From assembly GCA_016870995.1 (NCBI GenBank), contig VFZU01000024.1, positions 1 to 56,137 of the forward strand: DNA of 56,137 nucleotides, written 5' to 3'. The notes beneath the pieces were generated by a model. That model was not told where the DNA came from, did not search any database, and saw nothing but the letters and a program-made list of their open reading frames with translations. Of this stretch, positions 1 through 56,137 are shown piece after piece (the first letter of the stretch is position 1; each line of letters starts with the position of its first letter). This DNA comes from Acidobacteriota bacterium. GTDB taxonomy: Bacteria; Acidobacteriota; Terriglobia; Bryobacterales; Bryobacteraceae. Made by a program: the position numbers and the translations under genes.

Positions 1-127
1 GAGCGTCTCGGCTACAAAACGCCAACTCAAGCTCGTCGCGATTTTTCTGTTGAATTCAAAATTGCTGCGTGATTCAATGGCAATAATTCACTCCCAACGC
101 GCTGTCCACCACGTCCGGAGCGGAACA
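1..127 (+). mobile_element. Right end of an IS3-like insertion sequence (partial)
   Basis: Bases 1-72 read ERLGYKTPTQARRDF... and stop at 70-72. This resembles the extreme C-terminus of IS3-family (rve-type) transposases, where an 'LGY.TP' motif near the end is typical. It is followed by a short non-coding stretch ending GGAGCGGAACA at 127; read outward this gives TGTTCCGCTCC, and IS3-family elements usually begin TG and end CA. Directly after it a polysaccharide export gene resumes in mid-domain, as expected for an insertion. The left end lies outside the window, so the terminal repeat and the target duplication cannot be checked. The boundary at 127 is inferred. Confidence 0.6.
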
Positions 128-375
128 TCGAAAGCAAAAGATATCTCCTCTCAGGAGAAGTGAATAAAGCAGGAGCCTTTCCGCTGGTTCGCCCAATGAC
201 CGTGCTCGAAGCCATCACCATCGCAGGTGGCATTCGCGAGTTCGGCAACGGAAAGAAAATTATCATTATCCGAGGCAGTCAACGCCTCAAGTTCAATTAC
301 AACGAAGTGCTTAAAGGGAAGAAATTGGAGCAGAACATCCTGCTTCAACCTGGCGATCATCTTGTTGTCCCGTGA
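128..375 (+). pseudogene. Wza/GumB-like polysaccharide export protein, C-terminal remnant
   Basis: About 82 codons in one frame encode KRYLLSGEVNKAGAFPL..., an SLBB-type beta-grasp domain found at the C-terminus of outer-membrane polysaccharide export proteins, ending in PGDHLVVP. The whole N-terminal export domain and signal peptide are missing, and the frame is cut upstream by what looks like the right end of an insertion sequence. A GTG at 160 could start a 71-residue peptide, but this would be a fragment. The stop is 28 bases before the chain-length determinant gene, so the original operon order was probably export protein, chain-length protein, kinase. Whether an intact copy lies elsewhere cannot be seen. 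Confidence 0.75.
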
Positions 376-403
376 AGAACGGTCGAGATTGGAGTTTATT
401 GAT

Positions 404-2068
404 ATGCAACCGTTGCAGGATCCACTTGCAATTCAACACCGAGCCCTCGATGTCGAAGATTACATCGACGTCATTCGCCGTCACCGTTCTCTGATCCTGG
501 CACCAATGCTGGCAGGCCTTGTAATCAGTGTTGTGGTCGCCTTTCTTTGGCCCGACACCTACGTTTCACAAGCCAGCATTCGTGTTCTTCCTCCCCAGAT
601 CCCTGAGGGCCTGATGACGATGCCATTGAGCATCGATATGGGTCAGCGTGTTAACCAGATGACAAAAAGCATCCTGAGCCGCGCAACGCTGACAAATATC
701 ATCAATACTCACTCGCTTTACCCCAAAGAGCGCAAGCGCTTGCCGATCGAAGACATCATCGAAAACATGCGAGCCAAAGCGATCCATGTTGGCCTGATCG
801 GCGGAAGTGCCACCAACACAAAAACTGTCGCATTCACGGTTTCTTTTAAATACGAGAATCGCCTCACCGCACAGAAAGTGTGCTCGGATCTCGTAACGAA
901 GTTCATCGATGAAAACATCCGCGAGCGAGCCAGCTCTTCAACACAGATGAAGGATTTCGTTGAAGACCAGTGGGCATCCCGCAAGCGGGAATTGGACTCG
1001 ATTGAAGAACAGATGTCGAGATTCAAATCCGCTAACGTCGGTCGCACGCCAGAGCAGCAGGGTTCGACCTTCACTGCAATCAACAACATTGAGACGCGCA
1101 TGACAAACATCAACGCCTCTCTCGGACGCCTGAATCAGGACAGATTGATTATCGAGAATCAGATTAGTGTTTTGAAGGAGCAACTGCGCCAGATCACAGT
1201 CCCAACGACGGAAAACATCACTACGATCGTCCCCAGGAATGAGCGTTTGATCACTGCCGAACGGGACGTGAATAATGCCGAAGCCAGACTGCAGTCGCTC
1301 AAGGAGCTTTACCAGGACACCCACCCGGACATCAAGACTTCGACGGCAAACCTGCAACTTCTCAAGCGAGAACGAGACCGTCTGCAGAAAACCCAGGACG
1401 ATCTCGAAGCGGCTGCAAAAAAGAATTCCGGCACCGTTTCCACACTTCGTCCCGAAGCGCAACGGGAAGCTCGCAATCTTGAGGTTCAGATCCAGCAGCT
1501 TCAGGCTCGCATCGAAGCCTCCAAGATGGAAGAAGAATCCTACAAGAAGGCTTTGTCAGATGCCGAGCGCTCCGCCCGCACCCTGCAAGGCACCCTCTCC
1601 TCCATGCCCTCCAGTGAAAAAGAGTACGAACAACTTCGTTTGCAATCGATGCTCGCCCGTCGCGATTTTGAAGAAATCGACCGCATGCGGCAGCGCGCCA
1701 ATGCCGCTGTAGAGCTGGAAAACCGCAAGCAAACCGAAAAGCTTGAAGTTCTCGACCAAGCCTCGGTCCCGCAAACTCCCACCGAACCCAAACGCTGGAT
1801 CATCATCCTCGGCGGCACCATCGGCGGATTGATTCTCGGCATTTGTTTTGCCGGTGCCAAGGAGATGAAAGATTCTACGCTCAAGAACCTCAAGGACGTC
1901 AGAGCCTACACACAGCTCACCATCCTCGGTTGCATTCCGCTTCTTGAGAACGACTTGGTTGTACGGCGCCGCCGCCGACTCACCTGGCTGGCATGGTCCA
2001 CAGCCTGCTTGGCCAGCATTGCCATTATGGCAGGCTCCGTCATCTTCTACATGACCAGCAAAAACTAG
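404..2068 (+). CDS. Polysaccharide chain-length determinant (Wzz/GNVR family)
   Basis: A 554-residue inner-membrane protein of the Wzz family that sets polymer length and, with the next gene, forms a split Wzc-like system. The N-terminus has the family pattern DVEDYIDVIRRHRSLILAPML with a first membrane segment at about 25-48. A long periplasmic coiled-coil-rich part (about 170-440) and a P-rich motif (SVPQTPTEPKRW) follow, just before a second membrane helix. Unusually, a third hydrophobic segment near the C-terminus follows a short cytoplasmic stretch. I chose ATG 404, which has GGAG at 391-394; the open frame extends further upstream but there it overlaps the export-protein remnant. It shares an operon with the kinase, 13 bases downstream. 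Confidence 0.9.
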   Translation: MQPLQDPLAIQHRALDVEDYIDVIRRHRSLILAPMLAGLVISVVVAFLWPDTYVSQASIRVLPPQIPEGLMTMPLSIDMGQRVNQMTKSILSRATLTNIINTHSLYPKERKRLPIEDIIENMRAKAIHVGLIGGSATNTKTVAFTVSFKYENRLTAQKVCSDLVTKFIDENIRERASSSTQMKDFVEDQWASRKRELDSIEEQMSRFKSANVGRTPEQQGSTFTAINNIETRMTNINASLGRLNQDRLIIENQISVLKEQLRQITVPTTENITTIVPRNERLITAERDVNNAEARLQSLKELYQDTHPDIKTSTANLQLLKRERDRLQKTQDDLEAAAKKNSGTVSTLRPEAQREARNLEVQIQQLQARIEASKMEEESYKKALSDAERSARTLQGTLSSMPSSEKEYEQLRLQSMLARRDFEEIDRMRQRANAAVELENRKQTEKLEVLDQASVPQTPTEPKRWIIILGGTIGGLILGICFAGAKEMKDSTLKNLKDVRAYTQLTILGCIPLLENDLVVRRRRRLTWLAWSTACLASIAIMAGSVIFYMTSKN

Positions 2069-2081
2069 GGGAAATATCAAA

Positions 2082-2939
2082 ATGAGCAGAGTACACGACG
2101 CCCTTCGCCGATCCGGCTCTGGCACGCCGGATTTTCAGTCTCAGCCGAAAGCACAATCCCTGATTTCTCGGGGTTTGGATTCCAAAACACTCATCTCGGC
2201 CCCCGAGTTTGAGAACCTCCTCGATCGTATTGAGGAAGTTCCTTTTAATCCGTCTCCCGATGCGCATTTGATTGACGCTTCTCGGCCTCACGAGGCGCCG
2301 AGCGAAGAGTTCCGCACTCTTCGCACGCGGCTCAACCACCTCCAGAGCCTGCAGCCCATCCACACCGTTGTCGTTTCAAGCCCTTCGCCAGCGGAAGGTA
2401 AGTCGATGGCTGCTGTGAATTTAGCGCTTGCCGAATCTCACCTCGCTGGCAACCACACTGTCCTTTGCGACTTCGATTTCCGTCGCCCATTGGTCCACAA
2501 TCTGTTCCAGATTGACCGTTCCCCGGGCCTGACGGATTACCTCCTCGACAAAGCCACCATCGAACAAATCGTCAAGAAGGTTGCCGGCACAAACCTCAGC
2601 ATCATCCCTGCGGGCGAGGCCGTCATCAACCCGCTCGAACTGTTGAATCTCGATAAAGTCCGCGTTCTGATGGCCAACCTGAAGAAGTCCTTCAATTGGG
2701 TCATTCTTGACACTCCGCCTCTGCTTTTCGCAGCCGACGCGAATCTGCTTTCCACGATGGCCGACGGAACTTTGATTGTCGTCCGGCTCGGAGTGACGAC
2801 GGTCGATTCCATCACGCGCGCCATCCAGTCTTTGTGTGAAAACAACGTGCTTGGCACCATCGTCAACGGCGCACGCCGCGGCGAGCTGTACTCCAAGTAC
2901 ACCCACTATCACACCTACTACTACTCGAAACCCGACTAG
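2082..2939 (+). CDS. Bacterial tyrosine kinase (CpsD/CapB family)
   Basis: A 285-residue cytoplasmic BY-kinase that autophosphorylates and controls polymerisation and export of exopolysaccharide together with the chain-length protein upstream. A Walker A loop is visible (SSPSPAEGKSM, about 99-109), as is a Walker A' motif (VLCDFDFRRP, about 127-136) and a Walker B-like WVILDTPP (206-213). The C-terminus carries a tyrosine cluster (Y270, 273, 276, 279, 280, 281), the usual autophosphorylation site. It has no membrane segment, so the membrane part is supplied by the separate Wzz protein, as in Gram-positive CapA/CapB pairs. The start follows AGGGG with good spacing. It ends the operon; the next gene is convergent. 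Confidence 0.92.
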   Translation: MSRVHDALRRSGSGTPDFQSQPKAQSLISRGLDSKTLISAPEFENLLDRIEEVPFNPSPDAHLIDASRPHEAPSEEFRTLRTRLNHLQSLQPIHTVVVSSPSPAEGKSMAAVNLALAESHLAGNHTVLCDFDFRRPLVHNLFQIDRSPGLTDYLLDKATIEQIVKKVAGTNLSIIPAGEAVINPLELLNLDKVRVLMANLKKSFNWVILDTPPLLFAADANLLSTMADGTLIVVRLGVTTVDSITRAIQSLCENNVLGTIVNGARRGELYSKYTHYHTYYYSKPD

Positions 2940-4183
2940 CGCCCCACCACAAGCGCAGCGTTTTTACTTCCAAAGGCGATGGTATTCACCGTTGCCTTTT
3001 TAATTTCAAGTGCACGCCCCACATTGGCGACATAATCGAGATCACACTCAGGCGCCTGCTCATCCAGATTGATCGTGGGCGGGGCAAACCCATCTCGCAT
3101 CGCGAGCAGCGTCGTCGCCAGACTTGCCGCGCCACATGCACCTTGCGGATGCCCGATCATGCTCTTCACGCTCGATCCCGGCAAAGTCCTCGCATGCTCC
3201 CCAAACGCCAGCTTCACCGCCGTGGTCTCCACCCGGTCATTCAACTGTGTTGCCGTCCCGTGGTAGTGCAGGTAGTCAATATCTTGCACTCCGACACGAG
3301 CCTCTTTGAGCGCCAGTTCCATCGCGCGCGCCGGCTCAATCCCAACTTCCTCCAACCGCACCCTGTGAAACGCCTCACACGTTGCTCCATAGCCCATCAC
3401 TTCGCCATAGCTCTGAACTCCGCGACGCCGCGCACTCTCTTCGCTCTCCATCACAAAGAACCACGCGCCTTCTGCGATCACAAACCCATCGCGCCGTGCG
3501 TGAAACGGCTTCGAGGCAGCCGCGGGGTTCTCATTTGATCCCGTGCTCATGATCCGCAACAACTGAAAACCGCGCAGTGTCAATGGCGCAATCGGTGCAT
3601 CCACCCCGCCACAAACCACCATCGAAGCTTCTCCATGCTTCACAGCCCGATGGGCATAGCCGATCGCATCCGTGGAGCTGGTGCATCCATTACTAAACAT
3701 GTGGCTCAAGCCGCGAAAGCCATAGCTCATCGAGATCTCGCTCGCCAGCGTCCCAAGCGTGCTTGACGGAATCACAAACACACTGCACTTCTTTTGCTGC
3801 CCACTGTAATAAAGCGAATACTGCCGCTCGGTGAATTCCTGATTCCCTCCACCGCTCCCGACGTAGACACTCACTTCCCGCAACGCATCCAGATCCATCC
3901 CTTTCCAGTCCACCTGAGCATCTTTCAGCGCCTCGCCCGCAGCCGCGATGGCGAAAGGAGTCGCCAACCCGGTTCCATCCAGTTCCCTCGCGTCCATATA
4001 TTGCAGCGGGTCGAAACCAGCCACCTCCCCAGCAATCTGCACCGGTTGGCCCGAACAGTCAAACCGCGAGATCTTTTTCACCCCGCTCACGCCGGCTTTT
4101 GTATTCTTCCAGAACTCCTCGCGCCCGAGTCCGTTGGGGCTGATCACCCCAATTCCTGTTACCAACACCCGCTGATTTGCCAT
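2936..4183 (-). CDS. Beta-ketoacyl-ACP synthase (FabF-like)
   Basis: A 415-residue condensing enzyme of the FabF/KAS II fold. The catalytic triad is complete: Cys167 in FSNGCTSST, His309 in HGTAT, His345 in KSMIGHPQGACG, and the C-terminal FGSKNA loop matches the usual FGG.NA. It stands alone, with no acyl carrier protein, FabG or FabZ gene beside it, so it may be a secondary KAS for a special acyl chain and not the housekeeping FabF. The chosen start gives MANQRVLVTG, the normal family N-terminus; an upstream in-frame ATG at 4210 is possible but adds nine atypical residues. It overlaps the stop of the kinase gene by four bases (convergent). Confidence 0.88.
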   Translation of the reverse strand: MANQRVLVTGIGVISPNGLGREEFWKNTKAGVSGVKKISRFDCSGQPVQIAGEVAGFDPLQYMDARELDGTGLATPFAIAAAGEALKDAQVDWKGMDLDALREVSVYVGSGGGNQEFTERQYSLYYSGQQKKCSVFVIPSSTLGTLASEISMSYGFRGLSHMFSNGCTSSTDAIGYAHRAVKHGEASMVVCGGVDAPIAPLTLRGFQLLRIMSTGSNENPAAASKPFHARRDGFVIAEGAWFFVMESEESARRRGVQSYGEVMGYGATCEAFHRVRLEEVGIEPARAMELALKEARVGVQDIDYLHYHGTATQLNDRVETTAVKLAFGEHARTLPGSSVKSMIGHPQGACGAASLATTLLAMRDGFAPPTINLDEQAPECDLDYVANVGRALEIKKATVNTIAFGSKNAALVVGR

Positions 4184-4221
4184 AGTTGTTAAGATCTCCA
4201 ATGCTACCATTAGGCTGCGGC

Positions 4222-4719
4222 ATGATCGAATCCTCTCAACCGGTAGCCTTCAACCGTACGGAGCGACTCCTCGCAGCCGTACAAGCCGCAAACCTTTCTG
4301 CCATACTCACTATATTCTTGTGTGGCATTGCTTCCCGCTCCAGCAATCACTCTTTCTGGACGGTTCCAAACCTCATGGCCGGACTCTTGTACGGCCAATC
4401 CAGTCTGCGGCCTGATTTTGGCTTCCACACCCTGACGGGTCTCGCCATCCATTTATTGTTTTCCACTCTCTTCGCCCTGCTGTTCGCGACGATTATCCCC
4501 CCAACGCTAAAGCCCTTTACTTCGTTGCTAATCGGAATTTTCGCTGCGACCTCCTGGTTCTACCTGATGGACGGCTTTTTCTGGCGCCGCACCTTCCCAC
4601 CTGTCGCGATTTATTCACGCCGCCCGTCGATCTTCTTTTCCTTTGTTCTCATGGGCATTTGCATTGGTTTATACTCAGTATTCGTGCGCTCTTCCAAAGA
4701 GCCTAATCTCCCTGTCTGA
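4222..4719 (+). CDS. Small multi-pass membrane protein, unknown
   Basis: About 165 residues with four likely membrane helices (roughly 20-40, 65-90, 95-115, 140-160 of the chosen protein) and a C-terminal basic tail. I do not recognise a family. It is divergent from the ketoacyl synthase, whose start lies only 38 bases away, so the two probably share a promoter region. The start is uncertain: ATG codons occur at 4186, 4201 and 4222. I took 4222 because the earlier ones overlap the upstream region of the divergent gene and have no better ribosome-binding site. Composition is less C-rich than the neighbouring bamA. Confidence 0.6.
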   Translation: MIESSQPVAFNRTERLLAAVQAANLSAILTIFLCGIASRSSNHSFWTVPNLMAGLLYGQSSLRPDFGFHTLTGLAIHLLFSTLFALLFATIIPPTLKPFTSLLIGIFAATSWFYLMDGFFWRRTFPPVAIYSRRPSIFFSFVLMGICIGLYSVFVRSSKEPNLPV

Positions 4720-4810
4720 TTCAGGGTCAAGTTCAGGTGCTTCTGTTGAAACCCAACCAGAAATGGCTTCGTCTCCTGAGAGGCGCAGAGTGGAAAGGAA
4801 TCAGCTTTAG

Positions 4811-7810
4811 ATGATGTCTTACAGGCGAGGAAGCCTGACTGCGCCGTGTCTTCGTGCTTTTGCCGTTGCTCTGGCTCTCTCAACCCCTTCGTTACTCGCA
4901 CAACAAGCTGGCCAGCAGCCGCCCCCGGCCCAAACGCCTCCTGCCAAGCCCAAGCCCGCAAATCCATTCGAAAACGTTCCTTCGTCCACGCCGGCCGAAG
5001 CACCCAAGCCTGCTCCTCAGCAGCCCCAGGTTGCGCCGCCCAAGCTCGAAAACGCCACTCAGCCACAGGCTCCTGCGGCACCCACGCCTATCGTTGCCCA
5101 ACCTGACGCGCCAGCTGAAGATGTCATTGAAGCCATCGAGTTCCGTGGTTCGCGCCGTGTCCCTCAAGACACACTGCGCGCCTTGATTATCAGCAAACGG
5201 GGTGATCGCTACAGTGAAGACTCCCTCAACCGGGATTTCATGGCCCTCTGGAACACCGCGCGCTTCGACGATATCCGCCTCGAACGTGAAGCGGGCCGTA
5301 CCGGATGGATCATCCGCTTTGTCGTCACCGAGCGCAGAGTAGTCCGTTCGATCAAGTACGACGGAATGAAGTCCGTCACCGTCTCGGAAATCCTCGACCG
5401 CTTCAAAGAACGCAAAGTCGGTCTCCAGGTCGAACAACAATACGACCCCAACAAAGTTCAGCGCGCCGCTAATGTTCTCAAGGAATACCTCGCAGAGCGC
5501 GGCCGGCAATTCGCTACAGTCTCCCCTGAAATCCGTCAGATCCCCCCGTCCTCGCTCGAAGTGAACTTCCGCGTCGCCGAAGGTGCCAAGGTAAAGGTGG
5601 GCAAGATCGACATTCAGGGAAACAAGGTGTTTTCCGACGCCGTAGTCCGCCGCGCAATGAAAAATCTGAAGCCTGTCGGCATCCCCCGCTCGATTCTCTT
5701 TGAAAGTCTGTTCTCTAAAACCTACGACTCGACAAAGCTCGAAGAAGACATGAGTCGCGTCCAGAGCTGGTATCAGGAGAAGGGCTACTTCACCGCTCGC
5801 GCCAGCACAGAAGAAGCAGTCATCCGAGACACCGGTGGCAAAGGCTTCCGCATCCCGCTTTTCTACCCCAACAAGCCAGGCAAGGCGGCCGACCTCCGCG
5901 TCAACATCGACGAAGGCCCGAAGTATCGCCTCCAGAAGCTCAACCTTGTGGGTGTTAAGTTCTTCCGCGCCCCCGAAGAAATTTTCAGCCGCGTCCTCGG
6001 CATGGGTGAAGGCGATGTCTTCTCCACCGCCAAGCTTCGCAAGGGCCTCGAGGAAATGCGCAAGCTTTACGGCATGTACGGCTTCCTCGACTTCGTCCCC
6101 GAACCCGGCTTCGAACCCGACCTCAAGACCGGCAAAATCGACCTCACGCTGACGGTCGACGAAGGCAAGCAGTTCTTCGTCCGCCGCATTGACTTCGCTG
6201 GCAATACGACAACTCGCGACAAGGTCATCCGCCGCGAAATTCTGCTCGACGAAGGCGACCTTTTCAATTCCCGCCTCTGGGAAGTCAGCTTGCTGCGTTT
6301 GAACCAGCTCGGCTACTTTGAAGTTCTCAAAGAGAACGAAGCCGCCAACATCACTCGCGACACCAAGAACAACACGGTCGACATCACCCTCAAGGTGAAA
6401 GAACGCGGCCGCAACTCCGTCCAGATGTCGGGCGGTGTGTCCGGTATCGCGGGCAGCTTCGTCAGCTTCGGCTACTCCACCAACAACTTCCTTGGCTTGG
6501 GCGAAACCCTTTCGCTCGATACACAGTTGGGTGATCGTATCCGCTCCGCCACCTTCGGCTTCACGGAACCTTACTTCCTCGACAAGCCCATCCAGGTTGG
6601 CTTCACGATTTTCTACCAGCAGTTCAACTACGATCAGGGCCGCGAAGTTTCGCTGTTCTCGGGCCGCAACCTGACGCAGCAGTTCGACGCCATTGGTCGC
6701 GACAACCTGTTGAACTATTCGTCCAACGGCTACGGCTTCACCGCCTACGCCTCGACGCTCCTCCGCCGCAGCTTTGCTCGCGTCGGTGTCACCTACAGCT
6801 ACTCGAACTCGCGTTACGCACCCACCACCACGGCAGCGCGTACCTACTTCGAAGCCGTCAACTTCCAGAACATCGACGGACCCAACCAGCTCTCAGGTAT
6901 CCGCCAGTCCTCGATCATCCCCAACTTCTCCTACAACACGGTCGATCACCCGATCACGCCGTCTCGCGGTAAGTCGATCTATATCTCCACGACCTTCGCA
7001 GGCTCGTTCCTCGGCGGCAACACCAACATGATCGAACCCACCATCGACGTGAAGTACTTCCGTGCAGGCTTCAAGAAGGGCCACGTCATCGGTATGCATG
7101 GCCTCGGCCGCTTCGTCACCGGCTACGCTGGCAAGACGCCGCCCCCCTTCAACCGCTTCTACATGGGCGGCGAAAACGACATCCGCGGCTTCGATATCTG
7201 GGGCATCAGCCCGCTGGCTTACATTCCGTCACAGGCCACCGTCCCGGTTCTCAACGAAGACGGCAGCGCCCGTATCCAGCGCTCCATCGGCACCGATGGT
7301 AGGCTGATCCTCACCAACGTCACGCAGACGATTCCCGTTTACCAGATCATCTACCCCGGTGGCGACACCCAGGGCGTCGGCAACTTCGAGTACCGCATCC
7401 CGATCTTTGGGCCTGTCGTGCTGGCCGCCTTCGCCGACATCGGCGTTAACCGGGTTACCCGCTCCACCGGCCTCAACCTGAACCCGAGCAACATCAACGC
7501 CCTCAACGCAGCCTTCCCTCAGGCAGGCTTTGAGAACAAGGCCTTCCTGATCGACTTCACCCAGAAGCCGCGTATGTCCACCGGCCTCGAAGTGCAGATC
7601 ATGATGCCGGTCGTGAATGCACCGTTCCGCTTCTACTACGCCTTTAACCCGCTCCGGGTCGACGACGTGATCCAGCCGCCCATCGCGGCCGACCGCTCGT
7701 ACTTCCCCAACCAGTCCACCTTTATCAATTCCGTCGCCCAGTTTGGCCAGCCGAGCCCGTATCGCGAAAGAAACCGTATCTTCCGCTTTACCATCAGCCG
7801 CACCTTCTAG
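4811..7810 (+). CDS. bamA: Outer membrane protein assembly factor BamA (Omp85)
   Basis: A 999-residue Omp85 protein, longer than the E. coli protein (about 810). It has a signal peptide (cleavage after SLLAQ), then a Pro/Ala/Gln-rich linker up to about residue 90 that is not part of the standard fold. Five POTRA repeats follow (about 95-510) and then a 16-strand barrel domain. The loop-6 motif GGENDIRGF is present near residue 785 and the protein ends in a C-terminal Phe, as barrel proteins do. The skp gene follows after about 40 bases, the classical bamA-skp order. It is the central insertase for outer-membrane proteins. A second Omp85 gene lies at 36.2 kb. Start: paired ATGs after AAAGGA. 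Confidence 0.95.
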   Translation: MMSYRRGSLTAPCLRAFAVALALSTPSLLAQQAGQQPPPAQTPPAKPKPANPFENVPSSTPAEAPKPAPQQPQVAPPKLENATQPQAPAAPTPIVAQPDAPAEDVIEAIEFRGSRRVPQDTLRALIISKRGDRYSEDSLNRDFMALWNTARFDDIRLEREAGRTGWIIRFVVTERRVVRSIKYDGMKSVTVSEILDRFKERKVGLQVEQQYDPNKVQRAANVLKEYLAERGRQFATVSPEIRQIPPSSLEVNFRVAEGAKVKVGKIDIQGNKVFSDAVVRRAMKNLKPVGIPRSILFESLFSKTYDSTKLEEDMSRVQSWYQEKGYFTARASTEEAVIRDTGGKGFRIPLFYPNKPGKAADLRVNIDEGPKYRLQKLNLVGVKFFRAPEEIFSRVLGMGEGDVFSTAKLRKGLEEMRKLYGMYGFLDFVPEPGFEPDLKTGKIDLTLTVDEGKQFFVRRIDFAGNTTTRDKVIRREILLDEGDLFNSRLWEVSLLRLNQLGYFEVLKENEAANITRDTKNNTVDITLKVKERGRNSVQMSGGVSGIAGSFVSFGYSTNNFLGLGETLSLDTQLGDRIRSATFGFTEPYFLDKPIQVGFTIFYQQFNYDQGREVSLFSGRNLTQQFDAIGRDNLLNYSSNGYGFTAYASTLLRRSFARVGVTYSYSNSRYAPTTTAARTYFEAVNFQNIDGPNQLSGIRQSSIIPNFSYNTVDHPITPSRGKSIYISTTFAGSFLGGNTNMIEPTIDVKYFRAGFKKGHVIGMHGLGRFVTGYAGKTPPPFNRFYMGGENDIRGFDIWGISPLAYIPSQATVPVLNEDGSARIQRSIGTDGRLILTNVTQTIPVYQIIYPGGDTQGVGNFEYRIPIFGPVVLAAFADIGVNRVTRSTGLNLNPSNINALNAAFPQAGFENKAFLIDFTQKPRMSTGLEVQIMMPVVNAPFRFYYAFNPLRVDDVIQPPIAADRSYFPNQSTFINSVAQFGQPSPYRERNRIFRFTISRTF

Positions 7811-7851
7811 CGATCTCGAATGATACGATCTTGAAAGAGAAACCGAAGAAA

Positions 7852-8451
7852 ATGAGCTTCATTGAGAAAAATTTCCTGGCCGGTGCTGTTCTGTTCAGCC
7901 TCGCCACCTCCGCCTTTGCCCAGAACAAGGTTGGTACGATCAACATCCAGCAGGCCATCGTCTCCACCAAAGACGGTCAGAAAGCCGCCGCTGAACTTCA
8001 GACCCGCTTTGAACCCCGCCGCAAAGAAATTGAAAAGGCCAATGCCGGCGTTCAAGCCCTGCAGGAACAATACAAGAAGCTCGGCACCGTTGGTAGCGAA
8101 GACGCCAAGCGCAAACTGCAGTCCGACATCGAAATGAAGTCCAAGAGCCTCCAGCGCGATAGCGAAGACGCTCAGGCTGAGTTCGATCAGGAACAGCAGA
8201 AGGTATTGAACGAGCTCGGTGGCCGCATCATGCAGGTCATCAACAAGTACGCCACCGACAACGGCTTCTCGATGATCCTCGACATCAGCTCGCCCCAAAC
8301 CCCCGTCATCTGGGCCTCGAACACCCTCGACATCACCAACGAAGTGATCAAGCTCTATGACGCCAACGCTCCGAGCACCATGGCTCCGCCTGCCACCAAG
8401 ACGGCCGCACCGGCCGCTCCCAAGGCTCCGGCCGCGCCCGTCAAGAAGTAG
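7852..8451 (+). CDS. Periplasmic chaperone Skp/OmpH
   Basis: A 199-residue OmpH-family chaperone that carries unfolded outer-membrane proteins across the periplasm to BamA. It has a signal peptide (MSFIEKNFLAGAVLF..., cleaved after AFA), a short beta N-terminus (KVGTINIQQAI), a long charged coiled coil (about 45-130) and a closing beta strand. An unusual Ala/Pro/Lys-rich tail follows from about 170 to the end. It lies directly downstream of bamA, probably in the same operon. A TTG at 7831 would extend it by seven residues; ATG 7852 gives the better signal peptide. Confidence 0.9.
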   Translation: MSFIEKNFLAGAVLFSLATSAFAQNKVGTINIQQAIVSTKDGQKAAAELQTRFEPRRKEIEKANAGVQALQEQYKKLGTVGSEDAKRKLQSDIEMKSKSLQRDSEDAQAEFDQEQQKVLNELGGRIMQVINKYATDNGFSMILDISSPQTPVIWASNTLDITNEVIKLYDANAPSTMAPPATKTAAPAAPKAPAAPVKK

Positions 8452-8454
8452 CTT

Positions 8455-9405
8455 TTAGAAGCCGCTCGTTTTAATCCAATAGCTCTCGCGCCAGCTAGCC
8501 CCTGGCGCGATTGTTTTATGGCTACCCGGAGTGTTGAATGCGTTGGTCGGCGCCGTCATTGGCTCAAAGCAAATAAACGATTGCCCAGTCGGCGCGTACA
8601 CCACGCCAATCGAATAATCCTTCCCGTAAACCACTTCGATCTTTTGGTTCTTCCCCTTCACGCTGAACGTCGCGTTTTCCGGCAGCCCGCCAAACACGTC
8701 GTCAAGCACGACGCCCTTCAGCTTCGTCCCCGCCGCATAAGGATTCGGCTTCTTCTCACCCGTCGGAATCAGCTTCGGCGACAACACCAGCAAATCACGC
8801 GCCGGGATCGTCACTTCCCATTCATCCCTGGGCGCATCACTCAATTGAAAGTACGGATGAAATCCGATCGCCAGCGGCATCGGCTCACTCGCCAAATTCT
8901 CAACGGCCGTGATCACTTCAAGCACCCCAGCCGTCAATTTGTATGTCAACTCAATCCGGTGCGGAAAAGGAAACTGCGCCAGCCAATCCGGCTTCTTTGA
9001 GCAATCGAGCGTCATCGACACCCCCGCATGATCCGCCGTCGACACCGGCGCACTCGCCTTCCAATCCTTCGAGAACGTCACTAGCCCATGGATCGGATTC
9101 TTGTTGCCATCGAGCCGCAGATTCCCCAATGCACCATTCAACTGATACGTCTTGCCATTGGCCTGATAGGTCATCCCCTCAATCCGGTTGGCCCAGGGCG
9201 AAAGCAACGGGTTCCCCACCAGCCGCGGCTTGGCAATCAAATCGGCAAGAGTGATTCCGGGCGGCGACCAGAATACCTTTTTCCCGTTTACATGAAAGTC
9301 GTAGGAGTTCGCCCCGAACTTTGGGGCAATTGCCACTTCGCTGCCGCTCAAGGCTTCACTGAGCCGCACCTCGTCGTCCGTCACAACCGCGCGATATTGT
9401 GCCAT
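8455..9405 (-). CDS. Aldose 1-epimerase (galactose mutarotase family)
   Basis: A 316-residue protein of the galactose-mutarotase fold that interconverts alpha and beta anomers of a sugar or sugar phosphate. The family motifs are visible: His106 in PIHGL, the catalytic acid His183 in GFHPYF, and the catalytic base Glu281 in FEPMTAPTNAF. There is no signal peptide, so it is cytoplasmic. It is convergent with skp (three bases apart). The Cys-rich gene upstream ends nine bases before its start and may share its transcript. No sugar operon surrounds it, so the substrate is open. Confidence 0.88.
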   Translation of the reverse strand: MAQYRAVVTDDEVRLSEALSGSEVAIAPKFGANSYDFHVNGKKVFWSPPGITLADLIAKPRLVGNPLLSPWANRIEGMTYQANGKTYQLNGALGNLRLDGNKNPIHGLVTFSKDWKASAPVSTADHAGVSMTLDCSKKPDWLAQFPFPHRIELTYKLTAGVLEVITAVENLASEPMPLAIGFHPYFQLSDAPRDEWEVTIPARDLLVLSPKLIPTGEKKPNPYAAGTKLKGVVLDDVFGGLPENATFSVKGKNQKIEVVYGKDYSIGVVYAPTGQSFICFEPMTAPTNAFNTPGSHKTIAPGASWRESYWIKTSGF

Positions 9406-9414
9406 GTGCTTCTA

Positions 9415-9813
9415 TTATGGCTTGCGATCTGGCGTATTGGGGTCCTTCGGATCGAGCTTTGTATCTTCCTGACAACACCAGCACTTGCCCGGCGAATAGG
9501 TGCGGATGTAGCAGATCTCACACCAATAGCTCACGCCCAGCCGCTCACCGCTTTGAAAAACGTAGAGAGGCTTGGTGTGAATCTCATCGATCACAAAGTT
9601 TCCTTCACCCCTCGCCTTGCCTTCCACCTCAAGCTTTCCGCCAATCAACCGCTCGTCGTCGAGCACCTTCCCCACCGCATCATCGCTTTCAAGCGCAATC
9701 AACCGCCCACCGACCTCAAGCTTCCGCCCCGCCACCAGCTTCCCGCGCAGCTTCGCCCCGCTGTCAAGCCCACTCAAAAGGGCTGGCACCAAAAACAACG
9801 TGCGGCGTCTCAT
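9415..9813 (-). CDS. Conserved-looking secreted Cys-rich protein, unknown
   Basis: A 132-residue protein with an N-terminal signal-like segment (MRRRTLFLVPALLSG), a beta-rich middle (about 20-85) and a C-terminal cysteine cluster: YWCEIC followed about ten residues later by CWCC. The CxxC/CxCC arrangement suggests a bound metal or disulphides. I recall similar tails in acidobacterial hypothetical proteins but cannot name a family. Its start is only nine bases from the start of the divergent secreted-protein gene. A CATAAT at 9824-9819 on this strand is well placed as a -10 for a leaderless transcript beginning at the ATG. Confidence 0.65.
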   Translation of the reverse strand: MRRRTLFLVPALLSGLDSGAKLRGKLVAGRKLEVGGRLIALESDDAVGKVLDDERLIGGKLEVEGKARGEGNFVIDEIHTKPLYVFQSGERLGVSYWCEICYIRTYSPGKCWCCQEDTKLDPKDPNTPDRKP

Positions 9814-9822
9814 ACTCTAATT

Positions 9823-11316
9823 ATGACGCCGCGCCTGCTCTGCGTTAGTTTCTTGCTCGGCTGCCAGCTTCTGGCTCTCGATGTCTCTGGCAAAGTCATC
9901 GACTCCACTACCGGGAAACCTGTCGCCAAATGCAATCTCGTAATCGGCACCGAAGCCCAGGTCTCCCTCAACACGCTTACAGACGCGGAAGGCAATTTCA
10001 AATTCACAAACCTCAGCGAGGGCAACTATCTTCTCGTCGCCGTGAGAAAAGGCTACCTTCCCAAAGCTTACGGTTCTTCCATTCCGCAGAATCCAGGCCG
10101 CCTGTCGACCCTCAGGGAAGACACTTCCAACATCTTGCTTCGCATGATCCGCACCAGCGTTATTGCCGGCCGCGTTCACGACGAAGATGGCGACCCCGTC
10201 GGCTACGCCACGGTCATCGTCTTCAAGGAAATCCGCCGCGAGAGTGGGCGCATCGATTACACTCAGGCCGCCGCTGGCCGCGCAGAATCTGACGGCACAT
10301 ACAGCATCTCGGACATCCCTCCCGGCGAATACCGGCTTTTTGTAACATCAACCAGCCACATCGGCCCCAAGGCCTTCCCACCAACTTGGCACAGCCCAGC
10401 GCTCCTACGCCTGCGCCAGGGAGAAACGCTTTTCGACACAAACATCCAGATGCGCCTCACTGCAGTGCACTCGATTTCCGGGCGCCTCATACCGCCCGCA
10501 GGCGACGAGGCCAAGATGTATTCAGTTCGCCTCATCCCACGTAACGCCTCCCTCTCCCTGCTCGGCATCGTCAACCCCAGCGTCCAACTCAGAACATCCA
10601 CCGGCGAATTCACTGGCGCATCCATACCTGCTGGCGATTAGACACTCCAGGTGGTGCGAGAAGACATGCACACCCACGAAGTCGCGCTCCGGATGGACCT
10701 AAGCATCTATGCGAACCAGAACGACCTTCTCGTCGCCCCACGCCCCCTCACCGCCATTGCTGGACGCATCCAGTTTGAAAAAGGCCTCCCCGCCATGGAG
10801 CCGGAAAAGCTGAAGATTCTGATCTCTGCCACGGACACAGATCTCTCCACTACAGTTCGCCCGATCGCAGTCCGCGCGGATCGCAGCTTCGAAGCTGCGA
10901 ACCTCTCGCTTGCCACCTACAAGTTCACTGTCACCGACGCTTCAGGCACGCCGCTCCTGCTCGAAGAATCCGCCTTCAATCTCGCCCAAGGACTTTCCGG
11001 CCCGCTCACACTGAATGTCAAAGGCATCACCCCAACACTCAAGGCGACGGCCTCACCTTCTGCCACAGTCCTCGCGATTCTCGGTGGCAATTCGCAAACA
11101 TACAGCGGTCAACCCACAACCCTGCGCCTCCCCCCAGGCGACCATGCACTCATCGCCTTCGAAGACCTGGATTCAAGCCTGCTGACAGACCCAGCCATCA
11201 TTGAAAAACTCCGCCCACTGGCAGCCAAAGTGTCGCTCAACGCCAGCGACAACAAAACCCTCGACGTCCCCACCCTTTCCTTCGCTCAACTCGAAAAACT
11301 AACTCAACCGCGCTGA
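9823..11316 (+). pseudogene. Carboxypeptidase-regulatory-like secreted protein with in-frame amber
   Basis: One reading frame of 498 codons is interrupted by a single TAG at 10639-10641. Before it: a signal peptide (TPRLLCVSFLLGCQLLALD), a carboxypeptidase-regulatory-like beta-sandwich (KVIDSTTGKPVAKCNLV, about 22-100) and a second such domain (about 115-200). After it the same frame continues with TLQVVREDMHTHEVALRMDL and further beta-rich sequence to the stop at 11316. The context AGD[stop]TLQV fits the common AG.Y.L.V pattern, so the lost residue was probably Tyr. Either half might still be made; an ATG lies at 10663 for the second half. The function of the intact protein is unknown but it would be an exported protein. 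Confidence 0.7.
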
Positions 11317-12834
11317 GTTCACAAACTCCTCAAGTCGCCTCAAGATCCCACCCGGCTTCACCCCCGCTTCAGCGATCGCATTCGCCCGCTCCTGAGTATC
11401 GGCAACCGCATAAATCCGCAGCTCATCGGCATTGCCTGAGGGCCTCACATGGGTCACATCTCCGTTGGCGAAAATCATCCGCACGCCATCGGTCAAATCG
11501 ATCCGCTTCAGCTCTCCCTCGAAAAACTCGCCGATCACTTTCGGCGTCAGCGCCTCGAGGATTTTCAAGCTAGTCGCCCGCGGGAACTCCTTCAACAACG
11601 CTGCCTTGCTGAACCTCGCTGGCAGCCGGTCAAACAATTCCCCGAGCGTCCCGCCCTCCACCGCAAACAGCGCGCACAGCAAAGGCAAAAACGCATCCCG
11701 CGTTGCCAGCGCCTTCAATCCCGGTAAATCCGATCCCAACAAGAATCCACCGTTCGCCTCCCACCCGCACACCACCTTCCTTCCAGCCTGAATCGCCGCA
11801 TCCATCCCCGCGATCACAAACGGCGACCCGATCCTGGTCTTCGGCTCCAGCGCCCCAGCAAGCGCCCCGCGATCGATCGCATCATTGCAGCTAATCGGCA
11901 CCACAACTGCATCCGCCTTCAGATACTCGGCCACCACCATCCCCAACAAATCCCCGCCAAAGAACCGAGCCCTTCCCTCTGAATTCACACCCAACAGCAG
12001 CGGCCGGTCGCTATCGCCATCGATCGAGACCACCGCATCGAAAGGCCCATCCACCAGCCTCTGAATCAGTTCCAGTTGTGACGCCTCGATATTCTCGGTG
12101 TCCATCGGAACAAACGTCTCGCTTCGCCCCGCCGCCACCACCTCGGCCCCAAGCTTCTCGAGTAAAGTCACCAGCAGATCTCTGCCAACGGCGGAATGTT
12201 GATACACCAGAATCTTCCGCCCCGCGAGCGACTTCCCCGCGAAGAATTGCACATACCGCTCGAGATACATTTCTGCCGCGGCACCAGTCTCAGCAGGCAA
12301 GGCGGTAGGCTTCACCTTGAACTGCCCCTCGTTGTTGAACAACGATTCCCCAGCCTCCTCTTCATACAACCGCCCCCGCACCTCAGCCACACGAGCCTGA
12401 ATCGGCGCTTCATGCTCCTTCAGCAACTCACCCAGCGAAGTATTCAACTTGTACCCATTGCGGTTAAACGGGATGTGGCTCCCGGTCACCATCAGCGACC
12501 CTTTACCTGCCTGAAGCGCAAAGTAAGTCAGCGCCGGTGTTGGAATTCGACCGCAATTCACCGGCACCATCCCCGCCGCCTTCAATGCCTCTACAGCCGC
12601 CACCGCCAAATCCGGCGAACTCGGCCTCAAGTCATAGGCGAAGTAAAACTCATCCCCCCGCACCACGCCGCCCACAGCAAGTGGCAACGACTGCAAATAC
12701 TCCACCTCGGCCAGCACATTCAGATAAATCTCCAGCGCCGTCAGGTGAACAATTTCCCCCCGGCGTCCACTGGTGCCAAATTTAAGCTCAACCGGCTGGT
12801 AAGAAAGTGAAGAAAGAAGCGTCACGCTTTTCAT
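11299..12834 (-). CDS. Phosphomannomutase/phosphoglucomutase
   Basis: A 511-residue alpha-D-phosphohexomutase that moves phosphate between C1 and C6 of a hexose, feeding sugar-nucleotide synthesis. Visible motifs are the N-terminal KFGTSGRRGE, the phosphoserine loop TGSHIPFNRNGYK (Ser119, usually TASHNP), the metal loop DGDSDR (272-277), the sugar-binding GWEANGGF and the phosphate-binding RPSGNADELR. The departure TGSHIP from TASHNP may reflect a subfamily. I chose ATG 12834 because the longer frame to 12954 adds 40 residues that lie over the 3' end of the GMC gene. It overlaps the pseudogene's last 18 bases (convergent). Confidence 0.9.
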   Translation of the reverse strand: MKSVTLLSSLSYQPVELKFGTSGRRGEIVHLTALEIYLNVLAEVEYLQSLPLAVGGVVRGDEFYFAYDLRPSSPDLAVAAVEALKAAGMVPVNCGRIPTPALTYFALQAGKGSLMVTGSHIPFNRNGYKLNTSLGELLKEHEAPIQARVAEVRGRLYEEEAGESLFNNEGQFKVKPTALPAETGAAAEMYLERYVQFFAGKSLAGRKILVYQHSAVGRDLLVTLLEKLGAEVVAAGRSETFVPMDTENIEASQLELIQRLVDGPFDAVVSIDGDSDRPLLLGVNSEGRARFFGGDLLGMVVAEYLKADAVVVPISCNDAIDRGALAGALEPKTRIGSPFVIAGMDAAIQAGRKVVCGWEANGGFLLGSDLPGLKALATRDAFLPLLCALFAVEGGTLGELFDRLPARFSKAALLKEFPRATSLKILEALTPKVIGEFFEGELKRIDLTDGVRMIFANGDVTHVRPSGNADELRIYAVADTQERANAIAEAGVKPGGILRRLEEFVNSARLS

Positions 12835-12851
12835 TCTCTCCAACCCAAGCC

Positions 12852-14504
12852 CTAAACCATCCGCTTCGAGTACTCCCGAGTAATGTAGTCGCAAGCCCGC
12901 ACTGTGATCGCCATCATCGTCAGCGTCGGGTTCTGACAGCCAGAACTCACCCATGCCGCGCCATCCGTCACGAACACATTCTCAACGTCATGCGCCTGGT
13001 TGTACTTGTTCAGCACACCCTTCTTCGGGTCATTGCTCATACGCGCCGTCCCGATCTCGTGAATGCAGAACCCGGGCACCGAATACTGGCCGGTCTTTTG
13101 GATGTTCTTCGCGCCTGCCGCATCCAGCATTTCCGCAGCCTGGCTGCGGCCATCCTCCCAAAGTTTCTTCTCATTATCGCTCCAGTCCGCGCTGATCTTT
13201 AGAGTGGGAATCCCCCACGCATCCCGCTTCGAGCGATCGAGCACCGCCTGATTCTCGGCCCGCGCCAGACACTCGCCCCACAATCCGAGGTTGATCGAAT
13301 ACTGTCCATTGCGAACGGCGTTCTTGTACGCAGCACCAAACCCGGGCGAGTTGAAGCTAAACGAAGGCGTCGACCCACCCTGGTAACCGTACCCGCGAAT
13401 AAAGCCATTCGTCATCTTCTCTTTGATGTTGCGGAACCGCGGAACATAAATCCCATTCGGCCTGCGCGGTGCGCCCGCCCATGGCTTCGACTCGAACATC
13501 GGCATCAATCCACTCGCGCCACCCTGATAAATGTGGTCCATCAGGTACCGGCCCAGCGCGCCCGACGAATTACAAATATTCGAATTCAACAACAAGCGCG
13601 TCGACTCCAGCGTCGAGGCACACAACACAATCACTTTCGCCCGCACCTTCTTGATCTCGCGCGTCTTCGTATCGACGTACTCGATTCCGTCCGCCTTGCC
13701 CCCATCCTGCATCATCACGCGGGCCGCAGCGGCGTTCGTCAGCAGCGTCATCCTTCCCGTCTTCATAGCATCAGCCACGGTCGTGAAGGGCGACGAGAAG
13801 TAGCTCGTCGTAACGCAACCCCGCTCACAAGGCCCGCAATAGTGGCAGGGCTGCCGGCCATTCAGCGCCTTGGTCAAAATCGCCACACGACCCATCGTCA
13901 CCACCCGCCCCATCTTTGCCTTCACCTGTTCTCGCAGGTGCGCCTCGGTACAGGTAAATTCCATCGCCGGCTGATAAATCGAATCCGGCAATTGATCCAA
14001 CCCCTCCGACATCCCCGAGATCCCCACATACTTCTCTACTTCCTCGTAGTAAGGCACCAGGTCCTTGTACTCAATCGGCCAATCCTCGCCATACCCATCC
14101 CGCGAGGCAGCCTTGAAATCGATATCCCCCATCCGGTAGCTCTGCCGGCCCCAACTCAAACTGCGTCCACCCACCACACGCATCCGGATCCAGTTAAACG
14201 GCTTGTCCTGCGTATATGGATTCTCGGTATCGTTGACAAACCACTTGTAATTGTATTCCGAGCACGCATAGCATTTGCCCTGAATCGGCCGGTCCTGAAA
14301 CACTTTCGGCGACATCCCCAAATACGGCAATTGCCAGGGTTGCGTGTGCTCCGAATAATCCTTCTTCGTCACATTGCCGCCAGCCTCGAGCAAGGCCACT
14401 TTCATCCCACTCTCGGTCAATTTTTTCGCCGCCCATCCACCCGTCGCGCCGCTCCCCACCACGATCGCGTCAAAACGTTCCGCCTGCGTTGCTTGAAATG
14501 CCAT
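12852..14504 (-). CDS. GMC family FAD-dependent oxidoreductase
   Basis: A 550-residue glucose-methanol-choline oxidoreductase. The FAD-binding GSGATGGW motif is at about 17-24, and the C-terminal active-site part has CIHEIGTARMS (catalytic His) and CQNPTLTMMA (Asn). A four-cysteine motif (CHYCGPCERGC) near the middle is typical of the bacterial dehydrogenase branch and could hold an Fe-S cluster or a structural metal. No twin-arginine signal is visible. The small subunit (gluconate-dehydrogenase subunit 3 type) and cytochrome that often accompany this branch are not adjacent. It is co-directional with the phosphohexomutase (17 bases) and divergent from the ATP synthase genes. Confidence 0.88.
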   Translation of the reverse strand: MAFQATQAERFDAIVVGSGATGGWAAKKLTESGMKVALLEAGGNVTKKDYSEHTQPWQLPYLGMSPKVFQDRPIQGKCYACSEYNYKWFVNDTENPYTQDKPFNWIRMRVVGGRSLSWGRQSYRMGDIDFKAASRDGYGEDWPIEYKDLVPYYEEVEKYVGISGMSEGLDQLPDSIYQPAMEFTCTEAHLREQVKAKMGRVVTMGRVAILTKALNGRQPCHYCGPCERGCVTTSYFSSPFTTVADAMKTGRMTLLTNAAAARVMMQDGGKADGIEYVDTKTREIKKVRAKVIVLCASTLESTRLLLNSNICNSSGALGRYLMDHIYQGGASGLMPMFESKPWAGAPRRPNGIYVPRFRNIKEKMTNGFIRGYGYQGGSTPSFSFNSPGFGAAYKNAVRNGQYSINLGLWGECLARAENQAVLDRSKRDAWGIPTLKISADWSDNEKKLWEDGRSQAAEMLDAAGAKNIQKTGQYSVPGFCIHEIGTARMSNDPKKGVLNKYNQAHDVENVFVTDGAAWVSSGCQNPTLTMMAITVRACDYITREYSKRMV

Positions 14505-14520
14505 GTAGACAATATATAAG
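14493..14520 (+). promoter_or_regulatory. Candidate promoter for the F0 ATP synthase operon
   Basis: TTGAAA (14493-14498) and TATAAG (14515-14520) are separated by 16 bases. The element overlaps the first codons of the divergent GMC gene, because only 25 bases separate the two starts. The AT-rich run ATATATAAG stands out in this GC-rich sequence. If correct, the transcript would begin near 14527, leaving almost no leader before the TTG start at 14530. The same run could serve the other strand. Confidence 0.35.
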
Positions 14521-14529
14521 AGGATCTTC

Positions 14530-14730
14530 TTGGGAAAAGCTGCCGCCTACATGGGCCTACCTTTTGTTCTGCTCGCCGCCATCGCCGGAGGCTACTACGC
14601 CGGCCAGTGGATCGACCAGACCTACGGCACAAAGTACGCCAACGTCATCGGCCTCATGCTCGGCTTCGGCCTCGGCCTTTACGAGGTCATGCGCCAACTC
14701 AAGTTCCTCGAACGCAACTCTAATAAATGA
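14530..14730 (+). CDS. AtpI/AtpZ-like small ATP synthase accessory protein
   Basis: A 66-residue protein with two membrane helices (about 8-22 and 38-57) and the pattern GGYYAGQWIDQTYGT typical of the AtpI/AtpZ group (putative F0F1-ATPase subunit), which heads many atp operons and helps ring assembly or Mg2+/Ca2+ supply. The TTG start at 14530 has AGAGGA seven bases upstream; an ATG at 14551 would shorten it by seven residues. It is the first gene of a four-gene F0 cluster. Confidence 0.8.
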   Translation: MGKAAAYMGLPFVLLAAIAGGYYAGQWIDQTYGTKYANVIGLMLGFGLGLYEVMRQLKFLERNSNK

Positions 14731-14733
14731 ACT

Positions 14734-15096
14734 GTGACTGAATACCGCGCCAAATCAAACAACATCCTCCGCTGCGCCGGCGGCTTGGCCGTCCTGGGCC
14801 TCGCAGTCTTCGCCTCCTGGCGTGGCCGCGATAGCGCCCTGGCATTCCTTGGATCAGCCGCCGTCAGCGTCCTCAGTCTCTGGGTGCTTGCCCGCGGGAT
14901 CGACATCCTGGGGCAGGGCCGCACCTCCTGGCTCAGGGGCTTCGGCTTCGTTGTCCGTTTCCTCATCTATGCCCTCGCCCTGTCTGCTATCATTAAGGCT
15001 TATCCGACCCGGAATCTGGAAGTGTTTTTCGGTATTTTCCTGTCCATTCTGGCAATCGGCTTAGAAGCCCTCATCGAGTCTTACAAGAATGCATGA
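14734..15096 (+). CDS. ATP synthase subunit I-like membrane protein
   Basis: A 120-residue protein with four hydrophobic segments (about 13-28, 35-54, 66-88, 95-112), matching the size and topology of ATP synthase I-chain proteins (AtpI) encoded just before subunit a. It starts with GTG three bases after the preceding stop and overlaps the start of the subunit a gene by eight bases, so translation is probably coupled. It is assigned mostly by position and topology. AtpI is thought to assist assembly of the c-ring and is not part of the final enzyme. Confidence 0.7.
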   Translation: MTEYRAKSNNILRCAGGLAVLGLAVFASWRGRDSALAFLGSAAVSVLSLWVLARGIDILGQGRTSWLRGFGFVVRFLIYALALSAIIKAYPTRNLEVFFGIFLSILAIGLEALIESYKNA

Positions 15097-15829
15097 ACAT
15101 GAACTCTGGTTCACTGCGCTGTTGAACCAATACCTCGCTGGCCCTGCCAACGCTCTCATCGGCCTCGCTGGCCAACACGCACACGATCCCGCCAAACCCT
15201 GGTCCAATTACAACGCCATGCTGGTGCTGATCATCGCCTTCCTCCTCGTCCTGCCCTGGATCGTCCGCGCCGGCCTCAGCCTTTCGAAGCCCGGTGCTCT
15301 GCAGCAAATCGGCGAACTTTTCATCAATTTCATCAAGACCCAGGCGGAAGAAGTCATCGGTCACGGTTCGCACAAGTACATCTACTGGTTTGCCACCTGC
15401 TTTGTCTTCATCCTGTTCTCGAATCTGCTCGGCGTCATCCCCACTTTTGAGAGCCCCACCATGGCCCCCGCCGTACCGCTCGGCATCGCTGTCGCCACCT
15501 TCCTTTACTACAACGGCGTCGGCATCAAGGCCCAGGGCATCGTCGGCCATCTGAAGCATCTCATGGGTCCCGTCTGGTGGTTGGCCCCCTTCATGTTCGC
15601 CATCGAACTGATCTCTCACTTTATCCGCCCTGTCTCGCTCACCATTCGTCTTTTCGCGAACATGCTCGCCGGCGAACAGGTCACCATCGCCTTCATGAAT
15701 CTGGTGCCCATCGGCATCCCCGCGGCCCTTATGGGTCTGCACACCTTCGTCAGCTTCCTCCAGGCCTTCATCTTCACCATCCTCACGATGGCTTATGTCG
15801 GCATGGCCGTCGCCCACGAAGATCACTAA
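15089..15829 (+). CDS. atpB: F0F1 ATP synthase subunit a
   Basis: A 246-residue F0 subunit a that forms the ion half-channels against the c-ring. Several membrane helices are visible and the conserved helix carries the essential arginine in SLTIRLFANMLAGEQ. The next helix includes QAFIFTILTMAYVGMA. The start overlaps the upstream AtpI-like gene by eight bases. Subunit c follows, but subunits b, delta, alpha, gamma, beta and epsilon are not nearby, so the ATP synthase genes are split into at least two clusters in this genome. Confidence 0.95.
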   Translation: MHEHELWFTALLNQYLAGPANALIGLAGQHAHDPAKPWSNYNAMLVLIIAFLLVLPWIVRAGLSLSKPGALQQIGELFINFIKTQAEEVIGHGSHKYIYWFATCFVFILFSNLLGVIPTFESPTMAPAVPLGIAVATFLYYNGVGIKAQGIVGHLKHLMGPVWWLAPFMFAIELISHFIRPVSLTIRLFANMLAGEQVTIAFMNLVPIGIPAALMGLHTFVSFLQAFIFTILTMAYVGMAVAHEDH

Positions 15830-15915
15830 ACAAGTTTCGCCAGACAGTGTGAGCCTTGGGCGTCCCAACGCACCATCGGAACCACCTCCTGCCAGGCAAT
15901 TTCAAACAAGTCTAA

Positions 15916-15921
15916 AAGGAG
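15916..15921 (+). promoter_or_regulatory. Strong ribosome-binding site of the subunit c gene
   Basis: AAGGAG lies ten bases before ATG 15932, in a 102-base leader that separates the subunit a stop from this start. Most genes in the window have weak or no Shine-Dalgarno sequence, so this one stands out. It fits the need for many copies of subunit c per enzyme. Confidence 0.6.
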
Positions 15922-15931
15922 ACTTAACAAC

Positions 15932-16219
15932 ATGCGTAACAAAGCAATGATGATTCTGTTCTTGCTCGCTTTCGCCGCCCCCATCTTTGCCCAGTCCTCT
16001 GGTCAGCCGATGGTCGGTGAAAAAGGCATCCTGCTCCCGGCTTTCGCCATGGCCATTGCCGCCGGTCTTTGCGGCCGCGGTCAGGGTCAGGCCATCGCCT
16101 CCGCCGCCGAAGGCATCGCTCGTAATCCCGGCGCCGCCGGTAAGATCCAGACCCTGCTCCTCATCGGTCTGGCCTTTATCGAGTCGCTCGCCCTGTTCAC
16201 CTTCGTGAAGGTTGGCTAG
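15932..16219 (+). CDS. atpE: F0F1 ATP synthase subunit c
   Basis: A 95-residue proteolipid subunit of the rotor ring. It begins with a signal-peptide-like segment (NKAMMILFLLAFAAPIFAQ) before the usual two-helix hairpin, so the precursor is probably processed. The loop GIARNPGA and the ion-binding carboxylate in LAFIESLALF are clear. Gln in helix 1 (GQGQAI) and Ser after the Glu match two positions of the Na+-binding signature, but Leu and Phe replace the Thr and Tyr of Na+ enzymes, so proton coupling is more likely. It is the last recognisable atp gene here; an aldolase gene follows after 17 bases. Confidence 0.93.
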   Translation: MRNKAMMILFLLAFAAPIFAQSSGQPMVGEKGILLPAFAMAIAAGLCGRGQGQAIASAAEGIARNPGAAGKIQTLLLIGLAFIESLALFTFVKVG

Positions 16220-16236
16220 TTATCCGGGCGGGAAGT

Positions 16237-17130
16237 ATGCCACAACTCAAACTTAGCGGCATCTTTCCGCCCATCCCCACCCCGTTCAACCACTCCGGCG
16301 ACATCTACAACGCCAAAATCCGCCACAACATCGAAAAGTGGAATCTCACCACCCTCTCCGGCTACGTTGTCTGCGGCTCCACTGGCGAATCTGTCTACCT
16401 CACTGAACCAGAGAAACTCTACCTCTGGGAAGAAGTCGCCAAATTCACCCCCTCAAACAAACTCCTCCTCGCCGGCACCGGCATGGAAAGCGTCCGCGAA
16501 ACCATCCACCTCACCAACCGCGCCGCCGATCTCGGCTACAAATGCGCGATGATCCGCACGCCACACTACTACAAGAATCTCCTCAACAACCTCGAGTCTC
16601 AGGCCCTCTACTTCCGCGCTGTCGCCGACCAGGCCAAGATCCCGCTGATGATCTACAACTGGCCTCAAGCCACCAGCCTCGACATCTCCGTCGACACCGT
16701 AGCTCTGCTCAGCGAACACCCCAACATCATCGCCATCAAAGAATCCAGCGGCGACATGGACAAACTCTCGGCCCTCATCAAAGCCGTCAAGCCGGGCTTC
16801 CAGGTCCTCAACGGCAGCGCGCCCAACCTGGCCGCCAGCCTCCGTGCCGGAGCCGTCGGCGCTGTCCTCGCCTACGCAAGCGCCGCCCCCTTCTCCTGCC
16901 TCACCATCGCCGAGGCCATCATGAAGCGCGAATACGAAGCCGCCGAAGACTGGCAAAACCGCATCCGCGAAGCCGCCCTTCTGGTCACCGTCAAGTACGG
17001 CATCCCCGGCCTCAAGTACGCAATGGATTTCAATGGCTACTATGGTGGCCCCCCGCGCCTCCCGCTCATCCCCATTTCCCGCGCGACTCAACTCGAAATC
17101 GAAACCGCCTTCCACAACCTGCGAGGTTAA
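16237..17130 (+). CDS. DapA-family aldolase/synthase
   Basis: A 297-residue TIM-barrel enzyme of the dihydrodipicolinate synthase/N-acetylneuraminate lyase family, which uses a Schiff-base lysine to join or split pyruvate-type substrates. Lys168 is in IIAIKESSG, Tyr140 in LMIYNWP, and the substrate loop is GSTGES (48-52), where true DapA has GTTGE. That difference and the HOGA-like look suggest a 4-hydroxy-2-oxoglutarate aldolase-type or other catabolic role, not lysine synthesis. It is probably cotranscribed with atpE (17 bases) and yceH (6 bases). Confidence 0.85.
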   Translation: MPQLKLSGIFPPIPTPFNHSGDIYNAKIRHNIEKWNLTTLSGYVVCGSTGESVYLTEPEKLYLWEEVAKFTPSNKLLLAGTGMESVRETIHLTNRAADLGYKCAMIRTPHYYKNLLNNLESQALYFRAVADQAKIPLMIYNWPQATSLDISVDTVALLSEHPNIIAIKESSGDMDKLSALIKAVKPGFQVLNGSAPNLAASLRAGAVGAVLAYASAAPFSCLTIAEAIMKREYEAAEDWQNRIREAALLVTVKYGIPGLKYAMDFNGYYGGPPRLPLIPISRATQLEIETAFHNLRG

Positions 17131-17136
17131 CCCCCC

Positions 17137-17763
17137 ATGCCCCACTTCGATCTCAACGCCATCGAACAACGTGTCCTCGGCGCGCTGATTGAAAAAGAGA
17201 TGGCCACCCCCGAGTATTACCCGCTCTCACTGAACGCCCTCGTCAACGCCTCGAACCAAAAGAACAACCGAGAACCGGTCATGCAGCTCGTCGAGGCAGA
17301 CGTCCTCAATGCGATCGAAATCATGCGCCACAAGGGTGTCGCCTATGAGCACTCTGGCCGCGAACACCGCGTCCCCAAGTATTCTCAAGGTCTCGGCCAA
17401 AAACTGAACCTCGGCAACAAAGACCTCGCGATCCTCAGCGTCCTCCTCTGCCGCCGCCCACAAACTCCCGGTGAACTCCGCGGCCGCACCCAAAGCCTCT
17501 ACCAGTTCGAAGACCTCGACGCCGTCCTCTCCACCCTCAGCCGCCTCTCGAGCAAAGAAGAACCCCTCGTCCAGGAACTCCCCAAAGCCCCCGGCACCAA
17601 AGAAGCCCGCTGGACCCACCTCCTCGGCGACTCGATCCCTGAGGTCACTTTCCAGGAAGCTCCCACCCGCCAAGCCACCCCATCTCGCATCGACGAACTC
17701 GAAGCCCGCGTCAAAACCCTCGAAGACTTCGTCGACCGCCTCAAATCCCAACTCGGCCTCTAG
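17137..17763 (+). CDS. YceH-like DUF480 protein
   Basis: A 208-residue protein of the DUF480/UPF0502 family (E. coli YceH). Typical pattern: LNAIEQRVLGALIEKEMATPEYYPLS... followed by ALVNASNQKNNREPV, then a second winged-helix-like repeat (about 85-165) and a C-terminal coiled coil (RIDELEARVKTLEDFVDRL). The family has a double winged-helix fold and no firmly established function. It starts six bases after the aldolase stop. Confidence in the family is high; the role is unknown. Confidence 0.9.
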   Translation: MPHFDLNAIEQRVLGALIEKEMATPEYYPLSLNALVNASNQKNNREPVMQLVEADVLNAIEIMRHKGVAYEHSGREHRVPKYSQGLGQKLNLGNKDLAILSVLLCRRPQTPGELRGRTQSLYQFEDLDAVLSTLSRLSSKEEPLVQELPKAPGTKEARWTHLLGDSIPEVTFQEAPTRQATPSRIDELEARVKTLEDFVDRLKSQLGL

Positions 17764-17844
17764 CCTGGCTTTCCTTTCCTTTCGGAATTGAGCCAAAGAT
17801 CCCCACAGAGATATTGGCGTTATCATTCCAAGTAGGACCAAGCA

Positions 17845-18156
17845 ATGGCTAAAGATTATGTCGAATACCGGGACGGCCAGCATTACTTATTGGGAAGCAG
17901 AGTTCCGCTTTATCTGATAGCCGTCGCGTACACAGAAGGCACAACTCCAGAGGAAATTTGCAGCAGCTATCCTTCGCTTAATCTGGAGAAGATCTTCGGA
18001 GCAATTGCCTTTTTCCTTGCCAACAAGGCAACAATTCAAGCTGAAATCGCGCAATCGCATTTGGATAGGCAAGCCTTTCTCGCGTCTCATCCGAGCTACC
18101 CGGATCTCAAGGCAAAGCTTGCAGCCTTCCGGCTGGAATCTTCCTCAAAGTTCTGA
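17845..18156 (+). CDS. DUF433 antitoxin-like protein, copy 1
   Basis: A 103-residue protein of the DUF433 type: KDYVEYRDGQHYLLGSRVPL, then TTPEEICSSYPSLNLEKIFGAI and a helical tail. DUF433 proteins usually sit directly before DUF5615 (PIN-like) proteins and are taken as antitoxins with a DNA-binding helical domain. Here the partner starts at the very next base after the stop codon. Codon choice is clearly less C-rich than in yceH upstream, which hints at acquisition from elsewhere. A second, host-like copy of the pair lies 1.8 kb downstream. Confidence 0.85.
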   Translation: MAKDYVEYRDGQHYLLGSRVPLYLIAVAYTEGTTPEEICSSYPSLNLEKIFGAIAFFLANKATIQAEIAQSHLDRQAFLASHPSYPDLKAKLAAFRLESSSKF

Positions 18157-18507
18157 ATGATCAGATATCTCGCTGACGTTTGCTTGAACAATCACATCGT
18201 CACTGCTTGCCTAAGAAGAGAGCCGTCCATCGATTTTCTATCTGCGGCAAGAGCTGGAATCGACTCGCTACCAGATCAGGATTTATTGCAGCTAGCCCAG
18301 CTCGAAAACCGTATTCTGGTAACCCATGATTACAGGACGATGCCCGCGCACTTTGCCAACTATTTATTGGCTGGCAATCGGTGCCCCGGCGTATTCCTAG
18401 TCCATCACACTACCTCCATTGCTCTTGCTTCTGAATGGCTGCTGCTTGCTTGGGCCGCTTCAACTGAAGAGGAGTGGCGTGACCGCATCGTAGAAATCCC
18501 TCATTAA
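18157..18507 (+). CDS. DUF5615 PIN-like protein, copy 1
   Basis: A 116-residue PIN-like protein of the DUF5615 family: LADVCLNNHIV at the N-terminus (acidic residue and Asn of the PIN-like site), LSAARAGIDSLPDQDLL, the second acidic motif RILVTHDYRTMPAHF, and a C-terminal segment with EEWRDRIVEIP. Members are presumed RNase-type toxins paired with DUF433. It follows its partner with stop and start codons adjacent (TGA ATG). Codon use again differs from the neighbourhood. Activity is inferred from the family only. Confidence 0.83.
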   Translation: MIRYLADVCLNNHIVTACLRREPSIDFLSAARAGIDSLPDQDLLQLAQLENRILVTHDYRTMPAHFANYLLAGNRCPGVFLVHHTTSIALASEWLLLAWAASTEEEWRDRIVEIPH

Positions 18508-18544
18508 GGAGCACCTGTTACTCAAGCAACCCTTCGAAGTCGCT

Positions 18545-19084
18545 TCAGTCCCGGCTCTCTTCAATCAGAATCTCCGCAGCCGCCACCCCAGCCGGCACCT
18601 CAATCAGAATCTTGTGCATCCCACTTCTCACGGGATGAAACCCGAAACGAGCCGGGTTCCAAAGTAACCCATTCTTGACCCCGACACTATCATCGCCATC
18701 CACAATCATCGCGCCCGTCGCATCATAAACTTTGTATCGAACCATCAGCATCCCCTCCGGCGGGTGATCCGCATAATTCGCCAGCCGAACCTCCACGAGA
18801 TGCGAAATCTCGCGATTCAACACTTCATACTGCACTTCCCGGATCACTGGTTTCCCACTCTTCTCCGCTCCTGCAATGCGCTCTCGAAAAGGAGGTGCCA
18901 CTCCATTCGAAAGCGCCGCGAACAACACCATCACCCAAACCGCCGCACCGCCCAAACACAACATAGTCCCAGTCGTTTTCAGCTGCGGCTTCTGATGCCG
19001 GATCGCCATCACAGAACTGCCCAAATACAGGATTGCCAGCAACGCCGCCATCACAGCCAACAGAATCACGTTCCCGATGTCCAT
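18545..19084 (-). CDS. Two-helix membrane protein, tandem relative of the next gene
   Basis: A 179-residue protein with two N-terminal membrane helices (about 6-27 and 42-60) and a beta-rich outer domain (about 80-178), probably periplasmic. The order and size match the gene immediately upstream at 19092-19625 (seven bases apart), and both end in a similar strand pattern (HKILIEVPAG here, HKLFVEIPKG there), so they are tandem paralogues. I do not recognise a family. The pair lies on the opposite strand between two copies of a DUF433-DUF5615 module. Confidence 0.7.
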   Translation of the reverse strand: MDIGNVILLAVMAALLAILYLGSSVMAIRHQKPQLKTTGTMLCLGGAAVWVMVLFAALSNGVAPPFRERIAGAEKSGKPVIREVQYEVLNREISHLVEVRLANYADHPPEGMLMVRYKVYDATGAMIVDGDDSVGVKNGLLWNPARFGFHPVRSGMHKILIEVPAGVAAAEILIEESRD

Positions 19085-19091
19085 TGCTTTA

Positions 19092-19625
19092 CTACCGCAC
19101 CTCCTTCACCACCACACGCACTTGATCCACCCCCTTCGGAATCTCGACAAACAGCTTGTGCGAGCCAGCCATGGCAGCATCAAGAGAAAACCGCAAAGTC
19201 TGATATTCTTTCCCCTCCCCGCCTGTGGCAATCTGCGTACCCTCGCTCAACACTTTGCCCTCTGGATCGTACACGCGATCAACGATCCGCGCCGTCCCGA
19301 TCGCGATTTGCAATGCCATCGGAGTCAGCTCCACCACGTGCGTCGAAGAGGTATCGTTCACCGGGAACTCTACTACTTGCGTGATGCTCTCGACACCTTG
19401 CGCAGGCCCAGGCGTCATTGTGGCGAAATCCGGCGGCCCCTTCATCTTCACCCACGCTCTAATTCCAATCCCTGCCATCGCCATCCCGATCGACAGCAGT
19501 AGCATTAGGCGAATCATTTTGAGGGATGGATTCGGCTTCTTGAGCAGCAAAACCGCAAAGCCCAGATAGACGACCAACCCGAAACCAGCAAGTGCAGCCA
19601 GCGCGACGATATCAGACAATTCCAC
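19092..19625 (-). CDS. Two-helix membrane protein, first of a tandem pair
   Basis: A 177-residue protein with two N-terminal helices (about 7-28 and 38-56) and a beta-rich domain that ends in HKLFVEIPKGVDQVRVVVKE. It resembles its downstream neighbour (18545-19084) in length, topology and C-terminal pattern, while the N-terminal sequence has diverged. The two are almost certainly cotranscribed, with this gene first. No enzyme motif is seen; the outer domain could be an Ig-like or binding fold. Unknown function. Confidence 0.7.
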   Translation of the reverse strand: MELSDIVALAALAGFGLVVYLGFAVLLLKKPNPSLKMIRLMLLLSIGMAMAGIGIRAWVKMKGPPDFATMTPGPAQGVESITQVVEFPVNDTSSTHVVELTPMALQIAIGTARIVDRVYDPEGKVLSEGTQIATGGEGKEYQTLRFSLDAAMAGSHKLFVEIPKGVDQVRVVVKEVR

Positions 19626-19654
19626 GCAGCCAAGGCTATCATGGGCTTACCGCC

Positions 19655-19963
19655 ATGCCCAAAGACTACGTTGAACTCCGCGAGGAAGTCCTCTACATCT
19701 CCGGCAGCAGACTCCCCCTCTACTTACTCGTTACCGAGTACGAAAACGGCGCTTCTCCTGAAGAGATCCACTTCAGCTTCCCCACTCTCTCCCTCGAGCA
19801 GATCCACGGCGCAATCGCCTTCTACCTCGGCAACCGGCACGCCATCGAAGACGGCTCCTGGCAAACCCGCAAAGCCTGGCAGGACTTCCGCACGGCCAAC
19901 CCCAACCCCTCCAAGCTCGACATTATGCTCGAAAACTACAAGCAGCAATCCCAGCGCAAGTAA
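19655..19963 (+). CDS. DUF433 antitoxin-like protein, copy 2
   Basis: A 102-residue DUF433 protein, clearly related to copy 1 (MPKDYVELREEVLYISGSRL against MAKDYVEYRDGQHYLLGSRV, with PEEI and GAIAF conserved). Unlike copy 1 it uses the C-rich codons of the surrounding genome, so it is probably older in this lineage. I chose ATG 19655 because copy 1 begins at the same point; the longer frame from 19592 adds 21 atypical residues. The start of the divergent membrane gene is 29 bases away. The stop is followed at once by the ATG of its partner. Confidence 0.85.
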   Translation: MPKDYVELREEVLYISGSRLPLYLLVTEYENGASPEEIHFSFPTLSLEQIHGAIAFYLGNRHAIEDGSWQTRKAWQDFRTANPNPSKLDIMLENYKQQSQRK

Positions 19964-20380
19964 ATGCTACATCTTCTCGCGGACGTCTCTCTCAACCACC
20001 ATCTGCTCACCGCCTGCCACCGCAGAGGCGCCAACCTCGACATCCTCTCCGCCGCCAAAGCCCGCATCGAAGGCATGAACAATAAAGCGCTCCTTGCCTT
20101 CGCCGCCGAGCAGGATCGCATCCTTCTCACCCACGACATCCTCACCCTCACCAGAGACTTCTACGAATACCTCGCCACCGGTGCCTTCAGCCCAGGCGTC
20201 TTCCTTCTCGACTCCACGACGCCGATCTCCGAAGCTGCCACATGGCTCGCACTCGCCTCCGCCGCAACAGAACCCGAGCATTGGGACAATCTCATCGTCG
20301 AGATCCCCTTCCTCCGCCTGATCGAACTACCGCTGCCCGCTAGCGAGCAACTGCCCCGCATAGAGCATCACGAGCCCTGA
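19964..20380 (+). CDS. DUF5615 PIN-like protein, copy 2
   Basis: A 138-residue DUF5615 protein related to copy 1: LADVSLNHHLLTACHRRGAN, LSAAKARIEGMNNKALL and the acidic RILLTHDILTLTRDF. It is about 20 residues longer at the C-terminus than copy 1. Start and stop codons are adjacent to those of its DUF433 partner (TAA ATG), the same joint as in copy 1. Its last 54 bases overlap a small membrane-protein gene on the other strand. It is probably the toxin half of a toxin-antitoxin-like pair; this is inferred. Confidence 0.83.
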   Translation: MLHLLADVSLNHHLLTACHRRGANLDILSAAKARIEGMNNKALLAFAAEQDRILLTHDILTLTRDFYEYLATGAFSPGVFLLDSTTPISEAATWLALASAATEPEHWDNLIVEIPFLRLIELPLPASEQLPRIEHHEP

Positions 20381-20506
20381 CGCCGCCAGCAGCAGCACAC
20401 CCACCAGAATCGCTGCCTTCTTCTTGCCCATCACCCAAAGCCCCGGGGCTACCAACATGCCGACACCGGCAAACGCCCCCGCCGCCAACAACAATTGCGT
20501 TCTCAT
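20327..20506 (-). CDS. 59-residue membrane protein downstream of rseP
   Basis: The frame reads MRTQLLLAAGAFAGVGMLVA and continues with a basic hinge (MGKKK) and a second helix ending LLASGQR: two membrane segments (about 5-23 and 31-51) with a Lys-rich turn between. The start lies nine bases after the rseP stop on the same strand, so it is likely made from the rseP transcript. It overlaps the 3' end of the DUF5615 gene. It resembles small regulatory membrane proteins in form only; no family is recognised. Confidence 0.6.
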   Translation of the reverse strand: MRTQLLLAAGAFAGVGMLVAPGLWVMGKKKAAILVGVLLLAASGLVMLYAGQLLASGQR

Positions 20507-20515
20507 ATCGTTCAG

Positions 20516-21841
20516 TCAGCCCTTCGGTGTCACTGCCTTTGAGATGTCGTTGTACAGAACAAACACCACCATCATCAGCAAGAACGCCAGCCCTACCTGC
20601 AGCACGCGCTCCTTCAATTGCAGCGACAAACCCCGCCGCCGCACCATCTCCACCAGCAGCACCAGGATCCCGCCACCATCAAGCACCGGAATCGGCAGCA
20701 AATTGAAGATCGCCAGATTCAAGCTCACCATCGACATCAGCGACACAAAATCCCCAACGCCTTCCTTCGCCGCATCTGCCGCCATCCGCGCAATTCCCAC
20801 GGGTCCTTCAAATTGCTTCGGCGACAACCGCATCTGCACTACGCCCTTCAGGTAATCGAAGATCATCGTCGCGCCACGCAGGTTGTACTTAAAGCTCTGC
20901 TGCAATGCCTCCACAGGCCCAAGTGCCACCACCACATACTTCGGTTCCAGTTGAATCCCGATCATCCAACGCTTCTCGGCCTCGTTAAACTTAGGCTGCA
21001 CCCCCACCTTGTTGCGCACATTGGCCCGCTCATAAATCAGCTCCACAGCCTTGCCATTGCTCTCGCGCACAATCTCAACCAGCTTCGTCAGACTTCGCAC
21101 TGGAACATTGTTGACGCTGATCACCACATCTCCAGGCATCAGCCCCACCTTCTCGGCGTCGAATCCCTTCAGGATGTACTTGATCCGAATCTCGCTCTGC
21201 TCTCTCCATCCCGCATAACCCACTTGCGTCTTTTCATCCGTCTTCGGAGTGACATTCAAGTTCAGCGTCGACTCCCCGCGCTTCACCTCAAGCGGAAACA
21301 CCTTCCCTGCTCCGGTCAGTTCTTTCACCACCACGTCTTCCCAGGTCGGGTTCTTCACACCATCGAACGCCAGGATCGTATCGCCTTCGAGCACTCCTGC
21401 TTGCGCCGCCGGCGAGCCCTTCTCTACATGCCCCACCACAGCCGGACCATCCGCGTTCATCACCTTCGGGAACTTATACATGAACAATCCCGCGAGCAGC
21501 ACCACCGCCAGAATAATATTCATCGCTGGCCCTGCCGCAATGATGAACAACCGCTGCCACCGCGGCTTGTTCATAAAGCTTCGCGGGTCCGGGTTTGTCC
21601 CTGGGTCGACGGTCAAATCATCTTGCCCCAGCATCTTCACATACCCGCCGAACAGAATTGCCGAGAACCGGAAATCCGTCTCCCCGATCTTGAACCCAAA
21701 TAACCTAGGCCCAAAACCCAACGAGAACTGCTCCACCTTTACGTTGCAGAGTAGGGCCGCCCAATAATGCCCCAGCTCGTGGATGATGATCATCACGCCC
21801 AGCAATATGAGCAGCCAAAAAACGCTGTTTAGGAATTCCAT
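20516..21841 (-). CDS. rseP: Site-2 intramembrane metalloprotease RseP
   Basis: A 441-residue M50B protease that cuts membrane-bound anti-sigma factors and remnant signal peptides within the inner membrane. The zinc site HELGH (His21, Glu22, His25) lies in the first helix. Two PDZ domains follow (about 115-190, GSPAAQAGVLEGD; about 205-285, EKVGLMPGDVV). The C-terminal helices hold the third ligand in NLLPIPVLDGG. Length and domain order match RseP. It is transcribed away from the Lnt-like gene, 28 bases downstream of it, as in many genomes where envelope-processing genes cluster. Confidence 0.93.
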   Translation of the reverse strand: MEFLNSVFWLLILLGVMIIIHELGHYWAALLCNVKVEQFSLGFGPRLFGFKIGETDFRFSAILFGGYVKMLGQDDLTVDPGTNPDPRSFMNKPRWQRLFIIAAGPAMNIILAVVLLAGLFMYKFPKVMNADGPAVVGHVEKGSPAAQAGVLEGDTILAFDGVKNPTWEDVVVKELTGAGKVFPLEVKRGESTLNLNVTPKTDEKTQVGYAGWREQSEIRIKYILKGFDAEKVGLMPGDVVISVNNVPVRSLTKLVEIVRESNGKAVELIYERANVRNKVGVQPKFNEAEKRWMIGIQLEPKYVVVALGPVEALQQSFKYNLRGATMIFDYLKGVVQMRLSPKQFEGPVGIARMAADAAKEGVGDFVSLMSMVSLNLAIFNLLPIPVLDGGGILVLLVEMVRRRGLSLQLKERVLQVGLAFLLMMVVFVLYNDISKAVTPKG

Positions 21842-21869
21842 GTTCTACCCTCAGTGTATAGCGAAGGCG

Positions 21870-23309
21870 TCAATCGGCAGCGTTAGCCACCATCGACTTG
21901 GAAGTTCCCACACGAGTACGCCACCCCAACAATACGGCGCAAGTAACGCAATCCCACCCCAAAGCATCTCCAATCGCTGTGTACAGTGTAGCCATCGGCG
22001 CAGGCACTGCGACATCCAATCGCAATTTTTGCCCCGGCATCGAAGAGCTCAACTGCTCCGCCACAATTCGCCCATAGGCATCTGTAATGGTCAATCGGCC
22101 TTCCCGCGCTGTCCGCACCACCATGTAGCCGTTCTCGATTCCTCGCACAGCGGTCATCCTCGCGGCAAGCTGCCCATCGGCACCAAAGTCCCAAGCCGGC
22201 ACAACTATCACCGCCGCGTCCCGCATTCGATACGCGCGGCCAAGAGAAGCGAAATGCATATCCTTGCGGATTGCAATTCCATAGCGAACGCCGTCGATGT
22301 CCCGCACCAAAGATTCCTTCCCACGCAAGTAACCACGTTCGGGCGGCGCCATAAACTGTTTCTGGTAGCGCGCCTCTAGCTTACCTTCCGGGCTGAACAA
22401 CCAAGCTTCATTCAAGATGCCAGCCTGAGTTTGAAACGCAAGACCAGCGCTCAACCATACGGCGTGCTCCTTCGCTTGGCCGGCAAATTGACTTTGCCAA
22501 TCCGCAGCAGCAGCCTCAGAAGCAACGGCAATTTTTTCCGGCAAAACTACTACCCGCGCACCCTCCTTGGCCAGCGCGCCGATCAGCTTTTGATACTCCC
22601 CACGAATCGCATTCACGTAAGGAGCCTTCGCCTCCAGCCCTATCGCATCGTCAATCGCGGCAAGACCAAATCGTCTCGCCGTCCCTCCCTGCTTGGCCCC
22701 TTCAAACCGCACAACCCCATAAAGCACCACAGCGCCCACAATCAGCACAGTCGCCCCAAGCATCGCGATCCTGCCCTTCGTGCTCCGCCCCGGCAGCATC
22801 GCCGTCACGATAGCCGAAGGAACAAGCGCTAGCGGAAACAACACTCCCGCCACTCCAAACAAAGACGCAACCTGCATCAGCACTGGCACTTCGGCTTGTG
22901 TATAAGCAAGACTGCCCCAATTCCCATCTGGCAAGAACCTCGCCATCAAGGTATCAACAGCTACCCAGAACACCGGGTAGGCAAACGCAACCCACGCCGT
23001 ATCCCAACGTCGCAAGGCCCGTCTCGATTCCGACACTACAAACATCCAAATCAGCGCCTGCCCAACCACAACCAGCAGCACGGCCGGCGCAGACATCACG
23101 GTCAGAAAATAGGATGCGTTGCTACTCGTCGCGATTTGGGCAGCAGCCAACGTCAACCACCGCCACGAACGCTCCGACGCAATATTCACCAGCACCAACA
23201 GCAATGCGGGGACAATCCACACCAGCCACCAACTTGGATCCAGTGCAACTACAAAACGGAGCAGAAACCCTACTGCCAAGGCACCGACAAGCCCAGCTGC
23301 CAAGTTCAT
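21870..23309 (-). CDS. Lnt-like nitrilase-fold protein, catalytic Cys apparently Arg
   Basis: A 479-residue protein: about six membrane helices (1-200), then a carbon-nitrogen hydrolase domain (about 212-455), the plan of apolipoprotein N-acyltransferase. The Glu (E258 in VVLPEKIA) and Lys (K317 in YQKQFM) of the Glu-Lys-Cys triad are present. At the cysteine position the sequence is GIAIRKDMHF, where related proteins have ICKD; residue 348 is Arg (codon CGC, 22266-22268), one transition from TGC. The PAWDF and RGIENG motifs that follow are intact. If the alignment holds, acyl transfer is lost or changed, and the protein may be inactive or have a binding role. Confidence 0.72.
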   Translation of the reverse strand: MNLAAGLVGALAVGFLLRFVVALDPSWWLVWIVPALLLVLVNIASERSWRWLTLAAAQIATSSNASYFLTVMSAPAVLLVVVGQALIWMFVVSESRRALRRWDTAWVAFAYPVFWVAVDTLMARFLPDGNWGSLAYTQAEVPVLMQVASLFGVAGVLFPLALVPSAIVTAMLPGRSTKGRIAMLGATVLIVGAVVLYGVVRFEGAKQGGTARRFGLAAIDDAIGLEAKAPYVNAIRGEYQKLIGALAKEGARVVVLPEKIAVASEAAAADWQSQFAGQAKEHAVWLSAGLAFQTQAGILNEAWLFSPEGKLEARYQKQFMAPPERGYLRGKESLVRDIDGVRYGIAIRKDMHFASLGRAYRMRDAAVIVVPAWDFGADGQLAARMTAVRGIENGYMVVRTAREGRLTITDAYGRIVAEQLSSSMPGQKLRLDVAVPAPMATLYTAIGDALGWDCVTCAVLLGWRTRVGTSKSMVANAAD

Positions 23310-23367
23310 TGTTGTGAGAGTACCACCTCCGCCAAAAAATTCGAGATGAAAGCTCTTGATTGTGTCA

Positions 23368-23389
23368 CTGTACTAGTCAACTATCACAG
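23368..23389 (+). promoter_or_regulatory. Candidate GntR/YtrA operator palindrome
   Basis: A 22-base imperfect palindrome with arms CTGT..TAGT and ACTA..ACAG lies nine bases before the GTG start of the GntR regulator. YtrA-type regulators commonly bind such CTGTxxTA-like dyads in front of their own operon. The position so close to the start implies overlap with the promoter or the start of the transcript, so binding should block the operon. This is read from the sequence; the regulator pairing is inferred. Confidence 0.6.
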
Positions 23390-23398
23390 TAGAACGCT

Positions 23399-23743
23399 GT
23401 GATCTTCCGACTCAATCCGAACTCCGGCATGCCCATCAACCTCCAGATCATGGAGAAGGTCAAGCACGCCATCGAAAACGGCGTTCTCCGGTCGGGCGAT
23501 CAACTCCCCGGCATTCGCAAGCTCGCGGAAACCATGGTGATGAACCCCAAGACAGTCGCCAAGGCCTATCGCGAGCTTGAACACGAAGGCCTCGTCGAAC
23601 TCCGCCAGGGAGCCGGCGCCTTTGTCAGCGAAAACCTCAACACCAAGGGGGTGACCGACCGTATGCAAACCGCCCGTCCCATCGTTAAGAAAACCGTCGA
23701 GCGCCTCATCGACGCCGCCGTCGCCGCAAGAGTCTCCAAATGA
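23399..23743 (+). CDS. GntR family regulator, YtrA subfamily
   Basis: A 114-residue repressor with an N-terminal winged-helix DNA-binding domain (PINLQIMEKVKHAI, LPGIRKLAETMVMNPKTVAKAY, LRQGAGAFV; about 8-78) and only a short helical tail (about 90-114) instead of a ligand domain. This is the YtrA layout, in which the regulator heads an ABC transporter operon. The GTG start lies just after a palindromic operator, and the stop overlaps the start of the ABC ATPase gene by four bases (ATGA). Confidence 0.9.
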   Translation: MIFRLNPNSGMPINLQIMEKVKHAIENGVLRSGDQLPGIRKLAETMVMNPKTVAKAYRELEHEGLVELRQGAGAFVSENLNTKGVTDRMQTARPIVKKTVERLIDAAVAARVSK

Positions 23744-24645
23744 AGCAGAACCTCGCCATCGAGACCGTGGCTCTCACCAAACACTACCCCAAGGTCGAAG
23801 CCCTCCGCGGCATGACGATCAACGTCCCGCAAGGCTCCCTCTGCGGCCTCATCGGCCTCAACGGTGCCGGCAAGACAACCACTCTCCGCATCCTCCTCGG
23901 CATGGCCAAGCCAACCTCTGGCACTGCCAAAGCCCTCGGCCTCAACGCGCTCGACCCCGAGCAAAACCGGCTGATCCGCTCACGCACCGCCTTCGTACCA
24001 GAGCGCAAAGACCTCTTCCCTTATATGACAGCAAGTGAAGTCATCCGCTTCACCATGGGCTTTTATCCCAACTGAAACAAGGACCTCGAAGCCACCTACG
24101 CGCAACGCTTCGAGATCCCGCTCGACCGCAAGGTCACCAAGCTCTCAAAGGGCACGCTTACCAAGCTCCATATGCTCCTCGCGATCGCCCGCGGCGCGGA
24201 GTTGCTCATCCTCGACGAACCCACCGACGGTCTCGACGCTCTCGCCAGCGAAGATGCTCTGCAAGCCCTTACGATGCTGGTGGCCGAACAAGGCATCACA
24301 GTCCTCATCTGCTCTCACCGCATCGAAGAAGTCGAGCAGATCGCCGACCATCTCTGCCTCGTCCACAAGCGCGTTTGTCTCAAACAAGGCCCTCTCGACG
24401 ACCTGCGCTCCGCAACGCGCCGCATCCAATTCGGTCTCGAGGCCACCCCCGATCAACTCGCTCAACTTCAAAAGCTGGGCAGCCTCCGGCAGAGCGGTCT
24501 CTCAATCAGCATCTTCACAGACGAGAACACAGACCAGATCCTGAGTCTCGCCCGCGACTTCGGTGCCTTCGATATCGCCGCCCACCCCGTTCCCCTTCGT
24601 GAAATGTTCGTCGATCTTGTAAGGAGTCACGATGCTCTGGCTTAA
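23740..24645 (+). pseudogene. ABC transporter ATPase with in-frame opal stop
   Basis: A 302-codon frame for an ABC ATPase, broken by TGA at 24073-24075 (codon 112). Before the stop: the Walker A loop GLNGAGKTTT (39-48) and the Q-loop region. After it, in the same frame: a degenerate signature LSKGTLTKLHM (about 135-145), Walker B LLILDEPTDGLD (155-166) and the switch His in CSHRIEE. The context FYPN[stop]NKDLEATY matches the FYPNW of such proteins, so TGG has probably become TGA. The first half alone lacks the signature and Walker B and cannot work as an ATPase. The gene belongs to the GntR-led operon. Confidence 0.85.
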
Positions 24646-25350
24646 ATCCTGGACCAAAGTCCGCTTCCGATTCGCCCTCGCTGTCTTCCTGGCCATCTAC
24701 ATCCTTGCACTCATATTCCTCTACTTCGCTCCTCAATTCAACGTGAGGTTCAAAGCGATCACTCCGCAACAGCTGGGCCAGAAGATCTGGGCGGTATTCA
24801 TCCTCGCTTACGGCGGCTTGCTCCTCCCGGTCTCTGCCAAGATCCTCGCCGGATCTGGCATCAATGCTCAAACCTCCATGGGCATGGCTCATGGCTTCCA
24901 CGGCTCGATGAGCTTCCTGCTCTCCATGCCAGCCTCTCGCACCCGCCTCATGGCCACCCGCGCCCTCACGGGTGCCGCCCTGCTCTTTCTGCTTGCGATC
25001 ACCACATTTGCCGTAGCCATTTACGCGCCCCCAGCTTCAATATCGCTCTCGACTCGATCCATGCCTGGAACTACTTGCCCAACGCGCTGGTCGTAGCCTT
25101 CTTCTTCTATGTAATGGCCGTCTGGCTCTCCACCATCTTCGATCAATTTTGGGCTAGTACGATTGGCATGATGATCCTCGGCATGATTGCCGGCTACAGC
25201 GCCACAAGACCCCAGAACTGGTTCGACCTCGCTTCTTACCTGCTCAACCCGAACCCTCTCATGCCGCTGGGCCAAACCCTCTTCCTCCTGACACTCACCG
25301 CACTGCAGATCGAAGCCGCTCGCTGAGTCGTCAACCGCAAGGAGTCTTAA
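24632..25350 (+). pseudogene. ABC transporter permease, frameshifted
   Basis: The permease partner of the ABC ATPase, overlapping its end by 14 bases. The first 132 codons encode membrane helices and a sensible N-terminus (MLWLKSWTKVRFRFALAVFL). At a run of five C (25028-25032) the frame shifts: the continuing membrane sequence (SFNIALDSIHAWNYLPNALV...) lies in another frame, which a sixth C would restore. In that frame a TGA at 25324-25326 stops translation seven codons before a TAA at 25348, in the context EAAR[stop]VVNRKES, which may again be a lost Trp. The last stop precedes the next gene by six bases. Confidence 0.8.
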
Positions 25351-25356
25351 CAACCC

Positions 25357-26454
25357 ATGCCCAAGAAATACCATTCCATCGCCTCTGTCCTCATCTTCGC
25401 CATCATTGGCTTGGGCATCGGCTACCTCTTTGGGAAGCTGCTCAAAAGCTCTACAGGCAGTCTCAACATTGGCCTCTCCATCATCCCGATCGCAATTCTT
25501 GTCACATGGCTGATTCTGGCTTTTCACGAGCTCGGTCACGTCATCGGCGGCTCTCTCTCCGGGTTCCGCATGCACTTGTTCGCGGTCGGCCCATTGCGCA
25601 TCAACCGTTCCGGCGATCGCCTTGAATTCGCCTTCAATCGAACCCCTTCTCTCTGGGGTGGCATCGCCGCTTCGCTCCCTTCTCCGGAAGCACTCGCCGA
25701 CACCGAAACACTCCGCAAGCAAATGCTGCGGGTCGTCGCGGGTGGCCCCATCGCTTCCCTGCTCGGCACACTCGCCGCACTTCCCGCCATCTGGCTCTGG
25801 CCACGCAACCAACATCTCGCGGCAGCTTTCATGATCTTTGCTATCGGCTCCTTCTGCATCGCCCTGGCGACCATGCTCCCGATTGGCAATGCAGGCTTCG
25901 TCAACGATGGCTCGCGCCTCCTCCAACTTCTGCGCCGCAGCCCTGAAGGCGACCGTTGGGTCGCGAACGCCCTGCTCGGTTCCATGTCGCTCAACCTGCG
26001 TCCCCGCGAATGGCCCGCTCAGCTGATCGAAGCCACCACAACCGACACGCAACCCTCTTTGGACAGCATCCTCGCCATGTAGACGCGCCACACCTACCAC
26101 CTCGACCGCAACGAATTCGACCAGGCCCGCCACTGGCTAAACCTCGCGCTCACTCACGCCGAAGAGCTGCCCGCAGCCGCACGTCCCATTCTTCACAGCA
26201 GCGCCGCATTGTTCTACTCCCATTTCGAGCCAGACTTGCCACGCGCCCGCGATCATCTCAAGGCCGCAAAACCAGGCTTTCTCACGAAAGACTCTGTGGC
26301 TCTCTCTGAATCCGCCGTCCTCATCGCCGATGGCAAACTCACCGAGGCCAGCCAATCGCTCTCTCTGGCCCGGCAATCCCTCAACGCTCTCACCGGTTCC
26401 AGCCGAGCCAGCGTTGAAAAACTCATAGAACAACTCGAAGCCAAAACCCGCTAA
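25357..26454 (+). pseudogene. M50-like membrane metalloprotease with TPR-like tail, amber codon
   Basis: A 366-codon frame interrupted by TAG at 26080-26082. The N-terminal 241 residues hold membrane helices, the zinc motif HELGH (57-61) and a distal NDGSRLL (about 183-189) that could supply the third ligand, as in M50 site-2 proteases. The downstream part continues in frame with TRHTYHLDRNEFDQARHWLN and helical, TPR-like sequence to 26454. The stop probably replaced a Tyr codon. The protease core could still be made without the tail. It sits in the GntR operon between the permease and the S41 peptidase. Confidence 0.72.
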
Positions 26455-26465
26455 AGGAACACAAC

Positions 26466-27674
26466 ATGTCACGCACTATACGATACGTGTGTCTCGGCGC
26501 ACTGCTCATACTCTGCGCCCATTCTCAAACCAACATCCAGCTCTCGCTCGATAGCTTCGACCAAGTCTGGCGGACCATCAACGAGAAACACTTCGACCCC
26601 AATCTGAACGGCATCGATTGGAACGCCGCTCGCGAAGAACTCCGCCCCAAAGTCGCGGCGTCAACCAGCAAAGAAAAAGCCCGCAAACATACAGAAGCGC
26701 TGCTCGCAAAGCTCGGCCACTCACACGTCGGCATCACCCCCGCCGAGGCCTATCGCGACCTCGACGCGCCCCGCCTTGATGGCCAATCCGGCCTCAAGTT
26801 CGAGATCATCGGTGGCGACGCCATCCTCGCTAACACTGCCCACGCCGGCGCGGTCATTCGCGAAGTCAATGGCCGCCGCGTCCGCGAGCGCATCGCCCGC
26901 GCCACCACTCCGACGCTGAAACGCCTCGCCGTCCGCAACATGCTTGGAGGCCTCCCGGGCGAAACCCTCGAGCTCCTCCTCGAAGACGATCAAGGCAAGG
27001 TCGCCTCGCACAAAGTCGAACTCACCAAGCCCACCAGCCGCCTCGCTCAGTTCGGCCACCTGCCGGCAATCCCGCTCGACTTCCACTTCGAACAACTCGG
27101 CTCCCAATCCGGCTATGTCCGCATCTCAAGCTTCTTCGATCCAGAAGCCCTCCAGGACCTCTTCAAGCAAGCCACCACCGCCTGCAACAAGTGCCGCGGC
27201 ATCATCATAGATCTCCGCGATAACCCGGGCGGAATCGGCGCACTCGCCACAGCCGTCACCGGCTGGTTCATCGACAAGTCAGTTACCCTCGGCACGCTCT
27301 ACCTGCGCCAAACCAAACTCCAACTCATCGCAAACCCCCGCCCCGAGCCCTTCCTCGGCAAGGTCGCCGTCCTCATCAACTCTGGCTCTGCCTCCACCGC
27401 CGAGTTCCTCGCTGCGGGTCTCCAGGACATCCACCGGGCCAAAGTCTTCGGCCAAACCTCAGCCGGCATGGCCCTCCCTTCTGCAATTGAAAAGCTCCCC
27501 ACGGGCGACGGTTTCCAGTACACCACCGCCGACTACATCACTGCGGGTGGAATACACATCGAAGGGCTCGGCGTAGTACCCGATGTCCTCATCGAACCCA
27601 CCCGTCAACAACTCACAAAACAAATGGACCCGGCCCTCACCGCCGCACGTACATGGATTGAAGCAAAGGAATAA
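26466..27674 (+). CDS. S41 family serine peptidase, secreted
   Basis: A 402-residue peptidase with a signal peptide (cleaved near CAHSQ), an N-terminal helical region (about 25-90), a shortened PDZ-like segment (about 108-180) and the S41 core. The nucleophile is Ser308 in NSGSASTAEF; DLRDNPGG (249-256) is the usual substrate loop. Instead of the GKG lysine of CtpA-type enzymes it has GQTSAGMALPS, as in the IRBP/tricorn-like branch. It probably cleaves C-termini of periplasmic proteins. AAAGGA precedes the ATG. It is intact, unlike the three genes before it in the same operon. Confidence 0.87.
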   Translation: MSRTIRYVCLGALLILCAHSQTNIQLSLDSFDQVWRTINEKHFDPNLNGIDWNAAREELRPKVAASTSKEKARKHTEALLAKLGHSHVGITPAEAYRDLDAPRLDGQSGLKFEIIGGDAILANTAHAGAVIREVNGRRVRERIARATTPTLKRLAVRNMLGGLPGETLELLLEDDQGKVASHKVELTKPTSRLAQFGHLPAIPLDFHFEQLGSQSGYVRISSFFDPEALQDLFKQATTACNKCRGIIIDLRDNPGGIGALATAVTGWFIDKSVTLGTLYLRQTKLQLIANPRPEPFLGKVAVLINSGSASTAEFLAAGLQDIHRAKVFGQTSAGMALPSAIEKLPTGDGFQYTTADYITAGGIHIEGLGVVPDVLIEPTRQQLTKQMDPALTAARTWIEAKE

Positions 27675-27679
27675 CCAAA

Positions 27680-28417
27680 ATGCGCATCACACTCCTTCTC
27701 CTCGCGTCCCTTCTCAAGGCCGCCGACCTCCCGACAGCGGAAACTCTCTTGGACCGCTTCGTTGAAGCCACAGGTGGCAAGGCTGCCTACTCACAACTCA
27801 AGTCGCAAATTACCCGTACCGAAATTGAGTTCGTGGGTGCTGGCATCAAAGGCACCAATACCTCTCTGAATGTCTACCCCAACCGAGCTCACACCACCAT
27901 GGAGCTTACCGGCCTCGGCAAGATGTTCAGCGGCAATTGGGACGGCAACGTCTGGGAATCCTCCGCCATACAAGGCCAGCGCCTCGTCACCGGAGCCGAG
28001 CGCAGCATGATGCTCCGCCTCACCGATATCCGTGCCGCTGCAGATTGGTGCAAATACTACGCCTCGGTCACAACGGAAGCCGAAGAAACCGTCGACGGCC
28101 AGGTCTGCTACCGCATCGTCTCAACGCCCAAGGACGGCGGCAAACCCGAGACCTCCTGGATCCTCAAGGATTCCGGTCTCGTCTATCGCACACGCATGAC
28201 TCTCGTCACCCAAATGGGTGAAATCCCCATGGAAGTCACCGTTTCTGAATACCGCAAAGTCGGCCCCTTCCTCCTTCCACACGTCTCCAACCAGCAGGTC
28301 GGGCCGCAGAAGATTGCGAGCAAGGTCAAGGAAATCCTCTACGACACCGCGATCGAAGACGCCCAACTTGAGCCCCCAGCCGAGATCAAGACGCTGATCG
28401 CGAAAGAAAAGAAGTAG
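27680..28417 (+). CDS. Exported LolA/LppX-like fold protein
   Basis: A 245-residue exported protein with a short signal peptide (ITLLLLASLLKA) and the start pattern TAETLLDRFVEATGGKAAY, common in acidobacterial proteins with an outer-membrane-lipoprotein-sorting (LolA-like) beta fold. Such proteins often accompany secreted peptidases. It is six bases downstream of the S41 gene and clearly in its operon. The half-barrel fold suggests lipid or lipoprotein binding, which is inferred. Its end overlaps the convergent dxr gene by 32 bases. Confidence 0.7.
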   Translation: MRITLLLLASLLKAADLPTAETLLDRFVEATGGKAAYSQLKSQITRTEIEFVGAGIKGTNTSLNVYPNRAHTTMELTGLGKMFSGNWDGNVWESSAIQGQRLVTGAERSMMLRLTDIRAAADWCKYYASVTTEAEETVDGQVCYRIVSTPKDGGKPETSWILKDSGLVYRTRMTLVTQMGEIPMEVTVSEYRKVGPFLLPHVSNQQVGPQKIASKVKEILYDTAIEDAQLEPPAEIKTLIAKEKK

Positions 28418-29567
28418 CCACTTCGCGCGATCGACGATCCACCTCAAGCAACTCCGCCACTGTGGCCGGATGCGACACGCCCACTCGCTCCAGCGTCTCG
28501 GCCACCGTGGCGGCAATTCCCAGGAACGGAATCTGCCCCTTCAGAAAAGCCTCTACCGCCACCTCATCGGCGGCATTCAACGTACACCCCGCACTCCCTC
28601 CAGCCCGTATCGCCTGATATGCCAACCCAAGCAACGGAAACTTCTCCCAATCCGGCGGATGAAAGTCCCACTGATGCACTTCATCCCAGCGCAACTTCGG
28701 CACCGGCGCATCCGCCCGCTCTGGATACGTCAGCGCATACTGGATCGGCATCCGCATATCCGTCGCACACACCTGCGTGATCACACTGCCATCATTAAAC
28801 TCCACCATCGCATGCACCTTCGATTGCGGATGCACCACCACTTCCACCTCATCCGCGGTGAAATCAAACAACCAGCACGCCTCAATCACCTCAAACCCCT
28901 TGTTCATCAGGGTCGCCGAATCGATCGTAATCCGCGGCCCCATCTTCCAGGTCGGATGGTTCAACGCCTGCTCCGGCGTCACACTCGCCAACTCCTCTTT
29001 CGGAGTCTTACGGAACGGCCCACCGGACGCCGTCAAAATCAACTTCACGGCCTCGGCCCGCTTCCCCGCCCTCAGACACTGATGCGCCCCATTATGCTCG
29101 CTATCGACAGGCAACAATTCCGTCCCCGCCTTCCGCGTCGCCGCCATCACCAACTCCCCACCCGACACCAGCACTTCCTTATTTGCCAAACCAATTCGCT
29201 TGCCCAACCTCACCGCTTCATAAGTAGCCTCAAGCCCCGCCACTCCTACGATCGCCGACAACACAAACTCCACCTCCGGAGCCGTCGACGCCATCAATCT
29301 CCCCGCCGCACCGTGCTCCAACTGCGGCCACTCATCTCGCCCCAAACCACTCTTCTCAAGCTCACCCACTAACCGCTCTCGCGCACCCTCATCTGCCACC
29401 ACAGCCAGCTCCGGCCGAAACTCCGCAATCTGCTGTGCCAGCAAAGAGACATTTCCACCCGCCACCAGCGCATGCACGCCATACCGCCCATCCCAACGCC
29501 TCACCACATCCAGCGTATTCACACCAATGGAGCCCGTTGACCCCAAAACCGTTAGCTTCGTACTCAC
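28386..29567 (-). CDS. dxr: 1-deoxy-D-xylulose 5-phosphate reductoisomerase
   Basis: A 393-residue enzyme of the MEP isoprenoid pathway that makes 2-C-methyl-D-erythritol 4-phosphate with NADPH. Visible: the NADPH motif GSTGSIGVNTLDV (9-21), GLANKEVLVSGG, the metal-binding DSEHNGAHQC (Glu ligand), SGGPFR, and LNHPTWKMGPRITIDSATLMNK. The HNGAHQC segment replaces the usual HNAIFQC, a mild local variation. The full length is typical. It stands alone and is convergent with the LolA-like gene; the usual neighbour rseP is 7 kb away. Confidence 0.95.
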   Translation of the reverse strand: MSTKLTVLGSTGSIGVNTLDVVRRWDGRYGVHALVAGGNVSLLAQQIAEFRPELAVVADEGARERLVGELEKSGLGRDEWPQLEHGAAGRLMASTAPEVEFVLSAIVGVAGLEATYEAVRLGKRIGLANKEVLVSGGELVMAATRKAGTELLPVDSEHNGAHQCLRAGKRAEAVKLILTASGGPFRKTPKEELASVTPEQALNHPTWKMGPRITIDSATLMNKGFEVIEACWLFDFTADEVEVVVHPQSKVHAMVEFNDGSVITQVCATDMRMPIQYALTYPERADAPVPKLRWDEVHQWDFHPPDWEKFPLLGLAYQAIRAGGSAGCTLNAADEVAVEAFLKGQIPFLGIAATVAETLERVGVSHPATVAELLEVDRRSREVATSFLSRSAS

Positions 29568-29628
29568 TAAACCATGCTAACAAGCAGGCCAAAATTGCAG
29601 CTTGAACGCCATCGGCAACGCGAAAACA

Positions 29629-30456
29629 CTAGAGCAGCGGCTTGCCAATCCAGCACGCATCTGGCTTGACACCGAGCGCCGCCGCCACCGTCGGCGCTAC
29701 GTCATAAAGGTTCACCGCCTTGCGGATCTCCCCGGCCTTTACCTTCGGCCCAACGAGAATCACGGGAACCTGCAAGTCGTTCATATTCGCATTCCCATGC
29801 TTCTTCAAAGTCCCGCCGTGATCAGACACCACGATCACCATCGCCCCTTCGGCAGCAGCCACCAACCGCCCCACCAGCCCATCAATGCGGCCTGCTTCCT
29901 CGAAATACTTCGCGCTCTCCCATGCGTGCTCATGCCCCGCATGATCCACATCGTCTAAATGCACAAACAAGAAGTCCGGCTTCTTCTCCTTCCAATAAGC
30001 AATCGCCGCCTCGGTCGTCTTCTCACTCTTCAGCACATGCACCGCATGCGTCGCCGCCTTCCGGTCAAACAATCTACCAAACCCATCCCAGTCATAAATC
30101 GCCGCCAAATGTAGCGATGGCTTCGCCGCTTTCAACACCCCGAACACATTTGGATAAATCCCCTCCGGCCCCTGGCACAAAGGCTCAATCTCATACTTGT
30201 CCCGTTGCCACTCATTCGAAGTCACCCCGTGCTGCTCCGGCCCCGCTCCCATCAACATGCTGCCCCAGTTCGGGCTCGACACCGTCGGCAACACTCCGCG
30301 CGCCTTCAACGTCCAGGCCCCTCTCCCCTGCAACGCCTTCAAGTTTGGCAACTTCGCCTTCTCAAACGCAGCCGTCGATAACCCATCTATCCCGATCACC
30401 ATCACCCGCTGTCCAAACAGCGCGGCGCACAACAGCATTAAGCTCAAGAAACGCAT
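29629..30456 (-). CDS. Secreted type I phosphodiesterase/alkaline-phosphatase-fold protein
   Basis: A 275-residue protein of the nucleotide pyrophosphatase/phosphodiesterase family. It has a signal peptide (LSLMLLCAALFGQ), the first metal ligand Asp24 in VIGIDGL, the nucleophile region LPTVSSPNWGSM (Ser60 where many have Thr), DDVDHAGHEH and VSDHGG, which complete the two-metal site. It would split phosphate esters or diesters outside the cytoplasm. Its start is 33 bases from a divergent HpnW-like oxidoreductase. Phosphonoacetate hydrolase also belongs to this superfamily, but the export signal makes that reading less likely. Confidence 0.83.
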   Translation of the reverse strand: MRFLSLMLLCAALFGQRVMVIGIDGLSTAAFEKAKLPNLKALQGRGAWTLKARGVLPTVSSPNWGSMLMGAGPEQHGVTSNEWQRDKYEIEPLCQGPEGIYPNVFGVLKAAKPSLHLAAIYDWDGFGRLFDRKAATHAVHVLKSEKTTEAAIAYWKEKKPDFLFVHLDDVDHAGHEHAWESAKYFEEAGRIDGLVGRLVAAAEGAMVIVVSDHGGTLKKHGNANMNDLQVPVILVGPKVKAGEIRKAVNLYDVAPTVAAALGVKPDACWIGKPLL

Positions 30457-30489
30457 ACCGCCATGCTATCTTGCAAAGGTCACAGCCCC

Positions 30490-31626
30490 ATGAACACCGA
30501 TTTCGATCTCATCATTGTCGGCTCGGGCATCGTCGGCCTCGCCCATGCCTCTGTCGCTGCTCGCCAGGGCAAGCGCGTCGCGGTTTTCGATCGTTACCCC
30601 CGCCCCCTCGGCGCCAGCATCCGCAACTTCGGCATGCTTTGGCCCATCGGCCAACCCGCTGGCCACCGCCTCCAGACGGCCCTCAACAGCCGCAAACTCT
30701 GGCTCGAATTTCTCAACGCCGCCGGCATCGCCCACCAGATTCCCGGCTGCCTTCACGCTGCCTACCGCGACGACGAAACCACGGTCCTCAAAGAGTTCGC
30801 CCAACTCGCCCCCACCCACGGCTATCAAGTCCAATGGCTCACCCCCGAAGAAGCCACCCATCGCAGCAAGGCCCTCAACCCAACCAACCTCCAGGGCGCT
30901 CTCTGGTCTGACACCGAGGTCACCGTCGATCCCCGCCAGGCCCTCGCCACTCTCCCGGGCTTCCTCGCGGAAAACTTCAACGTTACCTTCCTCTATCAGA
31001 CTGCAGTCACCAGCGCCACAACAGGTCGCGTCCAAACAGGCAAAGGCCAGTTCACCGCTCCCAAAATCTACATCTGCTCCGGCGAAGACTTCGAAACCCT
31101 CTACCCCGAACTCCTCCAAGCAAGTGGCATCACCAGAGTGAAACTCCAAATGCTCCGCACTCCGCCGCAACCACAAGGCTGGCACCTCGGCCCCAGCCTC
31201 GCCGCCGGCCTTACACTAATCCACTACAAGAGCTTCCAAATCTGCCCCAGCCTTCCCCAACTCAGCGAACGCATCCACACCGAACTCCCCGAATACGTCA
31301 AATGGGGCATCCACGTCATGGCCAGTTCCACAGTGGACAACGCCATCACCATCGGCGACTCCCACGAATACGGCCTCACCGTCGAGCCCTTCAACAAGGA
31401 CTTCATCGACCAACTCATCCTCGACTACCTCAAGCTCTTCGCCACCTTCCCCGACAACTCAATTGCCGAGCGCTGGTACGGCGTCTACGCCAAGCACCCC
31501 AAGACTGACTGGGTCGATATCACTCCATGCGAAGGCGTCCGCATCTTCACCAGCCCCGGCGGTGCCGGCATGACCCTCAGCTTCGGCCTCGCCGCCGAGA
31601 ACCTCACCGCCCCCGCAACCGGTTAA
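30490..31626 (+). CDS. FAD-dependent oxidoreductase, HpnW-like (TIGR03364 type)
   Basis: A 378-residue DAO-fold flavoprotein. The dinucleotide motif is DLIIVGSGIVGLAHASVA (6-23), followed by RPLGASIRNFGMLWP, a stretch characteristic of the TIGR03364 group, and the C-terminal FAD segment TSPGGAGMTLSFG. That group is proposed to oxidise an aminophosphonate because its genes often neighbour phosphonatase genes. No phosphonatase is seen here, but a divergent phosphodiesterase is adjacent. The start at ATG 30490 removes nine residues of the longer frame and gives the normal N-terminus. Substrate unproven. Confidence 0.75.
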   Translation: MNTDFDLIIVGSGIVGLAHASVAARQGKRVAVFDRYPRPLGASIRNFGMLWPIGQPAGHRLQTALNSRKLWLEFLNAAGIAHQIPGCLHAAYRDDETTVLKEFAQLAPTHGYQVQWLTPEEATHRSKALNPTNLQGALWSDTEVTVDPRQALATLPGFLAENFNVTFLYQTAVTSATTGRVQTGKGQFTAPKIYICSGEDFETLYPELLQASGITRVKLQMLRTPPQPQGWHLGPSLAAGLTLIHYKSFQICPSLPQLSERIHTELPEYVKWGIHVMASSTVDNAITIGDSHEYGLTVEPFNKDFIDQLILDYLKLFATFPDNSIAERWYGVYAKHPKTDWVDITPCEGVRIFTSPGGAGMTLSFGLAAENLTAPATG

Positions 31627-31984
31627 TATCCCGCCGATCCCGCTTCGTCGGCCGATGGGACTCCTGCCACCCACCCATCTCCTGCATCGCCCTCCGCTCG
31701 GCCCCGATCTTCACCCTCCGCGCCACACTCTCCAGCGTCTCGCGATACATCGTTGCTGCAACGGCCCCTGATCCCCTCACATCCCCTGCGATCAGCACCT
31801 CCACCTCATACTCATTCCCCCCGGTCCGAACCCGCAAAACATCCCCCACCTTCACATCTCGCGACGCCTTGCACACCACCTCACCACACTCAATCCGCCC
31901 CATATCACAAGCCTCCCCTGCAATCGCCCGCGTCTTGAAAAATCGCGCCGCCCACAGCCACTTATCCATCCTCACCCGTTCCAT
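31604..31984 (-). CDS. S4-domain RNA-binding protein (Hsp15-like)
   Basis: A 126-residue protein with an S4 domain at the N-terminus (RMDKWLWAARFFKTRAIAGE ... RIECGEVV ... VKVGDVLRV) and a basic C-terminal tail (RPTKRDRRDINRLRGR). It resembles Hsp15/HslR, which binds stalled 50S subunits carrying nascent chains. I chose ATG 31984; a longer frame begins at 32032 but adds 16 unlikely residues. It overlaps the 3' end of the oxidoreductase gene by 23 bases and is divergent from the serine hydrolase gene, 53 bases away. Confidence 0.85.
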   Translation of the reverse strand: MERVRMDKWLWAARFFKTRAIAGEACDMGRIECGEVVCKASRDVKVGDVLRVRTGGNEYEVEVLIAGDVRGSGAVAATMYRETLESVARRVKIGAERRAMQEMGGWQESHRPTKRDRRDINRLRGR

Positions 31985-32037
31985 GTCCCCATTCTCACAC
32001 CGAGCAACTTGCCCCCGCAATGTGGTTTCCATAAGAC

Positions 32038-33759
32038 ATGCTGGCTCGCATCATCCTCAGCCTGATCCTCACGCTACACATCAACGCCCAAACCACCTAC
32101 GACTTCTCCGAAATCGACCGCATCCTCTCCACCGGAGCCGCCAACATCAACGGCGGCCTGGGCCTCATCCTCACCCAAAACGGGCGCGTCCTCTACGACA
32201 AGACTTTTGCCGGCTTCGACAACAACCGCACCATCCCCATCGCTTCCGCCTCCAAATGGCTCTCCGGCGCAGCCGTCATGGCCGCCATCGACAACGGCAA
32301 TGTCACTCTCGACGACCGCCTCTCCCGCTTTATCCCTTCCTTCACGGGTGACAAAGCCGCCATCACCCTCAGGCAAGCCTTCAGCCACACCGCAGGCTTC
32401 CCTCCCGAGACCGCTCTCAACGCCGCCCAAAATCCCGAAACCGCCTGCCTCATCAACCCTCTCACCACCCTCGGCCGTTGCGTTGACGACATTTCGCGCA
32501 TCCCCCTCATCTCCACGCCAGGCACTCAGTTCGCCTACGGCTCCCTCTCGATGCAGCCCGCAGGCCGCATGATCGAAGTCGCCACAGACACTCAATGGTC
32601 CAAGTGGATCAACGACAAAATCTTCCAGCCCCTCGGCATGCAAAGAACGCGCACCTCACTCCCCTTCCTCGATAACAACCCACTCATCGCCGGCGGCTAC
32701 ACTTCAACAGCGACAGACTATTCACGCTTCGTCCAGATGATCCTCAACGCAGGCGTCTTCGAAGGCCGACGCATCCTGCTCCCAGACTCAATCGAACAAA
32801 TGCGCTCCGACCAAACTGCCGCCGCGCGCATTGCCTCCTCCCCATATCTCAGCGTCCCGGGATTCACACAAACTCGCTACGGCGTTGGTGGCTGGCTCAC
32901 TCCCAATCCGCAACAGCCCAGCATCGAGATGAGCTCCCAGGGCGCCTTCGGCTTCAGCCCCTGGGTTGATTACACCCGCAATCTCACCGGCGTCCTCGCT
33001 GCGAACGACCAACTCTCGAGAGTCATGCCCGTTTACCTGCAACTCCGCACGGCCCTTTCACGTCTCATTTTGCCTGCCTCTCTCACCTACTCTGGCACTA
33101 CCAACGCAGCCAGCTTCCGCACCGGCCCTCTCAGCCCAGGTGAAATCATCGTCTTGTTCGGCGACAACCTCGGCCCCGCTCAACTCACATCAGCACCTCT
33201 CACCAGCAACCGATTCCCCACTGAATGGCAAGGCACCCAAGTCCTCATCGACAACCAGCCCGTCCCCATCATCTACACCTCACTCCGCCAGGTCGCCGCA
33301 ATTGTCCCGTTCAACGTCGCAACCAAAACAGGCGTCACTCTCGAAGTCTCCTACCAGGGTCGCCGCACCGGAGCCTTCACCATGCCTGTCTCTGCAACTG
33401 CACCTGGCATCTTCAACAACGCAATCCTCAACCAGGACGGCACACTCAACAGCCCCAACAACCCAGCCCCCTCCGGCTCCATCCTCATCCTCTATGGCAC
33501 CGGCTTCGGCCGCCTCGAAACCCAGGCAACCGACGGAGCAATCCTCCCAGCCGCCGTCGGTCACACAGCAACCATACGCGCCACCATCAACGAAACCCAG
33601 GCGCAAATCCTCTATGCCGTCTCAGCCCCAGGCCTCGTCGCTGGAGCAACACAAATAAACCTTCAGTTGCCGCGTGACCTCGCAGCAGGCAGAAACCAAA
33701 TCCGCATCGATGCTGCGGACACACCGCTAAAAGGCACGATAGAAATCAGCGTTCGCTAA
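32038..33759 (+). CDS. Secreted serine hydrolase with TIGR03437 C-terminal module
   Basis: A 573-residue exported protein. After the signal peptide (ARIILSLILTLHINAQ), residues about 20-345 form a class-C beta-lactamase/DD-peptidase-like domain: Ser70-x-x-Lys73 in IASASKWL, Tyr167 in AYGSLS, and a late GVGGW loop. Residues about 350-573 form a separate beta-rich module starting TNAASFRTGPLSPGEIIVLFG and containing LILYGTGFG and YAVSAPGLVAG, recognised as the Solibacter-type TIGR03437 domain. The same module ends the protein at 44.2 kb. It may be an esterase or D-amino-acid peptidase; the tail may serve for surface attachment (inferred). Confidence 0.85.
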   Translation: MLARIILSLILTLHINAQTTYDFSEIDRILSTGAANINGGLGLILTQNGRVLYDKTFAGFDNNRTIPIASASKWLSGAAVMAAIDNGNVTLDDRLSRFIPSFTGDKAAITLRQAFSHTAGFPPETALNAAQNPETACLINPLTTLGRCVDDISRIPLISTPGTQFAYGSLSMQPAGRMIEVATDTQWSKWINDKIFQPLGMQRTRTSLPFLDNNPLIAGGYTSTATDYSRFVQMILNAGVFEGRRILLPDSIEQMRSDQTAAARIASSPYLSVPGFTQTRYGVGGWLTPNPQQPSIEMSSQGAFGFSPWVDYTRNLTGVLAANDQLSRVMPVYLQLRTALSRLILPASLTYSGTTNAASFRTGPLSPGEIIVLFGDNLGPAQLTSAPLTSNRFPTEWQGTQVLIDNQPVPIIYTSLRQVAAIVPFNVATKTGVTLEVSYQGRRTGAFTMPVSATAPGIFNNAILNQDGTLNSPNNPAPSGSILILYGTGFGRLETQATDGAILPAAVGHTATIRATINETQAQILYAVSAPGLVAGATQINLQLPRDLAAGRNQIRIDAADTPLKGTIEISVR

Positions 33760-33791
33760 AAAATGGTTTGGATTGGGAAGGAGAAGGAGGG

Positions 33792-33880
33792 AAGACCCAA
33801 AGGGCGCCGGGGAGCTAAAGTTGCTTCAGGGGTCTTTCTGAGGTTAGTCTCGCTTTGGTGGGAGTTAAGAGCTCCCCGGC
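33792..33880. other. Interleaved inverted repeats, candidate structured RNA
   Basis: Two perfect inverted repeats interleave: AAGACCC (33792-33798) with GGGTCTT (33830-33836), and GCCGGGGAGCT (33806-33816) with AGCTCCCCGGC (33870-33880). The order A-B-A'-B' is that of an H-type pseudoknot with stems of 7 and 11 base pairs and loops of 7, 13 and 33 bases. A further small hairpin pairs AATTCCA (33883-33889) with TGGAATT (33908-33914). The region is non-coding, between convergent genes, and could be a 3' UTR element or a small RNA on either strand. Confidence 0.45.
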
Positions 33881-33941
33881 TTAATTCCAATACTAGAATA
33901 CTCTTTTTGGAATTGCAATAGATTTCTACAAAAAATAATAG

Positions 33942-33962
33942 ATGAACCCTTGTTCATTTTTC
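33942..33962. terminator. Bidirectional intrinsic terminator
   Basis: ATGAAC (33942-33947), a four-base loop and GTTCAT (33952-33957) are followed by TTTTTCTTT on the plus strand. On the minus strand the same hairpin is followed by a T-rich run (33930-33941 reversed). It lies between the convergent serine hydrolase and dehydrogenase genes and includes the stop codon of the latter. The stem is short and AT-rich, so it may be modest in strength. Confidence 0.5.
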
Positions 33963-34844
33963 TTTAGCTTTCACCTCGACCCCGGCCAATCCCTCTAAGA
34001 CCTTGATTGTAGAACAGATATCCTCTTCTCCGTGCCCAGTCGCGATCGCTGCCTGAAACATCTGTCGCGTTAATCCCGTTAATGGAAGTGGCACACCAAG
34101 CTCAGCCGAGCTCTCCAACATCAACCCAATATCCTTGTGCATCCACTTCACAGAGAAGTTGGTCGCAAAGTCACGTCGAAACACGTACGGTGCCTTAAAA
34201 GAAATCAATCCTGACTTTGCCGCCGAGTTATCCAGGATTTCCAGCATCAACTCCGGATCCACCCCAGCCTTCGTCGACAAAACCAACCCTTCATTAAAGG
34301 CATTCAACAAATTCGACAAAACCAGGTTCTGCGTCAGCTTCGCCTGCAGTCCCAATCCAGCACCGCCGCAGTAATACAGTTTCTTCCCCATCGGCTCGAA
34401 ATACGGCTTCACCCGCTCGAACACTTCCTTGTCCCCGCCGATCATGAACGTCAGGTTCCCGCTCTCGGCCCCAGGCCGCGATCCCGTGCAAGGCGCATCC
34501 AGGAAATGCACCCCTTTGGCTGCACAAGCTTCGCTCATCTTTCGCGACGCGGAAGGCGCAACCGTCGACGCATCTACGATTACAGTCCCCGGCTTCGCAC
34601 CTTTGAGCAATTCCGCGCAAAGTTCGACACTCATTGCCGAATCGCCTACACAATAAAAGATGCAATCCGCATGAGCCCCAACTTCTGCCGCCGTCGCACA
34701 AGCTTTCCCGCCTTTTTCTGCTGCCAGCTTCTGAGCTTTGGCACCCGAGTGTGACCACAACGCCACATCATGCCCAGCCTCAATCAAATGACGGGCCATA
34801 GGGTAGCCCATAATCCCCAATCCAAGGAATCCAAGTTTTGCCAT
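33954..34844 (-). CDS. NAD(P)-dependent beta-hydroxyacid dehydrogenase
   Basis: A 296-residue member of the 3-hydroxyisobutyrate dehydrogenase family, oxidising a small beta-hydroxy acid or reducing a semialdehyde. It has the Rossmann motif LGFLGLGIMGYPMA (4-17), the substrate loop DAPCTGSRPGAE (usually DAPVSGG..GA) and the catalytic Lys169 in LQAKLTQNL. The DAPCTGSRPGA variation resembles the glyoxylate/succinic-semialdehyde reductase (GLYR) branch. It is followed by no operon partner. The start at 34844 has no strong ribosome-binding site. Confidence 0.88.
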   Translation of the reverse strand: MAKLGFLGLGIMGYPMARHLIEAGHDVALWSHSGAKAQKLAAEKGGKACATAAEVGAHADCIFYCVGDSAMSVELCAELLKGAKPGTVIVDASTVAPSASRKMSEACAAKGVHFLDAPCTGSRPGAESGNLTFMIGGDKEVFERVKPYFEPMGKKLYYCGGAGLGLQAKLTQNLVLSNLLNAFNEGLVLSTKAGVDPELMLEILDNSAAKSGLISFKAPYVFRRDFATNFSVKWMHKDIGLMLESSAELGVPLPLTGLTRQMFQAAIATGHGEEDICSTIKVLEGLAGVEVKAKEK

Positions 34845-34865
34845 GGTCCTTAAATTGTATTCCGG

Positions 34866-35081
34866 TTAGACCGCCGCTGGGATCTGACTTTTCGCAAGCA
34901 ACCGCAAAACCAGCAAATCCGAAGGCTGAAACGTCGTCATCGGCGCATTCGTGGCATCGCTCTCTTCCACCACAATGTGTCGCCGAATCAACGTTCGTAA
35001 ATCCTCAACCGGGATCCCCAACTGCTGGGCGGCTTCGGCTTCCGTATATTGCGCTTTGCTGACGACTGGCTTGGGATGCAT
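34866..35081 (-). CDS. Small HTH/MerR-like protein
   Basis: A 71-residue protein with a helix-turn-helix-like stretch QYTEAEAAQQLGIPVEDLRT followed by LIRRHIVVEE and a C-terminal helix (SDLLVLRLLAKSQI). The pattern resembles MerR-like or excisionase-like DNA-binding domains. A longer frame starts at 35111; ATG 35081 leads into the folded part more directly. It is upstream of, and co-directional with, the hydroxyacid dehydrogenase (21 bases). Assignment is tentative. Confidence 0.55.
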   Translation of the reverse strand: MHPKPVVSKAQYTEAEAAQQLGIPVEDLRTLIRRHIVVEESDATNAPMTTFQPSDLLVLRLLAKSQIPAAV

Positions 35082-35165
35082 TGAACTAGCCCGATTGTAG
35101 AGACTCTGCACGCCTCTGGAGAGTCGGGTTCCACCTTAGATGGCGCTCTTTGTCACCTCAGTACG

Positions 35166-36182
35166 TTAACGTCCCAAGTAACGGGAGTACAAGCTGCGCG
35201 CCACACCAACATCCTGCGTACCCTTGATAATCGCCCGCCCATCCGGGAAGATCGTCAGCTCATACTGCGCATTCGGCTGAAACCGCAAAGCAAACTCGTT
35301 CCGCCGCACATCTCCAAGACCTTTCAGTTCCTCTTCCAAACCCACCAAATCCAGCGCCGCTTGCCGCTCGTGAATCTGCACCGCATTGCGCCCGCACAAA
35401 CTGATCGGCGCCCGCGATCGCCCATTCAGCGCCTCAAACCCCCGCCCCTGGCAGCACGGACACCCCGTATCCACCGTGATCCCCACCTGCCTCACCTCAA
35501 AATCCCAAAGCTCAAACGTGGCCAGCTTCTGTGGCAAACTGGCCGCACCGCTCACAATCAACTTGGTCGCCAGAGCCACCTGCCACCCAGCCACCATACT
35601 CGTGATCGCATTCAACACCCCAGCCGTCTCGCAAGTCGGCTGCGCTCCTTGAGGCGCCTCCGGATATACGCACCGCAAACAAGGCCCTATCCCTGGCAAA
35701 ATCGGAAAAGACAACCCATAACTCCCCACCGCCGCCCCATAAATCCACGGCACCCCTTGCTCCACCGCAAAGTCGTTCAACAAGAACCGCGTCTCAAAGT
35801 TGTCCGTCGCATCCAGAACTAAATCTACGCCATCGAGCAAATCTTCAATGTTTCCAGCGTTTACATCTGCATTCACGGCCTCCACCGTCACTTGCGAATT
35901 GATTTTCCCCATCTGCCCCTTCGCCGCCACCGCCTTCGGCCTCTGTTCCCGAGCATCCTCCTCATCAAACAGCCACTGCCGCTGCAGGTTCGACCACTCA
36001 ATGACATCCCGATCGATTACCCGCAAATACCCGACCCCGGCACGACCCAGTGCCCCCACCTGAAACGTCCCCAATGCACCACAACCCACAATCGCCACCC
36101 GAGCCGCCCCCAGACGCGCCTGCCCCTCTGCCCCAATCGGCCGAAATCGAATCTGCCGCGAATAACGCTCTTCAGGCAACAT
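35166..36182 (-). CDS. ThiF/MoeB/HesA-family adenylyltransferase
   Basis: A 338-residue E1-like enzyme that adenylates the C-terminal Gly of a small sulphur carrier such as ThiS or MoaD. The N-terminus RYSRQIRFRPIGAEGQARL, nucleotide motif IVGCGALGTF (31-40), IDRDVIEWSNLQRQ (56-69), two zinc CxxC pairs (CLRC at 168-171 and CPCC near 250) and a conserved Cys184 in PTCETAGVL are visible. The C-terminal 80 residues are not rhodanese and may be a small beta domain. No ThiS/MoaD gene is adjacent. Start choice is uncertain: ATG 36182 has GGAG only two bases upstream, and TTG/GTG options lie further up. Confidence 0.88.
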   Translation of the reverse strand: MLPEERYSRQIRFRPIGAEGQARLGAARVAIVGCGALGTFQVGALGRAGVGYLRVIDRDVIEWSNLQRQWLFDEEDAREQRPKAVAAKGQMGKINSQVTVEAVNADVNAGNIEDLLDGVDLVLDATDNFETRFLLNDFAVEQGVPWIYGAAVGSYGLSFPILPGIGPCLRCVYPEAPQGAQPTCETAGVLNAITSMVAGWQVALATKLIVSGAASLPQKLATFELWDFEVRQVGITVDTGCPCCQGRGFEALNGRSRAPISLCGRNAVQIHERQAALDLVGLEEELKGLGDVRRNEFALRFQPNAQYELTIFPDGRAIIKGTQDVGVARSLYSRYLGR

Positions 36183-36232
36183 TTCTCCAATCTTAACAAT
36201 CACTTCCCTTGGGATTGATAAGATCAACAAAG

Positions 36233-39184
36233 GTGTTATTCCGAAGGCAGCGGGCTTTCTTGTGCTTTCTGATAGCGGTCGCGGCCTACGCGCAACCCTA
36301 TGATGGCGTCAGGATTGCATCCATCCAGTTCTCCCCGGCGAACCAGCCCATACCGGATGACGAACTGCGCCAACTTCTCCCGCTCAAACCAGGCTCTATC
36401 TATTCCGGCCTCGCGCTCAGAGAAGCCATGGCTGTCCTCTACCGCACCGGCCACTACTCCAACCTCTCCGTCGAAGCCAGCAACACCGACGGCGGCCTCG
36501 CCCTCATCTTCCTCACCGAAATTCACGAATTCACCGGCAACGTCGACGTCTTCGGCCTCCCCAGCTCTCTCTCGAAAGGCAGCCTCATCAACGCGGCCAA
36601 GCTCCCCCTCGGCACTCAATTCGAAGAAAATCTGTTGAACCAGTCCATCGAAGCCATGGAAGCAGGTCTTCGCCTCGATGGCTACTACGAAAGTAAAGTC
36701 CGTTACATCCTCTCTCGCGACGCTCCCCACAAACAGGTCAACATTCAGTTCTTCATCGAACCGGGCCCCCACGCGCGCTTCGCACAGCCCACACTCAAAG
36801 GCAAACTCCTGCTCAAACCAGAGCAAATTCTCTCCGCCACCCATTGGCGCAGACAGTGGCCCATTCCCGGCTGGCGTTACATCAACGAACAACGCATTCA
36901 GAGCGGCCTTCGAAACATCCTCAACGCCTACCGCAAACGCAACCACCTCATGGCTGTCGCCGAAGTCAAACGCCTCGACTACCAACCCACCAGGCGAATC
37001 GCCATCCCCAGCCTCCGCATCGAAGCGGGGCCGCGGGTCGAAGTCCGCGCCATTGGAACCAAGCTTGGCAAACCCCTCCTTCGCAAACTCGTCCCCATCT
37101 ACGAGGAACAGGCCATCGATAAAGACCTTCTCCTCGAAGGCAATCGCAAGATAGCTTCCTTGCTCCATGCCCGCGGCTTCTTCGACGCCAAGGTCTCCTA
37201 CGAAGTCGAACAAGATGCCAACCCGGTCGAAGATATCGACCCCCAAAAAGACGCCTTCGTCGACTACAACATCGAACTCGGCCAGCGCTTCAAAGTCGCC
37301 CAAATCACCTTCACGGGCAACCGCTATTACGATCGCCTGACCCTCCTCGAACGCATCTCCATCCGCCCGGCCACCATCCTGCGCTACCGCCAGGGTCGCT
37401 ATTCCGATGAACTACTCGCTGCAGACCGCACCACCATTGAACAGCTCTACCGCTCCTCCGGCTTTCTCGCAGCGAAAGTCACTACAGGCGTAACACGCAG
37501 CCACAAAGGCCGCGAAGATCTTGTCGCCGTCGTCATCGAAATCGAAGAAGGGCCTCAGTCCTTCATCGAATCCGTCCGCGTCGAAGGCATCGCCGATTCA
37601 GACCGGCCTATCATTGATTCCCAAATCAGCGCCCAGCCCGGCCAGCCCTACTCGATCTACACCGTCAACACTGATCGCGATCGCATCCTCAACCTCCTCT
37701 ATCAGTCCGGCTATTCAGAGGCCAACCTCGACACCCGCATCCTTGCCGGCTCGTCCCCCAACAACGTCACCATCGTCTATAACATCCAGGGCGGCACCCA
37801 ACACTTCGTCCGCGAGGTCGTCATCACCGGCCTCAAAGACACCAACCTCGACCTCGTCAAACGCCGCATCGGCCTCAAGGACGGCGACCCTCTCAGCAAC
37901 ACCGAAATCTACGCCTCCCAACGCCGCCTCTACGATCTCGGCATCTTCGCCAAAGTCGACGCTGCCCAGCAAAATCCCGATGGTGACACCATCTCGAAGA
38001 TCCTGCTGTTCAACCTCGAAGAAGCCTCCAGATACAGCTTCAACGGTGGTCTCGGTGCTGAAATCGCCCGCATCGGCGGCGGCATCACCAGCTTCGACTC
38101 CCCCGCGGGCGGCGCCGGCTTTTCCCCCCGTCTCAGCCTCGGCGTCAACCGCACCAACTTCCTTGGCCTCGGCCACACCGTCGGCGCACAAACTCGTCTA
38201 TCGAACATCCAGCGCCGCGTCCTGTTGAGCTATCTCGCCCCCCAGTTCCGCGACAGCAGCAAACTCAGCCTCACCACCACAGCCCTTTACGACGATGCCC
38301 GCAACGTCCGCACCTTCAATTCCAAACGCCTCGAAGGCGCTCTCCAGCTCGCTCAGCGCCTCAACCTCGCCAACTCGATCCAGTACCGCTTCACCTACCG
38401 CCGCGTCACCATCGACGAATCCACTCTCAAAGTCGCACCCACACTGATTCCCCTCCTCGCCCAACCCGTCCGTGTCGGCAGCTTCTCATCCACCTTCATT
38501 CAAGACCGCCGCGACGATCCCGTCGACGCCAAGCGCGGCCGCTACACCACCGTCGACTTCGGCGTTGCCTCGAGAGCCTTCGCCTCCTCGGCCAATTTCC
38601 TCCGCCTCCTCACTCGCAACTCCAGCTACTACCGCCTCGGCCGCGATATCGTCTTCGCCCGCAGCATCAACCTCGGCATCCTCACTCCCTACCGCGCCAC
38701 CGGCCTCACCAGCCAAACCGACATCCCCCTTCCAGAACGCTTCTTCTCCGGTGGTGCTTACTCTCATCGGGGCTTCCCAGAAAACCAGGCCGGCCCGCGC
38801 GACCTCACCACAGGCTTCCCCATCGGCGGCAAAGCGCTCCTCATCAACAACCTCGAACTCCGCTTCCCCCTGCTCGGTGACAACCTCGGTGGCGTCTTTT
38901 TTCACGATGCCGGCAACGTCTACTCCGACCTCAAGCGTCTCAACCTTAGCTGGAACCAAAAGAACGTGAGCGACTTCGATTACATGGTCCACTCCCTCGG
39001 CTTCGGCATCCGCTACCGCACGCCCATCGGCCCCGTCCGTATCGACCTCGCACTCACACCCAATGCCCCGCGCTTCAACGGCTTCGAAGGCAGCCGTGAA
39101 GACCTCCTGTTCGGTCGCGGTCGCGCCGCCCAACTCCGCGTCAACCAGTTCCAATTCCACATCTCGCTCGGGCAGGCCTTCTGA
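36233..39184 (+). CDS. Omp85-family outer membrane protein, TamA-like
   Basis: A second Omp85 protein of roughly 980 residues. From GTG 36233 it begins with a clean signal peptide (LFRRQRAFLCFLIAVAAYAQ); TTG codons at 36209 and 36215 are alternatives. Several POTRA repeats (about 20-560, more than the three of E. coli TamA) precede a barrel with the loop-6 motif GGAYSHRGFP and a terminal Phe. Its place directly before a SurA-like gene and tamB marks it as the TAM outer-membrane partner, although the many POTRA repeats recall BamA. Its TGA stop overlaps the next ATG (TGATG). The ThiF-type gene is divergent. Confidence 0.88.
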   Translation: MLFRRQRAFLCFLIAVAAYAQPYDGVRIASIQFSPANQPIPDDELRQLLPLKPGSIYSGLALREAMAVLYRTGHYSNLSVEASNTDGGLALIFLTEIHEFTGNVDVFGLPSSLSKGSLINAAKLPLGTQFEENLLNQSIEAMEAGLRLDGYYESKVRYILSRDAPHKQVNIQFFIEPGPHARFAQPTLKGKLLLKPEQILSATHWRRQWPIPGWRYINEQRIQSGLRNILNAYRKRNHLMAVAEVKRLDYQPTRRIAIPSLRIEAGPRVEVRAIGTKLGKPLLRKLVPIYEEQAIDKDLLLEGNRKIASLLHARGFFDAKVSYEVEQDANPVEDIDPQKDAFVDYNIELGQRFKVAQITFTGNRYYDRLTLLERISIRPATILRYRQGRYSDELLAADRTTIEQLYRSSGFLAAKVTTGVTRSHKGREDLVAVVIEIEEGPQSFIESVRVEGIADSDRPIIDSQISAQPGQPYSIYTVNTDRDRILNLLYQSGYSEANLDTRILAGSSPNNVTIVYNIQGGTQHFVREVVITGLKDTNLDLVKRRIGLKDGDPLSNTEIYASQRRLYDLGIFAKVDAAQQNPDGDTISKILLFNLEEASRYSFNGGLGAEIARIGGGITSFDSPAGGAGFSPRLSLGVNRTNFLGLGHTVGAQTRLSNIQRRVLLSYLAPQFRDSSKLSLTTTALYDDARNVRTFNSKRLEGALQLAQRLNLANSIQYRFTYRRVTIDESTLKVAPTLIPLLAQPVRVGSFSSTFIQDRRDDPVDAKRGRYTTVDFGVASRAFASSANFLRLLTRNSSYYRLGRDIVFARSINLGILTPYRATGLTSQTDIPLPERFFSGGAYSHRGFPENQAGPRDLTTGFPIGGKALLINNLELRFPLLGDNLGGVFFHDAGNVYSDLKRLNLSWNQKNVSDFDYMVHSLGFGIRYRTPIGPVRIDLALTPNAPRFNGFEGSREDLLFGRGRAAQLRVNQFQFHISLGQAF

Positions 39185-39819
39185 TGCTGCAGATCTTCCT
39201 CCTCGCCTTCCTCTCCGCCGACCTCCTCGATCGCCTCGCCCTCAGCATCGGCAATGAAATCATCACCGAGCAGCAAGTCCTGCTCCACCTCCGCACCGCC
39301 GCCCTCATCAACGGTGAAGCCGTCAAGGAAACTCCAGTCGAAAAGCGCCGCGCCGCTCAGAAGCTCATCGAACTCACCTTGATCCGCATCGAGATGAACA
39401 ACAACCGCTACCCCCTGCCCACACCCGAGCAAATCACCACTGCCCTCACCCAACTCAAGCAACAACGCTTCAACGCGAGCGACGCCACCTTCGCCGCCGC
39501 CCTCACCCAATATCGAGTCTCTGAAAACGAACTCAAAGAATCTCTCAAGTGGCAGCTCGCCACCCTCAGCTTCATCGACTTCCGCTTCCGCCCCGGCGTC
39601 CAGATTCCTGAAGAAGAACTTCGCGACTACTTCCAGTACGACTACCAAAAAGAATTCGGCAAACTCGCCAAACCCACCTACAACGAAGCCCGCCCGGCCA
39701 TCCTCGAAGTCGTCACCCAGCAGCGCATCGACAACCTCCTCGACCGCTGGCTCAATCAAACCGAATCCTCGACGCGCGTCCGCTGGATGGACCCCGTCTT
39801 CAAGGAGGTCAAGCCATGA
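39184..39819 (+). CDS. SurA-N-like periplasmic chaperone, no PPIase domain
   Basis: A 211-residue protein with a short hydrophobic N-terminus and the SurA-type pattern DRLALSIGNEIITEQQVLLH, followed by a helical bundle (KRRAAQKLIELTLIRIEM ... YRVSENELKESLKWQL) and a C-terminal helix (TQQRIDNLLDRWL). No parvulin PPIase domain is present, so it would act as a pure chaperone. It is coupled on both sides: its start overlaps the TamA-like stop and its own stop overlaps the tamB start (ATGA). This suggests a dedicated chaperone for the TAM complex; that role is inferred. Confidence 0.75.
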   Translation: MLQIFLLAFLSADLLDRLALSIGNEIITEQQVLLHLRTAALINGEAVKETPVEKRRAAQKLIELTLIRIEMNNNRYPLPTPEQITTALTQLKQQRFNASDATFAAALTQYRVSENELKESLKWQLATLSFIDFRFRPGVQIPEEELRDYFQYDYQKEFGKLAKPTYNEARPAILEVVTQQRIDNLLDRWLNQTESSTRVRWMDPVFKEVKP

Positions 39820-42800
39820 AGAAGCGCCGCATCTACATCCTCCTCGCCTTCTTCGCACTTCTTTCAGGCGCCGCCTGGTGGTTCTTCAACTCTGGGGCAA
39901 TCGAGAGCTACATCATCACTCGCGCCCAGGCCGAAGTCGAAAAGGCCCTTGGCGCAAAGCTCACCATCGGCCAGATCCGCCTCAATCTCCTCAAAGGCCA
40001 GGCCATCGTCAACGACGTCACAATCCGCGGCACTGAGCCTGCCGCTGGCCAGCCCTTCCTTCACACTCAATCCGCTACGCTCGATTTCAGCCTCTCCACG
40101 CTTTCTTCATCCCGCGTTGATCTCCGTGCGCTCTCCATCGCGGCGCCTAAAATCTACGTCATCACCTACCCCAACGGCACCACCAATCTGCCCGGCCCAA
40201 AGGTGAAAACCCGTGGCCGCACGATCCTCGAGAACCTCGTCAATCTCCACCTCGGCAAGCTCAACATCACAAACGGAGAGTTCCGCTGGAACGAACAGCG
40301 CACGCCCTTCGATTTCAACTCCACCGGCGTCCTCGCAAAACTCGACTACCTGCCGCCATCTCGAACTTACAAAGGCTCCCTCCAAACCGCCAACGCCTCT
40401 TACACTCACGACAAGCTGCCCCCGATCGCCGGCTCCCTCGACACAGCCTTCTCCATCAACAGCGAGAACATTCTCATCGAGCAAGCCACCTTCAAGTCCG
40501 GCAAGTCGACGATCGTCAACGCCCGCGGCACGCTCCATCATCTTGACAACCGCGAGACTCCCTTCCGCCTGGACTTCGACGTCGACAGCACCATCGAAGC
40601 CGCGCTCGTCCTCCCATTTCTCAAACTTCCCCTCGACCCCACAGGCCTCGTCGCCTACAACGGCAAACTCCTCTATGAGGCTGGCCGCGGCTTCGAACTC
40701 CATGGCGACGCCAAAGCTCGCGACCTCTTCTATCGTGACCCCAGTTCGCGCCTCGGCCCGCTTCGCGCCACCTCACGCGTCGACTTCCTGCCCGCCCGCC
40801 TCACGCTCAGCAAGATCAAGGCCGAAGGCTTCGGCGGCACTCTCGACGGTATATTCCTCTGGGACGCCCAGGAAGGCTGGCGTCTCGACGGTGACCTCGC
40901 CAACGTCAAAACCTCCGACGTTCTCTCCCAGCTCGGCTCACAGCAAGTTCCCTGGAGCGGTGAAATCCACGGCCCCATTGAAGCGCAGGGCGGCAAGAAA
41001 CCACTCGTCCTCATGGCCGAACTTGAGATCGACGCCTCCCAGGGCCCTGCTCCCCTATCAGGCCTCCTCGCCGTCACCTATGAAGAAGCGGGCAACCACT
41101 TGCTCGCCCGCAACAGTTACCTCGCTCTGCCGCACTCACGCATCAATTTTGCCGGTGACCTCCTCCGCGGCATTACCTTCGAATTCAACTCCACCCGCCT
41201 TCGCGAACTGCTGCCGGTCCTCCAACTCGCCGGCTACAAAGGCGACCAGATGCCCGTCAACCTCGACCGCGGCTCCACCGAGATCAAAGGCCAACTCACG
41301 GGCTCGCTAAAAGCTCCCCGGCTCCGCGCTGACCTCTCAGCGAACAACCTCCTCGTCAGCAATCAGCCCATCGACTCTCTCCAAACCAAGCTCACCTACG
41401 GCGACGAACTCCTCACCGTCTACGACCTGTCAGCCAGCGGTCTGGGCGCAACGGCCACCGGCAGGCTCCGCGCCGTACTCGAAGATGGCCAGCTCACCGG
41501 CTCGAGTATCCTCTCGGGCAACATCCAGTCGCGAGTTTCAGATCTCTCCCGCCTCCCCCTGCCTGAGCCCCTCAAGGGCAGCGCAGACTTGAGCCTCACC
41601 ATCCGCGGCAATTGGAATGAACCCGCCGCCGAAGCCATCCTGATTTCGCCCGCCATTGATGCTCGCGGCTATCGCTTCCAGCAAATCAATGCACTCTTCA
41701 CAGCCACGCAACGCGAAGTCAAAGTCTCTTCCTTCGACGCCCTTCTCAACCGTCAGCCACTCAAAGGTCTCATCAACATCAAGGCGACTTCGAACGATTG
41801 GAGCCGCGCCGCTGGCAACATCATCCTCCGCGCGACAGCGATCCCGCTTACCACCTTCAACGAATACCGCCAGCAGGACATCGCCGTCGATGCCCAGTTA
41901 ACCTCCGACGCCCAGGTCGACTTCTCCTGGTCCCCCGATGGCCTCGCCCTTTCGAAAATCGACGGCCGCCTCACCCTCGCCAACATCACGCGCTACGGTC
42001 GCCCCATCGGCCAGCTCGAGTTCACCTCCCGCACCACCGGCAACCGCGCCGCCCTCACCGCCCTCGGCCAAATCCGCCAGCTTCCCGTCCGCGGCGACGC
42101 CACCATCCGGCTCGGCACCCGTCTCGACACCGAGCTCCGTCTCCAACTCCCCCGCCTCGACTTCCCCACCATCGCCCAGCTCTTCAGCGAGACCATCCTC
42201 CCCAGCCCTCTACCCTATGAAGGCGGCGCCGAAGCCAGCTTCTTCATCAAAGGCCCCCTGCTTGATCCCAACGGTTGGGACGGCCGCCTCACCATCCCAC
42301 AACTCCAACTCGCCCCCAACAAGGACTACGTCAGAGAATCCATGCCCGCCGTCGCCGACGTCGTCCTCCGCAACGAAGTCCCCATCGTCTTCGAACTCCG
42401 CCGCGATCTGATCGCCGCCCGCGACATCCGCCTCACGGCCAAGAACACCAACCTCAACGCCTCCCTCGCCTATCGGACTTCAAACGGTGGCATCACCGGC
42501 TCCGCCAAAGGCAACATCAACCTCGCCATTCTCTCCACCCTCAAGCCCGACCTCTTAACCACCGGCGTCGCCAGTCTCGACGCCAACATCCAGGGCTTCG
42601 CCAAAGACCCCCAACTCAACGGCCGCCTCGCCTTCCAAAACGCATCTTTCTATCTCCGCGACGTCATCACCGGCCTCGACAAAGTCAACGGCACCGTCCT
42701 GTTCGATAAGAACCGCGCCACCATCGAATCCCTCCAGGCCCAGGCCGGCGGCGGCCAACTCCAGCTCACCGGCTTCGTCGGCTTCGGCAAACTCATCAGC

Positions 42801-43781
42801 TACCGCCTCCAGGCACAAGCCACCCAGGTCCGCCTCCGCTATCCGGAAGGCATCTCCACCTCGGCCAACGCCACGCTCGCCCTCACCGGCACAACGGCAC
42901 AATCCATCCTCACCGGCACAGTCTCTATTCTCAGATCCACCATCGGCCAGATCGACACCTCGCAACTCATCGCAGCCAACACTGCAACAACGGAATCTCC
43001 CACCACCACACAAAACGAATTCCTCAAGAACCTCCAATTCGACGTCCGTGTCGAAGCCGCGCAGAACGTCGAGATCTCCACCGCCTTCACCAAAGACGTC
43101 CAGGGCGAAATCGGCCTCCGCCTCCGCGGCACTCCGCAGCGCCCGATCGTCCTTGGCCGCATTGCCATCACTCAGGGCGAAGTCGATTTCTTCGGCTCCC
43201 GCTACAGCATCAGCCGCGGCGAAGTCACCTTCAGCAACCCCCTCAAAATCGAACCCCTCATCGGCCTCGACCTCGAAACCCGCGTCCGAGGCGTCGTCAT
43301 CGCGATCAACTTCTCCGGCCCCGCGAGCAAGCTGAACATGACCTATCGCAGCGACCCTCCGCTCCAGTCCCAGGAGATCTTGGCGCTTCTCACAGTGGGC
43401 CGCAACCCCAACACGACTGGCTCACTCAGCCAGGGCCCAGTCGGCCAGACCCAAGGGATGTTCGGCAATGATTCGAGCGTCGTCCTCGGCGCAGCAGTGA
43501 CTGCGGGAATCAACGGCCGCCTCCAGCGCTTCTTCGGCATCTCAAGAGTCCGCATCGACCCCCAACTCACCGGCATTGATAACGTGCCACAAGCCCGCCT
43601 GACCTTAGAGCAGCAAGTCAGCCGCGACGTCACCCTCACATACATCACAAACCTGAACCGCACCCAGCAACAGATTGTACGTCTAGACTGGGACATCTCC
43701 CGCGCCTGGTCCGTCGTCGCCGTCCGCGACGAAAACGGCATCTTCGGCCTCGACCTCTTCTTCCGCAAACGCGTCAAGTAA
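39816..43781 (+). CDS. tamB: Translocation and assembly module protein TamB (DUF490)
   Basis: A 1321-residue protein with one N-terminal membrane anchor (RRIYILLAFFALLSGAAWWF, about 4-24), an AsmA-like start, a very long beta-helical middle and a C-terminal DUF490 domain. In the latter, DPPLQSQEILALLTVGR and the closing strands (NGIFGLDLFFRKRVK) are typical. TamB spans the periplasm as a groove, either feeding the Omp85 partner or carrying lipids between membranes. Length matches the family (about 1260 in E. coli). It is the last gene of the TamA-like / SurA-like / TamB operon, with overlapping start and stop codons. Confidence 0.93.
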   Translation: MKKRRIYILLAFFALLSGAAWWFFNSGAIESYIITRAQAEVEKALGAKLTIGQIRLNLLKGQAIVNDVTIRGTEPAAGQPFLHTQSATLDFSLSTLSSSRVDLRALSIAAPKIYVITYPNGTTNLPGPKVKTRGRTILENLVNLHLGKLNITNGEFRWNEQRTPFDFNSTGVLAKLDYLPPSRTYKGSLQTANASYTHDKLPPIAGSLDTAFSINSENILIEQATFKSGKSTIVNARGTLHHLDNRETPFRLDFDVDSTIEAALVLPFLKLPLDPTGLVAYNGKLLYEAGRGFELHGDAKARDLFYRDPSSRLGPLRATSRVDFLPARLTLSKIKAEGFGGTLDGIFLWDAQEGWRLDGDLANVKTSDVLSQLGSQQVPWSGEIHGPIEAQGGKKPLVLMAELEIDASQGPAPLSGLLAVTYEEAGNHLLARNSYLALPHSRINFAGDLLRGITFEFNSTRLRELLPVLQLAGYKGDQMPVNLDRGSTEIKGQLTGSLKAPRLRADLSANNLLVSNQPIDSLQTKLTYGDELLTVYDLSASGLGATATGRLRAVLEDGQLTGSSILSGNIQSRVSDLSRLPLPEPLKGSADLSLTIRGNWNEPAAEAILISPAIDARGYRFQQINALFTATQREVKVSSFDALLNRQPLKGLINIKATSNDWSRAAGNIILRATAIPLTTFNEYRQQDIAVDAQLTSDAQVDFSWSPDGLALSKIDGRLTLANITRYGRPIGQLEFTSRTTGNRAALTALGQIRQLPVRGDATIRLGTRLDTELRLQLPRLDFPTIAQLFSETILPSPLPYEGGAEASFFIKGPLLDPNGWDGRLTIPQLQLAPNKDYVRESMPAVADVVLRNEVPIVFELRRDLIAARDIRLTAKNTNLNASLAYRTSNGGITGSAKGNINLAILSTLKPDLLTTGVASLDANIQGFAKDPQLNGRLAFQNASFYLRDVITGLDKVNGTVLFDKNRATIESLQAQAGGGQLQLTGFVGFGKLISYRLQAQATQVRLRYPEGISTSANATLALTGTTAQSILTGTVSILRSTIGQIDTSQLIAANTATTESPTTTQNEFLKNLQFDVRVEAAQNVEISTAFTKDVQGEIGLRLRGTPQRPIVLGRIAITQGEVDFFGSRYSISRGEVTFSNPLKIEPLIGLDLETRVRGVVIAINFSGPASKLNMTYRSDPPLQSQEILALLTVGRNPNTTGSLSQGPVGQTQGMFGNDSSVVLGAAVTAGINGRLQRFFGISRVRIDPQLTGIDNVPQARLTLEQQVSRDVTLTYITNLNRTQQQIVRLDWDISRAWSVVAVRDENGIFGLDLFFRKRVK

Positions 43782-44201
43782 TGCGCGACACAGAATACGC
43801 CGGACGATTTACCCCTTCAAATCTTCCGGCTAAATCAACTTTTGGAGAGCGACTTCGGGATGCCCCCACTAGTGATTCGATTGGAGAAACACTTGTTCAA
43901 GTAGCACGTTCATAGCCATCTCTGTCTTGGAACCGACCACTTAACTCCATTTTCAGATAGACATCCTGTTAACCCATTCTCCAAGCGTATGTGCTCAATC
44001 TCGATTCCGCCAAAGACAACGACGGGTCGAATGCGGAAAAACAGAACCCATGAGACACGACACAAGCTCGTCAACCAGGTTCATTTTTGGGCGATTACCT
44101 CTTCTGCTCCTCTTCTCGCCAAGCATCAACTCAGTCGCGATGTTACTCTAACCATCTAATTGGTCCTGACGCGAACCCTTGGTAAAGTAGCAACCCCACA
44201 A
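43782..44201. other. 420-base intergenic region, no gene recognised
   Basis: No convincing gene is seen. A possible hairpin GCCGGA/TCCGGC (43799-43804, 43825-43830) lies soon after tamB but has no T-run. Short motifs TTGGAGAA (43881-43888) and TTCTCCAA (43977-43984) form a distant inverted pair. TTGGTC (44160-44165) and TAAAGT (44183-44188), 17 bases apart, are a weak candidate promoter for the next gene. Base composition is clearly less GC-rich than the flanks. Confidence 0.4.
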
Positions 44202-46427
44202 ATGAAATACCTCCTACTACTCCTCTCCATCGCCAACCTCCACGCCCAGTGCACTGCCTTCCCCCCCGGCAGCCCCTTCTTCGTCTCCATCCTGCCCCCT
44301 TACAACCTACCCACCGCCGAAGTCGGCAGCGACTATTCCTACCAATTTAGGGGCACCGCCGGCAAACCTCCCTACGTATTCTTCACCCGTGAGGACCGCC
44401 CAGTCCCCTCCGGCCTCACCCTCGATTCGTCCGGTCTCCTCTCGGGTCGCCCCATCTTCGCCAAGCCCGACGACTTAATCGCTATCTTCATTCGCGACTC
44501 CAGCATCGAGCAGTGGACCAACTTCTGTGAATTCCGCATCTCCGTCATCCCCAACCGCCTCGCCATCTCGTCCACTACTCTCCCTCGCGCCACCGTCGGC
44601 GTCCCCTACTCCACCACTCTCGCCGTCTCCTTCGGCACTGCCCCCTTTCGCTTCGAGCTACTCAGTGGCGCTTACCCTCCCGGCATCCAGGGCTTCTCAA
44701 ACGGCGTCCTCAGCGGAACACCCACCGCCCCTGGTACCTCCAACCTTCGCTTCCGCGTCATCGACGCCAACAACAACTCCGCGTCCGCCAACGTCACCCT
44801 CATCGTCGAAGGCCCTGCGTTCCGCTTTGAAACTACATCCCTACCCAACGGCGAAGTCGGCCTCCCCTACGCAGCAACCTTAAGGCTCACCGGCACCACC
44901 GCCACTCCCACCTTCCAACTCACATCCGGCGCACTACCACCCGGCCTCACCCTGCAATCCAACACCATCTCCGGCACACCCAACACCCAAGGCACCTTCA
45001 ACTTCAACATCCGCGCCACCACTTCGGCAGGCACCGCCGACGCGCCCCTCTCCATCCGCATCGCCGCCTCCACCCAACCCTTCTCCTTGCAAGACCTGCC
45101 CCTCTCCCGCTTCACCAATGCACTTCCCGTCGCCACGCGCATCCCAACCATCGGCGGCCAGGGCACCCCCACCTTCACCTTGATCGAAGGAATCATCCCC
45201 GCTGGCCTTCAATTCTCGAACACAGGCGAGATCTCCGGCACTCCTCGCGGACTCCCCGGCACATACACCCAACGCTGGCGCGCCACCGACTTGACGAACT
45301 CGACCAGCGAACGCACCTACACTATCACGATCGAAGCCCCTCGCCCCTTCCCGGCTGGCATCGCCGGCCAACGCTACAGCCAGCGCGAGCCGAACCCGGG
45401 CCGCTACACCCTCGCCCCATCAAGCCGCCTCCCGCTCGGTCTCGCCCTCAGCCCCGACGGCACCCTCGCTGGCACGCCCTTCGCCGCAAGCGAATACACC
45501 TTCGCGCTCCGTGTCGAAGCCGGCACCGCACCCATCGAAACTCGCGCCTACAGCCTCGCCATCGCAGCCCCTCCCAACGAGCTCGACATCGACACCCTCG
45601 ACCTTCCCGCCGCCCCACTCAATACCAACTACCAACAGCAATTCATCACCTCTCCCGCAGCCACAGCAATTCAACTCCTCGACGGCGCTCTGCCTCCGGG
45701 CCTTTCACTCCTCAACAATTCCATCACCGGCACACCAACCACCCTTGGCTTTTACGAGTTCCTCCTCGACATCCGCTCGGGCACCCGCTCCACAAGCCGC
45801 CGCTACGCCGTCTCAGTCGAGCCCACCAACCGCCCCTTCATCGCCGCCATCACCAACGCGGCAAGCTACCAGGGCCCAGCCGTCACCCCAGGCCAGATCG
45901 TCACCCTCTTCGGCACCAATCTCGACGGCATCCGCGCCCCCAACGCGCACATCCTCTACACCACTCCCAACCAATCGGCCATCATCCTGCCCTACAACCT
46001 CAACCCTGCCAGACTCAAGCTCGTTCGCGGATCTCAAGAGACCATCCCCCTCACCCTGCGCGTCCTCAACTCGCAACCCGGTATCTTCACCGCCGACGGT
46101 AGCGGCCGCGGTCTCGCCGCCGCACTCTACGTCGATTCGATCGTCATCCTGTTCGGCACCGGCCTCGGCTCGCTCGATCAACCCGTTGTCGACGGCCAAC
46201 CCACTACCGCAGCCAACCTCGCCACCATTTTCAAGTCCAGCCAACTTACCGCCACAATCAACGGCATCCCTGCCACGATTCTCTACGCCGGTACAGCTCC
46301 AGGCCTCATCGCGGGCGTAGACCAGCTCAACATCCAGATCCCGCCAAACCTCACTTCCGGCCAGGCCCGCCTCAAGCTTTCAGCCAACGGTCGCGAATCC
46401 AACGAGGTCCTGATCAACGTCCCGTAA
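44202..46427 (+). CDS. Secreted putative-Ig repeat protein with TIGR03437 tail
   Basis: A 741-residue exported protein. After the signal peptide (KYLLLLLSIANLHAQ) come about six repeats of the cadherin/He_PIG Ig-like type, each with the motif 'LPPGL.L....I.GTP...G' (for example ALPPGLTLQSNTISGTP). Such domains bind calcium or carbohydrate at the cell surface. From about residue 555 (ITNAASYQGPAVTPGQIVTL) the TIGR03437 module follows, shorter than in the serine hydrolase at 32 kb: a segment before ILPYN is missing. No catalytic motif is seen. The end overlaps a convergent esterase gene by 14 bases. Confidence 0.83.
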   Translation: MKYLLLLLSIANLHAQCTAFPPGSPFFVSILPPYNLPTAEVGSDYSYQFRGTAGKPPYVFFTREDRPVPSGLTLDSSGLLSGRPIFAKPDDLIAIFIRDSSIEQWTNFCEFRISVIPNRLAISSTTLPRATVGVPYSTTLAVSFGTAPFRFELLSGAYPPGIQGFSNGVLSGTPTAPGTSNLRFRVIDANNNSASANVTLIVEGPAFRFETTSLPNGEVGLPYAATLRLTGTTATPTFQLTSGALPPGLTLQSNTISGTPNTQGTFNFNIRATTSAGTADAPLSIRIAASTQPFSLQDLPLSRFTNALPVATRIPTIGGQGTPTFTLIEGIIPAGLQFSNTGEISGTPRGLPGTYTQRWRATDLTNSTSERTYTITIEAPRPFPAGIAGQRYSQREPNPGRYTLAPSSRLPLGLALSPDGTLAGTPFAASEYTFALRVEAGTAPIETRAYSLAIAAPPNELDIDTLDLPAAPLNTNYQQQFITSPAATAIQLLDGALPPGLSLLNNSITGTPTTLGFYEFLLDIRSGTRSTSRRYAVSVEPTNRPFIAAITNAASYQGPAVTPGQIVTLFGTNLDGIRAPNAHILYTTPNQSAIILPYNLNPARLKLVRGSQETIPLTLRVLNSQPGIFTADGSGRGLAAALYVDSIVILFGTGLGSLDQPVVDGQPTTAANLATIFKSSQLTATINGIPATILYAGTAPGLIAGVDQLNIQIPPNLTSGQARLKLSANGRESNEVLINVP

Positions 46428-47187
46428 TCCCTCGTAGCCACTCCACCGTCGGCGCCTTCCAAACCTGAAACCGCTCTTCCTTCTCCCAATTCTCCACCCC
46501 ATGCGGGGCCCCCTCGATCAATTGCAACCCGCACGACACACCCACCTTCTTCGCCGCCCTGCAGAACTCCACCGACTGCGCATAAGGCACCCCCGTATCC
46601 GCCTTCCCATGCACCAGCAACATCTGCGGTCCACCCCGCTTCAAGTAACTCACCGGCGACGCCTCCCGCAATCCCGCCTCATCCACACCCGGCAGATAGA
46701 GCGAGATATTCCGCGGCAACCCGCCCCGCTCCGCCTTCCACTGCACAAGGTCATGGATGCCATAAAAACTCACTAGCCCCGCCACCTTCACTCTTCCTCG
46801 CAACGCAACCAGCGCCGCCAGGTGCCCACCCGCCGACTCCCCCATCAAAACCATCCGCTTTGACGCAATCCCGTACTTCTGCACCCACCGCACCGCAGCC
46901 TCAATATCCTCCACCGCAGCCGGATGCGGATGCTTCGGAGCCAACCGGTAATCGATACTGAACCACGCAATCCCCGCCGCCTTAAACGTCGCAAACCACG
47001 GCCCGATATACGTCCGCTTATCCCCCGCCTCCCATCCACCGCCATGCACCAGCACAACCGCCCCACGCGAACCCTCCGGAATCCACGCATCCAGTTTCAA
47101 CACAACGCCTCCCGGCCGCGCAAACTCCACATCCACCAGTTCCTTACCGAAACTGCTCAAGCACAACAACAAGAACATCCAACGCAT
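46414..47187 (-). CDS. Alpha/beta hydrolase (HSL/BD-FAE-like esterase), exported
   Basis: A 257-residue esterase of the alpha/beta-hydrolase fold. A short signal-like N-terminus (WMFLLLCLSSFG), the oxyanion motif VHGGGWEAG (47-55), nucleophile Ser118 in GESAGG, an Asp in HGKADTGVP (about 206) and His in GAPHGVEN (about 237) complete the triad. It probably cleaves carboxyl esters of small or carbohydrate-bound acyl groups. It lies three bases downstream of the acetylxylan-esterase-like gene and is part of a run of three co-directional hydrolases. Confidence 0.85.
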   Translation of the reverse strand: MRWMFLLLCLSSFGKELVDVEFARPGGVVLKLDAWIPEGSRGAVVLVHGGGWEAGDKRTYIGPWFATFKAAGIAWFSIDYRLAPKHPHPAAVEDIEAAVRWVQKYGIASKRMVLMGESAGGHLAALVALRGRVKVAGLVSFYGIHDLVQWKAERGGLPRNISLYLPGVDEAGLREASPVSYLKRGGPQMLLVHGKADTGVPYAQSVEFCRAAKKVGVSCGLQLIEGAPHGVENWEKEERFQVWKAPTVEWLRGITGR

Positions 47188-47190
47188 CGC

Positions 47191-48489
47191 TCAATTCTTC
47201 GCCCCCAACATCTTCACCAACCACGAATTCACTTCCGCCACCTGCTCCGGCACATTGTTATGCCCCGTCTCCACCGCCAGCATCAGCTTCTTCTCTCCAG
47301 GGATCACGTTGTACGCCGAGTACATCGTGGTCGGCGGACAAGTCTCATCATTGAACCCCCACGTATACAACCCCGGCACCTTCACCCGCTTCGCGAAGTT
47401 CACCACATCGTAATACCGCGAAGTCTCGATCTTCTCAGCCGTCCGGTTGTAAAAGAACCCAGCGGGCTCCCGAAACATATGCGGCCACCCGCCAGCCCGC
47501 CCCTCCAGATACCCCGTCACATCCGACAATGCCGGATAGTAAGCCGCCAGCCCCTTCACACGAGGATCCAAACCCGCCGTCACAATCGACAACGCCCCAC
47601 CCTGGCTCCCCCCAGTCACCGCCAGATTCGAACCATCCCATTTCGGATGGCTCACTAGAAAATCATTCGCCCGCACACAACCCAGATACACGCGCCGATA
47701 GTAATACCGGTCCTTGCTCTCAAGCCCATAGGTCATGTACCCCGACAGCGCCCCAGCTCCGAGCGAATCATACACGCTCTGGTCCATCGTCACCGGCACT
47801 CCATGGATTCCAATCTGCAACGTGATCATCCCGCGCGCCGCCATCTCCGCCAACCCGCGATAAGGCCTCACGCCCGCCCCCGGCACACTCAACAGCGCCG
47901 GATACTTCCCCGCCGCCTTCGGCTCGCACATCACCCCATACAACCTCGACGCCCCAGACCCCGTCCCCACATTCTGCAAGTTCACGTGATAACAATCCAC
48001 CAGCGCATTCCCGTAATCCGGCAACAAACTCACCTTCGCATCTACAGGCAGTTTCGCCAGCGCCGCCTTCCCCTCTGTCCAGAACGCATCAAAGTCCGCA
48101 GGCTCCTTCTGTGTCGGCTGTATCTTCTCGGGGGTAAACGCCGCCGTCGCCAGCCCGCGATACCTCCGCCCATTCACCTCAACCACAGCAATACAACGCA
48201 GGAATCCCGGCCCCGCCATCGTCCCGCCATCCACCACCACCGCATCCCCATTCAACACCGCACTCGCATCAATCGTCGGCGCCACCATTTCCGGGCCGAT
48301 CTTGTAACTCACCGTCACGCCACTCAGCGCATGTCCATCGCGCACGGCAACAATCTTGAACTTCACCGGCTGCCCCGGCGCATACACCCAATCCGCGCGG
48401 TCCGTCGTCACTCGCACCTGCACCGCTCCCACGCGATCCTGCGCCACCACCGGCAGCGCTAACAAAGAAAGAAGAACAATTCGAATCAT
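47191..48489 (-). CDS. Exported acetylxylan-esterase-like hydrolase
   Basis: A 432-residue protein: signal peptide (RIVLLSLLALPVVAQ), an N-terminal Ig-like beta domain (about 20-115), then an alpha/beta hydrolase of the acetylxylan esterase/cephalosporin-C deacetylase group. Nucleophile Ser295 lies in VTGGSQGGAL, and the late GFNDETCPP and VETGHNN segments provide the Asp and His. It likely removes acetyl groups from plant polysaccharide. I chose ATG 48489; it lies inside the arm of a 10-base inverted repeat. An ATG at 48501 would add four residues. A longer frame to 48675 is antisense shadow over the upstream gene. Confidence 0.85.
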   Translation of the reverse strand: MIRIVLLSLLALPVVAQDRVGAVQVRVTTDRADWVYAPGQPVKFKIVAVRDGHALSGVTVSYKIGPEMVAPTIDASAVLNGDAVVVDGGTMAGPGFLRCIAVVEVNGRRYRGLATAAFTPEKIQPTQKEPADFDAFWTEGKAALAKLPVDAKVSLLPDYGNALVDCYHVNLQNVGTGSGASRLYGVMCEPKAAGKYPALLSVPGAGVRPYRGLAEMAARGMITLQIGIHGVPVTMDQSVYDSLGAGALSGYMTYGLESKDRYYYRRVYLGCVRANDFLVSHPKWDGSNLAVTGGSQGGALSIVTAGLDPRVKGLAAYYPALSDVTGYLEGRAGGWPHMFREPAGFFYNRTAEKIETSRYYDVVNFAKRVKVPGLYTWGFNDETCPPTTMYSAYNVIPGEKKLMLAVETGHNNVPEQVAEVNSWLVKMLGAKN

Positions 48490-48524
48490 GGCTTGACCCA
48501 TACGATATCGCGGATCAAGCCATG
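48487..48524 (-). promoter_or_regulatory. 10-bp hairpin covering the esterase start codon
   Basis: CATGGCTTGA (48487-48496) and TCAAGCCATG (48515-48524) are perfect inverted repeats with an 18-base spacer. They fall between the dienelactone hydrolase stop (48536) and the esterase gene, and the start codon ATG (48489) is inside one arm. In the mRNA the start would be paired in a stem; as DNA the dyad could be an operator. Confidence 0.45.
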
Positions 48525-48535
48525 ACCCCAATCCA

Positions 48536-49390
48536 CTACAACTTCGAATACAACTCGAGCAACCGGCCCCAGGCCTTCTCGGCCAGACCTTCGTTGTAAA
48601 CTCGCGAATCCGGCGGACACCATCCATGCGCCGCCGCATACACCTCGATCTCCGCCGTGATCTTCGCCGCCGCAAAAGTCTCTTTCAAGACTTCTTTATC
48701 CTTCGGCGCGCGCGCGTCATCGTTCTCCGCAACAGCTACGAGAAACCGCGCCTTCGTCTTCGATGCCATGATGTGCGGGCTCGTATCGCCCTCACGCACC
48801 AGCCCACCGCCATGAAACGAAGCCACAGCCCCGACTCTCTCGGGCACCGCCGCCGCAGTCCGAAACGCAATCGGCCCACCCATGCAATACCCCTGCGTCC
48901 CGATCTTCCGATTCTTCGCGACCGGCCCCTGCTGGTCGAGCCAAGCGACAAACGCCTTCGCATCCGTCGCATGCGTCGTCGCATTCAACGCCTGCATCAT
49001 CGGCATCACCTGTTGAATCGGCGTCGCCCCACCCTCAGGTGCCGTCGGCGCCTTCTTCATCCTGTAAAAAGGATTCACCACCAACACGGAATATCCGCTC
49101 TCCGCCAGCCTCTTGCCCATCTGCCGGAACGAAGGCCGCAACCCGAAGATATCCGGCCAAATCAGCACTCCCGGCGCGGGCCCATTCGTCGGATGAATAA
49201 ACACCGCATCCGCCTTCCCGTCAGGAGTCGTGATCTCGACATCCATCTCCATCACCGGTGCCGCATTTGCCACCGCCGGCAGCATCATTGAAACACCGGC
49301 GCCCAACAAAGCGCCGAACTGCTTCCGCGTCACCAATCCGCGCTCTTCGTAATCCTTCAAATCATCATCAAAATGATTCTGATCGCACAT
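48536..49390 (-). CDS. Dienelactone hydrolase family protein
   Basis: A 284-residue alpha/beta hydrolase. The triad Cys169 (GYCMGG), Asp224 or 225 (AENDD) and His255 (AAHGWC) identifies the dienelactone hydrolase family. The N-terminus (DQNHFDDDLKDYEERGLVTR) is a known extension in a subgroup, followed by a hydrophobic segment with an Ala-rich end (about 25-44) that may anchor or export the protein. It is first in a run of three hydrolase genes on this strand, 46 bases before the acetylxylan-esterase-like gene. Confidence 0.88.
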   Translation of the reverse strand: MCDQNHFDDDLKDYEERGLVTRKQFGALLGAGVSMMLPAVANAAPVMEMDVEITTPDGKADAVFIHPTNGPAPGVLIWPDIFGLRPSFRQMGKRLAESGYSVLVVNPFYRMKKAPTAPEGGATPIQQVMPMMQALNATTHATDAKAFVAWLDQQGPVAKNRKIGTQGYCMGGPIAFRTAAAVPERVGAVASFHGGGLVREGDTSPHIMASKTKARFLVAVAENDDARAPKDKEVLKETFAAAKITAEIEVYAAAHGWCPPDSRVYNEGLAEKAWGRLLELYSKL

Positions 49391-49473
49391 AATCTCTCCT
49401 TCAAAATTTCAACCCCGTAGCACCTAGTCTAGTCGCTTACTGGCCCACAATGCTGCTAACGTGGATCCCCGTG

Positions 49474-49785
49474 ATGACCAGGCTGAGCTTCGCCGCGATC
49501 CTCCTCGCAACCCTCACCCACGCCCAAACCTTCCGCCCGGAGATCCCCAAATTCTGGGACGACGAAGCCGTCGAAAAATTCGAACTCCCCCTCGCCAGCC
49601 CCGAGCACTCGCCCAAGCACCTCAGCGCCAAAGACTATTACGCCCTCAAAGTCCGCCCCATCTTCAAGACCTACCCCGTCTACGCCCCCGGCCGCGAGCC
49701 CGCCGGCTACCTCGACTGGCTCAAGCAACAAGAACCCGAGATCATCTTCGACCCCGCAAAACTCTCACCATGCGGCTTCGCATAA
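49474..49785 (+). pseudogene. Exported protein, 3'-truncated at a deletion junction
   Basis: A signal peptide (TRLSFAAILLATLTHAQ) and about 80 residues (FRPEIPKFWDDEAVEKFELP ... PGREPAGYLDWLKQQEPE) remain. This N-terminus recalls large acidobacterial secreted proteins, perhaps with cytochrome c domains, but I cannot name it firmly. After about base 49762 the sequence belongs to the 3' part of a serine hydrolase gene on the other strand, and the frame ends by chance at 49785. The gene has therefore lost most of its length. Confidence 0.6.
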
Positions 49786-50909
49786 TTCCCCGCCATCGCC
49801 TGGCTCATGCTAATCGTCGTCGACTTCATCCCCAACGGCTGAAACACATTCTTCTCCATCGCCGCGTCATAGGCAGCCCCAAGCTCCTTACCCGGGCTCG
49901 TCAAATGTGCGGCCGCGTATCCCGCCGCCGACACCATCAGGTTGCTGTATTGAAACACCTCCCCAAACTTGCTCGTCGGTTTCATCCCACCCAACATGTC
50001 CATCGATGATTTCGCCGTATGCCCTTCAAACTCGAAAAGCCAGTCATAGTCCTGCCTCGGCATCCCCGTGCACGCACAAACCAGATGCCTCACCTGCACC
50101 TGCTTGGTGACTTCCTCATCCGCAAGCCGAAACGCGGGAAACAACTCCTTCACCGACTGATCCCACCGCAGCTTCTTTTGATCCGCCAGCATCGCAAGCA
50201 ACAACGTCGTCATCCCCTTCGTGTTCGAAGCCGCCATGAACAGAGTATTCGTGTCCACCTTCTCCGGCTTGCCAATCTCTTTCACCCCCAGCCCACCCTC
50301 ATACACAATCTTCCCGTCTTCGATCAACGCGATCGCCGCCCCGGGCTCCCCAGCCAGCTTCATCCCCTCTTCGACGAAGCCCTTGAACTCCGCGATCCGC
50401 TCTGCCGTCAGCTTCAGCGGCTTCCGGCCCGCAAACGACTCCAGCACATGTCCCGGCGGCCGCAGCGAACCCGGCATCAACCCAATCTGAGAACTCCTCT
50501 TCTCCACCGTCGCCAGATTCCCTTCGATCAGCGCCACCACCGGCTTCTTGCCTTGAAACAACAACCCCGCCACGACCTTCTCCTCATTTGCCGGCACGTC
50601 ATAGTTGAAGTTCACCGACCCATCCCATCCGTCGCGCCCACGCCCGGCATTCTTGATCCGCAGTTTTCAATTCATCCCCGGGCTGATCTTCTTCCACGCA
50701 CCCGCCATCACCGCATCCGCATCGCCACCACTCACACCGCGCAGCATAACCGTCAAGTCTCCCTCCGGAGCCTTCCACGCAACGCTACTCTCCACAGTGA
50801 CGCTCCGCCACCCATCGGCGACCTTGTAAGTCACTCCATTCGGCAAAGTCTTCTCGCCTTGCCCCATCGCGCACAGCACAAGCAGAATCGAACAAATCAG
50901 CCGCATCAT
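49707..50909 (-). pseudogene. Serine hydrolase (beta-lactamase-like), opal stop and lost 3' end
   Basis: One frame runs from ATG 50909 (signal peptide RLICSILLVLCAMGQ) through TGA at 50667-50669 to the beta-lactamase-like domain, with SxxK in AASNTKGM, an YSN motif in FQYSNLMV and the later GNYAKPHG. The stop sits in SPGMN[stop]KLRIKNAG, where Trp is likely. Downstream of PHG (about 49767) the protein runs into antisense of the neighbouring truncated gene, so the C-terminal part of the domain is missing. It is doubly inactivated. An ATG at 50615 could restart a leaderless fragment. Confidence 0.75.
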
Positions 50910-51117
50910 AGGCTGAATACTAGCATTCGTGAAATCCGTTAACGAGCCCAAACTCCCGCACTGCAACGGCAACCAGTTCGACCGACCGACTCAAAACACC
51001 CCAGATCGCAAAACCGTGGCCGAAGTCGCGACATGCGCGATTCGGGCCCCCAAAAAAAACGCCGTGCTGGATGGGATCTCACCTGGCGCCAGACTGCTAT
51101 ATAATTCAGGCGACCAT

Positions 51118-54100
51118 ATGATGCGACTCCTCACCATACTTTGCTTTAGTCAAATCTTGCTCAATGCTCAGTTTTCTTCGGCTGTTCAGGGAACAGTGGT
51201 CGACCCTTCATCGGCCGCCGTTCCGAACGCCAAGATCCGGTTGATCAGCATCGGCACCGGAATCACCGCCGACACCACCACCAATAGTGCCGGTTTCTAC
51301 CGTTTTAGCTCACTCGCTCCCGGCAACTACGAGATCAAGGTCGAAGCCTCAGGCTTCCGCACACCAACCGTAGCACTCGCCATCAGTACAGGCCAAACAC
51401 GCGATCTGAACGTTTCGCTTGAGGTGCAGTCGGCCGGTGAGACCATCAGCATCACGGCGGAAGCGGCCGTGCTCGACGCCGCAGAGTCGCGACAGCAACT
51501 CACCATGGAGCAGAGGAAGATCCGCGACTTGCCGCTGCTGAATAACAGCATCTTCGCCCTGCTCTCTCTGGCTCCCGGCGTCACCGGGCTCAATGGTGCA
51601 TCCGACAACTTCAATCCCGAGTACTTTTCCAACATGACGGCTAATGGTGCCAGCCCCCGCGGTAATACCTACAATGTCGATGGCCTCAGCATTAGCTCGA
51701 ACATCACGAATGGAACGGCCAATCTCGGCGTCAACCCCGAGGCCGTACAGGAAGTTGCCATCGAGACCAACACGTTCAAGGCAGAACAAGGTCTGGGAAG
51801 TTCCATCGTCGTCTCCATCACCACCAAGGCCGGTACCAATGAGTTCCACGGCGCTGCCAACTACTGGTTCACGAATCAGGATATGCGCGCTCGCACCAGC
51901 CTGCCTTTCATCGCCGCCTACGCGCCCTTCCGCCGCAACAACATCAGCGGCGCCTTCGGCGGACCGATCAAAAAGAATCGCACCTTCTTCTTCGCCGCGG
52001 TCGAACTCCTCCGCCAGACCGATGCCTCGGCCAGCGTTGAAACCATCGAGAGCCCGCAGTTCACCGCTTGGGCCCGCTCGGCTTTCCCCAATTCGCTCGG
52101 TTCGCGGCTCTTAAACGACTACCCGGCTTCCTCGGTGAGCGTTACCAATCCCAGCTTCCGCACCGCGCAACAGATCCTGGGCAACGATTGCGGCACCCCT
52201 ACTACTGCCAATATCCCCTGCGCGCTACCCTTGCTGGCCCAGGGCACCTGGAATCGCGCTCCCGCCCGCAACGGTCTCCAATACAACTTCCGCGGCGACC
52301 AGTACTTCCGCGACGCCCGTGATCGCATCTTCGGCAGCTTTATCCGCACCGAGTCCGACAACGACAACTTCGTTGCCCGGCCCTTTTTCAACAACCACAG
52401 CGACCGCTTCGTCAACGCATTCCAGGCCAACTACACTCACACCTTCCGCCCAAATCTCTTGAGTGAAACTTCCGTCTCCGGCAACCGCGTGCAGGGCTTC
52501 AACGGCTTCGACGCGAAGCTCCGCATCCCCTCCATTGGCGTGGTTGGTTCACTCGGGATGGGCGTCGGAGGCGGCTTGTTCGTGCAGAACAATTGGAACT
52601 GGCGCGAGGTCGTGACCTGGGTCAAGGGATCGCACTCGCTGAAGTTCGGCGGCAACTATTTCTGGGGCAACGATTGGGCCGATTTCCCGCAAGGCAACTC
52701 CCGCCCGACCTTCAATTTCAACAACCTTCTCGACCTGGTGCGCGATCAGCCTTTCTCTGGCAACGGCGCCTCCCGCGACCCGCTGACCGGGCAATTGAAG
52801 CGCTATCGTTTCGGCGCTGCGGCCGACACCATTGGCCTGTTTGTACAGGACGAATGGAAGGTGCGCGCCAACCTCACACTGACACTCAGCCTCCGTTACG
52901 ACGACTTCGGCAATGCCTATGGCATTCAGGACTTCCTCTACACGAACCTCTATGTGGGCAGTGGCAACACCTACGCCGAGCGCATTCGCGAAGCTGCGGT
53001 CCGTCGTCAGGACGGGCAGTTTACGTCCCGCCGCAAGAACTACTGGAGTCCACGCTTTGGCTACGCCTGGTCGCCCGGCAAGTCCCGCAAATGGAGCGTG
53101 CGCGGTGGTGTGGGTCTCTACTACGACTGGATCACGCTCGGCGAATCGATTGACCGCGTGAATATCAATCCGCCGAACTTCCTGTTCCCGAATGTTGGAC
53201 AGTTACTTCCCATCCGGCCGATCTTCAACATTGGCCAACAGGACACGTTCCCCTACGGGTTTACTCTGCCGGCCATTCCTTCGGTCGGCCTGGACGCCCG
53301 CGGCGGGCTGGCGGGCATTCAGACCGCCGTCGGCGGCATCGACCCGAACCTGCGCGCACCGCGCACGCTCAACTATCTGGTCGGCGTGGAACGCGAGTTG
53401 CCAGGCCGTACCGTTGTGGGCCTCAACTACAGCGGATCGTATTCCGTCAATGGACTGGTGGGCACCGACAACAATCGCCGTGCCGGGGACTTGATTGACG
53501 GACGTTTGGACCGCATCAACCCCAGTTTCGGCACGATGACCTACATCGAAAACTCCAATACAATCCGCTACCAGGCGATGATCGCCAGCGTGCGCAAGGC
53601 GCTCGGCGCCAAGGGTACGTTCCAGGCCTCTTACACGCTTGGCTCGACCACCGATTACTATCAGGGCGGTTCCCGCTCCACCGGTGCCGGAAACATTCCC
53701 TCTCCGGACCAGCTTCGGGCTTACCGGGCCAATTCTGCCTTCGACGTTCGCCAGCGCATCTCCGCATCCGGCGTTTACCGGCTGGCCACGCCTTTCAAAT
53801 CGAACCTGCTTGCGCGCAACGTTTTGGGCGGTTGGGAGCTCGGCTCCACGCTCATCATGCAAACCGGTACTCCGTATTGGATCGTCAACACGGGTCCGTT
53901 CAACCCCATCCGCGACTCCGCCGGCAATATCACCGGCTTCCGTCCACTCAGCGGCGACTACAACGCTGACGGTGTCAACTTCGACTTGCCCAACGTTCCC
54001 TCGGGCCTGCCCACCAAATTCAACCGTTCACAGTTCCTTGGCGCCAACGGCGGCCGTGCTGCCATGGACGCCGCCAATTTCACTGCGCCCGCCGTCGGTG

Positions 54101-54363
54101 GTTATGGCAATAGCCCGCGCAATGCCTTCCGCCAACAGGGCGTCATCGCCCTCGACGCCAGCGTGATCAAGAACAACCGCCTCCCCTTCCTCGGAGAAGC
54201 GGGCAATCTGCAGTTGAAGTTCGAGTTCTTTAACGTGCCGAATCGCGTAAACCTGGGCGGTATCAACACGAACCCAGCCGACCCGAACTTCGGTCGCATC
54301 CTGGGACAGAATGGGAATGCCGCGCCTCGCGTTGTGCAATTAGGTGCGCGCATCGCTTTCTAG
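51118..54363 (+). CDS. TonB-dependent receptor-like protein (Oar-like)
   Basis: A 1081-residue outer-membrane protein. It has a signal peptide (MRLLTILCFSQILLNAQ), a carboxypeptidase-regulatory-like domain (VQGTVVDPSSAAVPNAKIRL, about 22-105), a plug (about 115-230, QRKIRDLPLLNNSIFALLSL) and a long barrel ending in RVVQLGARIAF with a terminal aromatic residue. No obvious TonB box is seen. These Oar-like proteins are numerous in acidobacteria and may take up large oligomers. Codon use is more G-ending than in the neighbours to the left. A TATAAT (51100-51105) lies 12 bases before the start. A TPR gene overlaps its 3' end. Confidence 0.9.
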   Translation: MMRLLTILCFSQILLNAQFSSAVQGTVVDPSSAAVPNAKIRLISIGTGITADTTTNSAGFYRFSSLAPGNYEIKVEASGFRTPTVALAISTGQTRDLNVSLEVQSAGETISITAEAAVLDAAESRQQLTMEQRKIRDLPLLNNSIFALLSLAPGVTGLNGASDNFNPEYFSNMTANGASPRGNTYNVDGLSISSNITNGTANLGVNPEAVQEVAIETNTFKAEQGLGSSIVVSITTKAGTNEFHGAANYWFTNQDMRARTSLPFIAAYAPFRRNNISGAFGGPIKKNRTFFFAAVELLRQTDASASVETIESPQFTAWARSAFPNSLGSRLLNDYPASSVSVTNPSFRTAQQILGNDCGTPTTANIPCALPLLAQGTWNRAPARNGLQYNFRGDQYFRDARDRIFGSFIRTESDNDNFVARPFFNNHSDRFVNAFQANYTHTFRPNLLSETSVSGNRVQGFNGFDAKLRIPSIGVVGSLGMGVGGGLFVQNNWNWREVVTWVKGSHSLKFGGNYFWGNDWADFPQGNSRPTFNFNNLLDLVRDQPFSGNGASRDPLTGQLKRYRFGAAADTIGLFVQDEWKVRANLTLTLSLRYDDFGNAYGIQDFLYTNLYVGSGNTYAERIREAAVRRQDGQFTSRRKNYWSPRFGYAWSPGKSRKWSVRGGVGLYYDWITLGESIDRVNINPPNFLFPNVGQLLPIRPIFNIGQQDTFPYGFTLPAIPSVGLDARGGLAGIQTAVGGIDPNLRAPRTLNYLVGVERELPGRTVVGLNYSGSYSVNGLVGTDNNRRAGDLIDGRLDRINPSFGTMTYIENSNTIRYQAMIASVRKALGAKGTFQASYTLGSTTDYYQGGSRSTGAGNIPSPDQLRAYRANSAFDVRQRISASGVYRLATPFKSNLLARNVLGGWELGSTLIMQTGTPYWIVNTGPFNPIRDSAGNITGFRPLSGDYNADGVNFDLPNVPSGLPTKFNRSQFLGANGGRAAMDAANFTAPAVGGYGNSPRNAFRQQGVIALDASVIKNNRLPFLGEAGNLQLKFEFFNVPNRVNLGGINTNPADPNFGRILGQNGNAAPRVVQLGARIAF

Positions 54364-55717
54364 TTGGTTCGTCGCCTCGGTGCTTGCGGCGGCAGGCACC
54401 GAGGTCGACACCATCCGCGATCTGATTCGAACCGGGCGATTTCAAGACGCCATAGCGCGTTGCGAAGCGGCTTTGCGCTCGTCGCCCACTCCAGCTCCCT
54501 ATTGGACTCTGAAGGGCCTTGCACTCCGCGGCGCTGGGGACACAATCGGTGCCGCTAACGCCTGGGAACGCGCTGGTGGCTATCGACCTGCCCTGCAAGC
54601 TCTGGCCCAGATCAGGTTCGACTCGCGCGACCCGGCCGCAAAAAGCACGCTAGAGCGATTGCTCCGAGCGAACCCGGCATCGCAAGAAGCGCGCGCGATG
54701 CTCGGGACGCTGACGTTTGAGTCGCGTGATTGCGAGGCCACGGTGCGAACACTCACGCCAATCACAACGCCGTCGCCTGCGATTCGTTGGCAACTGGGCG
54801 TATGCCAGTTCGAATTGCAACGCTACTCTTTGGCCGCCACCCAGTTCACCGCGCTATTGAAACTGAGAGAGCACGCGCCCACTCGCTACAACCTCGCCCT
54901 TGCTCATTGGCACGGACGCGACTACCGGGCCACCTCGGCGGTCTTGGCGCAGGCCACCGACGCGGATTCCCTCCGGTTACTTGCGGCCGCGCGTCAGTCT
55001 GATGGCGACGTGGCCGGCGCACTGGCCGTGTTGCGAATGGGTGTTGATGCTTTTCCTGACGACGAACGATTCGTCGTCGATCTCGCCGTGCTCTGTTTCG
55101 ATCAGGGAGACTATGACCTTGGCGCGGAGGTCGCCGAAGCAGGCGTTCAGCGGCATCCCGCATCCACGCAATTACCCGTGCTGCTCGGCACTCTTCAGGT
55201 CCGCGCAGGCCAGTTGGACAAAGGCGAAGCAACTCTGCGCGGGGTTGAACAATCATCGCCGCTTGGCCGTATCGGCTTGGCCTCGCTCCTCATGCAACTC
55301 GGTCTCGCTGGCGAGGCCGCCAATTTGCTCAACTCCGCCGCACACTCTCAGCCACCGGATGACCGCGCCATCGTCACCTGGGCCCGCGCCGTTCTCCGAA
55401 CTTCTTCCCCACCCGCGTCTGTTCTGCCGCTACTGGAGGGAACCGTCTCACGGGATGCTCGCAACGCCGCAGCTCATGCGTTGCTCGGCAAGCTCTACGC
55501 TCGGCGCGGATCCATCCCCGCAGCGATCCGGGTTCTCCGCACTGCCATCACACTCGACCCGTCTGATCGCGCCTCTACATACCAACTGATGTTGTTGTAT
55601 CGGAAACAAGGGGAGGTCCAGGCCGCAGCTCAGATGTCGTCCTTATTTCAGGCCATGACAAGGGCCGCTCAAGAAGAAGAGTCCAGCCGTTTCCGCCTTG
55701 TGCGCACTGTTGAGTAG
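54344..55717 (+). CDS. TPR repeat protein coupled to the receptor gene
   Basis: A 457-residue protein with a signal-like N-terminus (SLSSWFVASVLAAAGT) and about ten tetratricopeptide repeats through the whole length (for example AIARCEAALRSSPTPAPYWT, AAIRVLRTAITLDPSDRAS). It starts at GTG 54344, inside the last codons of the receptor gene (20-base overlap), so its translation is probably coupled. TPR proteins of this kind follow Oar-like receptors in Solibacter-type genomes; a periplasmic partner role is inferred. The end is followed by a non-coding region. Confidence 0.82.
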   Translation: MRASLSSWFVASVLAAAGTEVDTIRDLIRTGRFQDAIARCEAALRSSPTPAPYWTLKGLALRGAGDTIGAANAWERAGGYRPALQALAQIRFDSRDPAAKSTLERLLRANPASQEARAMLGTLTFESRDCEATVRTLTPITTPSPAIRWQLGVCQFELQRYSLAATQFTALLKLREHAPTRYNLALAHWHGRDYRATSAVLAQATDADSLRLLAAARQSDGDVAGALAVLRMGVDAFPDDERFVVDLAVLCFDQGDYDLGAEVAEAGVQRHPASTQLPVLLGTLQVRAGQLDKGEATLRGVEQSSPLGRIGLASLLMQLGLAGEAANLLNSAAHSQPPDDRAIVTWARAVLRTSSPPASVLPLLEGTVSRDARNAAAHALLGKLYARRGSIPAAIRVLRTAITLDPSDRASTYQLMLLYRKQGEVQAAAQMSSLFQAMTRAAQEEESSRFRLVRTVE

Positions 55718-55998
55718 AGACGCCTTCCTCAGTCCTCACAAACAGATCGCCCCATCCTGCAGGCATCCACAGTCTCCCAGGAAGGCGAAACATCTCGATC
55801 CAATGTTTCCAACTCGGATTAGAAACTCAGCAAACCTGCGGTCAGGCCTTGCGCAGAATCCCACCCTTCACGCCAGCCGTTCCTTCAAGAATTGCTGTCG
55901 CCAGCTCTCAGCCATCTCAATGGATTGAGCTAGGCGCGCCGCCTGCCAAGCGCTTCATGTCACAGGCCAGGTCATCAGCGTGGTTGAGGCCCAGTCTC

Positions 55999-56025
55999 TT
56001 TATAGTCCGCAGTTGTGTATGTCAA
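55999..56025 (-). promoter_or_regulatory. Candidate sigma-70-like promoter, leftward
   Basis: On the minus strand a perfect TTGACA (56025-56020) is followed after 15 bases by TATAAA (56004-55999). The spacer is shorter than the best 17. No clear gene lies downstream on this strand before the antisense of the TPR gene, so it would make a small or antisense RNA if active. Confidence 0.4.
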
Positions 56026-56080
56026 GTTCTGCAATTACGAATTTGGCCAATGCTGCCTTTCTGGGCTTTTAGGGGAGGAG

Positions 56081-56111
56081 TGCAGAGGAGGGGATGTGCC
56101 CCTCCTTTGCA
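56081..56111. repeat. Strong 13-bp hairpin
   Basis: TGCAGAGGAGGGG (56081-56093), loop ATGTG, then CCCCTCCTTTGCA (56099-56111): 13 pairs with one G-T wobble. There is no T-run, so it is not a standard intrinsic terminator. It could be a REP-like palindrome, the end of a transposon-like unit or a terminator of an unusual kind. Confidence 0.6.
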
Positions 56112-56137
56112 TCCAGTAATGTAGAGTCCCACCGCCG

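Follow-up and report, generated by a model that had tools for sequence, protein, structure and literature searches.

A probable young pseudogene cluster in an accessory transporter and protease operon of an Acidobacteriota genome

The window, that is, the whole stretch of DNA analysed (56,137 bases), is one entire contig (C24) of a draft genome of 5.72 Mb in 215 contigs (98.99% complete). The locus under study lies between rseP and dxr and consists of the following features.

20516..21841, minus strand: rseP (TIGR00054, 305.8 bits), which borders the block on its left side in relatives
23356..23398, plus strand: conserved upstream block of about 40 bases, from alignment with relatives
23399..23743, plus strand: short GntR-family regulator of 114 aa (PF00392)
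23740..24645, plus strand: ABC ATPase gene, broken by a TGA at 24073-24075
24632..25350, plus strand: ABC-2-type permease gene, broken by a frame change and a TGA at 25324-25326
25357..26454, plus strand: M50-type membrane metalloprotease gene (PF02163), cut by a TAG at 26080-26082
26466..27674, plus strand: S41 peptidase, 402 aa, full length (PF03572, 107.7 bits)
27680..28417, plus strand: last gene of the block, 245 aa, conserved in those carriers whose contigs extend that far
28386..29567, minus strand: dxr (TIGR00243, 437.2 bits), the right flank of the block

Syntenic, open orthologues of these genes are carried by four genomes of the same genus (G001, G002, G005 and G007; Bryobacter-type MAGs, contigs JALHNH010000011.1, JAPKYY010000610.1, JANXUM010000414.1 and CANGVB010000286.1), which share with the window the order regulator, ATPase, permease, M50, S41, last protein and dxr, to the limits of their contigs. 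Amino-acid identity to the window is roughly 46-69% for the ATPase, permease, M50 and S41 proteins. The four intact operons harbour neither stops nor a frame change and their regulator has 127 residues, whereas the copy in the window is broken and its regulator has 114. Across the lesion sites the four loci (L015 to L018) are open in one frame, L015 up to the end of its contig, which falls inside the M50 gene of G007 and makes the comparison incomplete beyond that point. The sequence-only reading had held three successive genes to be broken: its lesions (24073, 25028-25032, 25324 and 26080) are all present in the translations, and the genes are open in the four relatives. All three stops of the operon are aligned to columns that are tryptophan in every relative with letters there.

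In G003, G004 and G006, of the same genus, no M50 match was found at E 1e-10 and no close ATPase orthologue (best E values of 9.7e-34, 1.7e-33 and 8.6e-29, as compared with 2.7e-132 or lower in the carriers), and rseP and dxr are spaced by 38 to 95 bases between alignment ends. The block is thus carried by five of the eight same-genus genomes compared, with the broken copy in the window counted, and missing from three. On this comparison of gene content and spacing, the block is an accessory and dispensable insert between rseP and dxr, a property that the sequence-only reading did not see.

The TGA of the ATPase gene is codon 112 of 301, between the Walker A and signature motifs. A search for the ATPase in 41 genomes (its own and 40 relatives) found the four same-genus orthologues at 68-71% identity and free of stops, and the window with one TGA. 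In relative L017 the nucleotide-binding domain is complete (76.7 bits, profile positions 1-136 of 137); in the window the first ATPase fragment matches profile positions 1-78 only and the second has no match, so that no nucleotide-binding domain is encoded in one frame. The permease changes frame at about 25022-25044, around a run of five C at 25028-25032 (the exact site is not fixable by alignment because the relatives vary in length there), and its TGA lies seven residues ahead of the next stop. The family label of the permease is taken from L017, where the match to PF12679 is weak (E 1.1e-4, 22 bits, below the curated cut-off of 27.2). Because the ATPase reading frame ends between the nucleotide-binding motifs and that of the permease is lost half way, no working transporter is possible from these genes: the transporter is dead. 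Programmed frameshifting at the C run was considered unlikely, as this stretch lacks conservation and is read in a single frame by L015 to L018. A duplicate copy that would make the loss harmless was likewise rejected, as searches of the genome itself gave none: the other ATPase matches listed (four of eight) have 30-35% identity, the DNA search returned a single other place (39 bases), and the M50 search at E 1e-10 returned one place.

The M50 gene is cut at codon 242 of 365. Both of its motifs (HELGH, of the HEXXH type, and a downstream NDG) precede the stop, and the truncated protein still matches PF02163 (31.9 bits, cut-off 27.2). The window match in the M50 search has one TAG inside and the other seven matches have no stops; in a scan of the genome collection, the window's own M50 protein gave no match and the alignment of relatives found four. 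A protease core may therefore still be made from the truncated gene, as judged from the position of the motifs. The locus had been described as the decay of a transport and proteolysis system, a description that fits the dead transporter but is too strong for the protease, which is cut only behind its catalytic motifs. The peptidase that follows had been called intact and is so, its reading frame being open over the full 402 residues. For the last gene, no Pfam or NCBIfam match was found at E 0.001. In G001 the S41 gene of the otherwise intact operon (L018:6322-7248) is missing about 95 internal residues in frame, an alteration of the operon in another lineage too.

The regulator had also been called intact, and here the earlier description fails. 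A GntR winged helix-turn-helix domain is present at its N-terminus (PF00392, 59.9 bits, cut-off 27), yet the protein lacks 13 residues that all four relatives have. In the alignment this is a single gap near the C-terminus, at a place where the four relatives agree, and it corresponds to an in-frame loss of 39 bases flanked by short similar sequences. The conserved block upstream of the regulator is suggestive of a promoter: the four relatives share a putative TTGATT-17-TACTAT, whose second hexamer starts with another base in the window. A scan with the sigma-70 consensus found no plus-strand promoter ahead of the regulator in either the window or relative L017.

The distribution of stops outside the operon was determined by a reverse test, in which open reading frames of the relatives were searched for in the window and in 40 further stretches of the same genome (61 places aligned; 60,234 bases). 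It flagged the ATPase and M50 stops of the operon, one other gene of the window and three further places; the permease stop is too close to the end of its gene for the filter, and both permease pieces and the stop were visible in a separate comparison of reading frames. The three further places were read as artefacts: (i) an extended start at 14822; (ii) an extended start before purS (L021); (iii) an antisense reading frame at 37718. The other gene of the window is the following.

9838-11316, plus strand: gene of a carboxypeptidase-regulatory-like domain protein, broken by a TAG at 10639-10641

It is 48% identical to an open relative of 502 residues in G002 (L135:14776-16284), and its TAG falls at a tyrosine column. 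Within 2.7 kb the operon thus harbours three stops plus a frame change, whereas the rest of the aligned sequence, about 57 kb, yielded one real stop, a contrast with no clean probability because the location was picked in the first place for its lesions. The same test on G002 (51,387 aligned bases) flagged three places, all taken for antisense or extension artefacts as judged by their coordinates. A direct comparison of the window's reading frames with those of relatives, in which 29 of 44 could be compared and every one of these was matched across 80% or more of its length, was set aside, as it is blind to truncation and accepts the fragments of a broken gene.

A model-based scan of 757,566 other bases of the genome found at least six convincing internal stops in five genes, an undercount, as the scan required 20 codons without ATG or GTG after a stop and thereby missed the one at 10639. 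With thresholds relaxed in the light of known cases, it gave 55 candidates, 4 of them in the window; a stricter version missed the window's own lesions, and one with other smoothing lost known cases. The six stops taken as real outside the window are L022:14248, L030:588 and L033:17394, which were tested with Pfam, and L022:14854, L034:4183 and L143:10752, which were accepted by eye. The affected genes encode a MacB-like permease, a GAF/PAS protein, a sensor kinase, an unnamed protein and a sigma-54-type activator (the last two by eye). Candidates at L139, L141 and L147 were read as gene junctions, and the others not counted, except L021:7372, were dismissed by eye from the printed stretch. 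In G002 the same scan, over 411,970 bases, gave 13 candidates, of which L058:4137 is doubtful and the others were judged by eye. The genome therefore bears a modest general load of broken genes, within which the operon is a dense spot. The sequence-only reading had spoken of concentrated decay; the open syntenic copies in four genomes and the few stops elsewhere agree with this, but the operon is not the sole damage, given 10639 and at least six further stops.

The age of the breakage was estimated at columns that are conserved among the relatives, with counts summed over genes and the permease taken in two pieces. The window differs at 104 of 601 such columns in the regulator, ATPase, permease and M50 genes, as compared with 70 of 352 in the S41 and last genes. 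The ATPase alone appears somewhat faster, with 37 changes specific to the window and 25 specific to L018. In a codon branch model, omega on the window branch was lower for most gene sets and higher for the regulator alone (0.079 versus 0.043; 2dlnL of 1.27), but the fits are saturated, with branch lengths at their bound in several of them. By a rough estimate, free drift long enough to produce three stops would be expected to leave a visible excess of amino-acid changes, and no such overall excess was seen in the simple counts, a point against pseudogenisation. The damaged genes, when pooled, are no faster than their intact neighbours; thus, either the breakage is young relative to the split of the species or the lesions are not real. 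From these counts, the decay is probably young.

Taken together, these observations are best explained by a recent and ordinary pseudogenisation of a dispensable accessory operon, an explanation in which we have good though not full confidence. An operon at the rseP-dxr junction, present in part of the genus, would no longer have been needed in this lineage. A first lesion would have removed the transporter, and selection on the adjoining genes would then have dropped, so that further lesions accumulated quickly; the S41 and last genes would be either still used or merely not yet hit. The lesions differ in kind (stops, a frame change and an in-frame deletion) and are packed in 2.7 kb. Ordinary bacterial pseudogene clusters represent the decay of operons once selection is lost. 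The locus resembles them in that several independent inactivating changes lie in adjacent genes for which the orthologues of relatives are open, and it differs from them solely in that all three stops are at tryptophan columns.

Alternatively, the genome being a draft of 215 contigs, the lesions may have arisen by faulty sequencing or assembly. A frame change at or near a C run is consistent with such errors, as are the lack of excess amino-acid changes in the pooled damaged genes and the presence of stops in other genes; the finding at 10639 slightly lowered our confidence in recent pseudogenisation and slightly raised the probability given to errors. However, errors would have to be concentrated in the operon to the extent found by the reverse test, and the clean loss of 39 bases in frame from the regulator is atypical for base-calling. 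Errors are thus considered an unlikely source of the lesions.

It is also conceivable, although quite improbable in our estimate, that the loss is partial and kept by selection, so that the shortened M50 core, the S41 peptidase and the last gene form a reduced proteolytic module without the ABC pump. The catalytic motifs ahead of the M50 stop, the full-length S41 and the open, conserved last gene are compatible with such a module, in which case the lineage would carry a stable reduced form of the operon, with its transporter half uncoupled, rather than a corpse. However, the damage upstream and the altered upstream block should lower expression, the stability and activity of a truncated M50 protein are putative, and the time since breakage is perhaps too short to tell.

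That the stops are read as amino acids (by recoding or programmed readthrough) and the genes are functional is suggested by the tryptophan columns of all three operon stops, an agreement with a probability of about 0.12 under transition mutations, and by the stops at L033:17394 and L034:4183, which by motif seem to be at tryptophan positions; yet this is highly improbable, as the operon stops are mixed (two TGA and one TAG), the TAG at 10639 is at a tyrosine column, the relatives have no stop at the operon sites, and a further mechanism would be required for the frame change. The 43 tRNAs found (an incomplete set, lacking a tRNA-Tyr and drawn from 150 scored candidates out of 174) include one tRNA-Trp (CCA) and none with a stop-reading anticodon, and the genes of both release factors, RF1 and RF2 (prfA and prfB), are present without internal stops; it was on the tRNA and release-factor evidence that recoding was judged unlikely.

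Under recent pseudogenisation of an accessory operon, the genus offers a clear snapshot of operon loss: the block is open in four of its genomes, absent from three and freshly broken in one. Although operon decay is a familiar process, such a snapshot makes the order of its events testable.

By family, the intact system comprises a GntR regulator, an ABC ATPase, a membrane protein (weakly ABC-2), a membrane metalloprotease and an S41 peptidase of the C-terminal-processing kind. Among regulators with such a layout, the one encoded by clnR is YtrA-like. As here, a small GntR-family regulator accompanies adjacent ABC transporter genes in ytrGABCDEF of Bacillus subtilis (PMC12772383) and in clnRAB of Clostridioides difficile (PMC6117091). 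The reported inducers are lipid-II-cycle inhibitors for ytr-type operons (PMC12772383) and, for ytr and clnRAB-type systems together, such inhibitors or an antimicrobial peptide (PMC12772383, PMC6117091). Unlike these systems, the block in the window continues with the M50 and S41 proteases and is broken, and its likeness to YtrA is one of family and layout. By analogy, the intact system may have combined export and proteolysis under envelope stress.

Several further features of the flanking DNA were recorded. Between rseP and the regulator, the window has an lnt-like gene (21870-23309, minus strand; TIGR00546, 72.4 bits, below the cut-off of 132.9), to which the relatives' loci examined gave no match of at least 45% identity. 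Two neighbouring pairs of small reading frames, at 17845-18507 and 19592-20380, both match one single pair in L015, L016 and L017, and one of them thus seems, from this matching, to be a diverged duplicate. The GC skew is negative in all listed 1-kb steps of positions 1-56137, and is strongest at about 29-51 kb.
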